Assembly (NCBI GenBank): GCA_015061145.1
Contig: SUXD01000001.1
Coordinates: forward strand, 1 to 64,000
DNA: 64,000 nucleotides
Origin: Bacteroidales bacterium
Lineage (GTDB): Bacteria > Bacteroidota > Bacteroidia > Bacteroidales > Paludibacteraceae
Direction: 5' to 3'
In this document: one piece after another, positions 1 to 64,000 of the stretch
How positions within the stretch are numbered: position 1 is the first letter of the stretch
Layout: each line of letters opens with the position of its first letter
Translations under genes and position numbers: made by a program
Notes under the pieces: generated by a model
Told to the model about the DNA's origin: nothing
What the model saw: only the letters and a program-made list of their open reading frames with translations
The model's database searches: none

Positions 1-291
1 CTCTTAATCAAGATATTGTCTGCTTATTACTATTTCGGCACAGGAAAACAATTGAAAGCTGACAATATCTTGATTAAGAGCAACGAATACAACAAATCTA
101 AATTTACTAAGATTGATATTCGTGAAGTTTCAACTATCAATTTCGACTCTAAATCTGCAATCCTTTTGTCTCGCCACCCACTTGGTTCTTATAGAATCAA
201 TATCAGCGCTGACAAAAAAGCTTCTTTGGTCATCACTAATGTTGATGAATTCTGGAGCATGTCTAAATATCTGATTGTAAGAGTTAAATAA
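1..291 (+). CDS. small PH-like domain protein, 5' end missing
   Basis: The reading frame is open to the left edge of the window, so the 96 visible codons are the C-terminal part of a gene. The only visible start candidate is TTG at 16, and I do not trust it. The protein is a single mixed-charge domain with alternating strands (ADNILIKS, FTKIDIREVSTINF, SYRINISADKK) and a last helix (VDEFWSMSKYL). The pattern of a central DIREV, then SRHPLGSYRI and an ISADKK turn, resembles small bacterial PH-like domains; that is a similarity judgement by eye, not a recognised family match. A rho-independent terminator follows at 321-360. Bases 1-20 are an exact inverted copy of 61-80, so the first residues may be an assembly artefact. 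Confidence 0.5.
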   Translation, partial: LLIKILSAYYYFGTGKQLKADNILIKSNEYNKSKFTKIDIREVSTINFDSKSAILLSRHPLGSYRINISADKKASLVITNVDEFWSMSKYLIVRVK

Positions 292-320
292 TATTGGTTA
301 TATTGATTTGAAATATAGCT

Positions 321-360
321 TAAAGGGCGAACATTATTGTTTGCCCTTTATTGTTTTTTT
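321..360 (+). terminator. rho-independent terminator after the PH-like gene
   Basis: TAAAGGGC (321-328) pairs exactly with GCCCTTTA (343-350), and AAC/GTT extends the stem inward. A run of T follows at 353-360. It ends the upstream gene and lies directly before the ATG at 363 of the next gene, which argues against the TTG at 351 as that gene's start. Confidence 0.85.
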
Positions 361-362
361 TG

Positions 363-1055
363 ATGGGAAAGTATCGTCATCTGTTTTTTGATTGGGACAA
401 CACACTTTGGGATTTGTCTAAAAACGTGCGGATTGCCCTCGCTGAAGTTTACGACAAATATCATTTGGATGACCGTTTTGACGCTTTTGCACAATTTTAT
501 GAGTTGTATTGCCGTCGAAATGAGGAATTGTGGGAATTGTACCCCAAGGGGCTGATTACCAGAACTGAAATGAACAGAGAACGATTCGCTTTTCCGTTAT
601 CGAAGGTGGGAGTGTGTGATGATGATTTCGCTTTGCGTCTGAACGATGATTTTTTGCATATATGTGCCTCTCAGACGAATTTATGTCATGGCGTAAAGGA
701 TACGTTGATGTGTCTCCGCGAGAAATATCGTTTGTATGTGATAACCAACGGATATTCGCAGATTCAGCGGATGAAAATTGCCAATAGCGGGTTGTTGCCT
801 TATCTGACAAATGTTTTTATCTCAGATGTGGTAGGTTATTACAAGCCAGACCGACGTATTTTCGAGTACGCAGTGAAGACCTCTAATGCGCGCAAGGTGG
901 AAAGTGTGATGATAGGTGATAATTTTGAGTCGGACATGGTGGGGGCCAAAAATTTTGGAATGGATCAGATATATCTGTCAGCCAAGGATGAGGAACTCCC
1001 TTTTGAACCGACAAAAATAATATTTTCGATAAAAGATTTATTATTGTTTTTATAA
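363..1055 (+). CDS. HAD-superfamily nucleotidase, YjjG type
   Basis: A 230-residue haloacid dehalogenase-like hydrolase. Motif I is DWDNTLWD (residues about 10-17) with the two catalytic aspartates. Motif II is VITNGY, and motif IV is GDNFESDMVGA near residue 180. A helical cap lies between motifs I and II, as in subclass IA. The DWDNT form and overall length fit the YjjG family, which dephosphorylates non-canonical pyrimidine nucleotides and so cleans the nucleotide pool; that role comes from the family, not this sequence. ATG at 363 was chosen because an upstream TTG at 351 lies inside the terminator T-run. The symporter gene begins 8 bases downstream, so the two are probably co-transcribed. 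Confidence 0.8.
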   Translation: MGKYRHLFFDWDNTLWDLSKNVRIALAEVYDKYHLDDRFDAFAQFYELYCRRNEELWELYPKGLITRTEMNRERFAFPLSKVGVCDDDFALRLNDDFLHICASQTNLCHGVKDTLMCLREKYRLYVITNGYSQIQRMKIANSGLLPYLTNVFISDVVGYYKPDRRIFEYAVKTSNARKVESVMIGDNFESDMVGAKNFGMDQIYLSAKDEELPFEPTKIIFSIKDLLLFL

Positions 1056-1063
1056 AAATTGAA

Positions 1064-2410
1064 ATGGGTAAAAGAGCAAGTTTTGGAGGAAGATTAGGTG
1101 TGTTGCTAGTTGCTGCAGGTTCGGCGGTAGGTTTGGGTAATATTTGGCGTTTTCCTTGCGAATTAGGGCAGAATGGCGGTGGCGCCTTTTTGTTGATATA
1201 TCTAGTATGCGCCGTTGTGATAGGACTTCCGATTATGTTGGCAGAGTTTTCGCTTGGCCGCATGGGGCAGTCTAACGTGGTAGGAACATTCAGAAGAGTG
1301 TCAGGTACGAACAAATACCGCTGGATAGGTTATGCAGGTGTGCTTTGTGCTTTGCTTATAATGGGCTTTTATGGCGTAGTTTGCGGATGGACGCTCGACT
1401 ATGTCTATCAAGCTGTTGCGCATGGTTTTTCATCAATGACGTCAGAAGAACTTTCGCAGTCATTCAAGGATTTCAGCGTTCAGCCAGTCCGTCCGGTATT
1501 GTGGATGATGCTGTTTCTTACGATTAACTGTGTGGTAGTGTTTTTAGGAGTGAAAGAGGGTATTGAGCGAACATCGAAAGTGCTGATGCCGTTGCTGCTT
1601 TTGCTGGTGATTGTGATGTGTGTTCGTTCTGTCACGCTGCCGGGCGGAAGCGAAGGCTTGAGATTTTTGTTTGAGCCTGATTTCTCTAAGTTGACGCCAC
1701 AAGTTGTGCTGAACGCTATGGGGCAGGCGTTTTTTTCGCTTTCGCTGGGCATGGGTTGTATGACAACCTATGGTTCGTATATTGGTAAGGATATCAATCT
1801 TGGACATTCTGTATTGCAGGTGACAATCTTGGATACGATGGTGTCGATTTTGTCTGCTGTTGCAATTTTCCCAGTTGTTTTTGCTATGGGTATCAATCCA
1901 TCTTCTGGTCCGGAATTGGCGTTCATCACGCTTCCGAATGTATTCAATCAGATTCCAGGTGGATATATATGGGCGATATTGTTTTTCCTGTTGCTTTCAA
2001 TAGCGGCGCTCACTTCTGCTATTTCCTTGCTGGAAGTTATTACCGCTTTTGTGTCGGAAGAATTAAAGATTTCTCGTAAGAAATCGGCGGTATATGCTAC
2101 AGTGTTGATTATGATATTAGGAGTTTTCGCTTCTTTGTCGTTAGGCGTGTGGAGCGAATATAAGATTTTCGGCTTTTCGTTCTTTGAGTTTTTGGACGAT
2201 GTCACGGCCCGATTCGTGATGCCACTCACTGGTTTGTCCATTTCATGGTTTGTAGCATGGAAAGTCGGTCGCAAGCGTTTAGAGAAAGAATTGACAAATG
2301 GTCATACGATTCGTGCGAAATACCTTGGCGTTTTTTTATTCTTGCTGAAATATGTAACGCCGCTCGCCATCATTGTTGTTTTTCTGAATCAAACAATAGA
2401 TTTTTTCTGA
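1064..2410 (+). CDS. sodium-dependent transporter, NSS/SNF family
   Basis: A 448-residue polytopic membrane protein of the neurotransmitter:sodium symporter family (LeuT fold). The first membrane segment carries the family signature AAGSAVGLGNIWRFP (residues about 17-31), which forms the sodium and substrate sites. It is followed by NGGGAFLLIY and about ten more hydrophobic segments. These proteins import amino acids or related amines with sodium; the substrate cannot be read from the sequence. The gene lies 8 bases after the nucleotidase and ends at a strong bidirectional terminator that separates it from the convergent DUF4954 gene. Confidence 0.9.
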   Translation: MGKRASFGGRLGVLLVAAGSAVGLGNIWRFPCELGQNGGGAFLLIYLVCAVVIGLPIMLAEFSLGRMGQSNVVGTFRRVSGTNKYRWIGYAGVLCALLIMGFYGVVCGWTLDYVYQAVAHGFSSMTSEELSQSFKDFSVQPVRPVLWMMLFLTINCVVVFLGVKEGIERTSKVLMPLLLLLVIVMCVRSVTLPGGSEGLRFLFEPDFSKLTPQVVLNAMGQAFFSLSLGMGCMTTYGSYIGKDINLGHSVLQVTILDTMVSILSAVAIFPVVFAMGINPSSGPELAFITLPNVFNQIPGGYIWAILFFLLLSIAALTSAISLLEVITAFVSEELKISRKKSAVYATVLIMILGVFASLSLGVWSEYKIFGFSFFEFLDDVTARFVMPLTGLSISWFVAWKVGRKRLEKELTNGHTIRAKYLGVFLFLLKYVTPLAIIVVFLNQTIDFF

Positions 2411-2424
2411 AAATAAGTTATATG

Positions 2425-2466
2425 ATAAGCGAAAGGCGCTGGCTTAAGCCGGCGCCTTTCGCTTAT
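2425..2466. terminator. bidirectional terminator between convergent genes
   Basis: ATAAGCGAAAGGCGC (2425-2439) is perfectly complementary to 2452-2466, and the loop contains the palindrome GGCTTAAGCC. The result is an almost unbroken 42-base hairpin. It lies between the stop of the symporter (2410) and the stop of the DUF4954 gene (2482) and can serve both strands, although neither side has a long T-run. Confidence 0.8.
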
Positions 2467-2481
2467 GTTTGCAGTGATGTT

Positions 2482-4413
2482 TTATAGTTTGGATATGGCT
2501 TCGTCAGCCGATTTGATTCTTTCGTTGTGCTCGTCAATAATGTTCTTGATGATGCTGTTGTTTTCAGCCGAACCTTGTACTGCTAAGAAATCGTCATTTT
2601 TACAATTCTTGTCGTCGATGCCGAAGCCTACTTTCGACTGCGGGTCAAATTCTTTGTTGGCATCAGAAACAATGCTTTGTTTGCAAGATTCAACGCATGC
2701 CTTGTATTGCGTAAGAATGTCAGTAATGTAGTTTTTGTCGGCTGCTGCGTTTGTTGGCAGACATGAATTTAGCAGTGCGAGCGTATAGTCCCATTGCAAG
2801 TTTTCATAGTCTTGATAAATATTGTGGAAAAAATTGTTGATGTCATCAATAGAAGTGTATTTTCCGTTTTCAATATTGTCAAGTTCGTTTTCAATGAGTC
2901 TTTTAGGTGCAACAAGTCCTGCCATATCAATCCATGGTTCGATTGCATTGGATGTGTTTAGCAATTTGGATGTGTCAAGAAGACCATCAGCATTGATATG
3001 TTTTGTCAACTGTTCTCCAAGATACCGAATGATGGCAGAGCGGTAAATCTCGATGCCTTTGGATAAGAATACATCCTTTATTCGGACATTGTTGTATGTG
3101 TGAATCGGGCTTTGTTTTTCTTTCAGTTCGCTGAGCACTTTGATTCCTTTTGTTATTTGCTGGACAATATATGGGTTCAGCAGGTCGAAAATGATATAGT
3201 CGGAAAAGTCGCTGCCTTTTCTTTTGTCGCGTTTCGCCCATTTCTTAGCGTCTCTTTGTGTGCCTACAGTCAGCATATTGATGGCTGGAACGAGGGTGCT
3301 TTTATTTTCGTCGTTCACAATATAAGAAAATGGCAGGTCGGAAGTGTCGAAATGTTTTTCGTGGTGACCGAGTACAAGAGAAAAAGCGCCAGTTCTCACT
3401 TCGAGCATCATGTACGAGTCGCTGCCAGTCTTGCTCCCTCGTTCCAATATGCCTTGGTGTATCGGACCGAGTTTGTACATGTGGTTGCTCTGGTTGGTGC
3501 CGCTTCCGGCATTGTAGAACGAGAACATGCATCCTATGAGCAGTGTGGATTTGTGATGCGATGTAGTGTAGGGTCCGGCGAAGATGGCGCAAGCTTCTCC
3601 GTGGAATAATTGACAGTTGCAGAAAAATAACGAATCTACGGCGGAGTATTGCTTGCCTATTTCGCACGATTCGCCTACGAAGCAGTTGTCAATCAAAGCA
3701 TAATCATATACTTTGCTTCCCTTTCCGATAATGAAATTGTTGGCAATCACTCCGCAACCTACGAGTGTAGGGTTGATTTCGTCGCTGCAAATGGTACCGT
3801 TGTTGAGTTTCTCTACATTTTCTAGCGTGGCGAATTTCCCGGTTCGGATGTTTTTTAGCGTTTTGCAGTTGCAGATGGTGCAATTGTCGTCGATAAGACC
3901 CGTACATGCAGTCTGCTTTTCTGTGTATCTGTCAATCAATGATTCTAAAGCGCCGATTGTCTTGCCTCTGTGGCGGTAGAATGTAAGTATATATGCGGTT
4001 TGAGCGGAAAGATGATCGTAAATCTTCACATCTCGTCCGCCAGATTCATTCAGCACATGCACTACGGTTCCGTTACCGAATGCGGTTTCGCCTTCAACGG
4101 TTAGTTGACTTACATTTTCTATTCTGCAGTTTTTGCCGATATTGTAATTGGCGATGGTGCTTGTAGCGATGTAAGTGTTGTCGCCGACGTGGCAGTTGTG
4201 AATACGAGAATTGAAAATGCCAGTATGAAATTTCATGCCGGATTTGTTTTCTATTTCTTTTTCGAAAGTCCCTAGTGTAATGTTTCCGGAGAATGTGGTG
4301 CCGGTTACGTGCTGTGTGTCGAATTTTTCATTTACGAGAATTTTAGACCAGTCGTTGCATCGGCATGCCTGTTTTTCAAGTTGACATATTTCGTTATCTG
4401 TAAGATTGCGCAT
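2482..4413 (-). CDS. DUF4954 family protein, beta-helix repeats
   Basis: A 643-residue protein of the Bacteroidota DUF4954 family. The first 330 residues are rich in hexapeptide-like turns (IGKNCRIENV, VGDNTYIATS, IGKGSKVYDYALIDNCFVGESCEIG), the pattern of left-handed beta-helix acyl- and nucleotidyl-transferases. The second half is helical and charged. There is no signal peptide, so it is probably cytoplasmic. The family has no established function; sugar-nucleotide or acyl transfer is only a guess from the fold. It is the last gene of the aroC-kdsA-rdgB-porZ-hflX operon, 12 bases after hflX, beside the LPS gene kdsA and the A-LPS delivery gene porZ. Confidence 0.8.
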   Translation of the reverse strand: MRNLTDNEICQLEKQACRCNDWSKILVNEKFDTQHVTGTTFSGNITLGTFEKEIENKSGMKFHTGIFNSRIHNCHVGDNTYIATSTIANYNIGKNCRIENVSQLTVEGETAFGNGTVVHVLNESGGRDVKIYDHLSAQTAYILTFYRHRGKTIGALESLIDRYTEKQTACTGLIDDNCTICNCKTLKNIRTGKFATLENVEKLNNGTICSDEINPTLVGCGVIANNFIIGKGSKVYDYALIDNCFVGESCEIGKQYSAVDSLFFCNCQLFHGEACAIFAGPYTTSHHKSTLLIGCMFSFYNAGSGTNQSNHMYKLGPIHQGILERGSKTGSDSYMMLEVRTGAFSLVLGHHEKHFDTSDLPFSYIVNDENKSTLVPAINMLTVGTQRDAKKWAKRDKRKGSDFSDYIIFDLLNPYIVQQITKGIKVLSELKEKQSPIHTYNNVRIKDVFLSKGIEIYRSAIIRYLGEQLTKHINADGLLDTSKLLNTSNAIEPWIDMAGLVAPKRLIENELDNIENGKYTSIDDINNFFHNIYQDYENLQWDYTLALLNSCLPTNAAADKNYITDILTQYKACVESCKQSIVSDANKEFDPQSKVGFGIDDKNCKNDDFLAVQGSAENNSIIKNIIDEHNERIKSADEAISKL

Positions 4414-4425
4414 ATTGTGTTTTTT

Positions 4426-5637
4426 TTAAATGTTTTCTTCTTCAAAGTTTTGGTATAAGAAATCATTGAAAGGAAATCGTTGCACATGAATTTCTTTAAC
4501 TTTTTGATATAAAAGTCTTTTCAATTCGTCAATATTGTTTTTTTCTTTGGCTGAGATGAACAGGCAGTTGTCTTTCATTTTGGCCATCCACGTTTTTTTG
4601 AAATCGTCAAGGCTTAGGTTCTCACGCTTTATTGGCGTAAGGTCATCTTCCTCTTTCGGCGTGTAGGTAAATGCGTCAGTCTTGTTGAATACAAGAATAG
4701 TTGGTTTTTCGGTTTTGTCTATTTCATTCAATGTTTTTTCCACCACTTCTATCTGTTCTTCGAAATTCGGGTGCGAAATGTCCACTAAATGTACCAGAAT
4801 ATCAGCTTCTCTCACTTCATCGAGCGTTGATTTGAATGATTCAATCAAGTCATGCGGGAGTTTCCTGATAAAACCAACGGTGTCTGACAGCAAAAAGGGC
4901 AGGTTGTCGATGATGACTTTTCTGACGGTGGTGTCGAGTGTGGCGAAAAGTTTGTTTTCTGCAAACACATCCGATTTGCTGAGCAAATTCATCAATGTGG
5001 ATTTTCCGGCATTGGTGTAACCGACCAATGCTACGCGTACCAGTTTCCCCCTGTTTTTTCTCTGTACTGATTTTTGTTTGTCAATGCTAATCAGTTCTTT
5101 CTTGAGGTGTGAGATTTTGTCGAGTATGATACGGCGGTCGGTTTCAATCTGAGTTTCTCCTGGTCCGCGCATACCGATTCCGCCTCGTTGTCGTTCAAGG
5201 TGTGTCCACATTCTTGTCAGTCGAGGCAGCAGATATTTGTATTGTGCCAATTCCACTTGCGTTTTGGCATGAGCCGTTTGTGCACGTTTGGCAAAAATAT
5301 CCAATATAAGATTGGTACGGTCCAAAACCTTTATATGCAGTTCGCGTTCAATGTTTCGGAGTTGGATGGGCGACAGCTCGTCATCGAAGATAATCATCCC
5401 GATTTCGTTCTCTTCGATATAAGCTTTTATTTCATTCAGTTTCCCTTGTCCAACAAATGTTTTAGGGTTGGGGTAGTCTGTACGTTGCGTGAAGAGTTTG
5501 ACGGGCGTGGCGCCAGCCGTGTCGGCCAAGAATGCCAATTCGTTAAGATATTCGTTGGCTTTCGCTTCGTTTTGTGTTGGCAGAATAAGTCCTACCAGCA
5601 CAGCTTTTTCTTCGTATATTTCGGTAGTTTCAATCAT
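4426..5637 (-). CDS. hflX: ribosome-associated GTPase HflX
   Basis: A 403-residue GTPase of the HflX family, which splits or rescues stalled 70S ribosomes under stress. The N-terminal HflX domain (about 1-190) ends in the glycine-rich motif GGIGMRGPGETQIETDRR. The G domain follows with G1 GYTNAGKST, G3 DTVGF, G4 NKTD and G5 SAKE. Length is normal for the family. The gene starts 3 bases after the porZ stop and ends 12 bases before the DUF4954 gene, so it is translated from the same operon. Confidence 0.95.
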   Translation of the reverse strand: MIETTEIYEEKAVLVGLILPTQNEAKANEYLNELAFLADTAGATPVKLFTQRTDYPNPKTFVGQGKLNEIKAYIEENEIGMIIFDDELSPIQLRNIERELHIKVLDRTNLILDIFAKRAQTAHAKTQVELAQYKYLLPRLTRMWTHLERQRGGIGMRGPGETQIETDRRIILDKISHLKKELISIDKQKSVQRKNRGKLVRVALVGYTNAGKSTLMNLLSKSDVFAENKLFATLDTTVRKVIIDNLPFLLSDTVGFIRKLPHDLIESFKSTLDEVREADILVHLVDISHPNFEEQIEVVEKTLNEIDKTEKPTILVFNKTDAFTYTPKEEDDLTPIKRENLSLDDFKKTWMAKMKDNCLFISAKEKNNIDELKRLLYQKVKEIHVQRFPFNDFLYQNFEEENI

Positions 5638-5640
5638 AGT

Positions 5641-7917
5641 TTATTTGTTAATCACCAGTATTTTGCAAATAGCGCTTTTTTTGGTGTTTTCGGAAAAACA
5701 CAAGGCCAGATATACGCCTGTTGCAACGCGTTCTCCGCTGCGGTCGGTGCCATCCCAAGTGGCCATTCCTCCATTTGAAATGGTTTCGTATATCAGATTG
5801 CCGCTCACATCTGTAATTTTTACACTTGACTTGTCCATCAGTCCGGTAATGGTGATTTCGCCTTCGTAATCTTCTCTCACAGGGTTGGGGAATGCATGTA
5901 CGTCATCATAATTCTCGCGCCCGTCGTTGGCGTCACCCATATACGAGCAAATGCCTTTGTCGGTGCAGAAGAATACTTCGCCGGTATTGCTGTTGATGGC
6001 GATGTTGTAAACATTGTCGCCGAGCAGCGGGCTGTTTTGCGTGGTGAAGTGCTTGATGGTCTCAGTGCCGTCAGGCGATACTAGATAAGCGCCTGAAGTG
6101 CGTGTGGCAATCCATTTCCGGTTGGCGGCATCCACCACAATATGATTGATCATTTCGTTGCCTAGCAGATAGTCAGCCAATCCGGAACCGTCGTTGCGCG
6201 GAATCTTTATTCTTCTGATGGCATCAGAAGAATAGAAGTTTTTTGCATTGGGTATAATGATGGGGCCATAAATGGAGCCTAACCATATCTCTTGCGGATT
6301 TTCCCGGTCGGTTGCAATGCAGCGAAAGCGTTCGGACGAGAATTTGTTTCCATCTTGGTCGGTAAATGAAGTGCGATAGACATTCCGTTTGGTAGAAGTG
6401 TCGTAAACAAAGATGAAGTTAGCGCGAGGCGTGAATATCCATCTGCTGCCGTTGACGTCTAGCATATTGCCTCGCATGGTGTTTCCGTATCCGTTTATTT
6501 TGCTGAAATCTTTATATTGCTCCCATGTGCCGTCATGTCTTCTCACTTTGATAGGGTAGGTGGCTGCCATTTGCGTGAACCAAAGGTCACCGTTTTGGTC
6601 ATAATTCAGTCCGTCTGTAATAATGTACTTGTCATTTCCGAATACATTTTCGATTATGCCGTCAGTGTTTTCTGCATTGTAGCGGACATAGAAACGGTCA
6701 TCTCTAAATTCAAAAAGTCCTCCCAGTGCATAAGTACCTACCCAAAAGTGTGTGTTGTCTTGTGGGTCAACGGCTATGTCCATCGGGTCTGCGAAGTTGG
6801 GCGCTCCAACATTTTTCCAGTATTTCCCGTCATAAATCATAACCATGCCCAATACGCCTTCTTCTGAGTTTGAACCGTCAATCCATGTGCCGATAGGAAT
6901 GACAAACAGTCTGTCGCCAACAAACTTCATGGTGTAAGCCTTGTTGCTGAGAGGTCCGTTTACCGTATAAAAAGATTGGCTTTGTTCGTGGGTGTCGTTT
7001 GCTTCTTTTATTTTTCCAATGCCGTTGTATATTGCAGCAGTATAGAATGTGTTTTCGGCATTGTCATAAACTGATTCGGCAATTTCGGAGTCGGTGGATA
7101 TGTAGTTAGGTTCGTTGAGAAGTGAAGTGTATGATTTTGCACTGTGTGCGCAAGTCACATTCAGCCTGTTTTGCGAAGTGTTGATTGAAACCACTTTTTT
7201 ACCGAAAAGCACCCATTCTCTCTCGTTCAGATAATATAGGCTGCTGTCGGCTTTCAGCAGAAAAATGTGATTTTCGAAAGATGCGATTTGTTTGTTGGCG
7301 ACATGCGCTTGCGGCAGATTGTCGAATGCGGTCCATTTTTCGGGATTAGCAAGCAATTTGTCGTTGACATTGGCAGAAAGCAGCGATTTTTCTGTCATAG
7401 CATAAATCTTGTCGCCGCAGAAATTAAGGTCTGTAATGGCTGTCGATTCTGTCGGGTGATAGGTGTCAGAAAATTCTTTTTTCTTCAAGTCAACTTTCAA
7501 AATGCCAAAATCGGCTGCCAGAAATGCCGCTCCATTACTGAATTTAATTTGGTTGATGCGTTTGCTTCCCGTCATATCCTTTGTTTTGAATTCAGAGAGA
7601 TTGAAAATCCCTTTGCTGTTCATAAGGTCAATGTTTGAGTTGGAGTAAACAATCATCAAAGTGTTGTCATCCTCGCTGAATCTTATCAGTTTGATGTCAG
7701 AGTCATTCAAACCATTCAGAATCGAGAATGTTTCGATGGTGTTGTCGTGTTTGTCTAACGAGAACATGGCTCCTTCGCTCAAAGCGTAGATTTTATTCTC
7801 CGACTGTGTGATGGCGCTGACATCTGGGTATGAAAGATGAACGCTCCAAGAGCTTGACGCGAATGCATGGGTCAGTCCAATGACCATAAGTGATATGAGC
7901 AGGATGATTCTTTTCAT
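5641..7917 (-). CDS. porZ: PorZ, T9SS anionic-LPS delivery protein
   Basis: A 758-residue secreted protein with a signal peptide ([20 protein letters not shown]). After it comes a long series of beta-propeller blades ([23 protein letters not shown] at the N-terminus; later blades contain W(F/I)G or W(I/L)xT motifs), and a C-terminal type A T9SS sorting-like domain with AFPNPV and a TGVYLALCF end. The three-part layout and length match PorZ of Porphyromonas gingivalis. There it is a surface component of the T9SS attachment complex that supplies A-LPS to the PorU sortase. It overlaps rdgB by four bases (ATGA) and is followed by hflX after 3 bases. No PorU, PorV or PorT is in this window. Confidence 0.85.
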
Positions 7918-8498
7918 TTTACTTCGGTGTTTTTAAGAAATTGTATCAGATTGGCGACGGCGCGTGCACGATGGCTTATGCTGTTCTTTTCGTGTGCAGA
8001 AAGTTCGGCAAATGTTTTGTCGAATCCTTCGGGTACGAATATCGGGTCGTAACCGAATCCGTTTTGCCCTTTTCGTTCGTTGATGATGGTACCGTTCACT
8101 TTGCCTTCAAAAAGATATTCTTCTCCATCAAGTATAAGAGCTATTACTGTACGGAATCGTGCTGTCCGGTCGGTCTTCCCTTTGAGCTTGCGCAGTACTT
8201 TATCCATGTTGTCGTCCGAATTTCGCTGTTCGCCTGCATAACGAGCTGAATAAACGCCAGGCTCGTAGTCGAGAGCAGTCACTTCAAGTCCGGTATCGTC
8301 TGCAAAGCAATTTTTGCCGAATTTCTCGTGAATGAAACGGGCTTTTTGCATGGCGTTTCCTTCCAGCGTGTCCGAAGTTTCAGGAATATCTTCGTGACAA
8401 TTGATGTCATTGAGGCTGACAATTCTGAAATTGTCTGGCAGCATATCTCTGACTTCCGCTAGTTTATGCAGGTTATTGGTGGCGAAAACTATATCCAT
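7914..8498 (-). CDS. rdgB: non-canonical purine NTP pyrophosphatase (RdgB/HAM1)
   Basis: A 194-residue Ham1/RdgB enzyme that hydrolyses dITP, ITP and XTP to monophosphates, keeping deaminated purines out of DNA and RNA. Signature segments are [12 protein letters not shown] (residues 4-15) for nucleotide binding, [19 protein letters not shown] and [12 protein letters not shown]. Full length for the family. The stop overlaps the porZ start by four bases, and the start lies 12 bases after kdsA. Confidence 0.93.
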
Positions 8499-8510
8499 AT
8501 TCTTTTGTTC

Positions 8511-9323
8511 TTAGCATGAGATGACGGCTTGTCTGATTTTTACGGCTTTTGTCAGCAGGTTTTCCATCAGGTCGAGTCTGAGCATGTTGCTTCCGTCTGA
8601 TTTGGCTGCAGCCGGATTCTGGTGTGTTTCCATAAATATGCCGTCGGTGCCTGCGGCAATGCCTGCAAGTGCGATGGTTTCAATTAGTTCTGGCTGACCG
8701 GCTGTTACTCCGCTGTCTTGGTTTGGACGTTGCAGCGAGTGTGTTGCGTCCAGCACGACAGGATGTCCGAATTTTTTCATTTCAGGTATGCTTCGGTAGT
8801 CCACTATCAGGTCTTGATAGCCGAAGGATGTGCCGCGCTCCGTGAGCATTACATTGGTATTGCCCGAATCAATAACCTTTTGTGCGGCAAAGCGCATGGC
8901 TTGCGGCGAAACGAACTGTCCCTTTTTTATGTTGACAACTTTTCCCGTTTTGGCGGCGGCTACCAGCAAGTCGGTCTGGCGACAGAGGAATGCGGGTATT
9001 TGCAGTACATCTACATATTGCGCTGCCATTTGTGCGTCGCTTTCGCTATGAATGTCCGTTACTACGGGGATGTCGAAAGTTTTTCCTACTTTCTCCAGTA
9101 TTTTTAACGCTTTCTCGTCGCCGATGCCCGTAAAGGAGTCGATGCGGGAGCGGTTTGCTTTTTTGAACGAACCTTTGAATAGGTACGGAATGGACAGTTT
9201 ATCGGTTATTTTCACCATTTTCTCTGCAATGTCCATTGCCATTTCTTCTCCCTCTATAACGCATGGACCTGCGATAAGAAAGAAGTTGCCTGATTCTGTG
9301 TGTTTGAGTTTTTGTATTGTCAT
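8511..9323 (-). CDS. kdsA: 3-deoxy-8-phosphooctulonate (KDO-8-P) synthase
   Basis: A 270-residue aldolase of the DAHP/KDO-8-P synthase family. It condenses phosphoenolpyruvate with arabinose 5-phosphate in lipid A-core synthesis. Visible motifs are AGPCVIEGEE near residue 18, the substrate loop FKGSFKKANRS (about 49-59), KKGQFVSP and VLDATHSLQRP. Length fits KdsA. It begins 3 bases after the aroC stop. Together with porZ downstream it ties this operon to outer-membrane biogenesis. Confidence 0.95.
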   Translation of the reverse strand: MTIQKLKHTESGNFFLIAGPCVIEGEEMAMDIAEKMVKITDKLSIPYLFKGSFKKANRSRIDSFTGIGDEKALKILEKVGKTFDIPVVTDIHSESDAQMAAQYVDVLQIPAFLCRQTDLLVAAAKTGKVVNIKKGQFVSPQAMRFAAQKVIDSGNTNVMLTERGTSFGYQDLIVDYRSIPEMKKFGHPVVLDATHSLQRPNQDSGVTAGQPELIETIALAGIAAGTDGIFMETHQNPAAAKSDGSNMLRLDLMENLLTKAVKIRQAVISC

Positions 9324-9326
9324 TTC

Positions 9327-10403
9327 TTATAATTTATGTGCTTTTTGTTGTAAATATGCGTCCAATACGGTGATGGCTGCCATTGCTTCCACTACGGGTA
9401 CAGCGCGTGACACTACACAGGGGTCGTGTCGCCCTTTGGCTTGAAAAGTAGTTTCTTCGCCATTGATATCCACCGTGTTTTGTGGCGTGAGGATGGTGGC
9501 TACAGGTTTGAAAGCGACGCGGAAATAAATGTCCTCGCCATTGCTGATGCCCCCTTGTATCCCTCCTGAATTGTTGGTGCGCGTGTGTATCGTGCCGTTG
9601 TCGTTAAAGAACTCGTCGTTTACTTCCGAACCGCGTTTTTCGGCAAAGTCAAATCCCAATCCGTAGTCAAATCCCTTGGCTGCGTTGATTGACATCATGG
9701 CTTGGGCGAGTTTGGCGTGCAGTTTTCCGAAGGCTGGTTCTCCTAATCCTGCAGGTGTATTGCGTATGACGCATGATACGACTCCGCCGATAGTGTCGCC
9801 GTCTTTCTTCACCTGCATGATGAGTTCTTCCATTTGTGTTGCCAGCTGCAGGTCGGGGCAGCGCACGATGTTGTATTCTGTTTTTGTCAGGTCATAATCC
9901 TTGTACGTGCCGCTCAGTTTCAAGCTGCCCACTTGTGAGGTGTAAGCCTGTATTTCGACGCCAATCTGCTTCAGTGCGAGTTTGGCGATGGCTCCGCCTA
10001 CTACTCTCGATAATGTCTCGCGTGCCGAAGAGCGCCCGCCGCCCCGATGGTCGCGTATGCCGTATTTCATCTGATAGGCGTAATCGGCGTGCGAAGGGCG
10101 GAAAAGATTGCGAAGATTGTCGTAATCGGACGAGTGTTGATTCTCATTGAATACGGCGAACGCCAGCGGTGTGCCTGTAGTGCGCCCTTCGAAAACTCCC
10201 GACAGAAACTGAACCTTGTCTTTCTCGTTGCGGGGGGTGGTTATCTTCGATTGTCCTGGACGGCGACGTTCAAGTTCTTGTTGAACGAAGGCTTCGTCTA
10301 TCTCAATGCCAGCGGGGCAACCGTCGATGATGCCTCCGACAGCCTCGCCGTGTGATTCGCCAAATGTGGTCAGGCGAAATATGTTGCCAAAAGTGTTGCT
10401 CAT
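9327..10403 (-). CDS. aroC: chorismate synthase
   Basis: A 358-residue FMN-dependent enzyme that converts EPSP to chorismate, the last step of the shikimate pathway. All three family signatures are present: [14 protein letters not shown] near the N-terminus, the [20 protein letters not shown] block near 122-141, and [17 protein letters not shown] near the C-terminus. It is the first gene of a six-gene operon. A -7 element at 10436-10443 lies between it and the slyD terminator. Confidence 0.96.
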
Positions 10404-10435
10404 AGGTAAAATAACTTTTCAGAGTCTAAATCTTT

Positions 10436-10443
10436 CAAAGATA
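10436..10443 (-). promoter_or_regulatory. -7 promoter element of the aroC operon
   Basis: The minus strand reads TATCTTTG, an exact fit to the Bacteroidota sigma-ABfr -7 consensus TAnnTTTG, 32 bases before the aroC ATG. The region where the -33 box should lie overlaps the slyD terminator. Confidence 0.65.
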
Positions 10444-10447
10444 TAAA

Positions 10448-10476
10448 AAAACCTGTAATTGTTCATTACAGGTTTT
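10448..10476 (-). terminator. terminator after slyD
   Basis: AAAACCTGTAAT (10448-10459) pairs exactly with ATTACAGGTTTT (10465-10476). On the minus strand the stem is followed by a T-run. It ends slyD just before the aroC promoter. Confidence 0.88.
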
Positions 10477-10508
10477 CTAAAAATATTAAACAGTTTCTTA
10501 ATCGTGTT

Positions 10509-11063
10509 TTATTTGCATCCTTCGCAACCGCCTTCACAGTTGCAGTCGCCATCGCCGCAGTTTCCTCCGCATCCGCCGCAGTGGTGAGGGTGTTTGGCTG
10601 CTTCCACTTCTTCGTCGGTGGCTTCGCGCGATTCGATTATCTCGCCTTTAAAATGCAGATTTTCGCCTGCAAGCGGATGGTTGAGGTCTACCGTCACTTT
10701 GTCGTCGGTTACTTTCACAACAGAGGCGTTGAATCGGTTTCCGTCGGCGTCCATCAGCGGCACGACATTCCCTTCGGATACCATTTCGCTGTTGAATTTA
10801 CCGTCAACTTCAAATATTTTCTTGTCAAGCTCGAGCACGCTTTCGGTGTCGTATTCACCGTATGCATCGGTGTGGTCGATGGTGAAATCGAATTTGTCAC
10901 CCACTTTCAGGTCGGCCACATTCTCCTCGAATTTCGGGAGCATCATACCTATCCATGAGATGAAGGTGAGCGGACGCTCTTTGGTGGCTTGTTCCATGAG
11001 TTCTTCGTTCTCGTCGCCCACATACAGGTCGTAAGTAAGGCTTATAAATCTGTGTTTTGCCAT
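10509..11063 (-). CDS. slyD: SlyD-like FKBP peptidyl-prolyl isomerase with metal-binding tail
   Basis: A 184-residue FKBP-type prolyl isomerase and chaperone of the SlyD type. The FKBP halves flank an insert-in-flap domain (VVPLMDADGNRFNASVVKV, then VDLNHPLAGENLHFKGEI). The C-terminus is a His/Cys tail (PHHCGGCGGNCGDGDCNC and a last GCEGCK) with eight cysteines. In SlyD such tails bind nickel and supply hydrogenase maturation. ATG at 11063 was chosen because the protein then begins MAKHRF; codons upstream to 11090 are not typical of the family. It has its own promoter (11088-11095) and terminator, so it is monocistronic. Confidence 0.88.
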   Translation of the reverse strand: MAKHRFISLTYDLYVGDENEELMEQATKERPLTFISWIGMMLPKFEENVADLKVGDKFDFTIDHTDAYGEYDTESVLELDKKIFEVDGKFNSEMVSEGNVVPLMDADGNRFNASVVKVTDDKVTVDLNHPLAGENLHFKGEIIESREATDEEVEAAKHPHHCGGCGGNCGDGDCNCEGGCEGCK

Positions 11064-11087
11064 AAAATTGTATTTGATTTTCTGTTG

Positions 11088-11095
11088 CAAAGATA
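11088..11095 (-). promoter_or_regulatory. -7 promoter element of slyD
   Basis: TATCTTTG on the minus strand (plus CAAAGATA), 24 bases before the slyD ATG. AT-rich sequence lies upstream, with TTTTC about 19 bases away as a weak -33 candidate. It supports 11063 as the start, because the longer frame would begin inside the promoter. Confidence 0.65.
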
Positions 11096-11191
11096 GACAA
11101 TTTAATTATGAATTGAAAATCATCGGCTGAAAAGGAGATAATTAAGAATTTCAATCAACGGTCATGGCCGACTCTTTTGTGAGGAAAAATA

Positions 11192-11220
11192 GGGGCAATG
11201 TGCAACAAGCACATTGCCCC
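11192..11220 (-). terminator. terminator after btuG
   Basis: GGGGCAATGTGC (11192-11203) pairs perfectly with 11209-11220 around a 5-base loop. On the minus strand TATTTTT follows. It closes the btuB-btuG operon. Confidence 0.88.
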
Positions 11221-11244
11221 ATGTGATTATATTGTGACGAGATA

Positions 11245-12342
11245 TTATTTTATTGTCTCGAATATTACCCAGTTTGGCGAAAGTCCCGCTTGGATTGTGT
11301 CCGGTTCTTGTGCTTCGCTGTTGTAGATGTACACGCGTCCGGCTGTTGTGGCATCGGGCGATACGAGCGCATATACATCGTTGTTGAATGGGTTTACGCT
11401 TACGCCGTTGATGCCGGAGATGTTGTCGGCAAAGGTGCTGAATGTCTTGTTCGCGACATCAAATCTCTGTACGCTTCCGCTGAGCTTCCAATTCTCGTCA
11501 TAGGTGGCAGTGGCAACGAACAAAGCTGTTTTGTCGGCGTTGAATGCTATTGTGGATGCATAGTTGGACGAAATGCCGTTGAAGGTGTAAGCCTCTACAC
11601 TGTTGTCTTGCGTGTTGATGTAAGCTATGCCGTCTTCCGTGGTGGGATTGCTGTAGGTGTTCACCATAGTTACATATAAGTTGTCAGCGTCATCTGCTGC
11701 AAAATATGAGGTGACGGCAGGCATTTCGATGTAAGACACTTCATCTGTCAAAAGGTTCACTACGGCTACATTGTTTGCGTAATTTATGGCAACATAGAGT
11801 TTTCCGTTGGCAATAGCCAATCCCTCGGGACCGCCGGGGACTTCTATTTTCTTTACCACGGCATTGCTGTTCAAGTCTATTTTGGCAATATACGAGTCGG
11901 GCATCGTGCTAAAGTCGGGTGTTGCACCATAGCACGATACGTATGCAATGTTGCCGTCAACTACAATGAAACGCGGATTTTCTACATCTGTGATCGGGTT
12001 CATCTCTTGTTTCAGGCTTTGTGCGTTGATGATGTCAATTTTGTCGCCGCTGTTCGAAACGATGTACAGATTGTTGTTGTAAAGTGCCATGTGTTGAATT
12101 TTCGAGTTGAACTCAACGCCGTTGATGCTTTGATACACATTGTCAAAAACGATGTCTTTGCTGATGTTGTATGCGGTGAATTCGCCATTCCCGCCATTAA
12201 ACATGCCGTAGTTGGCAATTAGTGCCACATTGCCTTTCAGGTCGTTGTCTACTTTTTCTTTTTCGTCATCGTCGTCGCAAGCAGTGAACGAAAACATGGT
12301 GAGCGCAATGAATGCCCACGATAAGAAATTCATTTTTTTCAT
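11245..12342 (-). CDS. btuG: BtuG-like surface lipoprotein (cobalamin-binding beta-propeller)
   Basis: A 365-residue lipoprotein. The signal peptide MKKMNFLSWAFIALTMFSFTAC ends at the lipobox cysteine. An acidic run (DDDDEKEK) follows, as in Bacteroidota surface lipoprotein export signals. The rest is a seven-bladed YncE/DUF5074-type propeller, with repeats such as NNLYIVSNSGDKIDIINAQ and GKLYVAINYANNVAVVNL. It follows the riboswitch-controlled btuB gene. In Bacteroides thetaiotaomicron the same family and position correspond to BtuG, which captures cobalamin very tightly and passes it to BtuB. Assignment rests on family plus context. A start at 12375 is possible, but MKK at 12342 gives a normal signal peptide. 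Confidence 0.78.
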   Translation of the reverse strand: MKKMNFLSWAFIALTMFSFTACDDDDEKEKVDNDLKGNVALIANYGMFNGGNGEFTAYNISKDIVFDNVYQSINGVEFNSKIQHMALYNNNLYIVSNSGDKIDIINAQSLKQEMNPITDVENPRFIVVDGNIAYVSCYGATPDFSTMPDSYIAKIDLNSNAVVKKIEVPGGPEGLAIANGKLYVAINYANNVAVVNLLTDEVSYIEMPAVTSYFAADDADNLYVTMVNTYSNPTTEDGIAYINTQDNSVEAYTFNGISSNYASTIAFNADKTALFVATATYDENWKLSGSVQRFDVANKTFSTFADNISGINGVSVNPFNNDVYALVSPDATTAGRVYIYNSEAQEPDTIQAGLSPNWVIFETIK

Positions 12343-12381
12343 TTTTAATAGTTTTAAGTTGGTTAATAGATTCATTTATAG

Positions 12382-14283
12382 TTAGTTAAATTTATATTTG
12401 ATACTTATTTTGTAATTCCGTTCGGGCATAGCGTAGTTTTCTTGGTTCTGATATGCTGTTCCAAATATGTTGTTGATTTCGGCAGTCAGGTCGAAAATGC
12501 TTTTCCCTGCCCTGAAAGATTTTCCGGCCGTGAGGTCGGTGAGGCAGTAGCCGCTGAGTGTCTTCCCGCTTTCGGTGAGCCGTTTTCCTGTGTAGTTTGC
12601 CGAAATGGTGCACTTCCACGATTTGAATTGCATGCTGCAATGGGCGTTGGCTGTATGTTTCGGGGTGTACATGATTTGTGTGTTGTTGTTCTTGTCAGTC
12701 TTTTTGCTTTCGGTGGCTCGACAAAAAGCATAGTTGAGGTGCGTTTCTATTGCGGCGTGTGCCCATTCCCATTTGTTGCAGGCCATGAGTTCTGCGCCTT
12801 TGTTGCGGACATTTTTAATGTTTTGTGCTTCCCAATAACTTCCTGCATTCACCCATTGAATCCAATTTCTTACATCCATCAGATATATGTTGGCGGCCGT
12901 TTGTAATGTGTATTTCCCTTTGTGGAAAGTGCAGTTGCATCCTGTTTCGTAACTGATGCCTGATTCCGCCTTCAAGTCGGGGTTGCCGCCAGGTATCCAT
13001 AGGCGGTCGTTGAGCGTCGGCACTTTGTAGTTTCTGGAAATGTTCCCTGAAATATTGCATAAGAATTGCTCTTTTTTCGCGACGGGCGATGAAAATCCTA
13101 TCGAAGGCGCAAATTGGCTCTTGAAGTTGCTTACAAAGGCTTCGCGCATACATATAGATAGTTCTGCTATTTTTAGTGCGTCGGTTTTGTAGGAGGCGGT
13201 CAAGTCGATGCGCTCTTCTTTTTTCCCGTTTTCGTAGGCATATACTTTTGGGATGATGTGCTGGAATCCGATTCCGGCGCGCACTTCGCCTTTCAGCAGA
13301 GCAGCGTTGGCATATTCGGCATTGGCGGTGATGGCGTGGGTGGCAATTTTTTCATTCTTGTTGCCATTGTAGAGTTCGTAATTTTGTATGTACCCAGCGT
13401 TGGCAGTCAGTCGGTGCGTCTGCTGATAGTAGCGTATCCCGCCTATGGCGCGCAGATTTCGGTCGTGAATATTATCCATGCTCCCCCCATAATAGTTGGC
13501 AGACATGCTCATTTGTGTCTCTCGTGTATCGTGCTCGTACCATGTCTTGGCGAACAGAATGAATTTTGGCAGATTCACATTGATTTCTTGCAACAGACTG
13601 TAGTTTTCTATTTTTGCGTTTCGGGTGGTATCTCTCACGCCCGTTTTGTTTCGTTCAAAGTCTTTTACTGAAGTGTTTTCAAAAGGGAAATTGTTCTTTT
13701 TGTAATAGCGGCAGGCCTTTATTTTGTAGTCAATCGCATTGTTGCTGTAACTGAATCTAAGTCCAGTAAACCAAAGTCCGAAACTTCCGATATCTTGTTG
13801 CACGGTGCAGCTGGCGCCGTGATTCCATGTGGCGTTGTTGCCCATGCTGATTGTGCCTCCCATGGCATCGGTGCCATTTACCGACGACGATCCTCCGAAC
13901 GCTACCGTCACATCATCAAACAAGAACATGGGTATGCTGCTCAGGTTCGACTGTCCGAGCGTGAGTGAGTTGATGTTCATGCCTTCGTACAGAATGGCGG
14001 TATGGTTCGGACTGGTGCCTCTGAAGCGTATCGACGACAATCCGCCTGCATCTTGTTTGATGTAAACGGGCAGGTATTTGCCTATGGCGTCGGCGAGCGA
14101 ACCGCCTGATACAGCAGCGGTCATAACGCTGTCGAACGGTACAGTTTTGCTGCCGCAAAGCAGGTCGAGCCTGTCGCCAGTGACGGTAACTTCATCCAGT
14201 CTGATGGTGTCGGCGGTTTGCCCCGACAGACACCACGGACCGCTCATCATACAGATGAGTGCAATCTGGTAAATTCTTCGCAT
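12382..14283 (-). CDS. btuB: TonB-dependent outer-membrane receptor, BtuB type (cobalamin)
   Basis: A 633-residue TonB-dependent receptor. Signal peptide (MRRIYQIALICMMSGPWCLSG), TonB-box-like segment TIRLDEVTVTGDRL, plug domain (GGLSSIRFRGTSPNHTAILYEGMNINSL), then a 22-strand barrel ending in a terminal YKISIKYKFN strand. It carries no N-terminal SusC-type carboxypeptidase-like domain and resembles vitamin B12 receptors. The cobalamin riboswitch directly upstream gives the substrate. The open frame runs on to 14517, but those extra codons are the riboswitch RNA; the ATG at 14283 starts the signal peptide. The BtuG-like gene follows after 39 bases. TonB could be the protein encoded at 33001-33699. 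Confidence 0.88.
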   Translation of the reverse strand: MRRIYQIALICMMSGPWCLSGQTADTIRLDEVTVTGDRLDLLCGSKTVPFDSVMTAAVSGGSLADAIGKYLPVYIKQDAGGLSSIRFRGTSPNHTAILYEGMNINSLTLGQSNLSSIPMFLFDDVTVAFGGSSSVNGTDAMGGTISMGNNATWNHGASCTVQQDIGSFGLWFTGLRFSYSNNAIDYKIKACRYYKKNNFPFENTSVKDFERNKTGVRDTTRNAKIENYSLLQEINVNLPKFILFAKTWYEHDTRETQMSMSANYYGGSMDNIHDRNLRAIGGIRYYQQTHRLTANAGYIQNYELYNGNKNEKIATHAITANAEYANAALLKGEVRAGIGFQHIIPKVYAYENGKKEERIDLTASYKTDALKIAELSICMREAFVSNFKSQFAPSIGFSSPVAKKEQFLCNISGNISRNYKVPTLNDRLWIPGGNPDLKAESGISYETGCNCTFHKGKYTLQTAANIYLMDVRNWIQWVNAGSYWEAQNIKNVRNKGAELMACNKWEWAHAAIETHLNYAFCRATESKKTDKNNNTQIMYTPKHTANAHCSMQFKSWKCTISANYTGKRLTESGKTLSGYCLTDLTAGKSFRAGKSIFDLTAEINNIFGTAYQNQENYAMPERNYKISIKYKFN

Positions 14284-14293
14284 TACAAAAATA

Positions 14294-14315
14294 ATTTGTT
14301 TATTCCCGAACAAAT
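14294..14315 (-). promoter_or_regulatory. possible expression-platform hairpin
   Basis: ATTTGTT (14294-14300) is complementary to AACAAAT (14309-14315), and on the minus strand TATTTTTG follows just before the btuB ATG. It could be a weak terminator or a translation-blocking hairpin controlled by the riboswitch. The stem is short and AU-only, so this is an inference. Confidence 0.4.
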
Positions 14316-14325
14316 GTTTTCTTCG

Positions 14326-14501
14326 GTTTTGGCAGGTCTCCTGACTTGTCCGTGTTTTTCGTGCCTTCCCATCCGAGGGTTCGGACAGTGGCGTGGATTG
14401 AAAGAACATTTTTTTCGGACTTACAGTTGCGGGTACAGCTCCGGTTTCACACCGGATTCCCTTTTCACCCCAATTCTTTGCGGAATGTGGGACACCAAAA
14501 C
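14326..14501 (-). ncRNA. cobalamin riboswitch
   Basis: On the minus strand all hallmarks of the cobalamin (B12) aptamer are present in order. They are closing stem GTTTTGG (14501-14495) with CCAAAAC (14332-14326), GGGAATCCGGTG then GAAACCGG, GCTGTACCCGCAACTGTAA, the core GCCACTG, GATGGGAAGG, and the B12-box-like AGTCAGGAGACCTGCC. About 176 bases, ending 42 bases before the btuB ATG. When cobalamin binds, such RNAs repress uptake genes, so btuB and btuG should be induced by B12 starvation. Confidence 0.95.
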
Positions 14502-14506
14502 GTCTG

Positions 14507-14514
14507 CAAAAATA
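14507..14514 (-). promoter_or_regulatory. -7 promoter element of the btuB riboswitch transcript
   Basis: TATTTTTG on the minus strand fits TAnnTTTG and lies 6 bases before the first stem of the riboswitch. Transcription would start at the aptamer. Confidence 0.6.
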
Positions 14515-14656
14515 CAAAAAAAATGAATAGTTAGAAATTGTCTTGAAAGCAATGTGTTAGGATTTTTTCGTTAGAATTCAAAACAGTTTTATGATGTGTG
14601 CGGCGGTAAATTGTCAAATACATATTTTTGTCATCAATTTTGTGCTATCTTTTTTC

Positions 14657-14664
14657 TATCTTTG
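14657..14664 (+). promoter_or_regulatory. -7 promoter element of mnmA
   Basis: TATCTTTG on the plus strand, 25 bases before the chosen mnmA ATG at 14690. It excludes the upstream in-frame ATG at 14591 as the true start. Confidence 0.65.
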
Positions 14665-14689
14665 TCGGCGCAAAACAAACCATAATGAA

Positions 14690-15742
14690 ATGAATGTCGC
14701 AGTATTGATATCGGGGGGCGTTGACAGCTCTGTGGTGGTGCATCTGCTGAAAGAGCAGGGTATCGACCCGCATTTGTTCTATCTGAAGATAAGCAATGGC
14801 GAGGACGATTGCTCGTGGCAGGACGATATCGTCATTTGCAAGATGATAGCCCGCAAATACGGTCTGCCGTTCGAAATGCTCGACCTTAACGAAGAGTATT
14901 GGGACAATGTGGTGGCGTATATGATTGAAAATGTGCGCCGTGGGCTTACGCCCAATCCTGACATGATGTGCAACAAATTCATTAAATTCGGTTATTTTGA
15001 GCAGTTGAGAGGCAAGGACTTTGACAAAACGGCTACAGGGCACTATGCCACTATTACTGAGCGCGACGGCAAAGTGTATCTCTCTACCGCAAAAGACCCT
15101 GTGAAAGACCAGACCGATTTCTTGGCGCAGATAAGCACTCTGCAAGTACGCAAACTGATGTTCCCTATCGGACATTTGATGAAGACGGAAGTGCGTCAGA
15201 TTGCCGAAAAGGCTGACCTGATAACAGCTAAACGAAAAGACAGTCAAGGCATCTGTTTTTTGGGCAAGGTGAATTACAATGAGTTTATCGAGCGATATTT
15301 AGGACGGAAAGAAGGCAAAATTATCGACCTCGAAACTGGGAAAGTGCTGGGTAAACACAACGGCTTTTGGTTTCATACCATTGGTCAGCGTAAAGGTCTG
15401 GGACTAAGTGGAGGACCGTGGTTCGTGGTGAAAAAAGATGTAAATGAGAATATTATATATGTGGCGCGCGGCTACGACCCCGAGGCGCAATACGGCACAA
15501 CGATAAACCTTAAGGCGTTCAACTTCATCACCGAAGATCCATGGGGCGGTTTTGAAGGCGGCAAGGACATTACATTCAAGATACGTCATACGCCTGAGTT
15601 TGCCAAAGGTAAGATTTACAAGGATGGCAACATATATCGCATCGAGAGCGAGGTGAAACAGCAGGGAATTGCCGCTGGGCAGTTTGGGTGCGTGTACGAT
15701 GAAAACTCGCATATCTGCTGGGGAAGCGGAGAAATAATATAG
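14690..15742 (+). CDS. mnmA: tRNA-specific 2-thiouridylase MnmA
   Basis: A 350-residue ATP-dependent enzyme that makes 2-thiouridine at position 34 of tRNA-Lys, Glu and Gln. The PP-loop is at the very N-terminus ([14 protein letters not shown]). The first catalytic cysteine is in [13 protein letters not shown] and the second in [10 protein letters not shown], and the C-terminal beta-barrel contains [14 protein letters not shown]. Length is normal when started at 14690; the longer frame from 14591 adds a hydrophobic, cysteine-rich stretch that lies in the promoter. A 188-base spacer with short repeats follows before metY. Confidence 0.93.
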
Positions 15743-15763
15743 AAACAAGAAACGAGAATGTTT

Positions 15764-15796
15764 CAATTGATAATTGACAATGGACAATTGATAATT
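15764..15796 (+). repeat. 12-bp direct repeat, AT-rich
   Basis: CAATTGATAATT occurs at 15764-15775 and again at 15785-15796, a period of 21 bases, with a related GACAATGGA between. It lies in the spacer between mnmA and metY. I see no function. Confidence 0.6.
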
Positions 15797-15930
15797 ACTT
15801 TGACTCAGACTTTGATGCTGACAAAATTTTCAAATCAGAAATTAGAAACATAGAAATAACATTCACTGACCGAAGGGAAGTAAACAACGTTCATCGAACG
15901 AAGTGAGATAAATCTGAAATTTTATAAATC

Positions 15931-17199
15931 ATGGAAAAAGAAACCAAATGCATTCATGCGGGCTATACGCCCAAGAATGGAGAGTCGCGTATGATTCCCA
16001 TTATTCAAAGTACGACATTCAAATATGATACCAGCGAGGATATGGGCAAACTCTTCGACCTCGAAGCGTCAGGGTATTTCTATACCCGTCTGCAGAACCC
16101 TACCAACGATATGGTAGCAGCCAAAATTACAGCGCTCGAGGGCGGTACGGCTGGTATGCTCACCAGCAGCGGACAGGCGGCCAACTTCTTCGCCACTTTC
16201 AATGTTGCTACCGCAGGCGACCATATTGTTTCGTCAAGCAGCATCTATGGCGGAACATTCAATCTGTTCAATGTGACAATGCGCAAGATGGGCATAGATT
16301 TCACATTCCTGTCACCCGATAGTACTGATGACGAAATTCGCGCAGCATTCAAACCAAATACCAAAGCTGTGTTTGGTGAAACGTTGGCAAATCCGGCAAT
16401 GACCGTTTTTGACATCGAGCGTTGGGCTAAAGTGGCTCACGAGAATGGTGTGCCGCTCATCATCGACAACACTTTTGCTACGCCAATCAATTGCCGGCCT
16501 ATAGAGTGGGGCGCCGATATTGTGACGCATTCTACTACCAAGTATATGGACGGACACGACGCTACTGTGGGTGGATGTATTGTGGATGGCGGAAAATTCG
16601 ACTGGATGGCGCATGCCGACAAATTTCCCGGACTTTGCACACCCGATGAGAGCTATCATGGCATCACTTATGCCACTAAGTTTGGCAATGGCGGCGCATT
16701 CATCACCAAGTGTACGGCGCAGTTGATGCGTGATTTTGGGTCGATCCAAGCACCGATGAACGCTTATTTCCTGAATCTTGGACTGGAGTCGCTTGCTGTG
16801 CGCATGGAGCGTCATTGCAAGAATGGTCAGGCGGTTGCAGAGTTTCTCGAAAGTCATCCGCAGGTGGCTTGGGTGAACTATCCAGGACTGAAAAGCAACA
16901 AATATTACGCATTGGCGCAGAAATATATGCCTGACGGCACTTGCGGCGTAGTTTCTTTCGGACTGAAAGGTGGCCGTAAAGCGGCAGAAGCCTTTATGAA
17001 AAAGCTCAAAGTGGCTATTATTGCTACACATGTGGCTGATGCGCACACTTGTATTTTGCATCCGGCTAATGCTACTCATCGTCAGTTGTCTGAAGAGGAA
17101 CTGATTGCTTGCGGTGTGCCTTCCGACTTGATTCGTCTTTCTGTGGGTATTGAGAATGTCAACGATATTATTGGCGACTTGAAACAAGCGTTAGGATAA
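15931..17199 (+). CDS. O-acetylhomoserine aminocarboxypropyltransferase (MetY-like)
   Basis: A 422-residue PLP enzyme of the Cys/Met metabolism family. The PLP lysine is K204 in THSTTKYMDGH, the phosphate-binding region is SSGQAANFF (about 79-87), and DNTFATP is the aspartate contacting the pyridine. The length and the segment FYTRLQNPTNDMVAAKI fit O-acetylhomoserine sulfhydrylases, which make homocysteine from sulfide, better than cystathionine gamma-synthases (usually about 380 residues). Cystathionine gamma-lyase or methionine gamma-lyase activity cannot be excluded. A shared terminator follows at 17226-17260. Confidence 0.85.
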   Translation: MEKETKCIHAGYTPKNGESRMIPIIQSTTFKYDTSEDMGKLFDLEASGYFYTRLQNPTNDMVAAKITALEGGTAGMLTSSGQAANFFATFNVATAGDHIVSSSSIYGGTFNLFNVTMRKMGIDFTFLSPDSTDDEIRAAFKPNTKAVFGETLANPAMTVFDIERWAKVAHENGVPLIIDNTFATPINCRPIEWGADIVTHSTTKYMDGHDATVGGCIVDGGKFDWMAHADKFPGLCTPDESYHGITYATKFGNGGAFITKCTAQLMRDFGSIQAPMNAYFLNLGLESLAVRMERHCKNGQAVAEFLESHPQVAWVNYPGLKSNKYYALAQKYMPDGTCGVVSFGLKGGRKAAEAFMKKLKVAIIATHVADAHTCILHPANATHRQLSEEELIACGVPSDLIRLSVGIENVNDIIGDLKQALG

Positions 17200-17225
17200 G
17201 GCAGAAATTGTATTTAAGCAAAAAA

Positions 17226-17260
17226 TGGCAAGACACAATGTGCTTTGCCATTTTTTTTTG
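17226..17260. terminator. bidirectional terminator between metY-like and PAP2 genes
   Basis: ATGGCAA (17226-17232) pairs with TTGCCAT (17246-17252), and CACA/TGTG pairs inside. A T-run follows on the plus strand, and an equivalent run (plus-strand A) follows on the minus strand. It can end both convergent genes. Confidence 0.85.
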
Positions 17261-17280
17261 CTTGTGAGATATGCGTTAGC

Positions 17281-18222
17281 TTATAGAAACTTCACTTTTT
17301 TTACAATCCACGGATAGAAGGTCAGCGCTATCATATATGGGATGAACATGCCCAAGAATCGTGCGCAAGGGATGCCGGTACTTTCCACAAGCCAGCCGTA
17401 GCAGTAATTGTAGATGAAATAGAGGGGGGTGAGTCCAATGATGGTACGCATTATTTTTTGCCACAAATTGCCTTTTGTCGAAAATCGGATGAATCTTCTT
17501 TCTATAATCCAGCCGCAAAGCAGTCCGGCGAACATGCCAGCCGCTCCCCATGAGTCGCGCTGCATCTTTGCGGGGTCAACCAGCAGTTTTCCGTCCACAT
17601 AGTCGGTAGGGTATGCCTTGAATCGGATATAGCAAATAAATGCCGCTAGCACAACCATGCCAATGCCGAAAAAGATGAGGTCGTTGTTTTTCTTTTTTTC
17701 TATCCAATTTAAGATCATTAAGTTGAAAGCTACGACGCATGAGGTGCAGAGCAATGCTGCCGCTACATCTTGCGGCGTGTGAACACCCAAATAGTTACGC
17801 GAGAATCCGGTTAGCAGCAACAGTACGATGAGTGCGGCGCACAGCCAGAAACGCTTGTTTTTGTACAGCAGCCATGCGCTTCCGCCATAGTAGGCTGTAG
17901 CGGCCTGTGTGTGTCCGCTGGGGAAAGAGTATCCTGTGGCGGTGTGTATGGCATCGCCGGCAGGAATGATGCTGGCGTCTCTTATCCAGGGGCGATAAAC
18001 ACAGAAGGTGTTTTTCAATGTGGAGTTCACTATGTTGCCAAGTGAAGAGTTCAACAATAGAAAGATGCCTGTTTTCTTGTCTACGCACCAGTATAAACAT
18101 ACGGCTGCAGCGAAAGGCCAAAAACTAATAGCCAGCAGCGAAATGCTTTCCATAAAAGGTGTCAGTATATTGTTGGTCGCGTTTCTGAACGCTTGCAGCA
18201 TTAAAAGGTAATCGATGTCCAT
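17281..18222 (-). CDS. PAP2-family membrane phosphatase
   Basis: A 313-residue integral membrane protein with the three acid-phosphatase motifs in order: KNTFCVYRPW (KxxxxxxRP), YSFPSGHTQ (PSGH), and SRNYLGVHTPQD (SRxxxxxHxxxD). Around these lie at least seven hydrophobic segments. PAP2 enzymes dephosphorylate lipid phosphates such as undecaprenyl pyrophosphate, phosphatidylglycerol phosphate or lipid A; the substrate is not visible. The C-terminal 120 residues add extra membrane spans beyond a minimal PAP2. Tandem repeats precede its start. Confidence 0.85.
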   Translation of the reverse strand: MDIDYLLMLQAFRNATNNILTPFMESISLLAISFWPFAAAVCLYWCVDKKTGIFLLLNSSLGNIVNSTLKNTFCVYRPWIRDASIIPAGDAIHTATGYSFPSGHTQAATAYYGGSAWLLYKNKRFWLCAALIVLLLLTGFSRNYLGVHTPQDVAAALLCTSCVVAFNLMILNWIEKKKNNDLIFFGIGMVVLAAFICYIRFKAYPTDYVDGKLLVDPAKMQRDSWGAAGMFAGLLCGWIIERRFIRFSTKGNLWQKIMRTIIGLTPLYFIYNYCYGWLVESTGIPCARFLGMFIPYMIALTFYPWIVKKVKFL

Positions 18223-18242
18223 GAGTTGATAGTTGTTTCTGA

Positions 18243-18277
18243 GTTTGAAAATTTGAAGATTTGAAGATTTGAAGATT
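18243..18277 (+). repeat. 8-bp tandem repeat
   Basis: ATTTGAAG is repeated three times head to tail (18251-18274), with an imperfect copy before (GTTTGAAA) and a partial one after. It lies directly upstream of the PAP2 start. Confidence 0.85.
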
Positions 18278-18300
18278 GCGTCTGCGTCAAAGTGTAGTCT

Positions 18301-18356
18301 CTCGTAACTCGTAACTTGTAACTCGTAACTCGTAACTTGTAACTTGTAACTCCTAA
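18301..18356 (+). repeat. 7-bp tandem repeat, eight copies
   Basis: CTYGTAA occurs eight times without interruption: units 1, 2, 4 and 5 read CTCGTAA, units 3, 6 and 7 CTTGTAA, and unit 8 CTCCTAA. It lies between the PHP-phosphatase stop (18392) and the PAP2 start (18222). Such heptamers expand and contract by slippage. Confidence 0.92.
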
Positions 18357-18391
18357 TTGTTTCCCGCTTCTTATTTCAATTTTTTTGTAAT

Positions 18392-19228
18392 TTATATTTC
18401 CGTTTCCTGCCATTTGTTGTCGTAAAACACATTGATGCTTTTTATACCTGCATTTTTCAGTAATTGGTGTGCCTGTCGCAGTCCGCTGTCCACATTGTAT
18501 GGCAGGTGAGCGTCGGAGTTCACCACAACGGGGACGCCTATTTCCCGAATGAGGGGGTATAAGTCCTGCTGTGGCGAAGTGAGTCCGCTGCTTTCCAGAT
18601 TTTTGGTGTTTATCTCTATTTTGATGCCTTGCGCCTTGACGCATTGCAGCATGTCGCCGTAGGCATTGGTGAACCATGCCGCTTTTCGGTCGAATCCTGC
18701 GTATCGTTTTGCTCTCGATGATATCTTGTCGCTGTGTCCGATGAAGTCGATGCCGCCGATGAGGGCCATTTCTTTTTCGCATTCAAAGTAGCGTTCTACT
18801 GCAGCACGGATATTGCCTCCAAATATAGCGTCCAGTCCTTCTTGAAAAACCTCGAGGGTGCCGAATATGTTCCAGAATTTCCCGTCGGGAATCTTGTCTA
18901 CATAATGTACCGAACCGACAAGGTAGTCAAATGGTTTGTCTTGGAAAAATTTGTTTTTCACACAACTGTAATTGCTGATGTAATCCACTTCGAGCGCCAT
19001 ATACAACTGAATATCGTCGGCATATAGTTCCTTGAGCCGCAGAAAGTCATGTCGGTAGCTGTCGTAATCGTCCTCTTTCATAGTCCATCTGGTGAGGAAC
19101 GGCAGCGGTGCGTGTGATGATATCCCGTACGATGACAGTCCTTTCGACTTGGCGAATTTCACGAAATCATCCATTGGCGCGCGTCCGTCGCAGTACCAGC
19201 AGTGCGTGTGTAGGTTCGAAAGTATCAT
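18392..19228 (-). CDS. PHP-domain phosphatase, histidinol-phosphatase (HisJ) family
   Basis: A 278-residue PHP-domain metal phosphoesterase. Metal ligands are visible as NLHTHCWYCDG at residues 5-15 (HxH), GISSHAPLPF, the glutamate in ALEVDYI, VGSVHYV, IDFIGHSDK and the final VVNSDAHLPYNVD. The order and length fit HisJ-type histidinol-phosphatases (histidine pathway), but no other his gene is near, so a different phosphoester substrate is possible. The start at 19228 lies beside a 10-bp tandem repeat. Confidence 0.8.
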   Translation of the reverse strand: MILSNLHTHCWYCDGRAPMDDFVKFAKSKGLSSYGISSHAPLPFLTRWTMKEDDYDSYRHDFLRLKELYADDIQLYMALEVDYISNYSCVKNKFFQDKPFDYLVGSVHYVDKIPDGKFWNIFGTLEVFQEGLDAIFGGNIRAAVERYFECEKEMALIGGIDFIGHSDKISSRAKRYAGFDRKAAWFTNAYGDMLQCVKAQGIKIEINTKNLESSGLTSPQQDLYPLIREIGVPVVVNSDAHLPYNVDSGLRQAHQLLKNAGIKSINVFYDNKWQETEI

Positions 19229-19238
19229 ATATTATTTG

Positions 19239-19278
19239 TTTTGTTGTATTTTGTTGTATTTTGTTGTATTTTGTTGTG
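19239..19278 (+). repeat. 10-bp tandem repeat upstream of the PHP gene
   Basis: TTGTTGTATT occurs three times in a row (19241-19270), followed by a partial copy TTGTTGTG. It ends about 10 bases from the ATG of the minus-strand PHP gene and occupies its 5' leader. Confidence 0.85.
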
Positions 19279-19285
19279 CGGTAAC

Positions 19286-19322
19286 AAAAAAAAGGGAAAT
19301 CTTGCCGATCCCCCTTTTTTTT
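19286..19322 (-). terminator. terminator after tRNA-fMet
   Basis: Eight A plus GGG..ATC (19286-19301) face GAT..CCC plus eight T (19307-19322), with two mismatches in the stem. A run of T follows on either strand. It lies 7 bases past the tRNA 3' end. Confidence 0.75.
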
Positions 19323-19329
19323 CGCTTTG

Positions 19330-19401
19330 TTGCGGAGGCCCGACTCGAACGAACGACCTCCAGGTTATGAGCCTGGCGAGCTACCACTGCTCCACTCCGC
19401 G
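19330..19401 (-). tRNA. initiator tRNA-fMet (CAU)
   Basis: A full cloverleaf reads on the minus strand: acceptor CGCGGAG/CTCCGCA, D arm GAGC/GCTC, anticodon arm CCAGG-CTCATAA-CCTGG, and T arm GTTCG-TTCGAGT-CGGGC. Initiator hallmarks are the unpaired C1:A72 and the A11:U24 pair. The third hallmark, three G:C pairs in the anticodon stem, is incomplete: the pairs are A29:U41, G30:C40 and G31:C39. CCA is not encoded. Length 72 with A73. A promoter element lies at 19415-19422 and a terminator at 19286-19322, so it is a separate transcript. Confidence 0.95.
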
Positions 19402-19414
19402 ATGTTTCTGAATG

Positions 19415-19422
19415 CAAAAGTA
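19415..19422 (-). promoter_or_regulatory. -7 promoter element of tRNA-fMet
   Basis: TACTTTTG on the minus strand fits TAnnTTTG, 13 bases before the mature 5' end of the tRNA. Confidence 0.6.
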
Positions 19423-19513
19423 CTCTTTTGGAGGATAAAAAGCAAATATTTTGCAAATTATTTTTTAAATAACTGATAATCAGTTTTGTGTAGTTTGTTT
19501 TTTTTGCTTATTT

Positions 19514-20104
19514 TTAGTTTTCGGTTGCCGTTGAGGCTTCTTTCTTAGTAGCAAAAAACATATCCCAAGTCATCCAAATCGCAAAAATGATGGCATAAAA
19601 AGCGTATTTGAAGATGTACGCATGCAGAAATGGCACTATGCCGATATGATTTTCGGAGATGACAGCCAATGATGCAATGCGTGCGATGTTGGTCAGATGA
19701 ATGAGCACGAATCCTAAAGGAATGAACCATGCTTTGTGTTTCCATGCGCCGCGCGAGCAGAGTATGATGCAGGCGAAGATGAACATTTGCTTCACTGCGG
19801 TGCAGCCCCAGATGATGTGTACACCCTCGCCGTTGGCGAACGAGATGTAGTTGCCGTTGGCAAAGGCGCCGATGCCAAACAGATGAAGTGTGACAGTGAC
19901 GGAACGAGTCAGGTTAGTGGTGGCAAAGTCAAAAAAACGTGAAATGTCGAACAGGCCGAAAAGCGAAACGGTGTAAATGTCATTATCGTCGCCGATAACC
20001 GACATTTTCCATATCCAGTTGCTTGCCAGCAGTACAATAAAGAAAACCACTACGCCGTGCTGGTGCGCCAGTTTCTCGCTTAATGTCATTTGTTTGTCAC
20101 ACAT
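19514..20104 (-). CDS. exosortase/archaeosortase-family membrane protein
   Basis: A 196-residue protein with about five membrane segments. It holds the three residues expected of the exosortase/archaeosortase family, each at a membrane boundary: C101 (IIWGCTAVKQ), R142 (TNIARIAS) and H161 (PFLHAYIFKY). In that family Cys, Arg and His form the active site of a sorting transpeptidase that acts on C-terminal PEP-CTERM-like tails. I see no such tail on any protein in this window. ATG at 20104 follows tsaD by 13 bases and removes 69 poorly coding residues from the longer open frame, which overlaps the end of tsaD. Co-transcription with tsaD is likely. Confidence 0.72.
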   Translation of the reverse strand: MCDKQMTLSEKLAHQHGVVVFFIVLLASNWIWKMSVIGDDNDIYTVSLFGLFDISRFFDFATTNLTRSVTVTLHLFGIGAFANGNYISFANGEGVHIIWGCTAVKQMFIFACIILCSRGAWKHKAWFIPLGFVLIHLTNIARIASLAVISENHIGIVPFLHAYIFKYAFYAIIFAIWMTWDMFFATKKEASTATEN

Positions 20105-20117
20105 AATATTCGTGCTT

Positions 20118-21143
20118 TTATAAGTTTGTCCTTGCGAAAGGCGGCGCCGAAAGTTCGCAGAAATCTTTGTCTTGAAATTTGAAATATCCAGTGATAGCCA
20201 CCATGGCGGCGTTGTCGGTAGTGTAGGAGAACTTCGGGATAAAGATGTCCCATCCGTATTTCTCGGCGTAATCGTGAAATGCTTGTCGCAATGCTGAGTT
20301 GGCCGATACACCTCCTGCTACAGCCACTTGTTTGATGCTGGTGTCTTTGGCGGCGCGTTTCAGTTTTTCCATCAGTATGTCGATGACGGTCGATTGCAGT
20401 GAAGCGCAGAGGTCTTCTTTGTTTTTCTCTACAAAATCGGGATCTTTTTTCAGCTCGTCACGCAAAGTGTACAGAAATGAGGTCTTCAGTCCGCTGAAAC
20501 TGTAGTCGTATCCTTCGATGTGCGGCTTGCTGAAAGCGAATGCTTTCGGGTTACCGCTTTTTGCTAGTCGGTCCACTACAGGGCCGCCCGGGTAGGGCAG
20601 TCCCATCACCTTGGCGCATTTGTCGAAAGCTTCACCCGCTGCGTCGTCAATGGTTTGCCCGATGACGGTCATGTCGTTGTAGGCGTTCACTTTGATAATT
20701 TGGGAGTTGCCGCCCGAAACTAACAGACAGAGGAACGGAAAATCGGGTTGTCTGTTTTCTGCGCCTTCCTCCTTGATGAAATGCGCCATCACATGCGCTT
20801 GCAGGTGATTCACATCAATGATGGGGATGCGCAAGGCTTGTGCAAAACCCTTGGCGAAAGAGGTGCCCACCATCAGCGATCCCATCAGTCCTGGACCTCG
20901 GGTGAAGGCGATGGCTGACAGCTCGTCTTTTGATATTCCGGCACGCTTGAGAGCTTCGTGCACGACTGGAATTATGTTTTGCTGGTGCGCCCGTGATGCT
21001 AGTTCGGGAACTACGCCGCCGTACGATTCGTGTACCGATTGGCTTGCCACCACATTCGACAGCAGAAAACCGTCGCAGATGACGCTGGCGGAAGTGTCGT
21101 CGCATGACGACTCAATGCCTAATATCTTTATGTGCTGAGACAT
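20118..21143 (-). CDS. tsaD: tRNA N6-adenosine threonylcarbamoyltransferase TsaD
   Basis: A 341-residue ASKHA-fold enzyme that transfers threonylcarbamoyl to A37 of ANN-decoding tRNAs, together with TsaB and TsaE. The N-terminus shows GIESSCDDTSASV. The iron ligands are H113 and H117 in NHLQAHVMAH. Nucleotide-binding motifs are LLVSGGNSQI and AVAGGVSANSALR. Full length. It is read from a promoter at 21163-21170, divergent from tamB, and followed by the exosortase-like gene. Confidence 0.96.
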   Translation of the reverse strand: MSQHIKILGIESSCDDTSASVICDGFLLSNVVASQSVHESYGGVVPELASRAHQQNIIPVVHEALKRAGISKDELSAIAFTRGPGLMGSLMVGTSFAKGFAQALRIPIIDVNHLQAHVMAHFIKEEGAENRQPDFPFLCLLVSGGNSQIIKVNAYNDMTVIGQTIDDAAGEAFDKCAKVMGLPYPGGPVVDRLAKSGNPKAFAFSKPHIEGYDYSFSGLKTSFLYTLRDELKKDPDFVEKNKEDLCASLQSTVIDILMEKLKRAAKDTSIKQVAVAGGVSANSALRQAFHDYAEKYGWDIFIPKFSYTTDNAAMVAITGYFKFQDKDFCELSAPPFARTNL

Positions 21144-21162
21144 TTTTTTGCGGATTTTTCCT

Positions 21163-21170
21163 CAAAAGTA
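21163..21170 (-). promoter_or_regulatory. -7 promoter element of tsaD
   Basis: TACTTTTG on the minus strand (plus CAAAAGTA), 19 bases before the tsaD ATG. Confidence 0.55.
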
Positions 21171-21243
21171 ATTTTTTTTGCGTTAAAATGTTTACTTGGC
21201 GATGAAAAATATCACTTTTTCTCATATTTTGTCTACTTTTCAT

Positions 21244-21251
21244 TATTTTTG
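21244..21251 (+). promoter_or_regulatory. -7 promoter element of tamB
   Basis: TATTTTTG on the plus strand, 78 bases before the TTG start of tamB. It implies a 5' leader of about 70 bases. Confidence 0.5.
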
Positions 21252-21329
21252 CATAATATAGCCATACTATAAGGCTTGTGTTTTCCGTTTTAGCAAAAAA
21301 TATAAGTTATCAAAAGACTTGTAAAAATA

Positions 21330-24300
21330 TTGTTCCGTTTGTTGCTGGCGTTTCTCGTCTTTCTGTTCGGAGTTTATACGCTGGTCAATGTGCCGGCGGT
21401 TCAGAATTATATTACTCGAAAAGGGTGTGAGAAACTTTCTGAACAGCTTGGGTGCAAAATTGGCATCGGGCGGATTGGCATAAAACCGTTCAGTCAGGTT
21501 GATCTGAATGGATTGATCGTGTACGACTTGCAGGGTGACACGCTGCTCTATGCTCAGACCGTGAGGACGAAATTCGAACTGATTCCTTTTTTTAAGCATC
21601 GTTTCATTTTTCATCAGATAAAGCTGGAGGATGCTGACATTTACTTGAAAAACACGGAGAAGGATGGCAATAACTTTGATTTCATTATTGACTCGTTCAA
21701 AGGAAATGGCGGCAAACATCACGACAATATATTTCATTTTGGAACAATACAGACGCGCAACTGCCATGTCGTTTATCGCTCGGACAAAACACGCAAGCCT
21801 ATCGGAAATCTTGATGTGAGTGATTTGGATGTGAAAAACCTGAATTTGCGGGTCATAATCTATTATATAGCCGACAAAAAAGGCCGTGCGCAGATAAAGA
21901 ATCTTGCCTTTGAAGAGAAGTCCGGATTGCAGGTTAAATCACTGGCGGCCAATGTGCTTTTTGACACGACAGGGGTGCGTGTCAGCGATTTCGAGCTGGC
22001 GTTGCCTCGCTCTGTGTTGCAGAGCGACTCGCTATCGCTGCGGTGCGACAGTCTTGCCGATTTTCGCGATTTCATGCACAAGGTAGATGTTTATGCCAAT
22101 ATCAGGAAGCTGGCGTTGGTGCCTGCCGACATCGCCGCTCTGGTGCCTACAATGAAGAGCGTGAACACTATGGTGCAGGCCGTGGGTACAGTGAGCGGTA
22201 CAGTGAGCGACCTTAAATGCTCGGGACTCTCGCTCAGTTGCGGCAACAAGACTTCGCTGAGAGGAGGGTTTGAGTTCAGCGGATTGCCTGACATAAAAAA
22301 AACGTATATCCATGCCTCCGTATCGAAATTTCATACAGAAAAAGGCGATTTGGAAAACCTGCTTTCCGACCTGACAAACCGCCCATTTGTCTTGCCTGAA
22401 AAATTGAGAAATGTAACCCGCGTGGATTTTTCTGGACAAATATCAGGATATCTCAATGATTTTGTCACTTCCGGCACTTTCGATACAAATCTTGGCGCGC
22501 TTTCGGCTGATTTTGTGCTGAATACCGACCGTGCCGACGACCGCTATGTTTTTGACGGCAATGTGAAGTCGAAGGGTGTCAATCTTAAAAAGTTGCTGCA
22601 AAACGACAAATTGGGCGAAGTGTCGTTTAACCTGAATGTGAAAGGTACGCAAGAGATGGACGGCGGCGAAATGGAATGCTATGCTGTTGGAAAAGTGGCG
22701 TCGTTCGAGTATAATGGCTATAAATACGAGAACATTGACTTGAACGGACTGTATGAGAACCGTAAGTTCAATGGTAAAGTGACACTTGATGACCCTAACG
22801 GAAACATGGCGATAGACGGTCTGGTGGATTTTTCGCAGGCGATGCCCTTCTATGATTTTTCGGCTCGAGTGCGCGAGTGGAATCCGAATAAAATGAACTT
22901 GACTTCAAAATATCCCGAACTCACTATGTCGTTCGATATAGAAACGGATGTGCAAGGCAATAATCTAGACAATGTGAGGGGAAACGTTCTGGCCAGCGAC
23001 ATCATGATACGAAATGGCGAGAAAGTGCTGAATATTGATAATTTCTCAATAGAATCGGACATATCTGACACCCTGAGCAGCGTTATCGTCACTTCCGACT
23101 ATGTTTATGGCGTGATTGAGGGAAAATATTCATTTTCCACTTTCGTGTCGGGGTTCAAGTATATCGCCTCAGAGTATATGCCGGTGCTGAATCTTACGCA
23201 GCGTCAGCAATCGAGCGGCAGGGTGAACAACTTCGACTTTGATCTCAATGTAAAGAATATGGACAAGGTTTGCGATTTGCTCGATCTGAAGTTTACTACC
23301 AGTTCCAACTTCAATATATTCGGTTTTTACGACGACCTGACCAAAAAGTTCCGTTTGCGTAGCATCATCCCCGATTTGATGTTCAACAAGACGCACTTCT
23401 CCAGTGTGTTGGTGTCGTGCGAGAATCCTGATGATGCCATTTCGTTTGCTGTGGATGCACAGATAGAAAAGCTGCGTCCGGTCAGCACCAATACTTTTGG
23501 CTTGTTTTTCAGGGCTTGGGCTAAACACGACACGGTGACAACTAACTTGCAGTGGCAGAACAACGAAGATAAACTCTATGCAGGTGAACTGTCGTGTGTC
23601 ACGGCTCTAGGACGGAAAAATACGAAACTGACTACACATACCGACATTCAGCGAAGCAACATCATCTTTTCCGATACGCTTTGGACCATGCGTCCAAGCG
23701 AAGTGATAACCGAAGATGGGAAAGTGATTATCAAACATTTTCTTTTTGAGCGCGACAATGAACACATTTTTCTCGACGGTTTGCTTTCGAAAGATGAGCG
23801 TGACACACTTCGCGTAAATGTCAAGAATGTGCAGCTCGGCTACCTCAAGCAGTTTCTGAATATGAATATGTTCAGTCTGGACGGCAAAGTTTCGGGTGAT
23901 GGTATGGTTTGCGGCATTTTAGGCGCACCCGATTTCTCGGCTGACCTGAAGGTGAAGGATTTTGAGTTTAACAACAGCAAGTGGGGCGATGTGGATTTCG
24001 TGACGCAATGGGACAAGCCGCGTGAAAGCATGGTGACAGACATAAAAGTGTACACCGACACTTCATCTGTAGCGCACATTGCCGGCGACATTTATCCGAA
24101 ACGGAAAATAGATTTGGATTTGGATATTGATGCCGAAGGGTTGAAATTGGATTTTATCGGTGTCTTTATGCAAAATATTCTGCAAGATATGCGCGGAAAG
24201 GCCTATACGCAGCATTTGAAGATGACTGGACCGCTTACGCGGCCGAGTTTCGACGGTGATGTGTATATCGACAACGGAAATTTCTCGGTTGATTTTCTGA

Positions 24301-25793
24301 AAACGAAATACCACTTTTCTGATACGCTGCACATCACACCTACATCTTTTGGCTTTGACAAGATAAGGCTCTATGACGAAGAGAATAATTTTGGAACGGT
24401 GACAGGACTTATCACGCACCAGTTGTTCCGCGATTTCCGTTTCGACATCTCTGGCGACTGCAAGAATATTATCGGTTTGAATACACAAGAGGGCGACAAT
24501 GATATTTTCTATGGGAAAATGTACGGAACAGGCAAAGTGCGCATTTACGGCAGCGCCTCGCTTGTCAATTTTGACATTGGCATGCGTACAGAGGAACATT
24601 CGAAACTCGTTATTCCTATATCAGACTTGTCTTCTGCGTCGGAAAACACTTTTGTGACATTCGTCAATACTGATACAATAACCGTCAGACCGCGCCGACA
24701 AGGAATGCAGGGAGCGCCGCAGAATACGGAGTCGAAAATCGCATTGAATCTGCAAGTGGAGGCATTGCCCGCTTGCGAAGTGCAGCTGGTGCTCGATGCC
24801 GAATCTGGCGATGTGATAAAAGCCAACGGACAAGGAAATTTGCGGCTGGAATACAAAAACGGGGCAATGAAACTGTATGGCGAATACGCACTGGATCAGG
24901 GTACCTATAATTTTACATTGCAGAATATCATTCGACGCAAATTCAAGATAAAAGAAGGCAGCTCCGTCAGATGGACAGGCGACCCGTTCAACCCTGTTAT
25001 TGACATCAGCGCATATTACACGACGAATGCATCGCTGCTCGATTTGCTCGACGAGAGTATGCTCACCGATGTGAAAAAACTGACTGTTCCGGTCAACTGT
25101 CTGCTGTTTATTTCGGGCGACCTTTCGCAACCCGACATAAAGTTTGACATAGAGTTGCCCAATAGCAATGAAGATCTGGAAAGACAAGTGCGCAATGTCA
25201 TCAGTTCCGAGGATATGATGAATCGCGAGGTGCTTTATCTGCTTTCGCTTGGAAAATTCTACAAACCTGAATATATGGCGGTTTCGACGCAGACGAGCAC
25301 CTCAGACGACTTGTCTTCGTTTATCGCTTCTACCGTGTCGGCGCAACTCAACAGATGGCTCTCGCAAATCAACGAGAATCTGACGATGGGCGTGAACTAC
25401 AAATCGTCGGCTACCGAAGATCTGTCAAGTACCGAATTGGGCGTGGAACTTGGTGCTACCGTGCTGAACAACAGGCTGGTGCTGAACGGAAATATCGGTT
25501 ACAGAAACGACATATCCTCGACAACGAACTTTGTGGGCGACTTTGATGTGGAATACAAACTGAACCGCTCCGGACGGTTCCGTGTGAAAGCCTATACGCA
25601 TTCCAACGACAAATATTATCAGAAGAATGCGACAACCCAAGGCGCAGGTTTTTTGTATAAGGAGGATTTTGATACTTTCGGCAGTCTTTTCCGGGGATAT
25701 AAGGAACGGTTGTTCAACCGAAAGGAGCGAAAGGAACAAAAGAAAGCAGCCAAGAAACAAGAAAAAGAAGCTGAAGCAGTTGAACGCGAATGA
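21330..25793 (+). CDS. tamB: TamB-like translocation/assembly module protein
   Basis: A 1487-residue AsmA/TamB-type protein. An N-terminal membrane anchor (FRLLLAFLVFLFGVYTLV) is followed by over 1000 residues of repeating beta-strands, the beta-taco groove of bridge-like lipid transfer proteins. The conserved C-terminal TamB (DUF490) domain, about 1050-1410, includes LEYKNGAMKLYGEYALDQGTY, and a Lys/Glu-rich tail follows. TamB-like proteins span the periplasm and help move phospholipid or assemble outer-membrane proteins. No ATG is available: the first usable codon is TTG at 21330, and the frame upstream to a stop at 21303 holds no ATG or GTG. The pair divergent from tsaD is, to my knowledge, common in Bacteroidales. 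Confidence 0.88.
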   Translation: MFRLLLAFLVFLFGVYTLVNVPAVQNYITRKGCEKLSEQLGCKIGIGRIGIKPFSQVDLNGLIVYDLQGDTLLYAQTVRTKFELIPFFKHRFIFHQIKLEDADIYLKNTEKDGNNFDFIIDSFKGNGGKHHDNIFHFGTIQTRNCHVVYRSDKTRKPIGNLDVSDLDVKNLNLRVIIYYIADKKGRAQIKNLAFEEKSGLQVKSLAANVLFDTTGVRVSDFELALPRSVLQSDSLSLRCDSLADFRDFMHKVDVYANIRKLALVPADIAALVPTMKSVNTMVQAVGTVSGTVSDLKCSGLSLSCGNKTSLRGGFEFSGLPDIKKTYIHASVSKFHTEKGDLENLLSDLTNRPFVLPEKLRNVTRVDFSGQISGYLNDFVTSGTFDTNLGALSADFVLNTDRADDRYVFDGNVKSKGVNLKKLLQNDKLGEVSFNLNVKGTQEMDGGEMECYAVGKVASFEYNGYKYENIDLNGLYENRKFNGKVTLDDPNGNMAIDGLVDFSQAMPFYDFSARVREWNPNKMNLTSKYPELTMSFDIETDVQGNNLDNVRGNVLASDIMIRNGEKVLNIDNFSIESDISDTLSSVIVTSDYVYGVIEGKYSFSTFVSGFKYIASEYMPVLNLTQRQQSSGRVNNFDFDLNVKNMDKVCDLLDLKFTTSSNFNIFGFYDDLTKKFRLRSIIPDLMFNKTHFSSVLVSCENPDDAISFAVDAQIEKLRPVSTNTFGLFFRAWAKHDTVTTNLQWQNNEDKLYAGELSCVTALGRKNTKLTTHTDIQRSNIIFSDTLWTMRPSEVITEDGKVIIKHFLFERDNEHIFLDGLLSKDERDTLRVNVKNVQLGYLKQFLNMNMFSLDGKVSGDGMVCGILGAPDFSADLKVKDFEFNNSKWGDVDFVTQWDKPRESMVTDIKVYTDTSSVAHIAGDIYPKRKIDLDLDIDAEGLKLDFIGVFMQNILQDMRGKAYTQHLKMTGPLTRPSFDGDVYIDNGNFSVDFLKTKYHFSDTLHITPTSFGFDKIRLYDEENNFGTVTGLITHQLFRDFRFDISGDCKNIIGLNTQEGDNDIFYGKMYGTGKVRIYGSASLVNFDIGMRTEEHSKLVIPISDLSSASENTFVTFVNTDTITVRPRRQGMQGAPQNTESKIALNLQVEALPACEVQLVLDAESGDVIKANGQGNLRLEYKNGAMKLYGEYALDQGTYNFTLQNIIRRKFKIKEGSSVRWTGDPFNPVIDISAYYTTNASLLDLLDESMLTDVKKLTVPVNCLLFISGDLSQPDIKFDIELPNSNEDLERQVRNVISSEDMMNREVLYLLSLGKFYKPEYMAVSTQTSTSDDLSSFIASTVSAQLNRWLSQINENLTMGVNYKSSATEDLSSTELGVELGATVLNNRLVLNGNIGYRNDISSTTNFVGDFDVEYKLNRSGRFRVKAYTHSNDKYYQKNATTQGAGFLYKEDFDTFGSLFRGYKERLFNRKERKEQKKAAKKQEKEAEAVERE

Positions 25794-25878
25794 CCATGAA
25801 TGCTTGTTTCGGGCAAAGGTGTTTATAATATGTCAAAAAAAAGAAAAAGACATATTGCGGTAGGTGATTAAAAATTGT

Positions 25879-25886
25879 TAGTTTTG
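25879..25886 (+). promoter_or_regulatory. -7 promoter element of the parAB operon
   Basis: TAGTTTTG on the plus strand, about 47 bases before the chosen parA ATG. A slightly degenerate TATTTTG overlaps downstream. Confidence 0.5.
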
Positions 25887-25933
25887 TATTTTGTGCGACG
25901 ATGCGATTGTCGTATCGTAATAAAATGATAGAA

Positions 25934-26719
25934 ATGGGAAAAATTATTGCATTGGCAAACCAAAAAGGCGGTGTGGGTAAAACCACAACGACGATTAATC
26001 TGGCAGCTTCGTTGGCTGTGTTGGAGAAAAAGGTGCTTGTTATCGATGCCGATCCGCAGGCTAACGCCTCGTCGGGGCTTGGTGTTGATATTCGTAAACA
26101 GGAATATACGCTTTACGAATGTCTTATCAAAGGAATTGACCCTCATAAGGCGATAGTGCCGACACAAGTGGAGAGGCTGTCGGTGCTGCCCTCGCATGTT
26201 AATCTGGTTGGCGCCGAAGTTGAACTGCTGAAATTCGAGCAGCGCCGCAACAGAGTGCTTGCGGAATTGGTGCGTCCCTTGCGCGACGAGTACGATTATA
26301 TTTTTATCGACTGTTCGCCGTCGCTCGGACTAGTGACTACCAATGTGCTTGCAGCCATTGATTTGGTCATTATTCCCGTGCAAGCCGAGTATTATGCGCT
26401 CGAAGGCATCGCGCTCCTGCTGAATACCATTAAGATGGTGAAAAGCAGTCTGAATCCGACACTCGAAATTGAAGGCTTCCTTACAACAATGTACGATGCA
26501 CATTTACGCCTCTCGCGACAAGTGTTGGAAGAGTTGCAGAAGAATTTCGGCAATTTGGTGTTCGATACGATTATCTCCAGAAATGTGCGCTTGAGCGAAG
26601 CGCCGAGTTTTGGTCTGCCCGCCTTGCTGTACGACGCAGAATCGAAAGGTGCGCAGAACTATTTGAAACTGGCGGAAGAGTTCCTTAAACGAAGAGCAGT
26701 TAAAGACAATAAGAAATAA
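25934..26719 (+). CDS. parA: chromosome partition ATPase ParA (Soj)
   Basis: A 261-residue deviant Walker-A ATPase. KGGVGKTT (residues 11-18) carries the signature lysine, DADPQANAS is the Walker A' region, and FIDCSPSLG the Walker B. ParA forms nucleoid-bound gradients that position the ParB-parS complex. ATG at 25934 (MGKIIALANQ) gives the usual Soj N-terminus; in-frame ATGs at 25901 and 25925 would add a short tail. parB follows after one base. I saw no parS-like palindrome in the window by eye. Confidence 0.93.
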   Translation: MGKIIALANQKGGVGKTTTTINLAASLAVLEKKVLVIDADPQANASSGLGVDIRKQEYTLYECLIKGIDPHKAIVPTQVERLSVLPSHVNLVGAEVELLKFEQRRNRVLAELVRPLRDEYDYIFIDCSPSLGLVTTNVLAAIDLVIIPVQAEYYALEGIALLLNTIKMVKSSLNPTLEIEGFLTTMYDAHLRLSRQVLEELQKNFGNLVFDTIISRNVRLSEAPSFGLPALLYDAESKGAQNYLKLAEEFLKRRAVKDNKK

Positions 26720-26720
26720 T

Positions 26721-27632
26721 ATGGCGAAGAAGAGAAATGCACTGGGCATGAATGTGAGCAATCTGGACCTGGGAGGGGGAATCAGTGCCATTATAAACAT
26801 GGATGACGCCAAGACTTCTGGTTCGTTGTCTATGAATGAGATTGAAATTTCAAAGATAGAAGCGAATGCCAACAATCCCCGAACTGAATTTGATGAGGAA
26901 AAATTGTCCGAATTGGCCGATTCAATTCGTGCGCATGGCATCATTGTGCCGATTACACTCCGCAAGATAAGTGAAGATAAATACCAAATCATATCGGGCG
27001 AAAGGCGTTTTAGAGCTTCCAAATTGGTAGGACTGACGAGCATTCCTGCATATATCAGGAATGTTGACGACGAGAAGGATGTGGAGGAAATGGCGCTGAT
27101 AGAGAATATTCAGCGAACTGACCTGAACGCCATTGAAATCGCGTTGAGTTTTCGCAATCTTTCTGAAAAATACAATCAGACGCAGGAGGAATTGAGTAAG
27201 AAGGTGGGTAAAAAAAGAGAAACCATCAGCAATTACCTTCGTTTGCTCAAACTGCCGGCCAACATACAAGTGGCGCTGAAGAACAAGACACTCGACATGG
27301 GGCATGCACGCGCCCTTTTGGCTATCAACGATCCTGTGAAACAAATCGAAGTGTTCGACTTGATAGTGAAAGAAAAACTGTCGGTTCGTGAAGTGGAGGA
27401 AATTGCCCGAAAAATGAAGGACGGAGCGATAGCCGAACAAAAAAAGACGCGTAAAAATAATGATGCTGTCAACGAAGAGTATGATGTGTTGCGCAAAGAG
27501 TTGTCTTCTTACTTTAAGAAACAAGTGCAACTCAAGGTAAACGGGAAAGGGAAAGGTGCTATCACAATACCATTTTCCAATACCGAGGAATTGGAAGATA
27601 TCATGGCAATTTTGGATAAACTGAAACAGTGA
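26721..27632 (+). CDS. parB: chromosome partition protein ParB (Spo0J)
   Basis: A 303-residue ParB CTPase clamp protein. The N-terminal domain holds the conserved box NPRTEFDEEKLSELADSI and the CTP-binding motif ISGERRFRASKL. The central helix-turn-helix (TQEELSKKVGKKRETISNYL) binds parS, and the C-terminal residues dimerise. It sits one base after parA, and its TGA overlaps the possible GTG start of the next gene. Confidence 0.94.
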   Translation: MAKKRNALGMNVSNLDLGGGISAIINMDDAKTSGSLSMNEIEISKIEANANNPRTEFDEEKLSELADSIRAHGIIVPITLRKISEDKYQIISGERRFRASKLVGLTSIPAYIRNVDDEKDVEEMALIENIQRTDLNAIEIALSFRNLSEKYNQTQEELSKKVGKKRETISNYLRLLKLPANIQVALKNKTLDMGHARALLAINDPVKQIEVFDLIVKEKLSVREVEEIARKMKDGAIAEQKKTRKNNDAVNEEYDVLRKELSSYFKKQVQLKVNGKGKGAITIPFSNTEELEDIMAILDKLKQ

Positions 27633-27640
27633 GAACGGTT

Positions 27641-28282
27641 ATGTTGAAGAATGTCTGTCTGCTTTTCGCTTTCTGCTTGTGTGCAACGGGATTGTACGCA
27701 CAGCATGCGAGTGCCGGGCAAGATACGCTTCAGATGATGACCGTAGTGCTGCAGGACGATTCGCTGGAAATTTCTGCTGAATCGAAGACTGATACGGTGT
27801 TTCACAGTCCGCGCAAGGCAGTGCTTTTTTCTGCCGTTTGTCCTGGTCTGGGACAAGCATACAACCGAAAATACTGGAAAATTCCTATCATTTATGGTGC
27901 TTTTATGGGGCTTTCGTATGGAATCATGTGGAATCAGCAGTATTTTAAGGATTATAAATATGGGTATATTGATTTTTTGAATGGAACGCCCAACCCTACA
28001 TGGCAAAATTTGGTGGTGGAGGGCAAAGAGACCGACGAGGCGCATCTCGCATGGGTGAAAAGAGTGCTGAAGCAAAAACGCGACCGTTACCGCCGCTGGC
28101 GCGACATGTGCATTATTGGCATGGCGGGCGTGTATGCCTTGAATATTATCGATGCTTTTGTGGATGCGCAACTGATTGATTTCGATATTTCGGAAGACCT
28201 TTCGTTGAATGTGTCGCCGAGCATTATGCAGACTTGCGATAGCGGAAGCGCTTACGGGTTGCATTTCCAGCTCCATTTTTAA
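27641..28282 (+). CDS. DUF5683 membrane protein
   Basis: A 213-residue protein of the Bacteroidota DUF5683 family. Signal peptide (MLKNVCLLFAFCLCATGLYAQ), then a short acidic linker, the conserved CPGLGQAYNRKYWKIPIIYG segment with a membrane span, a charged loop (KRDRYRRWRDM) and a second span. Function unknown. It is co-transcribed with parAB and the MltD-like gene, so a link to envelope growth is plausible but only inferred. ATG at 27641 gives a clean signal peptide; GTG at 27629 overlaps the parB stop and is the alternative. Confidence 0.8.
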   Translation: MLKNVCLLFAFCLCATGLYAQHASAGQDTLQMMTVVLQDDSLEISAESKTDTVFHSPRKAVLFSAVCPGLGQAYNRKYWKIPIIYGAFMGLSYGIMWNQQYFKDYKYGYIDFLNGTPNPTWQNLVVEGKETDEAHLAWVKRVLKQKRDRYRRWRDMCIIGMAGVYALNIIDAFVDAQLIDFDISEDLSLNVSPSIMQTCDSGSAYGLHFQLHF

Positions 28283-28300
28283 GAATGAAACAATAAGAAA

Positions 28301-29782
28301 ATGAAGAAAATAATATTTAAAATAGGTTTGTTGTTGAGTGTTGTGACTGTCGAGGCGCAACAGGCAGCCGAAGTCCTGCCGATTTTGCCTGCCGATACTT
28401 TGTCGGTTGATTCCGACACGCTTGCGGTGGTTAAGGATGATGAGTTTTTTGTAGATGATATTCTCGATAATTATTCTTCATGGAGTGAATCAATGGTGTT
28501 CCCTATGGAGTGCGATACGCTCGACACTGTGCCGGCCTATTCTGATGAGGAGTATATCCAGCGTTTGTCGAAACTGGCAACGGTAATAGAGCTTCCGTAT
28601 AATAAAATAGTGCGTTCGGCTATAGATTTCTATCTGAACAAGCGTAAAGAGAAGGTGTCGGTAATGCTTGGACTCAGTCAATATTATTTTCCTATTTTCG
28701 AGCAAGCGCTTGAGGAGAACGGCATGCCGCTGGAGTTGAGGTATCTGCCGGTCATTGAATCGGCGCTCAACCCTACCGCTTTCTCATCGGCTGGCGCATC
28801 GGGCCTTTGGCAGTTTATGATAGGTACAGCCCGTTTGTACGGCTTGAAAGTGAATACACTTGTCGATGAGCGGCGCGACCCGATTAAGTCATCGCAGGCT
28901 GGCGTCCGTTACTTGAAAGATTTGTACAATATTTATAACGATTGGCATCTTGCCATAGCAGCCTATAACTGCGGTCCGGGTAATGTAAACAAGGCTATCC
29001 GGCGTGCAGGCGGCAAACGCGACTATTGGGCGATATATTATTATTTGCCAAGAGAGACGCGCGGATATGTGCCGGCGTTTATAGCTGCGATGTATGTGAT
29101 GAACTATTATCAATATCATAATATATGTCCTACAACGCCAGAATCGCCCATGCTCACTGATACAGTGATGGTGAATACGCGTTTCCACATGCAGCAGGCG
29201 GCAGAGATATTGGACATACCGTTGGAACAGCTGAGAATGTACAATCCGCAATACCGTCAGGATATACTGCCGGGCGACATATCGCCGTGTACTTTCTGCC
29301 TGCCAGCCGACATGGCAGTGGAGTTCATCAACAAGCAGGATACCATTGTAAAGCATAAAGCGTGCGAATTGAACAAAGTGCTGCGTACAGAGGTGACGCC
29401 TTCGGGCTCATCGTCGGTGGCTTATTCGTCTAGTTCGGGCAACAAGATATATTACAAGGTGAAAAGCGGTGATTATTTAGGGCGCATTGCTTCGCGCTAT
29501 GGCGTGAGTGTGAGCAGTTTGAAACGTTGGAACAATCTGCGTAGCAATAATATAAAGGTGGGACAACGCTTGATTATTTACACTAAGTCGGCGCATTCAT
29601 CTTCGTCATCTTCGTCGTCAGCATCGGCAGCAGGCGGCGTGTATCGCGTGCGCAGCGGCGATACTTTATGGTCGATAGCCCAGAAATACCCCGGAGTCTC
29701 GGCTGAAGATATCCGAAGGGCTAACGGCAAGTCGTCTTCAGCGCTGAGAGTAGGCGAAGTGCTTAAAATTCCGAAGAAATAA
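28301..29782 (+). CDS. mltD: MltD-like lytic transglycosylase with two LysM domains
   Basis: A 493-residue periplasmic muramidase. A signal peptide is followed by an SLT domain with the catalytic glutamate in YLPVIESALNP and the SAGASGLWQFMIGTARLYGL motif. AYNCGPGNVNKAI then completes the transglycosylase core. Two LysM peptidoglycan-binding modules follow, YKVKSGDYLGRIASRYGVS and YRVRSGDTLWSIAQKYPGVS, joined by a serine-rich linker (eleven Ser or Ala in a row). It cleaves glycan strands, leaving 1,6-anhydro ends. Its stop codon overlaps the merR ATG by one base. Confidence 0.92.
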   Translation: MKKIIFKIGLLLSVVTVEAQQAAEVLPILPADTLSVDSDTLAVVKDDEFFVDDILDNYSSWSESMVFPMECDTLDTVPAYSDEEYIQRLSKLATVIELPYNKIVRSAIDFYLNKRKEKVSVMLGLSQYYFPIFEQALEENGMPLELRYLPVIESALNPTAFSSAGASGLWQFMIGTARLYGLKVNTLVDERRDPIKSSQAGVRYLKDLYNIYNDWHLAIAAYNCGPGNVNKAIRRAGGKRDYWAIYYYLPRETRGYVPAFIAAMYVMNYYQYHNICPTTPESPMLTDTVMVNTRFHMQQAAEILDIPLEQLRMYNPQYRQDILPGDISPCTFCLPADMAVEFINKQDTIVKHKACELNKVLRTEVTPSGSSSVAYSSSSGNKIYYKVKSGDYLGRIASRYGVSVSSLKRWNNLRSNNIKVGQRLIIYTKSAHSSSSSSSSASAAGGVYRVRSGDTLWSIAQKYPGVSAEDIRRANGKSSSALRVGEVLKIPKK

Positions 29783-30168
29783 TGGACGGTACTGACGAAA
29801 AAAAATATCAATACAAGATAACCGAAGTGGCGGAGATGCTTCACGAAACATCGTCCACTTTGCGCTTTTGGGAGTCGAAGTTTGATTTTTATGTGAAACC
29901 GCAGACTAACGGTCACAACACAAGAAAATATAAGGAAGAGGATATCCAGAAACTAAAGCGGATACAATATCTTCTGCGCGAGCGCAAACTCACCATTGAA
30001 GGCGCAAAAGCTTATCTTAAAGACAATAAAGGGGAGCGGGTAATTGAAAATTCAGAAGTGGTGGAGCGGTTGAAAGAAATCAAGGCGGAACTGCTGGATA
30101 TAAAAAACACCATGCTTCAAATGTACCCTGCCGATACCGAAGCAGATGACGACGAGTGCTTCGATTAA
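29782..30168 (+). CDS. MerR-family transcriptional regulator
   Basis: A 128-residue protein. The winged helix (YKITEVAEMLHETSSTLRFWESKF, residues 9-32) has the MerR form with an RFWE in place of the usual RYYE. NGHNTRKYKEEDIQKLKRI forms the wing and next helix, and a coiled C-terminal region follows. It has no cysteine-rich metal loop, so the effector is unknown. Overlap TAATG with mltD means translational coupling. Its stop shares the bases TTAA with the convergent ispH stop. Confidence 0.88.
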   Translation: MDGTDEKKYQYKITEVAEMLHETSSTLRFWESKFDFYVKPQTNGHNTRKYKEEDIQKLKRIQYLLRERKLTIEGAKAYLKDNKGERVIENSEVVERLKEIKAELLDIKNTMLQMYPADTEADDDECFD

Positions 30169-31040
30169 CCGATGCACTCCTTTATTCTCTCTTCAATTTC
30201 CTGCATAAGCCATTTAGGAGTGGATGTAGCGCCGCAGATCCCGATGCTTTCTACCCCAAGTTCTTGAATTTTCTCGTTCAGTTCGTCTGTGTTTATCGAT
30301 TCTTTGCTTTGTATGAGGAAAGTGTTAGGATTCACTTTCTTGCATTCCTCGAAAAGCACTTTCCCATTAGAGCTTTTTTCGCCGCTTACAAAGAATACCA
30401 AATCATGTTTCTCGGCAAAACTTCGCAAGTTGGGCATACGGTTTGCTACCTGACGGCAAATGGTGTCGTTGTATTCAAACGGCGCTTTCTGCCGTTTGCC
30501 GATAAGTTGCACAATGTTGTTGAATTTCTCTAACGACATGGTAGTCTGCGAAAATAATTTCACTTTCTTGTTCGGGTCAATGCGCTCGATGTCGTTCTCG
30601 TTTTCGATGATGATGGCTGTATTTTCAGTCTGTCCTTCCAATCCCACAACCTCGGCATGTCCTTTTTTGCCGAAAATGACGATTTGTGCGCCGTCGTACA
30701 TCTCGTAGGCGTCTTTAATCTTCTTTTGCAAGCGTAGCACTACAGGGCACGAAGCGTCAATTATTTCGATGTTGTTCGTTTGGGCGGTCTTGTAAGTGGA
30801 AGGAGGTTCACCGTGGGCGCGCAGCAGCACTTTGGCGTTTTTGAGTTTCGCAAACTCCTCATGGTTGATGGTGACAAGACCTTTCTTCTGAAGTCTTTCC
30901 TGTTCATGGTTATTATGAACGATGTCGCCTAAGCAGTAGAGTGTCGAATCCGAATTCTCGATTTCTTCCTCGGCTTTCGAAATGGCTTTTACAACACCAA
31001 AGCAGAAGCCTGAATCTTTGTTTATTTCAATGGAAATCAT
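30165..31040 (-). CDS. ispH: 4-hydroxy-3-methylbut-2-enyl diphosphate reductase
   Basis: A 291-residue Fe-S enzyme that makes IPP and DMAPP in the last step of the MEP isoprenoid pathway. The three cluster cysteines are C13 (SGFCFGV), C98 (DASCPVV) and C195 (NDTICRQ). Other conserved blocks are [29 protein letters not shown] and CGATSTP. The start overlaps cmk by four bases (ATGA). Confidence 0.95.
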
Positions 31041-31723
31041 GACTTGATTTTGTTTTCGGCCAAACTGGCAATGTAATCCAGCTGTTCAGCAATGGTCATA
31101 TGGCTGTTGTCCAGTTCGATGGCGTCGTCGGCTTTGCGCAGCGGACTTACGGCACGCGTCATGTCTATGCGGTCTCGCTCCACCACATTCTCCAGCACTT
31201 TCTCGTAAGTGTCGTTCTTTCCTTTGGCTTTTAGTTCGTCAAATCTTCGTTGCGCCCGTATTTCGGCCGAGGCGGTGACGAATATTTTCAGTTCCGCATT
31301 CGGGAAAACGGTGGTGCCGATGTCGCGTCCGTCCATCACAATGCCTTTCTGCTCGCCCATCTTCCGTTGCTGTGCCACAAGTGCTTCGCGTACAAAGGGC
31401 AGTGCAGCGATGGGACTTACATGCGACGAAACTTCCATCGTGCGTATTTCTTGTTCCACATTCTCATCGTTCATATATGTCTCGGGAATGCCGTCTTTGT
31501 TCAGCTTGAAAGTTATTGAGATGTTTTTTATGCTGTCGGCCAATGCCGATTCGTTAATGTGTTCATGTTCGAAAAATCCGTTTCGCAGCGCATAAAGTGT
31601 CACAGCCCGATACATAGCGCCGCTGTCAATGTAGATGAACCCCAACTTGCGTGCCAATCCTTTGGCCATAGTGCTTTTGCCGCACGAAGAGAAGCCGTCG
31701 ATAGCAATGATGATTTTTTTCAT
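31037..31723 (-). CDS. cmk: (d)CMP kinase
   Basis: A 228-residue cytidylate kinase with P-loop GFSSCGKST (about 10-18), a [12 protein letters not shown] substrate region, the [14 protein letters not shown] block and the lid [10 protein letters not shown]. It phosphorylates CMP and dCMP. It sits between porQ (10 bases upstream) and ispH (overlap), a gene order I recall from Porphyromonas as well. Confidence 0.94.
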
Positions 31724-31733
31724 GCAATTGTAT

Positions 31734-32767
31734 TTATAGTTTTCGGAGTGCGTTGAAGTTAGTGGACAACGAGAAATTGTACGACATGTTCATGACATGG
31801 TATTTGGCTACGGAAAATCCGATGTTGAATTTAGAGATTTTCAGTCCAAGTCCGGCAGAAAATCCGTTGAGCGATTTGTTTTCGAAAACTTTGAGTTCCC
31901 GTCTCCGCTGGTGATTGTATCCGATGGCGATGAAAAACTTGTCCGAAGGAACGAATTCAATGCCCAGTATGAAATGCCGCAGCAGGTTGTCGCCAAATGT
32001 GATGGCGTTTTTCTCGATGGTGTTCTCGTTTTCGCCTTTCTTTGCATAATCGGCGTAGTTGTCCCATTTCTGCAGGTTATGCAGCGTGATGGAGTAGCGG
32101 AAAGGCGCGTGGGCCAACTTCTGCGTAATGCCCAGCGAAATGTCGAAAGGAAGTCTTTCTATGTGTTGGGCGTTGTCTTCCTTATAATATCCTTTCAGCT
32201 GGCGGCCGATGTTTCTCATGGCAAAGCCGAATGAAAAATCCTTTTCCTTTTATAGTACGATACGCCGAGGTCAACAGCCAGCGCAAAACTGAAATACGAT
32301 TCGTACGACGAGAAAACTGGTTTCAGCGTGGCTCCTGCCGTCCATCGTTCCGACAGCCTGCGACCGTACGACACATACATGGCCCAATCGTTTGCCGAGA
32401 AACTGCCCATTTCTTCGTCGCGCTCATTTCGTTCTGTAAATTTTCCGTAATTGATGAACTGCACGCCGTACGACAGGAAATTCATTGTGTCGATATTGTG
32501 GCAGTAGACAACCGAGCCGAAATTGATGTCGGCAAGGTATGAAGTGACATTCAGCGCCAGCGACTTGTGCATCTCGTCGGTGAGCAATGCCGGGTTTTGC
32601 ATCGAGAAATTCAGGTCGCCAGAACGGTATGAAACATTCTTGCCGCCGAGAGCAGCCGCCTGCGACGAGTAGGGCAGCGTGAGAAAAGCGAACGAATTCG
32701 TTTTCGCCGACAGCCCGAGGGCGCAGATAAATGTCAATGCGTATATGAAGAATAATTTTCGCATCAA
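31734..32767 (-). pseudogene. porQ: PorQ, T9SS protein, split by a frameshift
   Basis: Two adjacent frames together make one PorQ. Bases 32216-32767 encode the signal peptide and first 183 residues (PYSSQAAALGGKNVSY, LLTDEMHKSLALNVTSYL). Bases 31734-32219 encode the last 161 (GITQKLAHAPFRYSITLHNLQKW to NFNALRKL). The summed length, 344, is that of intact PorQ, an outer-membrane beta-barrel needed for T9SS cargo attachment. Near 32234-32252 the first frame reads KRKRIFHSALP then stops. Adding one base there gives KDFSFGFAMRNIG and joins the frames. So the gene carries a 1-base deletion, a sequencing error, or less likely a recoding site. The second frame's ATG overlaps the first stop (ATGA), so reinitiation is also conceivable. 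Confidence 0.82.
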
Positions 32768-32784
32768 AACAAACTAATATTTTA

Positions 32785-32792
32785 CAAATATA
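32785..32792 (-). promoter_or_regulatory. -7 promoter element of porQ-cmk-ispH
   Basis: TATATTTG on the minus strand (plus CAAATATA), 17 bases before the porQ ATG. Confidence 0.6.
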
Positions 32793-32962
32793 AGAAATAG
32801 TTTTGAAATGATTGTCTATAAAGTAAGGTATAAGATTTCTTTTTTAAGCAAGAATTAAACACATTCGGGCGTTTTTGCACTCTCAGTGTCATGAATAAAA
32901 GAAAAAGTTAAAGATTTTTCAGAAAAAAGTGAAGAAAGGACTGTATTGTGCAAAAAAAATGA

Positions 32963-32970
32963 TATATTTG
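32963..32970 (+). promoter_or_regulatory. -7 promoter element of tonB
   Basis: TATATTTG on the plus strand, 30 bases before the tonB ATG at 33001. It lies inside the longer open frame that begins at 32929, supporting the later start. Confidence 0.6.
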
Positions 32971-33000
32971 CTTGATAGAAATTTTTTACACTTAAATACT

Positions 33001-33699
33001 ATGGAAATAAAGAAATCGCCTGAAGCGGATTTGGAGAACAAGAAATTGTCTTTTCTCTTGATTGGCTTGGTAATTATGCTTTCGGTAGTCTATATAACTT
33101 TGGAGTGGACTAAAACCGAAGTGGTGAAGTACGACGAAGTGGCAAGTCTTATTGATGAGGAGATAGAAGACTTGATGCCAGTTACAATTCAAGACCAGAC
33201 GCCTCCCCCTCCTCCCCCCGAGGCTGTGGCTCCTCCTCCCGTAGTTACGGAAATTCAGATTGTGGACAATACCAAAGAAGTGGGTGACGTGCAATTGCAG
33301 AGTACAGAGTCTGACGAGAATGTGGAAATTGCAGTACAGGCTCCTGTAGTCGTGCAAGTAGAGGAAGAAGTGATAGACGAAATCATTTCATTTGCGAAAA
33401 TTGAAGAGAAACCGTCGTTCCCGGGCGGTGACTCTGAAATGATGAAATTTATCGCCACTTCAATTAAATATCCTACAAAAGCGGCCGAAATGGGTGTCGA
33501 AGGAACTGTTGTTATCCAATTCGTTATTGGTAAGGACGGTAAAGTGACCGATGCGAAAGTGGTGCGCGGAAAAGACCCGCTGCTCGACAAAGAGGCTTTG
33601 CGCGTGGTAAACTCTATGCCGGCTTGGAAACCTGGTAAACAAGGTGGTAAACCTGTTCGCGTAGCTTATACATTGCCTGTAAGATTCAAATTGCAGTAA
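33001..33699 (+). CDS. tonB: energy transducer TonB
   Basis: A 232-residue TonB. One N-terminal membrane helix (LSFLLIGLVIMLSVVYITL, about 14-32), a proline run (PPPPPPEAVAPPP, about 64-76), an acidic valine-rich linker, and the C-terminal TonB domain (about 140-232). The TonB domain has FPGGDSEMMKFI, SIKYPTKAAEMGVEGTV and the terminal AYTLPVRFKL strand. It transfers proton-motive energy to outer-membrane receptors such as the BtuB of this window. ATG 33001 follows the promoter; ExbB and ExbD are not nearby. Confidence 0.93.
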   Translation: MEIKKSPEADLENKKLSFLLIGLVIMLSVVYITLEWTKTEVVKYDEVASLIDEEIEDLMPVTIQDQTPPPPPPEAVAPPPVVTEIQIVDNTKEVGDVQLQSTESDENVEIAVQAPVVVQVEEEVIDEIISFAKIEEKPSFPGGDSEMMKFIATSIKYPTKAAEMGVEGTVVIQFVIGKDGKVTDAKVVRGKDPLLDKEALRVVNSMPAWKPGKQGGKPVRVAYTLPVRFKLQ

Positions 33700-33722
33700 T
33701 CTCCTAAGTTTAAAATAGTTGG

Positions 33723-33761
33723 CGAATGCCTGCATCGAAAGATGCGGGCATTCGTTTTTTT
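33723..33761 (+). terminator. terminator after tonB
   Basis: CGAATGCC.GCATC (33723-33736) pairs with GATGC.GGCATTCG (33741-33754) around GAAA, followed by seven T. Confidence 0.92.
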
Positions 33762-33779
33762 ATATAAGGTGGTTGTGCA

Positions 33780-34058
33780 CTAGCTCATAGGTGTATCGGT
33801 AGCGATAGAGCTGGTGAGTTTTTGGAATACTTCATACATTACTGCATCTTCATAGTTTTCAGCATAATCTCTTTTACCATTGTGAGTAATGAATAGCAAT
33901 GTACCATCGTTGTCTACAATCACGGATTTTATTTGGCAATCAGATAATTCTATTGGTATGTTTATCCGTTTGCATTCTTTCGCAATGCGAACTGTTTCAT
34001 CATAAATGCGTTGCCAGAGTGCAGACAACTCGTATTCAATGTCAATTTGTTGATTCAT
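33780..34058 (-). CDS. hypothetical protein, 92 residues
   Basis: I do not recognise a family. The protein starts MNQQIDIEYELSALWQRIYD, followed by a helical, charged half and then strands (IKSVIVDNDGTLLFITHNGK). No signal peptide or membrane span, so probably cytoplasmic. ATG at 34058 is preferred to 34079 because a -7 element sits at 34077-34084. It lies between tonB and the restriction-modification operon, on the same strand as the latter and beyond its terminator, so it has its own transcript but may belong to the same accessory block. Confidence 0.6.
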   Translation of the reverse strand: MNQQIDIEYELSALWQRIYDETVRIAKECKRINIPIELSDCQIKSVIVDNDGTLLFITHNGKRDYAENYEDAVMYEVFQKLTSSIATDTPMS

Positions 34059-34065
34059 AAATGTA

Positions 34066-34100
34066 AAAACGAAGTACAAATATACATCGTACTTCGTTTT
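34066..34100 (-). terminator. terminator of the restriction-modification operon, with a promoter element in its loop
   Basis: AAAACGAAGTAC (34066-34077) is exactly complementary to GTACTTCGTTTT (34089-34100); the loop is 11 bases. On the minus strand the stem ends in TTTTT. The loop and last stem base spell TATATTTG on the minus strand (34084-34077), a consensus -7 element 19 bases before the 92-residue gene. One sequence may thus end the operon and start the next gene. Confidence 0.75.
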
Positions 34101-34108
34101 ATGCCAAC

Positions 34109-35377
34109 TTATTTGAGATCATTGTTCGAAAAACGAACAGCGAGACCAATTGCTTTGCCAAGTAATGGTGGCACAGCATTGCCGATTTGTACGAGTTGCT
34201 TGTTTTTCTTGCCTTCAAATATGAAGTCGTCGGGGAACGATTGTAGACGAGCCATTTCACGAGCGGTTAAAACTCTTGGTAGTTTTGGGTGTATGTTAAC
34301 TCCACCGTGATTCTCCTTTATTGTGCAAGAAGCCTCGTTCCATGGGCATTTTTTCCAAGCGTCAGAATATCCCTTGTATAGACTTTTTCCTTCGGGAAGT
34401 TCTAACATTTTCTGCGCCATGTCAGGACGATGTTTTGTTGGGACATGATTAAAATTTTCGTCTTCTGGGTGTTCCATCAAATCAGATATAGCTTCTCCTG
34501 TGGTAACGTATTCGGAAGGTCCTAGGATTGGTTTCGGGTGATAGTTTTTTGCTCCGATACGGTTGCCTATGAAAATCACACGTTCTCTTTTCTGTGGAGT
34601 TTTGTAATCTGCCGCACAGAGGACTGTTACGTTCATTTCGTAGCCAATCTCTTTGTAATCCGCAATTATTTTCTTTTCAACCTCACCGCCTAACATACTG
34701 CGCAGACCTTTCACATTCTCGCAAATAACAAAGTCTGGCTGTAAGTTCTTTACAATTTCAAGCATCTCAAGGTATAGCGAATTGCGTGGGTCGTCAACAA
34801 TGCGATTGCCAGCCATACTGAATCCTTGACAAGGGAAACCTCCTGCGACAACATTCAGTTTTCTGCTACCTAATTGCTCTTTCACGGTCTTGTAAAATTC
34901 ATCTTTTACTTCCTGTTGCTTTATGTCGCCATTTACAAATGGATGTTTGAAGTTGCGCTTATATGTCATGCCTGCCTCGTTGAACCAGTCAAGTCCGCAA
35001 ATGCCTTGCAAGCCAGCCATTTCAAGCCCTTTGCTTAGACCTCCTGCGCCGCAGAATAAATCAACAAATGTCATTTCTGATGCTTGGGGATTATCCCAGA
35101 ATTTGGAGATGTCAGCCCAGTTAATGACATCGGATTTCTTTTTTGTTTCGTTGATAGTTCTATTTTCTGTAATCTCCTTGAATAGTGTGTTTTCAACAGA
35201 AACCGATTTTGATTTTATTGTTTCGATGTTTGTGTCAAAGTATTCTTTGTCTATACGATATATGTTGTTTGTTTTTATTGTTTCTATTTGTCCAGCCGCA
35301 ACCATTCTGCGAGTCGCTTTTAATGTTAGACCAAGTATTTTTGCGACTTCTGAGATAGAGTATGTGTTGTTCTTCAT
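34109..35377 (-). CDS. DNA (cytosine-5) methyltransferase with N-terminal helix-turn-helix
   Basis: A 422-residue C5 methyltransferase. Motif I is FVDLFCGAGG (104-113), motif IV GGFPCQGFS with catalytic C183, motif VI ENV (220-222), motif VIII QKRERVIFIG near 265, and motif X QIGNAVPP near the C-terminus. The target-recognition region lies between VIII and X. Residues 5-45 are an extra excisionase/MerR-like helix-turn-helix (YSISEVAKILGLTLKATRRMV). Such fusions can repress their own operon, as known for M.SsoII-type enzymes; this is an inference here. The start overlaps the endonuclease stop by four bases. It protects one strand of an asymmetric site if the system is type IIS-like. Confidence 0.9.
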   Translation of the reverse strand: MKNNTYSISEVAKILGLTLKATRRMVAAGQIETIKTNNIYRIDKEYFDTNIETIKSKSVSVENTLFKEITENRTINETKKKSDVINWADISKFWDNPQASEMTFVDLFCGAGGLSKGLEMAGLQGICGLDWFNEAGMTYKRNFKHPFVNGDIKQQEVKDEFYKTVKEQLGSRKLNVVAGGFPCQGFSMAGNRIVDDPRNSLYLEMLEIVKNLQPDFVICENVKGLRSMLGGEVEKKIIADYKEIGYEMNVTVLCAADYKTPQKRERVIFIGNRIGAKNYHPKPILGPSEYVTTGEAISDLMEHPEDENFNHVPTKHRPDMAQKMLELPEGKSLYKGYSDAWKKCPWNEASCTIKENHGGVNIHPKLPRVLTAREMARLQSFPDDFIFEGKKNKQLVQIGNAVPPLLGKAIGLAVRFSNNDLK

Positions 35378-36063
35378 TGCTTATCTGATTTTGTTTTGTA
35401 ATTAGGGTAGAGTTTGCTCATTACTGTGTCTATTGATTCCTGACTGACTTTTTGTACTGAGCGAATGCGATATTCTACAGGGTCGTATTGGTAACATCCA
35501 ACGCAACCTTGTTCTTCGTTGTAGTTCTCGTCACCTTCATAGAAGGAATATGGATTACCTTCGATATTTCGAGCATCCCATCGTTTGTCTGTGGCTTTGC
35601 AGTTTTTGCATATTTGTCGTTTGATGTCGTTCGCAGCTTTGCAAAGAGGTTGAAAATCTTCAAGTTTCTGCGTTGATTGGTTAGAAATACGCATGTCGTT
35701 TTTTCTGCCGTCTTTGTGGTCTACTTCGATTTTCGTGTTTTCCGATGTTCCATTAACACCAAGCATTACGCATTTGCGTTTCCGTATTTCGTCACATATG
35801 TCTTTTCGAATAGTCTGATTGAAATGTGGTGCGTCGTTGAATCCTGTTAAGCGAATTGCATCAATGCGATTTCCTGGCGTTATACTCCTGTCAACGTCAA
35901 CATTGTATGTCCTTTGCAATGGTGATGACGCGCGTCCCCAACTCCAGCCGTTGCCGAGTTCTAAAGGTTTGTATTTGCCAATAAATTCGGATGTTTTAAC
36001 CCATCTACTTTCTCCTTTTTCGTTTGGTTGGGCTAGTTCAAGAAATAAGTCAATCAATCCCAT
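35374..36063 (-). CDS. HNH restriction endonuclease (probable)
   Basis: A 229-residue protein between two DNA methyltransferases. The C-terminal half has a beta-beta-alpha-metal (HNH) core: KIEVDHKDGRKND (112-123, D115 and H116 as metal and base candidates), then QPLCKAANDIK with N145. It is stiffened by a zinc ribbon from cysteines C152, C155, C187 and C190 (CKNC, CVGC). The N-terminal half (GNGWSWGRASSPLQRTY) is probably for site recognition and has no motif I know. HNH type IIS enzymes such as MnlI have the same partners, so it is most likely the nuclease of this system; the recognition site cannot be read. It follows the upstream methyltransferase by 2 bases. Confidence 0.75.
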   Translation of the reverse strand: MGLIDLFLELAQPNEKGESRWVKTSEFIGKYKPLELGNGWSWGRASSPLQRTYNVDVDRSITPGNRIDAIRLTGFNDAPHFNQTIRKDICDEIRKRKCVMLGVNGTSENTKIEVDHKDGRKNDMRISNQSTQKLEDFQPLCKAANDIKRQICKNCKATDKRWDARNIEGNPYSFYEGDENYNEEQGCVGCYQYDPVEYRIRSVQKVSQESIDTVMSKLYPNYKTKSDKQ

Positions 36064-36065
36064 AT

Positions 36066-36848
36066 TTATACCTCCTTTCTAAAAACAAAAACATATTCAT
36101 GCTTGAATAGAAAATTCCCATTCTTAAGTGCACGATAACGCCATAATCCTTCTTGTCCAATTTTGGCTCTGTTGCCGACCATGTCTTTGACAACAATACC
36201 TTTCAATGCGCATTTGAATTGCTTTTTAATTGCGTACATTAGGTAAAAACCAAGTGGGATGACTTCTCCGCTCTTGTAGATGTCGCCAATGACAAGAACT
36301 AAGTATTTCTTCTTTTTCAGATATTGGTATGCGGATTGGACAGAAGCGATAAATCGTTCGATGAAAAGATTTATGTCGGAAATATTTGATAAATCTTCGG
36401 TCTTGTCCGTGAATTTTACAATGTCTAAATATGGTGGATGTGCGATTATTATATCAAGTTTTTTCTTGTTCCAAAGTTCAAGGTCCGTTTTTATGTTGAC
36501 AGATGCTTTTGTGGATGTTGCATCGCAGTTGTGAATGAAAAACTCATTATGGTCTGAATCCTTCATTCTTTTTTCAACAAAGTCAATCACATCCTGATTG
36601 ATGTCGAAGCCGATATACTTACGTTTCAGTGTTTCGCACTCAAATAGAGTTGTTCCGCTCCCCATAAACAAGTCTGCTACGACGTCACCTACCTCGGTGT
36701 AACGCCGTATCATTTGATTTGGAATTTGCGGAGCAAAATTGCCGTGATAAAAATTAGAATGTTTGCCGCCTTTTGCTCGTGGACCTATAAGCCATAGGCT
36801 GTCGACATTGATGTCGAGTTCTTTCCAATGCTCCTTGTCAAGTTTCAT
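36066..36848 (-). CDS. DNA N6-adenine or N4-cytosine methyltransferase
   Basis: A 260-residue amino-methyltransferase. Motif X-like residues IPNQMIRRY (42-50) come first. The SAM motif I DLFMGSGTT (59-67) and motif IV AHPPY (136-140) follow, so the order is X-I-IV (class gamma). The catalytic motif is HPPY rather than the common DPPY, NPPY or SPPY, so adenine and cytosine specificity cannot be told apart. It is the first gene of the operon, and its ATG is preceded directly by a 7-bp hairpin (36849-36871). Paired with the C5 enzyme it suggests an asymmetric target needing a different modification on each strand. Confidence 0.85.
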   Translation of the reverse strand: MKLDKEHWKELDINVDSLWLIGPRAKGGKHSNFYHGNFAPQIPNQMIRRYTEVGDVVADLFMGSGTTLFECETLKRKYIGFDINQDVIDFVEKRMKDSDHNEFFIHNCDATSTKASVNIKTDLELWNKKKLDIIIAHPPYLDIVKFTDKTEDLSNISDINLFIERFIASVQSAYQYLKKKKYLVLVIGDIYKSGEVIPLGFYLMYAIKKQFKCALKGIVVKDMVGNRAKIGQEGLWRYRALKNGNFLFKHEYVFVFRKEV

Positions 36849-36871
36849 CGCCTTCAGGTTTTGGGAAGGCG
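36849..36871 (-). promoter_or_regulatory. inverted repeat abutting the start codon of the first methyltransferase
   Basis: CGCCTTC (36849-36855) and GAAGGCG (36865-36871) form a hairpin or operator directly against the ATG at 36848-36846. It could bind the helix-turn-helix of the C5 methyltransferase or fold in the mRNA to limit translation. Function is inferred from position only. Confidence 0.45.
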
Positions 36872-36968
36872 TTAAAGATGGAAAGAGGATGGATTCTTAG
36901 TGTTCTCTGTCTCATTTTCATTTGCCTTTCTGCGTTCAGCCACTTACCGATGAATGCAGGTACACAAA

Positions 36969-37027
36969 CAAATACCTCAGAGCATAAAAGAAGCGCGAAC
37001 TTCCCTTATTGAGCTCTGAGGTATTTG
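36969..37027. repeat. 15-bp perfect inverted repeat (hairpin A/B)
   Basis: Arm A, CAAATACCTCAGAGC (36969-36983), is the exact reverse complement of arm B (37013-37027). Inside, ATAAAAGAAG and CTTCCCTTAT extend the stem with two mismatches around the loop CGCGAA, giving a 59-base hairpin. Confidence 0.9.
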
Positions 37028-37128
37028 GCGTAACCCGCAAAATCAAATAAGTTCCGTCCACGCTAAGCGTGAACGTTCACTGAACTTATTCTTGATTCTG
37101 CATCTTCTAATCGCCAAATTTTCAGAGC
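37013..37128. repeat. nested imperfect inverted repeat (hairpin B/C)
   Basis: Arm B with three more bases, GCTCTGAGGTATTTGGCG (37013-37030), also pairs with arm C, CGCCAAATTTTCAGAGC (37112-37128), with one bulge. Inside, AATCAAATAAGTTC (37041-37054) pairs with 37082-37097 except for a 2-base bulge, and CACGC/GCGTG (37059-37071) forms the tip. Arm B can pair with A or with C but not both. Confidence 0.85.
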
Positions 37129-37252
37129 ATCTCGAATAAATAGCAAACGCTATGATTAATAATGTGTTACTTTGTTTTTTTTAGTGTTTTTTATTAATGT
37201 TTTTTTTATTGTCAATAGTATTAGCAAATATAAGGATTTGTTTTTATACCAA

Positions 37253-37287
37253 CAAAAAAAGAGGCCGCCAAAATTGGCAGCCTCTTT
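37253..37287 (-). terminator. terminator after ompA
   Basis: AAAGAGGC and GCCAA (37258-37271) pair with TTGGC and GCCTCTTT (37274-37287); one mismatch interrupts the stem. On the minus strand seven T follow. Confidence 0.9.
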
Positions 37288-37310
37288 GCTATGTTTTTTC
37301 AACGAAACGA

Positions 37311-39038
37311 TTATTTGTTTTCGTTGTTTTTCTTTCCGTCAACGAATGTCACGATGAACGCTTCGGGGAAAATCGCTTTGGCTTGGTTTCTCAATTTCAC
37401 AGCTTCGCTGTAGCTTGTAGTGTCGCCATAAGTGTATTTGTAGAGTCCGTCTTCCTCATAGTAGTTGATGTCTTTCAAACTGCCGAAAATTTCATTGTCA
37501 GTTTTTACAAATACTTTCTTGGCACACAGTTGAACGCGGTAAGTCACTTTGCCAATTTGTGTAGTGGCGCTGCTTTGCGTTGTTCCGAAATCATCGGTGC
37601 TCAAGAAGAAGTCGCATCTGCGTCGCAAGTCGTTTGACAAGTTTTCGTTGATGCTCTTTCCGTATCCGTTTCCTGTGATGCGGCTGGCATCGATGCCGTA
37701 TCTCGATACAAGCACTTTCTTAACGGCGTTCACGCGGTTGTCAGAAAGTTTCTGGTTGAATTCAACGCTTCCTCGTGGGTCGCAATAGCCGCGGATTTCG
37801 AGTTTTGCATCAGGGTCAGCCTGCATTTTCTTGGCAATTTCCTCGATGTTTCCTGCGTTTGCAGTCTGGTCGCTTGTGTTGTATGAACCAACGTTGAAGT
37901 AAACTGATTTGATCTTGTCAGAACCTTCGAGTGCGTTGTTGATAGCGCGTCCGTAGTAGTCAACGAAAGAACCTTTCGGAGTGTTCGGTTCGAGGTCGCG
38001 GATATCGGGCACACCGTCGCCGTCGCTGTCGAGTGTTTCATCGATAACAGGTTTAGCTGGCTCTTCTTTTACTACGATTGTGTCTTTCTTCGGTTCGTCA
38101 CATCCGTTTTCGATAATCTTGTTGATGCAAGGAGCATATTCGCTCAATACAGCTTTCAAGCTATCCAATTGAATTTGCTGTTCAGCATTTTCTTTAGCCA
38201 ATGTTTCGCAGCAAGTTGGGTCTTCGTTGTTGGCTTCTTGCTGGAATCTCTTTTCTGCGTATCCCATGCAGATGTTGCGCATGTGCGGTTTCTTGCTTGC
38301 TCCGAATTTGTAGCGGATGCCGAGTGTAGTGCTCAGCAGCACATCGTCAGATGTTCCCTGCATCGGTTTGTCAGCTTCGAAGTTGTCTTTGTTGTACAGG
38401 CGTATCTGAGTGTTCCATGACAAAGCCCAGTTTCTGTGGAAGTTCCATTCTGCGTTCACGCCCATAGGAATTTGCATGGCGCGTCCGTGTTTCACTTCGT
38501 TAGGAGTCGGGATTTGAGTTCTTGTTCCGCTTGCCTGGATGTATATGCCAGAGTTCTTTGTTGATTCGGAATTGTAGAATGTCATACCGATTCCCACATT
38601 AAAATATACATTGAATTTGCAACGGCGGTAGCGATACAGCAGGTTAGCCACATTCAACGACATGTAAACAGAAGCGTTGTGTGTGTCGCCGGTGAAATCA
38701 AGTGCATCGTCTTCGGCACGCATAGGAATGAACATGTATTCAACTCCTACGCCCCACAAAGGGTTGAATGAGCGTTCGGCAGAAATACCGAGAGCCAAGT
38801 CGCCGCCACTTTTCGGGAATACGTTGTTGTACTTTTGTGCCACGTCACCGTCAAAGAATGACAAACCTACTTTTGCAGAAACAGACCACATAGAGAAATC
38901 GTCTCTGTATCTGTTCAGGGTTGGGCGTCCTTTTGCGGCAACATCATCGTCAATTTCATCCATATTGACCGTCATTTGAGCCGTCAAAGAGAGGATGCTT
39001 GCACAGAATAATGCGATAAGCAAATAAATCTTTTTCAT
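37311..39038 (-). CDS. OmpA-family outer-membrane protein with TSP3 and SPOR-like domains
   Basis: A 575-residue protein. Signal peptide (MKKIYLLIALFCASILSLTAQ), an N-terminal beta-barrel of about 250 residues with the family end GIRYKFGA, and a heptad-like linker (ENAEQQIQLDSLKAVL). A thrombospondin type 3 calcium repeat (DSDGDGVPDIRDLEPNTPKG) is followed by an OmpA peptidoglycan-binding domain (LEIRGYCDPRGSVEFNQKLSDNR) and a C-terminal SPOR-like domain (TYRVQLCAKKVF to FPEAFIVTF). It anchors the outer membrane to peptidoglycan. ATG at 39038 is preferred to 39080, which precedes the -7 element at 39067-39074. Terminator at 37253-37287. Confidence 0.88.
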   Translation of the reverse strand: MKKIYLLIALFCASILSLTAQMTVNMDEIDDDVAAKGRPTLNRYRDDFSMWSVSAKVGLSFFDGDVAQKYNNVFPKSGGDLALGISAERSFNPLWGVGVEYMFIPMRAEDDALDFTGDTHNASVYMSLNVANLLYRYRRCKFNVYFNVGIGMTFYNSESTKNSGIYIQASGTRTQIPTPNEVKHGRAMQIPMGVNAEWNFHRNWALSWNTQIRLYNKDNFEADKPMQGTSDDVLLSTTLGIRYKFGASKKPHMRNICMGYAEKRFQQEANNEDPTCCETLAKENAEQQIQLDSLKAVLSEYAPCINKIIENGCDEPKKDTIVVKEEPAKPVIDETLDSDGDGVPDIRDLEPNTPKGSFVDYYGRAINNALEGSDKIKSVYFNVGSYNTSDQTANAGNIEEIAKKMQADPDAKLEIRGYCDPRGSVEFNQKLSDNRVNAVKKVLVSRYGIDASRITGNGYGKSINENLSNDLRRRCDFFLSTDDFGTTQSSATTQIGKVTYRVQLCAKKVFVKTDNEIFGSLKDINYYEEDGLYKYTYGDTTSYSEAVKLRNQAKAIFPEAFIVTFVDGKKNNENK

Positions 39039-39066
39039 AATAAATAAGTTTATATCAAATTTTTGG

Positions 39067-39074
39067 CAAAGATA
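39067..39074 (-). promoter_or_regulatory. -7 promoter element of ompA
   Basis: TATCTTTG on the minus strand (plus CAAAGATA), 28 bases before the ompA ATG. It is divergent from the purL element only 13 bases away, so the two promoters must overlap. Confidence 0.65.
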
Positions 39075-39087
39075 ACCCATTTTTTCT

Positions 39088-39095
39088 TACTTTTG
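39088..39095 (+). promoter_or_regulatory. -7 promoter element of purL
   Basis: TACTTTTG on the plus strand, 26 bases before the purL ATG at 39122. The -33 region of this promoter covers the -7 element of ompA. Confidence 0.6.
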
Positions 39096-39121
39096 TAAAG
39101 AATTATAAAAAATTGCATTCG

Positions 39122-42100
39122 ATGATATTGTTTTTTCAATCCAACCAAAATACGGTGTATGCGGTGGAAAGCCCTTCAGCACTTGGTTCTGAAGGTGTGA
39201 AGAAAATGTGTTGGCTCTTTGGCGGTGCCGAATTTCAACAGGTGGAATCGTTGGACGGTTTCTTTGTGGGACCTCGTCGCGAAATGATAACCCCTTGGAG
39301 TACCAATGCTGTAGAAATCACTCAGAACATGGGTGTGAAAGGAATCGCCCGTATCGAGGAGTTTTTTAAAGTGGCAAGCAAAGATGCGGCTTACGACCCG
39401 ATGCTTTGCCGCATGTACGAAGGACTCAACCAAGAGGTGTTCACCATTACCAAAACTCCCGATCCCATAGTGTTTATCGACGACCTTGAGGCTTACAATG
39501 CGCAGGAAGGGTTGGCGCTGAGCAAAGATGAAATAGCTTATCTGAAGGGCGTGAGCGAGAAATATGGCCGTAAACTTACCGACAGTGAGGTGTTCGGCTT
39601 CTCGCAGGTGAATTCGGAACATTGCCGCCACAAGATTTTCAACGGCGTGTTTGTGATCGATGGCGAAGAGAAGGAACTTTCGCTTTTCAAGCTGATAAAG
39701 AAAACTTCACAGGAAAATCCGAACAACCTTGTTTCGGCCTACAAAGACAATGTGGCTTTCAATGAAGGTCCGGAAATCGAACAGTTTGCGCCGGCAAGCG
39801 GCGACAAGCCTGATTTCTTCAAGACTAAAAAGATAAAATCAGTGATTTCGCTGAAAGCGGAAACACACAACTTCCCGACAACGGTAGAACCTTTCAACGG
39901 CGCGGCTACAGGAACAGGCGGCGAGATTCGCGACCGTCTGGGCGGTGGTAAAGCTTCGTTGCCGATAGCGGGTACGGCGGTGTATATGACTTCCTATCCT
40001 CGTCCCGAAGGCGGCCGCGAATGGGAAAAACCGCTGAAAGAGCGCAAATGGCTTTATCAGACTCCGGAACAGATTCTGATAAAGGCTTCTAATGGCGCGT
40101 CAGACTTCGGAAACAAATTCGGTCAGCCGCTTATTTGCGGTTCGTTGCTTACATTCGAACACAACGAAAACGGCAAAATGCATGGCTTCGATAAAGTGAT
40201 AATGCTGGCGGGAGGTGTTGGCTTCGCTCGTAAACGTGATGCGCTGAAAGGCGATCCGCAACCCAAAGAGAAAGTGGTTGTGCTCGGTGGTGACAATTAT
40301 AGAATAGGTATGGGCGGTGGCGCAGTTTCCAGCGTCGATACCGGCGAGTATTCCAGCGGTATAGAACTGAATGCCGTGCAGCGCGCCAACCCCGAAATGC
40401 AGAAACGCGTGTCGAACGTCATCCGTACCTTGGCTGAATCGGAAGACAATCCGATAGTGTCGATTCACGACCATGGCGCAGGCGGTCACTTGAACTGTCT
40501 CTCGGAACTGGTTGAAGCTACAGGCGGCGAGATTGAAGTGGACAAACTGCCGATTGGCGACCCTACGCTTTCTGCCAAAGAGATTATCGGTAACGAGTCA
40601 CAAGAGCGTATGGGACTGCTTGTTCCGAAAGAGACATTGGATAAAATACAGAAAATCGCCGATCGTGAGCGTTCGCCGATGTATGTGGTGGGCGAAACGA
40701 CCGACGACATGAAGTTCGTGTTCAAGCAGAAGGACGGCGTTTGTCCTATCGACATGGAACTGGAAGACTTCTTCGGCAAAGCTCCCAAAACCTATATGCG
40801 CGACGAAACAGTGACAGAAACCTATTCGGATGTCGCTTACTCGCAAGACAAAATCAACGACTATATTAAAAATGTATTGCAACTCGAAGCTGTGGCTTGC
40901 AAAGATTGGCTGACGAACAAGGTTGACCGTTCGGTGACAGGAAAAATCGCCCGCCAGCAATGTCAGGGCGAGATTCAGCTTCCGCTGAGCGACCTTGGGG
41001 CTGTAGCGCTCGATTACAGAGGAAAGTCGGGTATTGCCACTTCTATCGGTCATGCGCCGCAGGCAGCAATGATTGACCCGGCTGCCGGCTCGGTTCTGGC
41101 TGTGGCAGAGTCGCTTACCAATATTGTGTTTGCACCGCTGGCTGAGAAATTGAAATCAGTGTCGTTGAGTGCCAATTGGATGTGGCCATGCAAGAATAAA
41201 GGCGAAGATGCTCGTTTGTATGAAGCTGTTCAGGCTTGCTCTGATTTCGTTTGCGAACTGGGCATCAATATCCCGACAGGAAAAGATTCGCTTTCGATGA
41301 CGCAGAAATACGGACAGGATAAAGTTTATTCTCCAGGTACAGTCATCATTTCGGCTGGCGCAGAGGTGAGCGACATTCGCAAGATTGTTTCTCCTGTAGT
41401 GCGCAACGACGAAAATGCACCGTTGTATTACATCGATTTCTCATTCGATTCGATGAAACTTGGCGGTTCGGCTTTCGCTCAGTCGTTGAACAAAATCGGC
41501 AAGGATGTACCTACCGTGAAAGATGCGGAGTATTTTGCCAACGCTTTCAATACTATTCAAGACTTGATAGAAAAAGGCTTAGTGATTGCAGGACACGACA
41601 TTTCGGCCGGAGGTATGATAACGACTTTGCTCGAAATGTGTTTCGCTAACACGAATGGCGGCTTGAAAGTGTCGTTGGATGAATTGGCGGAAACGGATAT
41701 TGTAAAAATCCTGTTCTCCGAAAATCCAGGCGTTATTATTCAAGCCAAAGACCGTTCGGTGGAGAAACTGCTGAAAGATGCAGAAGTGGGATTTGCAAGA
41801 ATAGCCGTTCCTGCTGCAGAGCGTACCATTGTTGTAGAAAAAGCGGGCGCTTCCTATCGCTTCGATATCGACGAGTTGCGCGATTTGTGGTTCAAGACTT
41901 CTTATTTGCTCGACCGTCGTCAGAGCGGCGAGGTTTGTGCAAAACAGCGCTTTGAGAACTATAAGAAACAACCATTGAAATTCAATTTCCTGCCGTCGTT
42001 CACTGGAAAAATGTCGCAGTATGGCATTTCGCCCGACAGAAAGCCAACTGGTATTAAGGCCGCTATCATCCGTGAAAAAGGTACGAACGGCGAACGCGAA

Positions 42101-42802
42101 ATGGCATATTCAATGTATTTGGCAGGTTTCGATGTGAAGGATGTGCATATGACAGACTTGACTTCGGGCAGAGAGACGCTGGAAGATGTGAATCTCATTG
42201 TGTTCTGCGGCGGATTCTCCAACTCGGATGTTTTAGGCTCGGCCAAAGGTTGGGCTGGCGGATTCCTGTATAACGAAAAGGCGAAAAAGGTGCTGGATAA
42301 TTTTTACAAGCGTCCCGACACGCTCTCGCTGGGTATCTGTAATGGTTGCCAGTTGATGGTAGAGCTTGGTCTGGTGAACCCTGAACATGACGAGAAACCC
42401 AAAATGCTGCACAACGATTCGCACAAATTCGAATCTACATATATTAATGTAAACATTCCGCAGAACAATTCTGTAATGTTCGGTTCGCTGTCTGGTTCGC
42501 GTCTTGGTATTTGGGTGGCGCACGGCGAAGGAAAATTCTATCTGCCGAAAGCTGAGAAAGAGTATAATGTAGTGGCAAAATACGCTTACGACGCTTATCC
42601 TGCCAATCCTAACGGTTCCGACTACAGTGTGGCGGGTATCGCTTCGGCCGACGGTCGCCATTTGGCCATGATGCCGCACTTGGAACGTGCGATATTCCCA
42701 TGGCAATGCGCCAACTATCCGGTTGAGCATCTGAATGACGAAGTGACACCATGGATAGAGGCTTTCGTAAATGCCAAGAATTGGATTATCAAGAATAGAT
42801 AA
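39122..42802 (+). CDS. purL: phosphoribosylformylglycinamidine synthase PurL
   Basis: A 1226-residue single-chain FGAM synthase (step four of purine synthesis), combining the synthetase and glutaminase that are separate proteins in many bacteria. The N-terminal domain is followed by two AIRS-like ATP-grasp halves (SLKAETHNFPTTVEPFNGAATG near 245, GHDISAGGMITTLLEM near 822). The C-terminal class I glutaminase has its nucleophile cysteine in LGICNGCQLM near 1073 and a histidine in WVAHGEGKF. ATG 39122 (MILFFQSNQN) matches relatives; TTG at 39113 is the alternative. Terminator at 42825-42853. Confidence 0.96.
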   Translation: MILFFQSNQNTVYAVESPSALGSEGVKKMCWLFGGAEFQQVESLDGFFVGPRREMITPWSTNAVEITQNMGVKGIARIEEFFKVASKDAAYDPMLCRMYEGLNQEVFTITKTPDPIVFIDDLEAYNAQEGLALSKDEIAYLKGVSEKYGRKLTDSEVFGFSQVNSEHCRHKIFNGVFVIDGEEKELSLFKLIKKTSQENPNNLVSAYKDNVAFNEGPEIEQFAPASGDKPDFFKTKKIKSVISLKAETHNFPTTVEPFNGAATGTGGEIRDRLGGGKASLPIAGTAVYMTSYPRPEGGREWEKPLKERKWLYQTPEQILIKASNGASDFGNKFGQPLICGSLLTFEHNENGKMHGFDKVIMLAGGVGFARKRDALKGDPQPKEKVVVLGGDNYRIGMGGGAVSSVDTGEYSSGIELNAVQRANPEMQKRVSNVIRTLAESEDNPIVSIHDHGAGGHLNCLSELVEATGGEIEVDKLPIGDPTLSAKEIIGNESQERMGLLVPKETLDKIQKIADRERSPMYVVGETTDDMKFVFKQKDGVCPIDMELEDFFGKAPKTYMRDETVTETYSDVAYSQDKINDYIKNVLQLEAVACKDWLTNKVDRSVTGKIARQQCQGEIQLPLSDLGAVALDYRGKSGIATSIGHAPQAAMIDPAAGSVLAVAESLTNIVFAPLAEKLKSVSLSANWMWPCKNKGEDARLYEAVQACSDFVCELGINIPTGKDSLSMTQKYGQDKVYSPGTVIISAGAEVSDIRKIVSPVVRNDENAPLYYIDFSFDSMKLGGSAFAQSLNKIGKDVPTVKDAEYFANAFNTIQDLIEKGLVIAGHDISAGGMITTLLEMCFANTNGGLKVSLDELAETDIVKILFSENPGVIIQAKDRSVEKLLKDAEVGFARIAVPAAERTIVVEKAGASYRFDIDELRDLWFKTSYLLDRRQSGEVCAKQRFENYKKQPLKFNFLPSFTGKMSQYGISPDRKPTGIKAAIIREKGTNGEREMAYSMYLAGFDVKDVHMTDLTSGRETLEDVNLIVFCGGFSNSDVLGSAKGWAGGFLYNEKAKKVLDNFYKRPDTLSLGICNGCQLMVELGLVNPEHDEKPKMLHNDSHKFESTYINVNIPQNNSVMFGSLSGSRLGIWVAHGEGKFYLPKAEKEYNVVAKYAYDAYPANPNGSDYSVAGIASADGRHLAMMPHLERAIFPWQCANYPVEHLNDEVTPWIEAFVNAKNWIIKNR

Positions 42803-42824
42803 ATTTCATAATGTTGAGCAGAAG

Positions 42825-42853
42825 CAGGTTGTCTGAGAAGACAGCCTGTTTTT
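42825..42853 (+). terminator. terminator after purL
   Basis: CAGGTTGTCT (42825-42834) pairs with AGACAGCCTG (42839-42848) with one G:U; five T follow. Confidence 0.85.
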
Positions 42854-42939
42854 GTTTTGGCTAATAATTAATTCCCAATATAAAATCAGAAGAAAGAATA
42901 CATCATACATAAATGCATTTTATCCATTGATTTATTCAT

Positions 42940-42947
42940 TATCTTTG
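42940..42947 (+). promoter_or_regulatory. -7 promoter element of the M16 peptidase
   Basis: TATCTTTG on the plus strand, 19 bases before the ATG at 42967. Confidence 0.65.
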
Positions 42948-42966
42948 TATTCTCAATGCGATTGGT

Positions 42967-44205
42967 ATGAAGATAAACAGAGCGGCATTGTCAAACGGCT
43001 TGAGGGTGGTTCATAGCGAGAATACAGCCACTCAAATGGTAACCGTGAACATTACATATAATGTGGGTTCGAAAGACGAGAATCCTAGTCAAACGGGCTT
43101 GGCCCATCTGATAGAACATTTGATGTTTGGCGGTACAGAGCGGGTGCCCGATTATGATAGGATGGTGGAACGGTGCGGTGGCGAAAATAACGCTTGGACA
43201 AATACAGACTTTACTAATTTTTATGCTTGTGTGCCTTGGCAGAATGCCGAAATGGCATTTTTCTTGGAGTCCGACCGTATGCGTGGATTGCGGTATTCGC
43301 AAGAACGTCTTGACAATCAGAAGAGTGTGGTGATAGAAGAGTTCAAACAGCGCAATCTGAATCGTCCTTATGGCGACATCTTAGCTTTGCTGTACGACCT
43401 TGTTTACAAGGTGCATCCCTATCGTTGGCAAACTATTGGAAAGGATGTTTCGCACATCGAAAGTGTTTCGTTGCACGATGTCAAGGATTTTGTATCTCGT
43501 TTCTATATGCCTTCGAATGCTGTATTGTCGGTGGTGGGGAATATTTCCTTTGAGCGCGTGTTGTCGTTGGCTGATAAGTATTTTGCTTCGATTGAAGGTG
43601 GCGTTGCTCCTGTGCGAGCGTTGCCGATGGAGCCGCCGAAAGAGGAATGCCGCAGGCTGGAGGTGCGTCGCAGTGTGCCCAACGATGTTTTGTATATGGC
43701 ATTTCGCATGTGCGGAAGGTTAGGTAAAGATTATTATGTGGCGGATTTGATATCCGATATTCTGGCCAACGGTTCTTCGTCGCGGCTGTTGCAGGTATTG
43801 CACAAAAAAATGAATCTGGCAACCAGAATCGACGCATATCTATCGGGAAGGCTGGACGACGGCATTATGGTTTTTTACGCCTATCCGGCCGAAGGTGTTT
43901 CGTTGTCGGTGCTTGAGGAGGAAATAGAGCGCCAGTTGGAATTGTTGCGCAATGAACCGGTTTCGGAGCGCGAGTTGGCGAAATTGAAAAATAAATTCGA
44001 GTCATCGCGCATGTTCTCGACTCTCGATTGTCTGGATTTGGCCTCTGATTTGTCGTGTTATGAAATGGCGGGCATTGATTATCAAGGCGATTTGGCTGCT
44101 TATTGTGCAGTGACGGCGGATGATGTTATCCGTGTTTCGAGAGAAATATTCCGTCAATCCAACAAGTCGGTTTTATATTATTACAGTGATAAATCGAAAA
44201 CATAG
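42967..44205 (+). CDS. M16-family zinc peptidase
   Basis: A 412-residue inverzincin. The zinc motif HLIEH is at residues 47-51, with the distal ligand glutamate in VVIEEF (about 124-125). A second, inactive-type domain (about 215-410) follows. There is no signal peptide, so it is probably cytoplasmic. Members process or degrade peptides; one-domain-pair forms of about 410 residues are common in Bacteroidota. It ends 10 bases from the convergent xseB gene and shares the hairpin at 44211-44245. Confidence 0.9.
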   Translation: MKINRAALSNGLRVVHSENTATQMVTVNITYNVGSKDENPSQTGLAHLIEHLMFGGTERVPDYDRMVERCGGENNAWTNTDFTNFYACVPWQNAEMAFFLESDRMRGLRYSQERLDNQKSVVIEEFKQRNLNRPYGDILALLYDLVYKVHPYRWQTIGKDVSHIESVSLHDVKDFVSRFYMPSNAVLSVVGNISFERVLSLADKYFASIEGGVAPVRALPMEPPKEECRRLEVRRSVPNDVLYMAFRMCGRLGKDYYVADLISDILANGSSSRLLQVLHKKMNLATRIDAYLSGRLDDGIMVFYAYPAEGVSLSVLEEEIERQLELLRNEPVSERELAKLKNKFESSRMFSTLDCLDLASDLSCYEMAGIDYQGDLAAYCAVTADDVIRVSREIFRQSNKSVLYYYSDKSKT

Positions 44206-44210
44206 GAAAT

Positions 44211-44245
44211 GAAATTCAATCCATCACCCCGATGGATTGAATTTC
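44211..44245. terminator. hairpin between convergent genes, partly inside xseB
   Basis: GAAATTCAATCCATC (44211-44225) is exactly complementary to 44231-44245; the loop is ACCCC. The right arm and loop lie inside the xseB coding sequence and the left arm holds its last codons and stop. It could end both transcripts, though the T-runs are poor on both sides. Confidence 0.7.
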
Positions 44246-44398
44246 TTCCTCAGTCTGATGCAGTATTTCCTCGCATTCCTTGTGTAGTTTCTTAGCTTCG
44301 CTAATTTTCTTGCGAAGTTCATCAAGGTCAGGAGTTTGGTCGTTTTCTATCTCTGCAACGAGTTTTTCTAGTTTTTTCAGTTTTTCAGTATAGCTCAT
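44216..44398 (-). CDS. xseB: exodeoxyribonuclease VII small subunit
   Basis: A 60-residue, fully helical, charged protein (KLKKLEKLVAEIEN, then LDELRKKISEAKKLHKECEEILHQTEEEI) that fits the two-helix XseB fold. XseB binds the XseA large subunit to form an enzyme that degrades single-stranded DNA. No xseA is in the window. It is the last gene of a T9SS-related operon, 15 bases after the PD40 protein. A chance coiled coil of another kind cannot be excluded. Confidence 0.72.
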   Translation of the reverse strand: MSYTEKLKKLEKLVAEIENDQTPDLDELRKKISEAKKLHKECEEILHQTEEEIQSIGVMD

Positions 44399-44413
44399 TT
44401 CTTGTAGTTTTAT

Positions 44414-45745
44414 TTAGAACCGTCTTCCGTACCATATCAGTTGTCCGTTTTTGTACAAGTAATAAATTTGGTCGTTGTCAAATTCGCGTTTTTCTCTGAA
44501 GAATGCGAAACGGTTTCCGTTTTTGTCGAGCACACCAACGAACGGCTTGTCGCTGAGCAGTTCTTCGGGCAGACAATGCTTAGCCACCACCTCGTCGCGT
44601 TTCAGCAGCGCAGCCTCTACGTCGTTGTACACGGTATCAATAATGAATTTATAGACTTTTATGCCATCCACTTCAATCATATCCATGCGTATGTTCTCGT
44701 CAGTTACACACGGGAATTTGCGCTTAAAGTCAGTCAGACTGGTGATATATCTGAATGCGCCGAGTTGAACTTCGCCTCTGAAAGGCAGCAGTCCGTTCTC
44801 GTCGAGCAGTTTCATCAGCGTGTCGTTTGCGAAAGTCTCGATAGGCATGATTTCTGCGATAGGAATCGTGTCAGGGTCTTCATACGTGATGGTTGTTTTC
44901 TTTATTTGGTAAATGTCTAGTCCGCCTTTGCCGCCATCGCGGTCGGAAGCAAAAAATGCGAGCGTGTCGGCATATTTTCGATAGTCCCTGTCGTTGGCTG
45001 GTGTGTTCACAATAGTGTCAGTCAGCAGCTGGGGCTGTTCGAATCTGTTGCCAGCAAGTGTGGCGTAATAAATATCGTATCCACCATACCCGCCTGATCT
45101 GTCGGATGCAAAAAACAAAGTGTTGTCTGTGAAAAACAGGTCGTTTTCATCGGCTTCGGAGTTTAATATATCAACGGGCACGGCTTTGCCGTTCTCTAAC
45201 AAATAAATGTCGTAGTTGCCCGATTTGTTTGATACAAAATAAATGCTTCCGTTGACATCGGCAATGGCGCATTCGTCGTAACTGTCAGTGCATACCTCTT
45301 TTACCTTTTTGATTTTTGTGGCTTTCCATGGTTTCTCGGCATCTTCGATGCGTGATGCTCGGTAAATCTCACCGTTGTTAAGCCAGTAGGCTCTATAGAA
45401 ATAAAGGTAAAGGTTTGATACGCCCACCAGCGCTGTGTTGTTGTCGCTGTTCCATTTGTAACCGTTGTTTTGTGCGGGAGTCCATTCGTATTCTTGGGCT
45501 TCGTTTTTTTTCAGCACAGAGAAGTACACTTTTTCAGTGTTTTGCAAGGAAGCTCCTTCCAATTTACTGTTGCGGTTGGAGGTGAACATCAGTGCGCTGT
45601 CGAGCATAAAAGGCAGGTAGTCGTCTTGTGCGCTATTGATGCTCATGTTGGAATACACGATGGTGTCTGCCTCGTATGCCGTGAGCGTATGAGTGCAGAG
45701 AATCGCTATTAATGCGGTTAGTATGTTTCTTTTTGAAAAAGTCAT
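44414..45745 (-). CDS. PD40-repeat envelope protein with SPOR-like C-terminus
   Basis: A 443-residue secreted protein with signal peptide (MTFSKRNILTALIAILCTHTLTA). A PD40/WD40-like propeller follows; the motifs SNKSGNYDIYLL, ASDRSGGYGGYDIYYA and ASDRDGGKGGLDIYQI are its blades. The C-terminal region (RGEVQLGAFRYITSLTDFKRKF) looks like a SPOR domain. The layout recalls PorE without its OmpA part. It sits 8 bases after the porP gene, so it probably works with the T9SS or its substrate encoded upstream. Function unproven. Confidence 0.72.
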   Translation of the reverse strand: MTFSKRNILTALIAILCTHTLTAYEADTIVYSNMSINSAQDDYLPFMLDSALMFTSNRNSKLEGASLQNTEKVYFSVLKKNEAQEYEWTPAQNNGYKWNSDNNTALVGVSNLYLYFYRAYWLNNGEIYRASRIEDAEKPWKATKIKKVKEVCTDSYDECAIADVNGSIYFVSNKSGNYDIYLLENGKAVPVDILNSEADENDLFFTDNTLFFASDRSGGYGGYDIYYATLAGNRFEQPQLLTDTIVNTPANDRDYRKYADTLAFFASDRDGGKGGLDIYQIKKTTITYEDPDTIPIAEIMPIETFANDTLMKLLDENGLLPFRGEVQLGAFRYITSLTDFKRKFPCVTDENIRMDMIEVDGIKVYKFIIDTVYNDVEAALLKRDEVVAKHCLPEELLSDKPFVGVLDKNGNRFAFFREKREFDNDQIYYLYKNGQLIWYGRRF

Positions 45746-45753
45746 ATCCCTTT

Positions 45754-46692
45754 TTATTCAGTCTTTGCTTTTCTTGAGGCTTTTGATGTTTCAAACTCTA
45801 CGCGCAGGAATATTTCGTGTCGCGGCATGGTGTTTGTCAGGTTTTTCAGGTCGCCAGTGGAGAATCCGCCGGCATAACCGATGGTGAAACGTTGAATGTA
45901 GAAACCTGCGAGCAATTTTGCCATGTCGTTAGAATAGCCGCTTCCCAACCAGAACATCTTTTTCAGGATAAAGCGTGCAGAGAGGTCGTAGGATACGGCA
46001 GAAAACGAATATTTCTCCTGTGGAATATATGTTTGTGCCACACCGGAGAGCTCTATTTTGAAGTCGCCTTGATGAATATCGAAAGTGTACATGCCGCAAA
46101 GGCTTGCCAAACGCGCAGAACGGTTGACGAACAAGTTTTCTTCCATCAGCCAGTTTGTCCGTTGCGAGAGGAGGTTGTACATGGCTAATCCTACATAGTA
46201 TTTGTTTGTCTGATAGATGCTTACACCAAAATTCATATCGAACCACGAACCAGCGTCGGAAGCGGCGGTGAGTATCGGATCGTCCGGATGTTGCGGATTC
46301 ATCAGCCCTTTGTCCAAGGCCATTTGGTTGTAAGTGGCTGACAGACCAAACGAGAGTCGCGAGCTGCGTGCAATTTGCACTTTGTACACGAATGTAGCTT
46401 CTGCTGTCAGATTTTTCAACACTCCCGCATTGTCGGCGCAGAATCGGAATCCTGCTCCCATCGTGTTGTTAGCAAATGGTGAGGCTCCCATCAGCGAAAT
46501 TACTTTCGGACTGTTGGTGGCCGACATATAGTTGCGGTAATAGTTTACGCTGATTTCACCTATGTCGTTAGTGGAGGCTCCAGCCGGGTTATACACATAT
46601 TGCCCCATAGGGTTGCCCCATATTTTTTGTGCGTTCAATAATCCTAACGAACAAAAGAAAGATATAAATACGATTGAAATTACTTTTTTCAT
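45754..46692 (-). CDS. PorP/SprF-family T9SS membrane protein
   Basis: A 312-residue outer-membrane beta-barrel. Signal peptide (MKKVISIVFISFFCSLGLLNAQ), then the family start in which a YVYNPAGAST segment appears early, a line of amphipathic strands, and GSGYSNDMAKLLAGFYIQRFTIGYAGGFSTGDL near the end. In flavobacteria and relatives each PorP/SprF paralogue is paired with one type B (CHU_C) substrate and helps anchor it. The partner here is the 940-residue gene 17 bases upstream. No symbol is given because paralogues exist. Confidence 0.88.
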   Translation of the reverse strand: MKKVISIVFISFFCSLGLLNAQKIWGNPMGQYVYNPAGASTNDIGEISVNYYRNYMSATNSPKVISLMGASPFANNTMGAGFRFCADNAGVLKNLTAEATFVYKVQIARSSRLSFGLSATYNQMALDKGLMNPQHPDDPILTAASDAGSWFDMNFGVSIYQTNKYYVGLAMYNLLSQRTNWLMEENLFVNRSARLASLCGMYTFDIHQGDFKIELSGVAQTYIPQEKYSFSAVSYDLSARFILKKMFWLGSGYSNDMAKLLAGFYIQRFTIGYAGGFSTGDLKNLTNTMPRHEIFLRVEFETSKASRKAKTE

Positions 46693-46709
46693 GACGGTGC
46701 TCCTTTCTT

Positions 46710-49532
46710 TTATTTTTCGTAAATAACAGTTATGCTTTCTCCAATTTTCGCAAGGTCAGCTCCGTCTTTCATCAGTCGGATGAATACGGTGTATACCGAT
46801 GCTGAACCGGTAGGAGGCGTATTGGTGTCTTCTCTCGGGTCCCATATAGGCGACTGCTCGGTAAGTGTAGCCACCAGTCGTCCGTTTTCGTTGAATACTT
46901 TGGCTTCCATCTCTGATGCGACACACAGGTCGGTCAGGTCCAGATAGTCGTTGTATCCGTCGTCGTTCGGGGTCACTATGTTGTAGATGCAATTCTGCTT
47001 TTCGGCATATACGGTGATAGAGTCTTGGGTGGTGCATCCGTTGCCGTCAATTACCTCCACCTTGTATAATCCAGGTGTCAATCCGCTGATGATTTGCGTG
47101 CTGTCACCGTTCGACCATTTGTAAGTGATAGGGGCAATGCTATTTTCAATGTCGTAGATGGCGATTTCTCCATCAGGCACATAAGGACATTTTACGTTGC
47201 GTACCGAACCGAAATTGATACGGATTGGCGTGTTGGTTCGAATGATGGTTGTCGAGTCTTCGGCAACGCATCCGTCAGCGTCGGTCACTTTTATCTTGTA
47301 TTCGCCTACGCCTAAAGCATAAATGCTTTCTGTCGTTTCTCCGTTCGACCATTCGTAGGTGTAAGGCTGTGTTCCGCCAGTTACCTTGCCCATGATTATT
47401 TCTCCGTTTTCAACTGTACAGACCACATCCTTCTTCGATGCGATGTAAATGTTGATAGGTATTACGGCGTCGATATTCTTCACTTCTACGGAATCGGTTG
47501 CCACACAGCCGTTTGCGTCTTTTACAGTCACTTTGTAAATGTCGGCAAAAAGAGAGTAGATATCTTTAGTGTCTTCGCCGTTCGACCATGTGTAGCTTAA
47601 TGGATATTCGGCGTCGGTAACGGCTGCAATTCTTACAAAACCATTGTTGTTGGTGCAGATGGCATGGTGAATCTCTCCGAATTCAATCTTCATGTTTTCG
47701 TTCAGTTCTTTCGCATTGATGCGCACAGTGTCGGTGACAGTGCAGTTTTGTGCGTCAGTCACTTTGATGTAGTACAAACCTTCCGACAATTTGCTGACGG
47801 CGGTAGTGTCCACGGCAATGGTGTCGGCTGTAGGCGAATTGAGTGTCCACAGCAGTTTCGTGTTTCCTTGTGCGCCATCGATGCGCGATATGCTGATGGC
47901 ACCGCTGTTCGATTCGCAAAGCGCATCCTTGATGGTGCCGTAGTTCACGCGAATAGGCTCGTCAGGCTCTGATATATAGACCGATTGAACGTATTTGCAC
48001 TTCGATTTGCTGTCGATGGTGACTGCGGTTGCTGTGGCAGTTGATTTTGTGTCGTCAGGGTCGATATTGTAGGCTGTTACCGTGTATTTTCCCGAAGGCA
48101 GGTTCGACAATGACATTTCAAAGCCTTTCTCGGTAAGCGAAGTGCCCACAGCAGCCGTTCCTGCTCTTGTGTTGCTGTTTGTGCCGAAACAGTTGGCCGG
48201 TCCCGTCACTCTCCAGAGGTATTTGTCATAGCTGCCGGAAATGGCGAATGTGAGCGCGCCTTTATTACCTTTGTAGCAGGCGTTGTTGGTGGTGGCAAAG
48301 TTCAACGATCCGGGAGTGGATGGTGCATCTACATACCAGCGGTGACGGAATCCTTTCCCGTCGGCAGTGACGATGCGCAGTGTGTGTGTGCCTTGATAGA
48401 AGTCTTGCGACAAAGCCACAAGGTTGGCCAGTTCCAAATCCACCATTTTCATGACAGTGTCGTACTCGAATATGATGGTGTAGTCTTCCAACGTGTCGAT
48501 TGCAATAGTGTCAATATGGTCTATCACTTCTTGTTGTCCCATTGTGATTTTCTCCACATAGAAGTTGCTGCCGGTTTTGATTCCGTCTATCGGAATCTCC
48601 GTTTCGCCGTCGAAATAGCGGGTGGAGTCTTTTGTGTCGCGCATATATCCAACGAGCGTTTTGAAAGGTTCGTCGTCAAAGTAGATTTCAATCGGGAATT
48701 GCACTGTCCGCATCACGGCAGTGTCGATGTCCACTTTCATCGTGGCGTCTTTGGCGTGGAAGCAGCTGAACGAGTCGATATTCATCTTCACCTCCAGACT
48801 CGAGTTGTCGGCAACAAGGATGGTGTCGTGGCGTTCGCAGCCTTTTATGTCAGTCGTTTTTAGGAAATAGGTGCCAGGTGCCAGGTTTTTGAAAAAGGGC
48901 AGCCTTTGAGCGTTTTCTGACTTGTTCATCACACTGTCGGTGAGCATGTAGCTGTATTCGCCAGTGCCGCCTGAGGTGGCTATGCGTATGGCGCCGTTGT
49001 TGGCGTCGTTCCATAGCGTGTTTTCAGTAATGTCGAAATTGTTGATGATGGGTGCGGCGTCGTTCAGCGTGTAATTGAATGTTGTGTCGTGTTCCACCGT
49101 GTAGGTAGAGTCATACAGCACAGGAATTTCGTTTGTAATGTAATAAACAGTATCTTTCAGCAGGATAGTGTCTTTCATACTGCCAGGCTGTTCGTAGTCG
49201 GCTATCTGAACAGTGTCTGCCACCAAAGCTTTTACTGTGTCAGTCTTTTCTGTAATCGAATCGAATCGTTCTGTCACTTCTTCTTGGCAGATGATTCTTA
49301 CGGAGTAATCGCCGGCCGTCAGTCCATTGACGGTGGCGGTAGTGTCGCCCGTACTCCATTTGTATTCGGGTGTGCTTTTGCAAAAATTTGCCGTGACGGT
49401 AAGTTGTCCGTCTCCAGCTCCCGGACAGGTGATGCTGTAAGTTTCAATGATTTGCGCATTAGCGAAGAATGAAAAAAACAACAGACAGGATGCTGTCAGA
49501 AGCTTTTTGTAAACAGTAGAAATTTTACTCAT
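46710..49532 (-). CDS. large T9SS type B substrate with SprB-like repeats
   Basis: A 940-residue secreted protein. Signal peptide (MSKISTVYKKLLTASCLLFFSFFANA) followed by SprB-type repeats, most clear at YKWSTGDTTATVNGLTAGDYS near the start and three consecutive copies (YTWSNGEDT, YEWSNGETT, YKWSNGDST, each ending YKVxVxDxxGCxxxDS). The end is a CHU_C type B sorting domain (IVTPNDDGYNDYLDL, then AKVFNENGRLVATL). Such proteins are adhesins carried by the T9SS. ATG at 49532 starts the signal peptide; the longer frame from 49613 lacks one. First gene of the four-gene operon with PorP/SprF. Confidence 0.85.
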   Translation of the reverse strand: MSKISTVYKKLLTASCLLFFSFFANAQIIETYSITCPGAGDGQLTVTANFCKSTPEYKWSTGDTTATVNGLTAGDYSVRIICQEEVTERFDSITEKTDTVKALVADTVQIADYEQPGSMKDTILLKDTVYYITNEIPVLYDSTYTVEHDTTFNYTLNDAAPIINNFDITENTLWNDANNGAIRIATSGGTGEYSYMLTDSVMNKSENAQRLPFFKNLAPGTYFLKTTDIKGCERHDTILVADNSSLEVKMNIDSFSCFHAKDATMKVDIDTAVMRTVQFPIEIYFDDEPFKTLVGYMRDTKDSTRYFDGETEIPIDGIKTGSNFYVEKITMGQQEVIDHIDTIAIDTLEDYTIIFEYDTVMKMVDLELANLVALSQDFYQGTHTLRIVTADGKGFRHRWYVDAPSTPGSLNFATTNNACYKGNKGALTFAISGSYDKYLWRVTGPANCFGTNSNTRAGTAAVGTSLTEKGFEMSLSNLPSGKYTVTAYNIDPDDTKSTATATAVTIDSKSKCKYVQSVYISEPDEPIRVNYGTIKDALCESNSGAISISRIDGAQGNTKLLWTLNSPTADTIAVDTTAVSKLSEGLYYIKVTDAQNCTVTDTVRINAKELNENMKIEFGEIHHAICTNNNGFVRIAAVTDAEYPLSYTWSNGEDTKDIYSLFADIYKVTVKDANGCVATDSVEVKNIDAVIPINIYIASKKDVVCTVENGEIIMGKVTGGTQPYTYEWSNGETTESIYALGVGEYKIKVTDADGCVAEDSTTIIRTNTPIRINFGSVRNVKCPYVPDGEIAIYDIENSIAPITYKWSNGDSTQIISGLTPGLYKVEVIDGNGCTTQDSITVYAEKQNCIYNIVTPNDDGYNDYLDLTDLCVASEMEAKVFNENGRLVATLTEQSPIWDPREDTNTPPTGSASVYTVFIRLMKDGADLAKIGESITVIYEK

Positions 49533-49748
49533 AATATGTGGGGATAAAAAGGTTTCACAAAAGGAAAATCTGCAATATTTCATAAAATTATTGCTTTTTA
49601 TTTGAAAATGCAACTGAATGGCACTTTTTTTCGTATTTATCCATAAAAAAAGTCCATAATGATGGGGGACTGGGGCATGTTCGGAGGCAGATGGTGATTT
49701 TCTCTGATGATTTTCGGTCGAAATGTCATAAGTAAAAATTAAATTTTG

Positions 49749-49756
49749 TATCTTTG
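49749..49756 (+). promoter_or_regulatory. -7 promoter element of nifJ
   Basis: TATCTTTG on the plus strand, 49 bases before the nifJ ATG. Confidence 0.65.
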
Positions 49757-49805
49757 AAAGATTTTACTAAAAAAATAGAGAATCTTACATTTAATAATTA
49801 CAAAA

Positions 49806-52800
49806 ATGGCAAAAGAAAAGAAATTTATCACTTGTGATGGAAATCAAGCGGCTGCCCATATCTCGTATATGTTTTCGGAAGTCGCTGCCATTTATCCTAT
49901 CACACCGTCGTCAACAATGGCAGAGTATGTTGACGAGTGGTCGGCCGCTGGTCGTAAAAACATTTTCGGTGAAACAGTTTTGGTGCAGGAAATGCAGTCC
50001 GAAGGTGGTGCGGCAGGTGCGGTTCACGGTTCGTTGCAGGCCGGTGCGCTTACAACTACCTACACTGCGTCGCAAGGTTTGCTGCTCATGATTCCTAACA
50101 TGTACAAGATTGCGGGTGAACTGCTTCCTTGTGTATTTCATGTTTCAGCTCGTACGTTGGCTTCACACGCATTGTGTATCTTTGGCGACCATCAGGATGT
50201 GATGGCTTGCCGCCAGACTGGTTTCGCCATGCTTTGCGAAGGCTCGGTGCAGGAAGTGATGGACTTGGCTGGTGTCGCTCATTTGGCTACCATCAAGTCT
50301 CGTGTTCCGTTCATCAATTTCTTCGACGGTTTCCGTACATCTCACGAGATACAGAAAATCGAGATGCTCGAAAACGAAGACCTCGCAGGACTTATCGACC
50401 AGAAAGCTTTGGCCGAATTCCGTGCAAGAGCTTTGAATCCTAACAATCCTGTGGCACGTGGTATGGCAGAAAACCCTGATCATTTCTTCCAGCATCGTGA
50501 GGCTTGCAATCCTTATTATAATAATGTACCCGAAATTGTAGAAGAGTACATGAAGGAAATTTCGGCTATCACTGGCCGCAAATACGGATTGTTCGATTAT
50601 TACGGAGCTGCAGACGCCGATCGCGTCATCGTGGCTATGGGCTCTGTTACCGAGGCTATTCGCGAAACAATTGACTACCTGACAGCCAAAGGCGAGAAAG
50701 TCGGATTGATTTCTGTTCATTTGTATCGTCCGTTCTCGGCTAAACATTTCTTGTCGGTATTGCCTAAAACCGCTAAACGCGTCGCTGTACTCGACCGTAC
50801 CAAAGAGCCAGGCGCAACAGGCGAACCTTTGTACCTGGATGTGAAGGATGTACTTTTCGGAAAAGAAAATGCTCCGTTGGTTGTAGGCGGCCGCTATGGA
50901 TTGGGATCGAAAGACACTACTCCTGCACAGATTTTGGCTGTTTACGAAAACCTTTCGCTCAAAGAACCGAAAAATCTTTTCACTATCGGAATTGTGGATG
51001 ATGTGACATTCACTTCGCTTCCTAAGAAAGAAGAGATTGCAGTGGGCGGCGACGGTATGTTCGAGGCTAAATTCTATGGTCTGGGTGCTGATGGTACTGT
51101 TGGTGCCAATAAGAACTCAGTGAAAATCATTGGCGACAATACCAACAAACACTGCCAGGCTTATTTCTCTTACGACTCTAAGAAATCTGGTGGTTTCACT
51201 TGTTCACACTTGCGTTTCGGTGATACGCCTATCCGCTCTACATATTTGGTGAATACGCCTAACTTCGTGGCTTGCCATGTTCAGGCTTATTTGCGTATGT
51301 ATGACGTGACTCGCGGTTTGCGTCAAAACGGAACTTTCTTGCTCAACACCATCTGGAACGCAGATGAGCTGGCTAAGAACTTGCCGAATAATGTAAAACG
51401 CTATTTCGCACAGAAAAATATCAAGGTTTATTACATCAACGCTACCAAAATAGCGCAAGAAATTGGTTTGGGCAACCGTACCAACACCATTCTTCAATCA
51501 GCTTTCTTCCGCATCACAGGGGTTATTCCTGTTGATTTGGCTATCGAACAGATGAAGAAATTCATTGTGAAGTCATACGGAAAGAAAGGTGAGGATGTGG
51601 TGAACAAAAACTACGCTGCCGTTGACCGTGGAGGTGAATACGCTGAATTGAAAGTTGATCCCGCTTGGGCAAATCTTGCCGACGACGCAACAGTTGCCAA
51701 CAACGATCCTGCTTTCATCAACGAAGTTGTTCGTCCTATCAATGCGCAAGATGGCGATTTGCTCCCTGTTTCAGCATTCAAAGGCATCGAAGACGGTACA
51801 TGGCAACAGGGCACCGCAAAATATGAAAAACGCGGTGTAGCGGCGTTTGTTCCGGCATGGAATGCTGCTAACTGTATTCAGTGTAACAAATGTGCTTATG
51901 TTTGTCCTCACGCTGCTATCCGTCCGTTTGTGCTCGATGCCGACGAACAGAAAGGCGCTCAGTTTGAGACAATCAAGGCTGTAGGACGCACATTCGAAGG
52001 CATGACATTCCGCATGCAGGTAGATGTAATGGACTGCTTGGGTTGCGGCAACTGTGCCGATGTTTGTCCTGGCAATCCGAAAGCTGGCGGAAAAGCGCTC
52101 ACCATGGTTCCGCTCGAAGGCGAACTCAAAGAGGCTGCCAACTGGGATTACTGCGTAAACAATGTGAAATCTAAACAAGATTTGGTTGACATCAAATCGA
52201 ATGTGAAAAATTCACAGTTCGCAACTCCGTTGTTCGAATTCTCAGGCGCTTGCTCTGGTTGCGGCGAAACTCCTTATGTGAAACTTATTTCGCAACTCTT
52301 CGGCGACCGCGAGATGGTGGCTAATGCTACTGGCTGCTCGTCTATCTATTCTGGTTCAGTGCCTTCTACTCCTTACACAACCAACGAAAAAGGTCAAGGT
52401 CCTGCTTGGGCAAACTCGTTGTTCGAGGACTTCTGTGAGTTCGGTCTGGGTATGGAATTGGCGAACAAGAAAATGCGCGCTCGTCTTGTTGAATTGATGA
52501 CAAAAGGTCAGTCTTGCGACTGCTGCTCAGACGAGTTGAAAGCATTGTTCGCTGAATGGCTTGAGAATAAAGACAATGCCGACAAGACAAAAGAATTAGC
52601 CGAGAAGATTATTCCTGCTGTTAACGCTTGCAGCTGCGATATCTGCAAAGGTATCAGCGAATTGAGCCACTTCATTGTGAAACGCTCGCAATGGATTATC
52701 GGTGGCGACGGCGCTTCTTACGATATCGGTTACGGCGGTCTCGACCACGTTATCGCTTCTGGCGAGAATGTAAACATCCTTGTACTGGATACTGAGGTTT

Positions 52801-53345
52801 ATTCAAATACTGGCGGACAGTCATCAAAAGCTACTCCGCTGGGTGCTATCGCTAAGTTTGCCGCTTCAGGTAAACGTGTCCGCAAGAAAGACCTTGGTAT
52901 GATTGCCACTACTTACGGATATGTTTATGTGGCTCAAGTGGCTATGGGCGCCGATCAAGCTCAGTGCTTGAAGGCTATCCGTGAAGCTGAGGCATACGAC
53001 GGTCCGTCATTGGTAATCGCTTATGCTCCTTGTATCAACCACGGATTGAAGAAGGGTATGGGCAAATCGCAAGCCGAAGAGGATGCTGCAGTAAAATGCG
53101 GATACTGGCACTTGTGGCGTTTCAACCCTGCGTTGGAGGCCGAAGGAAAGAATCCTTTCACACTCGACAGCAAAGAGCCTGATTGGAGCGGATTCCAAGA
53201 ATACCTGAAAGGTGAGGTTCGTTTCGCGTCAGTGATGAAACAATATCCTGCTGAAGCGGCTGACTTGTTCAACGCTTGCGAGGAAATGGCTAAGAAACGT
53301 TATCAAAGCTACATCCGTATGACCAATATGGATTGGAGCAAATAA
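49806..53345 (+). CDS. nifJ: pyruvate:ferredoxin (flavodoxin) oxidoreductase
   Basis: An 1179-residue single-chain PFOR that turns pyruvate and CoA into acetyl-CoA and CO2 and reduces ferredoxin, the main anaerobic route. Order of domains: pyrimidine-binding TPP domain (YPITPSSTMAEYVDEW near 35), transketolase C-type and gamma domains, then an inserted ferredoxin domain with CIQCNKCAYVCPHA (about 688) and CLGCGNCADVCPGNP (about 743). The proximal-cluster cysteines CSGCGETPYV (about 815) and the pyrophosphate-binding TPP domain GDGASYDIGYGGLDH (about 966) follow. Full length. A perfect terminator follows. Confidence 0.97.
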   Translation: MAKEKKFITCDGNQAAAHISYMFSEVAAIYPITPSSTMAEYVDEWSAAGRKNIFGETVLVQEMQSEGGAAGAVHGSLQAGALTTTYTASQGLLLMIPNMYKIAGELLPCVFHVSARTLASHALCIFGDHQDVMACRQTGFAMLCEGSVQEVMDLAGVAHLATIKSRVPFINFFDGFRTSHEIQKIEMLENEDLAGLIDQKALAEFRARALNPNNPVARGMAENPDHFFQHREACNPYYNNVPEIVEEYMKEISAITGRKYGLFDYYGAADADRVIVAMGSVTEAIRETIDYLTAKGEKVGLISVHLYRPFSAKHFLSVLPKTAKRVAVLDRTKEPGATGEPLYLDVKDVLFGKENAPLVVGGRYGLGSKDTTPAQILAVYENLSLKEPKNLFTIGIVDDVTFTSLPKKEEIAVGGDGMFEAKFYGLGADGTVGANKNSVKIIGDNTNKHCQAYFSYDSKKSGGFTCSHLRFGDTPIRSTYLVNTPNFVACHVQAYLRMYDVTRGLRQNGTFLLNTIWNADELAKNLPNNVKRYFAQKNIKVYYINATKIAQEIGLGNRTNTILQSAFFRITGVIPVDLAIEQMKKFIVKSYGKKGEDVVNKNYAAVDRGGEYAELKVDPAWANLADDATVANNDPAFINEVVRPINAQDGDLLPVSAFKGIEDGTWQQGTAKYEKRGVAAFVPAWNAANCIQCNKCAYVCPHAAIRPFVLDADEQKGAQFETIKAVGRTFEGMTFRMQVDVMDCLGCGNCADVCPGNPKAGGKALTMVPLEGELKEAANWDYCVNNVKSKQDLVDIKSNVKNSQFATPLFEFSGACSGCGETPYVKLISQLFGDREMVANATGCSSIYSGSVPSTPYTTNEKGQGPAWANSLFEDFCEFGLGMELANKKMRARLVELMTKGQSCDCCSDELKALFAEWLENKDNADKTKELAEKIIPAVNACSCDICKGISELSHFIVKRSQWIIGGDGASYDIGYGGLDHVIASGENVNILVLDTEVYSNTGGQSSKATPLGAIAKFAASGKRVRKKDLGMIATTYGYVYVAQVAMGADQAQCLKAIREAEAYDGPSLVIAYAPCINHGLKKGMGKSQAEEDAAVKCGYWHLWRFNPALEAEGKNPFTLDSKEPDWSGFQEYLKGEVRFASVMKQYPAEAADLFNACEEMAKKRYQSYIRMTNMDWSK

Positions 53346-53359
53346 TATTTATTAACCGT

Positions 53360-53399
53360 AGAAAATCAAAAGGGAGCAATCCCTTTTGATTTTCTTTTT
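53360..53399 (+). terminator. terminator after nifJ
   Basis: A 16-bp perfect stem (53360-53375 with 53380-53395) around the loop GCAA, then TTTT. Confidence 0.92.
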
Positions 53400-53414
53400 C
53401 TAAAACTTTAATTT

Positions 53415-53582
53415 ATGGCTAAAAGCAGTGTTATTTTGGGAGTTTGCGGAAAATTGGCCGCAATGGTAGGCGTGGATGCAACCATTATGCGTGTAATTTT
53501 TGTTGTTCTTGCGCTTTGTGGAGGTATTGGTATTCTCGGATACCTTATCCTTTGGCTGGTGCTAATGCTTCTTGGAAAATAA
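53415..53582 (+). CDS. minimal PspC-domain membrane protein, 55 residues
   Basis: A 55-codon gene, ATG 53415 to TAA 53582. It encodes MAKSSVILGVCGKLAAMVGV, then DATIMRVIFVVLALCGGIGI and LGYLILWLVLMLLGK. GVCGKLA, VDATIMRVIFV and GYLILW are the PspC-domain core, with one or two membrane segments. PspC domains take part in envelope stress responses; single-domain forms of this size occur in Bacteroidota and their role is not known. It lies between two strong terminators, so it needs its own promoter, which I did not find. Confidence 0.82.
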   Translation: MAKSSVILGVCGKLAAMVGVDATIMRVIFVVLALCGGIGILGYLILWLVLMLLGK

Positions 53583-53604
53583 GAACTCCTGAGAACTGAT
53601 GAAT

Positions 53605-53636
53605 AAAGCCGAGCGATATCGCTCGGCTTTTGTTTT
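53605..53636 (+). terminator. terminator after the PspC-like gene
   Basis: AAAGCCGAGCGAT and its exact complement form a 26-base perfect palindrome (53605-53630) with TTTTGTTTT after it. Confidence 0.92.
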
Positions 53637-53818
53637 ATATTTTCCAAATACTTTTGTACAAAAGTATTTGTTTTCTCACCGAAAACAAATAAAAAACGCT
53701 TAAAAATGAACACTATATAGACAAGAATAAAGTCGTTTTTTTAAATTGTATAATTGAGAGATTTTCATTACTTTTAAATGCGAATTGTTGGAGGTGACGA
53801 AATTAAAATCATAGCGGT

Positions 53819-56494
53819 ATGAAAATAAAATCATTTGTTTTATATATCTTCCTTTTTGTGTGCATGCTGGCGGAAGCGTCAAAGAGCGATGGCGTCCATT
53901 TGCGCCCTACAGTGTGCGATATTCCTGAAATGGACAATATTCTCACTATTGATGTCAGCGATAATGAACTCTGGGATTCTATTAGTGTGCTGTCCTCTCG
54001 GTCGTTAACGGTTAAGGACAATAAAACGTTGAATTATACGGTTCCAATAATTCTTTTTGTTGAAGATACTGTTGATTCGTCTGCTGTATATGTGCGTTGG
54101 CGCGATGGCAACCCAGATACCGCTAAAGTTTATTTCCATTATCCGGAGTCATTTGAGCCCTATTTTCAGGTTGAGAAGGTGGTGGAAGGAGACGAATGCT
54201 TGCGAGAAGGAACCGAATTGAAGCAGACTGTTCGTGTGCGTACCACATGCCCTACGGCGTTTTTGATGGTTGGTACAGGAATAGACGCGCCAAAAAGTAT
54301 ATTGGAATGGGAGCAGCGCAGCGTTTCCTTGTCTGGTGCTGACGTCAAGGAAATGGAATCGAATTATTATGAGGTGAAGATGCATGCTGGGGATGTGTTT
54401 GAATATAAAGAAAATATACTGATAAAGAAAATTAATAAAATTGAAAGATTAAGCGCAGTGTCTTTTGGCGGCATCTTTGTTGACAGTTATTCGTCCAAAG
54501 TGTTTTTGGTGGACATGCTGTATGATAATGCGTTCGGTTTGTGTAAAGACCAGACTTATCATGTGAATTCGTGCGAAGAAATAGAAAAGGCGAAAAGATT
54601 TTATTTTTATAACCCCAAAGTTTCTTCTTATGAACTGCTGACAACAGATGTCCCATCTGGCGCAACGGTTGTGATGGACGCAAATGGCGCTAAAAGAGGA
54701 TATGTTGATTATACGCTTCATCTGACGGTTGACAGAAGACAAACGGATTATATTCATTACAAACGGAATATGAAAGATGGAACGGTAGATTACGGTGTAC
54801 TTACAGTAGAACTTCTTCCTTGCATTACTAGTGTGACGGTGCAGAAAAATGATAATGAAATATGTAATGATGATCCGTGCGATTACGATGGTCCGAGCAT
54901 TCTGATTAATGAAGTGATGGTTTCGCCCGAAACAAATGATGGCGCGATTTATACTTCAGATGCAAGTGCAAAAACGGAACGTGGTGGCGAGTGGCTTGAG
55001 TTATACAATCCCGATGTTTGCCATGCGGTGGATATTTCCGGCTATTTTTTCGGGAATGCCACATCGGATACACCTGCTCCTAATGCCGCAGGGACTCTTG
55101 ACAATCTTTCTGCGGGATTTGTGCTGCCAGAAGGGACAATTGTTCCGCCTTGCGGATATTGCGTCTTGCGTGGAGAGTTTGCCGATGATGTGGACGAAGG
55201 CAGGAGGGTGGAGAATGGCGGCAATGTGGTGGTCATCAATCTGGATGAACATTTGGATCGGTTCTGCTTGGACGAACGAGGGTGGAGATTCTGGTTGCCG
55301 AACAATGCCGGCTGGTTTGGATTCTACAACAGGGAAGGTGTTCCGCAAGATGCAGTAAGGTGGGGAACCGATGATGAGAGTACATTGAGTTTGGATGGAC
55401 AGCCATGCAATGCCGAAATAGGCGAATATGCTGGCACTTTGCCGTCTTATAGCGAAATACAGGATAGCCGTAAAGCTTATCCGTTTACGAAAAGAGTACC
55501 CGATGTTGCAGGTATGTCTTTGGCAAGGAAGACGGATGCGGGAGAATGGTCGGATGTGTTGATTCGTCCCACTATCGGATACGAAAACGCAGCCCCTTAT
55601 CATCGTGCCGATGAGCGATGTACGGGAAGCATCACATTGAATCCGCATGGGGGAATAGGACCGTTTTCTTATCAGTGGAACGATGCTCGAATGCAGAAAA
55701 CGCCGACTGCGACGGGACTCTGCGAAGGTACCTATTGCTGTGAAATCACTGATTTGGGCACGGGTTTTTCAAGAGTTCAATGCGTTACATTGGAAACATA
55801 TTCCATCGATTGCCCTGATTGTCCTGAGGAAATCCCTACAGATACCGTTGAAGTGGAGGTGAAAGGTGATGCTTACAGCCATGAAGGTAAAATTTATCGT
55901 AAGAGTGATGTATATTGCGAACACTTTTATACGCCAAGGGGGTGTGATAGTGTTTCGTGCCTGAAACTGACATTAATTCCTGTCGAGGAAAATGATCCGT
56001 CAGTGTGTGGCGATGTGAAGGTTGTTCTCCGTGATACGGTGTGTTCCGTTGATTATTATCACAAGAATGGATTTGAAATTGATTTGAGTGGTGAGCGTGG
56101 AACTAAAGTTTATCAGTATATGGGCGAAACGACTGAAGGGTGCGATAGCTTGGTTATGTTATATCTTGTACTGGAGCCATGTCTTGAAGATGATGATAAA
56201 ACTGAGGGGCAAGAACCTTGCGATGAGTCGCAGGGTGTAGTGCCGGATTTGTACTTTACGCCGAATGCAGATGGTGTTCACGATAGGTGGGAAATTGCCA
56301 GCATAGGCTGCTTTGGACATGAGGTTGTCATCTTTGATCGCTTTGGCAAAGAACTCTGTGCTTGGAGAAATAATTTTGACGGTTGGGACGGCACATATCT
56401 TGGCAAACCGATGCCATCAACGGATTATTGGTATTCTATTCGATTGTTGCCACACGGAAAAATCTATACAGGGCATTTTACGTTGGCAAGGTGA
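53819..56494 (+). CDS. T9SS type B substrate with lamin-tail-like domain
   Basis: An 891-residue secreted protein. Signal peptide (MKIKSFVLYIFLFVCMLAEA), then about 340 residues I cannot place. A lamin-tail-like domain (about 360-600) follows with ILINEVMVSP, GGEWLELYNPDVCHAVDISGY and FVLPEGTIVPPCGYCVL. One SprB-like repeat (GIGPFSYQWNDARMQKTPTATGL) is next, then a cysteine-rich region with two CDSL-type segments. The end is a CHU_C type B sorting domain (LYFTPNADGVHDRWEI, FDRFGKELCAW, STDYWYSIRL). It has 30 or more cysteines, unusual for a secreted protein in this window. No PorP partner is next to it. Function unknown beyond probable surface display. Confidence 0.78.
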   Translation: MKIKSFVLYIFLFVCMLAEASKSDGVHLRPTVCDIPEMDNILTIDVSDNELWDSISVLSSRSLTVKDNKTLNYTVPIILFVEDTVDSSAVYVRWRDGNPDTAKVYFHYPESFEPYFQVEKVVEGDECLREGTELKQTVRVRTTCPTAFLMVGTGIDAPKSILEWEQRSVSLSGADVKEMESNYYEVKMHAGDVFEYKENILIKKINKIERLSAVSFGGIFVDSYSSKVFLVDMLYDNAFGLCKDQTYHVNSCEEIEKAKRFYFYNPKVSSYELLTTDVPSGATVVMDANGAKRGYVDYTLHLTVDRRQTDYIHYKRNMKDGTVDYGVLTVELLPCITSVTVQKNDNEICNDDPCDYDGPSILINEVMVSPETNDGAIYTSDASAKTERGGEWLELYNPDVCHAVDISGYFFGNATSDTPAPNAAGTLDNLSAGFVLPEGTIVPPCGYCVLRGEFADDVDEGRRVENGGNVVVINLDEHLDRFCLDERGWRFWLPNNAGWFGFYNREGVPQDAVRWGTDDESTLSLDGQPCNAEIGEYAGTLPSYSEIQDSRKAYPFTKRVPDVAGMSLARKTDAGEWSDVLIRPTIGYENAAPYHRADERCTGSITLNPHGGIGPFSYQWNDARMQKTPTATGLCEGTYCCEITDLGTGFSRVQCVTLETYSIDCPDCPEEIPTDTVEVEVKGDAYSHEGKIYRKSDVYCEHFYTPRGCDSVSCLKLTLIPVEENDPSVCGDVKVVLRDTVCSVDYYHKNGFEIDLSGERGTKVYQYMGETTEGCDSLVMLYLVLEPCLEDDDKTEGQEPCDESQGVVPDLYFTPNADGVHDRWEIASIGCFGHEVVIFDRFGKELCAWRNNFDGWDGTYLGKPMPSTDYWYSIRLLPHGKIYTGHFTLAR

Positions 56495-56497
56495 TGC

Positions 56498-56533
56498 AAA
56501 AAAAGAACAGCACCCGCAAAGCGAATGCTGTTC
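56498..56533 (-). terminator. terminator after rpsA
   Basis: GAACAGCA..CGC (56505-56517) pairs with GCG..TGCTGTTC (56521-56533) with an internal mismatch pair. On the minus strand seven T follow. Confidence 0.85.
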
Positions 56534-56563
56534 CTCTCTTGAAAATATTGGGATTATGGATGA

Positions 56564-58348
56564 TTATTCTCCTTTTTCCAATTTTTCTTTCAAAGCGGCC
56601 AAATCTTCGATGTCGCCAAGAGTTGTTTTTTCCAATACTGGAGCGTTCAACTCTTCTTTCTTCGATTTTTTAGAAGATTTTTTTGCTTTAGGTTCTTCTT
56701 CTCCGTTAGCTGCTTTTGCTTCGTCTTCGAAGATGCGGCTGTGAGAGAGGATGATGCGTTTAGCATCCTTGTTGAATTCGATTACTTTGAATTGGAGTTT
56801 TTCGTCCAATTTAGCTTGTGAACCGTCTTCTTTTACAAGGTGTTTCGGAGTTGCGAATCCTTCAACGCCATAAGGCAATGCGATAACTGCGCCTTTGTCC
56901 ATCATTTCGATGATAGTTCCTTCGTGGATGCTGTCAACAGTGAAGATGGTTTCGAATACGTCCCAAGGATTTTCTTCCAATTGTTTGTGGCCGAGGCTCA
57001 AACGACGGTTTTCTTTGTCGATTTCCAGCACTTGAACTTCGATGTCCGCACCCAGCTGAGTGAATTCTGACGGGTGTTTGATTTTCTTAGTCCAAGAAAG
57101 GTCAGAAATGTGAATCAAGCCGTCAACGCCTTCTTCGATTTCAACGAATACGCCGAAGTTGGTGAAGTTGCGAACTTTTGCAGTGTGCTTGGTTCCAACA
57201 GCGTACTTCTCTTCGATGTTTTCCCATGGATCTGGTTTGAGTTGTTTGATACCCAAAGACATCTTGCGCTCGTCGCGGTCGAGTGTCAGGATAACAGCCT
57301 CTACTTCGTCGCCAACTTTCAAGAAGTCTTGTGCAGAGCGCAAGTGGAGCGACCAGCTCATTTCAGATACGTGAATCAGACCTTCAACGCCCGGAGCAAT
57401 TTCAACAAATGCTCCGTAATCAGCCATCACAACAACTTTACCTTTCACTTTGTCACCAACTTTCAGGTTAGGGTCGAGTGCATCCCAAGGATGAGGAGTG
57501 AGTTGTTTCAAGCCGAGAGCAATACGTTTTTTGTCGTCATCGAAATCAAGGATAACAACATTCAATTTCTGATCCAAAGAAACGATTTCTTCAGGGTGTG
57601 TCACGCGGCCCCAAGAAAGGTCGGTGATGTGGATAAGACCATCTACGCCGCCAAGGTCGATGAATACGCCGTAAGAAGTGATGTTCTTAACAGTACCTTC
57701 GAGCACTTGTCCTTTTTCAAGTTTGCCGATGATATCTTTTTTCTGTTGTTCAAGTTCAGCCTCGATGAGCGCTTTGTGAGAAACAACAACATTTTTGAAT
57801 TCATGGTTGATTTTAACCACTTTGAATTCCATTGTTTTGCCTACGAAGATATCGTAGTCGCGGATAGGACGAACATCGATTTGAGAACCAGGCAAGAATG
57901 CTTCGATTCCGAATACGTCAACAATCATACCGCCTTTCGTACGGCATTTAACGTATCCTTTGATGATTTCGTCGTTCTCCAAAGCTTCGTTAACGCGATC
58001 CCATGAGCGGTTTACGCGAGCTTTTTTGTGAGAAAGAATAAGTTGTCCTTTTTTGTCTTCAGGACTTTCGATGAAAACTTCAACTTTGTCGCCGACTTTG
58101 ATATCTTCGCCGCGGAATTCGCTCATCGGGATGATACCGTCTGATTTGTAGCCGATTTCTACTACAACTTCTCTCTTGTTCATTGAGATGATTGTACCTT
58201 CGGTTACTTCTTTGTCTTTGATTTCGTTGAGGGTGTTGTCATAGATTTTTGTCAAGTCTTCCTTGTTCATTTCTGGTTTGACACCACCGTTTTCGAATGC
58301 TTCCCAGTCGAAGTTTTCGTCTGGATTAACAGCTTTGTAATCTGTCAT
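56564..58348 (-). CDS. rpsA: 30S ribosomal protein S1
   Basis: A 594-residue S1 with six OB-fold S1 repeats between about residues 45 and 540. Typical blocks are [68 protein letters not shown] and [23 protein letters not shown] Lys/Glu-rich tail ([13 protein letters not shown]) follows. It brings mRNA to the 30S subunit, which matters because Bacteroidota genes rarely carry Shine-Dalgarno sequences. A promoter element (58410-58417) and a 14-base palindrome in the leader (58364-58377) lie upstream. Confidence 0.95.
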
Positions 58349-58363
58349 TTAGTTTTTAATTGT

Positions 58364-58377
58364 GCCTAATTTTAGGC
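58364..58377 (-). promoter_or_regulatory. palindromic hairpin in the rpsA leader
   Basis: GCCTAA and TTAGGC form a 6-bp hairpin about 16 bases before the rpsA ATG, in a leader of about 55 bases. S1 is autoregulated in Escherichia coli by binding its own leader, so this is a candidate site; the inference rests on position only. Confidence 0.4.
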
Positions 58378-58409
58378 GGGTTAAACAATATGGTTAATAA
58401 ACACGGCTG

Positions 58410-58417
58410 CAAAGGTA
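58410..58417 (-). promoter_or_regulatory. -7 promoter element of rpsA
   Basis: TACCTTTG on the minus strand (plus CAAAGGTA), 61 bases before the rpsA ATG. Confidence 0.65.
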
Positions 58418-58513
58418 CAAAAAAGAATCGATAAACAAGAGCCGTGAAACAAGAAAATCGTAGGGGATGAGAAAATTACACAGGTTCAATACACATTCTC
58501 AGCATCGTTGCGG

Positions 58514-60439
58514 TTACTTCTCCACCACGATGGCTTCGGTGCGGCGGTTCAGAGCGCGTCCTTCTTCGGTGTCGTTTGTCGCTATGGGTCTGTCGGGACC
58601 GAATCCTTCGCACGAAAGGCGGCTGATGGGAATGCCTTTCTTCACGAGGTAGTCGAGAACGGCTTTGGCGCGGTGTCTCGACAGTGCTATGTTGTATTCG
58701 TGCGAGCCCTTGTTGTCGGTGTGCCCGCCCAGTTGTATCTTCACGCGCGGATATTGGCGCAGGAAGTCGCAAAGGCGGTCGAGTTCGGCGCGCGATTCTT
58801 TTTTCAGATGGTACGAGTCGAAGTCGAAGAAGATGTTCCGCAAAATGAGTTTGCGACCCGTTTCTATTTTGGGCAGTTCCACTTCTTGGTTCACTTTTAT
58901 GTGTACGCTGTCGCCTTCGTCAAAGTGTCCCGAGTAGAACAGGTATCCTTTTTTGCTGACATTGAAGCCGTATTCCTTGTCGGCGGGCAGACAGGCGAGG
59001 AAATCGCCGCTTTTGTTGTCCGAAACCGACTGATAGACGGTCTTGTTGCTGTTAAGGTCAAAAACTTCCACTTTGGCTTGTATGCCGTTTTGCGAGTCGT
59101 AGTCGGTCACTTGCCCTTTGAAGTATTTCACGGGGTCGGGGCGTATGGCCTGATAGAGTTCCACTTCGTAGATGTCTTTCTGCCGTCCGTTGTTTTGTAT
59201 GCCGTTCGACGAGAAATACGCCTTGTCGCCCGCCACGTTCACCACAAAGCCTATTTCGTCGCGGTGGGTGTTTAGCGGGTAACCCAGGTTTTTCACGGGC
59301 GACCATTTGTTGTCGGGTGTCCGTCGCGACATGAATATGTCGTAGCCGCCCAGTCCCGGATGTCCGGTGGAAGAGAAATAAAGCGTTTTGTTGTCGGCGT
59401 GAAAAAAAGGCGAGAATTCGTCTTCGACAGTGTTGATGGGCTCGCCTGCATTCACGGGTTCGCTGAAGGTGAGTATGCCGTTTTCGTTCATTTGCACTTT
59501 GCATACCCAGATGTCTTTTTTGCCTTTTCCTCCCGGACGGTTGCTCGAGAAGTAGAGCTCGTCGCCGCTGGCCGAAAAGCAAGGGCTTGTTTCCCAGAAT
59601 TTAGTGTTCAGCGGTTCGCCCGGATTTACAGGGGTGCTCCAAGTGTCGCCGTTCTTTATGGAATAGTAGATGTCGCATCCGCCCAATCCTGTGCGACGGT
59701 CGCAGGCTACAAAAAACATGTACCTCCCGTCGAACGAGAATGTTTGTGCGCCTTCGTTGCCAGTAGTGTTCATCGGTGCGCCAATGTTTTTGCTTACGGT
59801 CCATTCGCCGTTCACCTTCTTGCTGTGGTATATTTCCTCATGGAATCCGATGGTTGTGCTGCTGTTGGCGAGTTTTCCCACAAGTACGGTCATCGACAGC
59901 GTCTGCTCGTCGGCGGTTACGCTTGGCCAGTAGTCGTCGTAGATGGTGTTGAGCTTCGGCCCTAAGTTGTGTGGTTCAAAAGGGATGGGTTTCTTAAAGA
60001 GCGCAATGGCTGTTTCGCATTTGTCTATCCAGCTCTGAATTCTTCCTGTCCGTTCTTTTTGCGGTATGTTCTGAAATGAATTGAAGGAATCTTCGTAAAA
60101 ACCGTTCTCATATTGCGCAATGCCCAGTCGGGTGAGTGTTTGTGTGTAGTTCGGGTAGCTGTCGTAGGCTATTCTTTTCAAGGTGTTGATGCGGGCAGTC
60201 TCGTTTTCTTGCGATTTGTACACTTCGGCCATCACCCAATAGGCGTCAACAAAATTTTTGTCGTGCTTGATGGCGTTGCGCAGTGCGTCGAGGGCTTCTT
60301 TGTTGTTGCCCAGACGATATTGCGAGACTCCCTGATAATAGTCTTTTTCCGCTGCTTTCGAGGTCGTGTTCAAGTTTTGGCACAATGCCATTTGGTACAG
60401 ACCTGACAATAGGAAGAGTATGAAAAGGACCTTTCTCAT
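58514..60439 (-). CDS. porE: PorE-like T9SS protein (TPR, PD40, CRD, OmpA)
   Basis: A 641-residue envelope protein with signal peptide (MRKVLFILFLLSGLYQMALC). TPR repeats follow (YYQGVSQYRLGNNKEALDAL, about 34-140), then a PD40 propeller with SFDGRYMFFVACDRRTGLGG, YFSSNRPGGKGKKDIWV and YFSSTGHPGLGGYDIFM. Next come a carboxypeptidase-regulatory-like domain (about 435-510, FKGQVTDYDSQNGIQAKV) and an OmpA domain (about 530-641, LGGHTDNKGSHEYNIALSR). This is the four-domain layout of P. gingivalis PorE (PG1058), which ties the T9SS to peptidoglycan. It follows plsC by 9 bases. Confidence 0.85.
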   Translation of the reverse strand: MRKVLFILFLLSGLYQMALCQNLNTTSKAAEKDYYQGVSQYRLGNNKEALDALRNAIKHDKNFVDAYWVMAEVYKSQENETARINTLKRIAYDSYPNYTQTLTRLGIAQYENGFYEDSFNSFQNIPQKERTGRIQSWIDKCETAIALFKKPIPFEPHNLGPKLNTIYDDYWPSVTADEQTLSMTVLVGKLANSSTTIGFHEEIYHSKKVNGEWTVSKNIGAPMNTTGNEGAQTFSFDGRYMFFVACDRRTGLGGCDIYYSIKNGDTWSTPVNPGEPLNTKFWETSPCFSASGDELYFSSNRPGGKGKKDIWVCKVQMNENGILTFSEPVNAGEPINTVEDEFSPFFHADNKTLYFSSTGHPGLGGYDIFMSRRTPDNKWSPVKNLGYPLNTHRDEIGFVVNVAGDKAYFSSNGIQNNGRQKDIYEVELYQAIRPDPVKYFKGQVTDYDSQNGIQAKVEVFDLNSNKTVYQSVSDNKSGDFLACLPADKEYGFNVSKKGYLFYSGHFDEGDSVHIKVNQEVELPKIETGRKLILRNIFFDFDSYHLKKESRAELDRLCDFLRQYPRVKIQLGGHTDNKGSHEYNIALSRHRAKAVLDYLVKKGIPISRLSCEGFGPDRPIATNDTEEGRALNRRTEAIVVEK

Positions 60440-60448
60440 ATAAAATGG

Positions 60449-61180
60449 TTAGTGTTTTACGTCATTTGCGATGATGCTCCGTATCTTTTCTATGTCTTCG
60501 GTGTTGTGCTGTCCGTTGTGTGGCAGCGACACTTCTTCGTGGAATATAAGCTCTATTTTGTGTGGTTTGAGCAGAAAAGAGGTGCGTGGCATCACTTCAA
60601 ATGCTCCACTGATGGATACGGGAATGATGGGCAGCGACAAGTCCGATGCTATTTGGAATGCGCCTCTTTTGAAAGTGTTCACATTGCCATCGAATGTGCG
60701 CGAACCTTCAGGGAAAATGACAACCGAAAGGCCGTTTTGAAGTTTCTTTTTTGCGTCTTCGATGCTCTGGAGTGCCGATTTGCTTTGTCCGCGTGTGATG
60801 AAGATGTGACCGGCCGATTTGCATGCCGGGCCGACAAACGGTATTTTCTCCAATTCTTTCTTCATGATCCATTTGAATGGTATGTTCAACCATCCGTAAA
60901 CAGCAAAGATGTCGAACAGGCTCTGATGATTGCAAACAAAAATGTATGACTGGTCAGGACGGATGTGCTCACGACCGCTAACTTTCACCCTGACAAAAGC
61001 CATGTAGCAGGTTATTCTCGACCATATCATGGCGGGATAGAATCCCCATACTCGGTCGTTGAAAAGTGCGCACATAACAATAGTGGTAAGTGCAGTAAGT
61101 ATGGTTGTTACCAAAAAAATAGGGAAGAATATCAACCACTGATATAAGAAAAATATGGGGTTTATGCTTCGCTTTTTCAT
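60449..61180 (-). CDS. plsC: 1-acyl-sn-glycerol-3-phosphate acyltransferase
   Basis: A 243-residue membrane-bound acyltransferase that makes phosphatidate. Motif I NHQSLFDIF (NHxxxxD), motif II near WIMKKELEKIPFVG, motif III FPEGSRTFDG and a later PIIPVSI. An N-terminal hydrophobic stretch (LYQWLIFFPIFLVTTILTALTTIVMCA) anchors it. Start at 61180, with a promoter element at 61201-61208, 9 bases before porE. Confidence 0.9.
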   Translation of the reverse strand: MKKRSINPIFFLYQWLIFFPIFLVTTILTALTTIVMCALFNDRVWGFYPAMIWSRITCYMAFVRVKVSGREHIRPDQSYIFVCNHQSLFDIFAVYGWLNIPFKWIMKKELEKIPFVGPACKSAGHIFITRGQSKSALQSIEDAKKKLQNGLSVVIFPEGSRTFDGNVNTFKRGAFQIASDLSLPIIPVSISGAFEVMPRTSFLLKPHKIELIFHEEVSLPHNGQHNTEDIEKIRSIIANDVKH

Positions 61181-61200
61181 AGAAATAATTTTTTGATAAT

Positions 61201-61208
61201 CAAAATTA
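61201..61208 (-). promoter_or_regulatory. -7 promoter element of plsC-porE
   Basis: TAATTTTG on the minus strand (plus CAAAATTA), 20 bases before the plsC ATG. Confidence 0.5.
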
Positions 61209-61243
61209 GAACAAAAAAATGAAAATGCAAAATAGTGGATTTG

Positions 61244-63100
61244 TCAATCTTTTTTCTTTATCTGTGTTGCCACAATTTCGGCAATGTCCAGCACTTTGGT
61301 GTCGCTTGCTTGCGCAAAGGTGCGCTTGCATAGCGGACAAGCGGTGACAAGTGTGTTTTTCTCGGGGTTGATGTGCCGCAGAGCGTCTTTGGCAATCTTC
61401 TGCCGTTGCTCGTTGCTTGTCTTGGTGCTGCCCAAACTGCCTCCGCAGCACAGCGTAAGTCGTCCTTTCTGTTTGTGACTGTCATGCAGCACAGCGATGG
61501 CGTTGAGAATGTCGCGTGGCGCTTGTGTCACGCCGGTGCCTCTTGCTAGTTCGCATGGGTCGTGGTATGTCACTTGCTCGTCGGTTTTTTCTGGTGTAAG
61601 GCGTCCGCTTGCCATCTGTTGCTGTATGTATTCCGTGTGGTGCATTACCGTGATGGGGAGGTTGTATTCGTTTTTGAATACATTATAACATATAGGACAG
61701 GAGGTCACTAATATTTTTGCGCCAGAGGAGATGATTCTTTCTTTGTTGGCTTCCATCAGCTTTTCGGCTTCAGTCTCTTGTCCGCTGAGTTTCAAAGGTC
61801 GTCCGCAGCAAATGGTTTCATTTTCATCCAGGCAACGGAATTTTTCTCCAGCGGCTTTCATTATTTTTATCATTGAGAGCTTAATGGCAGGGGTGAGGTG
61901 CGTCATGCATCCGCCGAAATAAAGCACATCGGCCGTGTCGGCGTTTTCCGCTGTATTTGCGGGAGGCAAATAGGAAAAACTGTCGGCGTTGTGTTTTGTC
62001 CACATGGCGCGTCGCTCATTCTGACGGATGTGTATGGAATCGATTTGTACGGGGCAAGTCTCATTGCATCTGCCGCACATAAGGCAGTTTCGCAACTGTT
62101 CTTGCGAGAGCGGCACATGGTGCCGTATGTTGCGGTTCAAGTATGTTGGCTGTATGTCGCGCACTTCGGTGGCGCGTGCCAACTGGCAGTTGTTCACGCA
62201 AACGCCGCAGCGCGAGCAAGAGAAAATCTCGGCTTGCGAGAATCCGTCGGTGTTTTTCCGCGAAGGTTTTACTCCGGCGTTACGCATAAAGATAAGCACG
62301 GGCTCCGATAGTATGTGCATGTAGCGTGAGAATGGCACGCCGATAAAGAAAATGCCGAGTGTGCATGAGTATATCCACCAGAACGGACCGACGCATTTCA
62401 ACAGGTTCTCTTGCGCAATGAATTGCGCAAAGATGTTTCCTAGTGTGCCGGTGAGGAACGATCCCGTGCCGTATGCGCCAGAGGTGATACTTTCAGCTAT
62501 CAGTCGGGCAGGAAAGATGCACCATAGCGCTCCCATGGTGATTTTGTCGCCTAATCGTAGTTTGGTGGTGCGTTTCATGCCGAATGTCTTCGAACGAAAA
62601 CGCTTGGTGTAGGCTAGGCAGCATCCCGAAAGGATGATGAGCAGCAATAAATCCATCATGAAATCGAAGAATCCTTTTTTGATGCTGAAGTCGATGATGG
62701 TTTTGGGCAGTGAATGGCTGCCTTCTGTCTCAAAATATTTAAGAAAGATAGGATAGTGGGGAAGTTCCATGCCTGTGCCGAAGCCTCCGCGTACCATTTT
62801 CGCCTCAATGTTGCCGAAAATGATAAGCAAAAACCAACCGAAGGCAAGACTTGTGTGCATGTACCCAAGCAGAAAATTCTGCTTGAAAATACGCAAGTGC
62901 AACAAGCATTCTCTTACACATTCTTTCAGCGATGCCCAAATGTTTTGCGGTAGAAACCCTTTCAGTATTTTCCATTGCGAGTCTTCAATTTCGGTAGTCC
63001 ATCTGATGGTTTTGTAGAGCATCACACAGATGAAAAACAGCAGTCCGACATTGAATGGTATAGTGAATAGTGGAAATATGTCAAGAAAATATTTGTACAT
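61244..63100 (-). CDS. Fe-S oxidoreductase, HdrDE-like fusion
   Basis: A 618-residue protein. The N-terminal 280 residues are a membrane domain of about five helices (LFTIPFNVGLLFFICVMLY to GIFFIGVPFSRYM). A soluble part follows with two 4Fe-4S motifs, CSRCGVCVNNC and CLMCGRCNETCPVQ, and two CCG domains. These are seen as YFGGCMTHLTPAI, ENETICCGRPLKLSG and SCPICYNVF, then YHDPCELARGTGV, LTLCCGGSLG and ACPLCKRTF. This is heterodisulfide-reductase-like architecture (HdrE plus HdrD fused), also seen in DsrK- and QmoC-type proteins. It probably moves electrons between a quinone pool and a soluble flavoprotein; the partner is inferred from HdrA/HdrC just upstream. Confidence 0.8.
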   Translation of the reverse strand: MYKYFLDIFPLFTIPFNVGLLFFICVMLYKTIRWTTEIEDSQWKILKGFLPQNIWASLKECVRECLLHLRIFKQNFLLGYMHTSLAFGWFLLIIFGNIEAKMVRGGFGTGMELPHYPIFLKYFETEGSHSLPKTIIDFSIKKGFFDFMMDLLLLIILSGCCLAYTKRFRSKTFGMKRTTKLRLGDKITMGALWCIFPARLIAESITSGAYGTGSFLTGTLGNIFAQFIAQENLLKCVGPFWWIYSCTLGIFFIGVPFSRYMHILSEPVLIFMRNAGVKPSRKNTDGFSQAEIFSCSRCGVCVNNCQLARATEVRDIQPTYLNRNIRHHVPLSQEQLRNCLMCGRCNETCPVQIDSIHIRQNERRAMWTKHNADSFSYLPPANTAENADTADVLYFGGCMTHLTPAIKLSMIKIMKAAGEKFRCLDENETICCGRPLKLSGQETEAEKLMEANKERIISSGAKILVTSCPICYNVFKNEYNLPITVMHHTEYIQQQMASGRLTPEKTDEQVTYHDPCELARGTGVTQAPRDILNAIAVLHDSHKQKGRLTLCCGGSLGSTKTSNEQRQKIAKDALRHINPEKNTLVTACPLCKRTFAQASDTKVLDIAEIVATQIKKKD

Positions 63101-63110
63101 GATGTTTCTT

Positions 63111-63449
63111 TCAGTTCAGCGGATTCTTGTCAAAATATTGTTTTATGGCGACGATGACGCCACGGGTGTTTACATTGCGCGGACACAGCAGCGTACATTT
63201 GCCGCACAGCATGCATTTGTCAATCTCGTTTTTCACTTCGTTCAGTTGTCCGCGCAGCACCAGCAGGTTGATGCGTCGGAGCGAGAATTTGGTGAAGCTT
63301 CCAGCCGAGCAGGTGGCCGAGCAGGTTCCGCAAGACATGCAGCTGTCAAAAGTCGGTTCTTCCGCCGACAGATAGTTGCTCAGTTCTTTTGAAACCTCGT
63401 CCATGTTGATGGACTTGTCTTTGTTTATCGAAAAGCCGAAATTGTTCAT
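63111..63449 (-). CDS. 4Fe-4S dicluster protein, HdrC-like
   Basis: A 112-residue ferredoxin-type subunit with two clusters, CMSCGTCSATCSAG and CMLCGKCTLLCPRN, and a conserved loop between them (SLRRINLLVLRGQLNEV). It matches HdrC. It shuttles electrons between the flavoprotein HdrA and the CCG subunit. ATG 63449 starts MNNFGFSINK; an earlier ATG at 63512 would overlap the end of the HdrA-like gene. Gaps of 7 bases to HdrA and 10 to HdrDE indicate one operon. Confidence 0.83.
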   Translation of the reverse strand: MNNFGFSINKDKSINMDEVSKELSNYLSAEEPTFDSCMSCGTCSATCSAGSFTKFSLRRINLLVLRGQLNEVKNEIDKCMLCGKCTLLCPRNVNTRGVIVAIKQYFDKNPLN

Positions 63450-63456
63450 GTTTTGA

Positions 63457-64000
63457 TCACGATTTTTTTGATGATAGATTTCGGTGAATCTCCAGCGCGG
63501 CAGAGCAGGCATCGGTCAGTGTCTCGCTGATGCTTTTTGCCGATGTGCAGGCGCCAGCTACATATATGCCGTTTACGTTGGTGCGATTTTCGTCGAAATG
63601 ACAGTCGCGTACTTTGATGAAACCGTCTTCGTTGCGTTCAATGCCCAGTCGTTCGAGCAGCGGCAGAGTCGTTTTTCTCGGTTCGAATCCAACCATTAGC
63701 ACCAGCAGGTCCACGGTCATCTTCATAGGGCGACCGACGAGGGTGTCGTCCACTTTCAGATAAATGCGTCGGTCTTGTGTCTCCGAAGCCTCCGACAGTC
63801 GTCCGCGTACAAAACGGACGCGGTGTTGCTGCTGCGCTTCGAGATATAATTGCTCAAATCCTCGTCCGAACATTCTGAGGTCCATGTAGAAGTTGAACAC
63901 TTCCACGCCGGGAATCAGTTCTTTCAACTCTATAGCCTGTTTTACACCTGTTACACAACATATTCTGGAGCAATGCAAGTTGCCGCATTTGGCGTCGCGA
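63457..64000 (-). CDS. HdrA-like FAD/Fe-S oxidoreductase, 5' end beyond the right edge
   Basis: The frame is open to the last base, and 180 C-terminal codons are visible. The start is outside the window; TTG at 63978 is only an accidental candidate. The visible part has a cysteine segment (CGNLHCSRICC) typical of the HdrA family, and the FAD-linked motifs LLVLMVGFEPR and NVNGIYVAGACTSAKSI near the end. HdrA is the FAD subunit that can bifurcate electrons between ferredoxin and a disulfide or quinone acceptor. The true function needs the missing N-terminal part. Confidence 0.78.
   Translation of the reverse strand, partial: RDAKCGNLHCSRICCVTGVKQAIELKELIPGVEVFNFYMDLRMFGRGFEQLYLEAQQQHRVRFVRGRLSEASETQDRRIYLKVDDTLVGRPMKMTVDLLVLMVGFEPRKTTLPLLERLGIERNEDGFIKVRDCHFDENRTNVNGIYVAGACTSAKSISETLTDACSAALEIHRNLSSKKS

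What the first reader, a model, noticed from the sequence alone, without database searches (positions are those of the whole stretch)
36969..37128. Three-arm nested hairpins with mutually exclusive pairing beside a restriction-modification operon
Arm A (36969-36983), arm B (37013-37030) and arm C (37112-37128) share one motif. A and B are perfect 15-bp complements, while B and C pair over 17 bases with a bulge, enclosing a second 14-bp imperfect stem and a 5-bp tip. B cannot pair with both, the pattern of an RNA switch or attenuator; alternatively this is a folded mobile-element end or a small structured RNA. The region is not protein-coding and lies between the operon start and the ompA terminator. 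No family I know fits.
Basis: partly seen in the sequence, partly recalled or inferred. Interest (0 to 1): 0.6.

Follow-up and report, generated by a model that had tools for sequence, protein, structure and literature searches.

The report
Shared RNA switch of restriction-modification operons
The hairpins are one copy of an unnamed RNA family that forms the start of the messenger RNA of many unrelated restriction-modification (bacterial immune) operons in Bacteroidales, and it can fold in mutually exclusive ways like an on/off switch, which suggests these systems are controlled by RNA.

Summary
In detail: A/B is a perfect 15-bp inverted repeat, B also pairs with C, and the fold is far better than shuffled sequence. 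It reaches beyond the stated coordinates and lies on the minus strand, where it forms the 5' leader of the restriction-modification (RM) operon starting at 36848. The same genome has four strong further copies, each directly before a different DNA-methyltransferase/RM gene. I collected 178 copies, mostly from Bacteroidales genomes. Among 98 downstream genes in loci chosen only by a 19-nt leader motif, about three quarters are RM genes of types I, II, IIG, III and ISP, usually starting about 60 nt after the element. The main fold is 94% paired, with 896 two-sided changes. Two alternative helices also covary: 5' motif with H5, and the terminator 3' arm with the tip. G-U excess and strand asymmetry show that the sense RNA is the functional form. 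A Bacteroidota -7 promoter box precedes the copies and a U-run follows the terminator hairpin. No Rfam family matches and no description was found. Best reading: a new attenuator-type RNA switch for accessory genes, mainly RM operons; the signal is unknown and transcription is untested.

The parts
37225..37232 (-). promoter -7 box TATATTTG (Bacteroidota consensus TAnnTTTG); a possible -33 TTG lies at 37250-37255
   Evidence: Position. TAnnTTTGC occurs 68 times within 150 nt upstream of 111 nonredundant copies against 1.4 expected. The consensus itself is from general knowledge.
37154..37169 (-). conserved AT-rich segment TAACACATTATTAATC at the 5' end of the modelled element
   Evidence: Conserved in all five own-genome copies and in the family consensus.
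37133..37153 (-). 5' hairpin ATAGC-GTTT-GCTAT and 5' motif CTATTTATTCG, which can pair with H5
   Evidence: Alternative helix 5' motif:H5, 82.9% of cells paired, 7 of 9 pairs with two-sided changes; permutation z -11.4, control +0.7.
37112..37128 (-). arm C, 5' strand of the basal stem, pairs with B
   Evidence: C-B helices 96-97.5% paired, all 15 pairs with two-sided changes.
37082..37104 (-). mid5 and H5 (GAATAAGTTC), 5' strand of the upper stem
37056..37074 (-). tip hairpin (GTTCACGC / GCGTGGAC); its 3' side can instead pair with the terminator 3' arm
   Evidence: Tip helix 99% paired; tip3:T3 88.1% paired with 6 of 8 pairs changed on both sides; z -12, control -0.1.
37037..37054 (-). H3 and mid3, 3' strand of the upper stem
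   Evidence: H3 against the downstream leader z -4.1.
37013..37036 (-). arm B (sense GGGTTACGCCAAATACCTCAGAGC), pairs with C or with A
36983..37003 (-). terminator-like hairpin GAAG-TTCGCG-CTTC followed by TTTTATG
   Evidence: At least 4 T in a row at the end of 98 of 112 nonredundant copies; helix T 84.2% paired.
36957..36983 (-). arm A (sense GCTCTGAGGTATTTGTTTGTGTACCTG), alternative partner of B
   Evidence: 15/15 match; B-A strong in 65 of 68 RM leaders.
36932..36952 (-). downstream segment CATCGGTAAGTGGCTGAACGC, possible partner of H3
   Evidence: H3-downstream z -4.1; extended duplexes shown for other copies.
36838..36921 (-). 27-codon ORF overlapping the methyltransferase start codon; possible translated leader ORF
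   Evidence: an unrelated 22-codon ORF has the same position in L020.
36066..36848 (-). N6/N4 DNA methyltransferase, first gene of the controlled operon
   Evidence: PF01555 1.6e-23.
35374..36063 (-). IceA-family restriction endonuclease
   Evidence: PF05315 4.6e-107.
34109..35377 (-). C5 DNA methyltransferase with N-terminal helix-turn-helix
   Evidence: PF00145 2.3e-67, PF12728.

Best explanation
The element is the 5' untranslated leader RNA of the RM operon and one member of a large, unnamed cis-regulatory RNA family of Bacteroidia. Shown by comparative sequence evidence: a long sense-strand hairpin (C:B, mid, H5:H3, tip5:tip3) is followed by a small terminator-like hairpin with a U-run; it is preceded by a Bacteroidota promoter box; and alternative helices covary (5' motif:H5, tip3:terminator 3' arm, and in RM leaders B:A). 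Inferred: RNA polymerase starts near 37220. If the long hairpin forms, the terminator forms and transcription mostly stops before the RM genes. If the 5' motif captures H5, the tip 3' side can capture the terminator's 3' arm, and transcription reads on. In RM leaders the read-through RNA can then lock into a third fold (B:A, H3:downstream) of about equal stability, which keeps the long hairpin open. The signal that chooses between the folds is unknown.
For: Copies before different RM genes in the same genome. Census: about 74 of 98 first downstream genes in motif-selected loci are RM genes, 44 of 61 nonredundant by a scripted label, with no such enrichment on the upstream side. Main fold: 94.1% paired, 42 of 43 pairs with two-sided changes, 896 such cells against 275 shuffled, slid controls at most 45% paired. 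Alternative helices: 85.5% paired, 13 of 17 pairs with two-sided changes, slid controls at most 56%. Permutation tests with negative controls. RM leaders are nearly iso-energetic between folds (median difference 0.6 kcal/mol) while others are not (-11.4), p about 1e-13. RNA and strand: G-U 505 against A-C 87; sense folds better than antisense in 134 of 135 copies. Promoter box and U-run.
Against: No transcript or termination data. The terminator U-run is missing or weak in some leaders (for example L033/L034). Not all RM operons in this genome carry the element: most other N6_Mtase genes lack it. About a quarter of motif-selected copies and most weaker copies precede other genes, so the element is not exclusive to RM. 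mid3-downstream and tip3-downstream pairing did not covary. Alignments made with a covariance model lean towards its structure, although the first five-copy MAFFT alignment already showed covariation.
Confidence: 0.65

Rival explanations
1. A stand-alone small RNA gene (promoter, long hairpin, terminator) that sits before RM genes; the terminated RNA acts in trans, and arm A in the RM mRNA is its target site.
For: Copies without an A arm end in a terminator and precede unrelated genes. The unit has its own promoter box and U-run.
Against: B fits its own A arm much better than those of other copies (z -17 to -19), which points to cis pairing. Start codons follow at a median of 60 nt, and homology continues into the RM genes.
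Confidence: 0.15
2. A translational switch: one fold hides the start codon, the other frees it.
For: Some copies can pair UCAUCGG with the start-codon region CCGAUGA (for example L026, L030 by eye); the AUG alone is slightly more open in fold II (p 0.03).
Against: Start-region accessibility (-12..+12) does not differ between folds over 91 copies (p 0.59). It does not explain the conserved terminator and tip3:T3 pairing.
Confidence: 0.1
3. A mobile DNA hairpin (MITE, REP element, integron attC or cassette end) whose structure acts as single-stranded DNA.
For: Multi-copy, strongly palindromic, accompanies horizontally moving RM genes.
Against: G-U tolerance and sense-strand bias show RNA. Homologous RM loci share DNA from the promoter to the last stop codon with no common right-end sequence. 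Copies are not in arrays. Nearly absent from viral contigs and no match in plasmids or phages.
Confidence: 0.06
4. A constitutive mRNA stabiliser or RNase III processing site without a switch.
For: Very stable 5' hairpins can protect mRNA; the extended B:A duplex would suit RNase III (general knowledge).
Against: Would not require conserved mutually exclusive helices or a terminator with U-run.
Confidence: 0.07

Closest known systems
Transcription attenuators with terminator and antiterminator hairpins (amino-acid operon leaders, riboswitch expression platforms)
   Same: Leader RNA before the operon, intrinsic-terminator-like hairpin, alternative helices that would disrupt it.
   Different: No conserved leader peptide and no match to a known aptamer; controls RM and other accessory genes; RM leaders carry an extra post-terminator arm that reopens the long hairpin.
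Riboswitches
   Same: Conserved sequence in internal loops within covarying helices, 5' UTR position.
   Different: No ligand known and downstream genes do not share a pathway; no Rfam riboswitch matches.
Type III toxin-antitoxin and retron operons (structured RNA, then a defence gene)
   Same: A structured RNA precedes a defence protein gene in one transcript unit.
   Different: No toxin, reverse transcriptase or RNA repeat array; the partner genes are many unrelated RM types.
C-protein or operator hairpin control of RM operons
   Same: Local regulation of RM expression at the operon start.
   Different: RNA structure shared by unrelated RM types instead of a system-specific protein regulator.
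Flavo-1 and other candidate RNAs of Bacteroidetes (PMC2864571, PMC9723704)
   Same: Structured RNA in Bacteroidetes, some in 5' transcribed regions.
   Different: Rfam models, including Flavo-1 RF01705, do not match copies of this family; GUCCY-hairpin and Bacteroides-2 have no Rfam accession in that paper's table and were not tested.

Membership tests
Any Rfam 15 family | Score at or above the gathering threshold | tested here: not met
   no family at threshold on the element in 19 copies from several genera.
Transcription attenuator (mechanistic class) | 5' leader position of an operon, same strand, own promoter | tested here: met
   (sequence evidence only).
Transcription attenuator (mechanistic class) | Intrinsic terminator between promoter and first gene | tested here: met
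   U-run of at least 4 in 98 of 112 copies, hairpin T 84.2% paired; weak in some copies.
Transcription attenuator (mechanistic class) | Conserved alternative helix that uses a terminator arm | tested here: met
   tip3:T3 covariation.
Transcription attenuator (mechanistic class) | Signal-dependent read-through | not testable with these tools
   Needs RNA experiments.
Riboswitch | Ligand binding by a conserved aptamer | not testable with these tools
   Conserved internal-loop positions exist; no ligand data.
MITE, REP or transposon end | DNA-level palindrome with no strand preference and insertion boundaries | tested here: not met
   Strand-specific G-U tolerance; no shared right boundary.
Integron attC | Arrays of sites following cassette ORFs, core site GTTRRRY | tested here: not met
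   Copies are single, far apart and 5' of genes; the motif GTTTGCT does not fit GTTRRRY.

The most novel reading that the evidence does not exclude
A dedicated RNA switch family, unnamed so far, is shared by restriction-modification systems of all main types across Bacteroidales. Its RM version differs from relatives before other genes by a post-terminator arm that makes the leader bistable, so that a common cellular signal (for example infection, growth state or the S-adenosylmethionine supply) could turn many unrelated RM systems on or off together.
Probability: 0.5. Interest if true: 0.85.

Novelty: new variant of a known kind. Interest (0 to 1): 0.72.

Why it matters
Control of restriction-modification expression is mostly known from system-specific proteins or promoter overlaps (general knowledge). 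A structured leader common to types I, II, IIG, III and ISP would be an RNA layer of control over bacterial immunity that travels with the operons. It makes a question testable: what signal do many RM systems share? The covariance model also gives a handle for finding accessory genes under the same control, some of which lack any known domain.

Tried and rejected
Known RNA family: none. Mobile-element or attC reading: rejected on strand-specific G-U, homology boundaries and lack of arrays. Start-codon sequestration as the general mechanism: no difference. Pairing of mid3 or tip3 with the downstream leader: no covariation. Exclusive link to RM: not so; weaker copies in G026, G053 and other orders precede lipoprotein, small HTH and other genes. 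Universal leader of all RM operons: not so in this genome. Literature: eight searches gave no description; one likely relevant paper was not held.

Full report
OBSERVATION. The three arms are present as described. A (36969-36983) and B (37013-37027) are complementary over 15 of 15 bases, and an inner imperfect stem lies between B and C. The 186-nt region folds at z -6.8 (plus) and -8.7 (minus), with none of 200 shuffles as good. The minus strand is the sense strand. The RM operon starts at 36848 and runs down to 34109: an N6/N4 methyltransferase, an IceA-family endonuclease (PF05315) and a C5 methyltransferase. The ompA terminator (37258-37287) bounds the region on the other side.

COPIES. A search of the same genome with the intergenic DNA found four further strong copies. 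Each lies directly 5' of a different DNA-methyltransferase gene: two N6 DNA methylases of different kinds, a TaqI-like protein and another N6 methylase. A five-copy alignment already showed 16 base pairs with two-sided compensatory change. A covariance model (R1) found copies in 52 of 101 related genomes, up to 20 per genome. Exact matches to a 19-nt 5' motif gave 118 stretches in genome contigs, nearly all named as Bacteroidales, and one in viral contigs. A second model (R2) found diverged copies in other families of class Bacteroidia and in one genome of another class.

GENE LINK. In loci chosen only by the 19-nt motif, the first sense gene after the element is an RM gene in about 74 of 98 cases by domain hits, catalytic motifs and homology, judged partly by eye. 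A scripted label gives 66 of 88, or 44 of 61 nonredundant. Families include N6_Mtase, Eco57I, MmeI, N6_N4_Mtase, EcoRI_methylase, HSDR_N_2, C5, D12, type III and ISP. Genes on the upstream side show no such enrichment. The start codon lies at a median of 61 nt after the element in RM copies. Between homologous RM loci in different surroundings, DNA similarity starts 0-60 nt before the element, takes in the promoter box, and ends at the last RM stop codon. The element therefore behaves as promoter plus 5' UTR of the operon.

ANATOMY (sense strand). Promoter box TAnnTTTG: TAnnTTTGC is seen 68 times against 1.4 expected within 150 nt upstream. Then a conserved AT-rich segment, a small 5' hairpin and the 5' motif, the long hairpin (C, mid5, H5, tip, H3, mid3, B), hairpin T with a U-run in 98 of 112 copies, arm A, and the gene. 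On 76 distinct rows the long hairpin plus T is 94.1% paired, with two-sided changes in 42 of 43 pairs and 896 such cells against 275 in shuffles; slid controls reach at most 45%.

RNA, NOT DNA. In 135 nonredundant copies the stems hold 505 G-U and 87 A-C cells, and in the tip 248 against 4. The sense strand folds better than the antisense in 134 of 135. The covariance model itself favours G-U over A-C, but the second test does not depend on it.

ALTERNATIVE FOLDS. Re-dealing partners among copies tests whether a region fits its own partner better than that of other copies. C-B z -46; 5' motif-H5 z -11.4 (control 5' motif-H3 +0.7); T 3' arm-tip 3' side z -12 (control -0.1); B-downstream z -19; H3-downstream z -4.1; mid3 and tip3 with downstream not significant. 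Counted by columns, the two alternative helices are 85.5% paired with two-sided changes in 13 of 17 pairs, against at most 56% when slid. Re-dealing does not remove relatedness; the negative controls and the slid versions reduce but do not abolish that concern.

RM-SPECIFIC ARM. B:A is at or below -16 kcal/mol in 65 of 68 RM leaders and 13 of 53 others (p 4e-14). The two global folds are nearly equal in energy in RM leaders (median difference 0.6 kcal/mol) and unequal in others (-11.4; p 1e-13).

MECHANISM. Shown by sequence evidence: cis-encoded leader RNA, terminator-like hairpin, mutually exclusive helices, RM-specific bistability. Inferred: termination when the long hairpin forms; read-through when the 5' motif takes H5 and tip3 takes the T 3' arm; then locking by B:A. 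Not known: the signal, the direction of regulation in cells, and whether termination occurs. A start-codon-masking mechanism was tested and not supported in general. Some leaders (for example L033/L034) have no clear U-run, so in them the switch may act differently.

LIMITS. About a quarter of the motif-selected copies and most weaker copies precede other accessory genes (lipoproteins, small HTH proteins and others). Other RM operons in this genome lack the leader. No Rfam family matches. The literature searches found nothing, but only open-licence papers are held.

VERDICT. A real, widespread and apparently undescribed cis-regulatory RNA family, used mostly but not only by restriction-modification operons in its strict form. 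It works like a transcription attenuator; that mechanism is inferred.

Noticed in passing
34109-36848: RM operon with two methyltransferases (N6/N4 and C5) flanking an IceA-family (PF05315) endonuclease; the C5 enzyme carries an N-terminal helix-turn-helix, which might be a second regulator.
   Followed up: partly
36838-36921 (minus) and L020: A short ORF (27 codons here, 22 unrelated codons in L020) starts about 60 nt after the U-run and overlaps the methyltransferase start codon; possible translational coupling.
   Followed up: partly
L208-L216: Diverged copies in other families of Bacteroidia precede small lipoproteins and other proteins; by eye the T 3' arm (GTCCC, AACCC) can pair with a downstream GGGAC/GGGTTT, possibly a different alternative helix. 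A pooled test of T3 against downstream was weak (z -1.6).
   Followed up: partly
L203 and L218 (own genome C38, C34): A third, weaker type of element with a longer tip; in L203 it lies just before a DndC-like (PAPS reductase motif) gene.
   Followed up: no
L072:807-3029: The leader with an A arm precedes a GTPase with a weak match to the PADLOC model LeoBC, so non-RM defence genes may share it.
   Followed up: partly
L100, L109, L151, L163, L166, L186, L207: Genes directly after the leader with no recognised domain in the libraries tried, or not scanned (L186, L207); L186 and L207 resemble each other (about 170 aa). Candidates for unknown accessory or defence genes.
   Followed up: partly
14314-14514 (minus): Cobalamin riboswitch, 117 bits, ordinary.
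   Followed up: no
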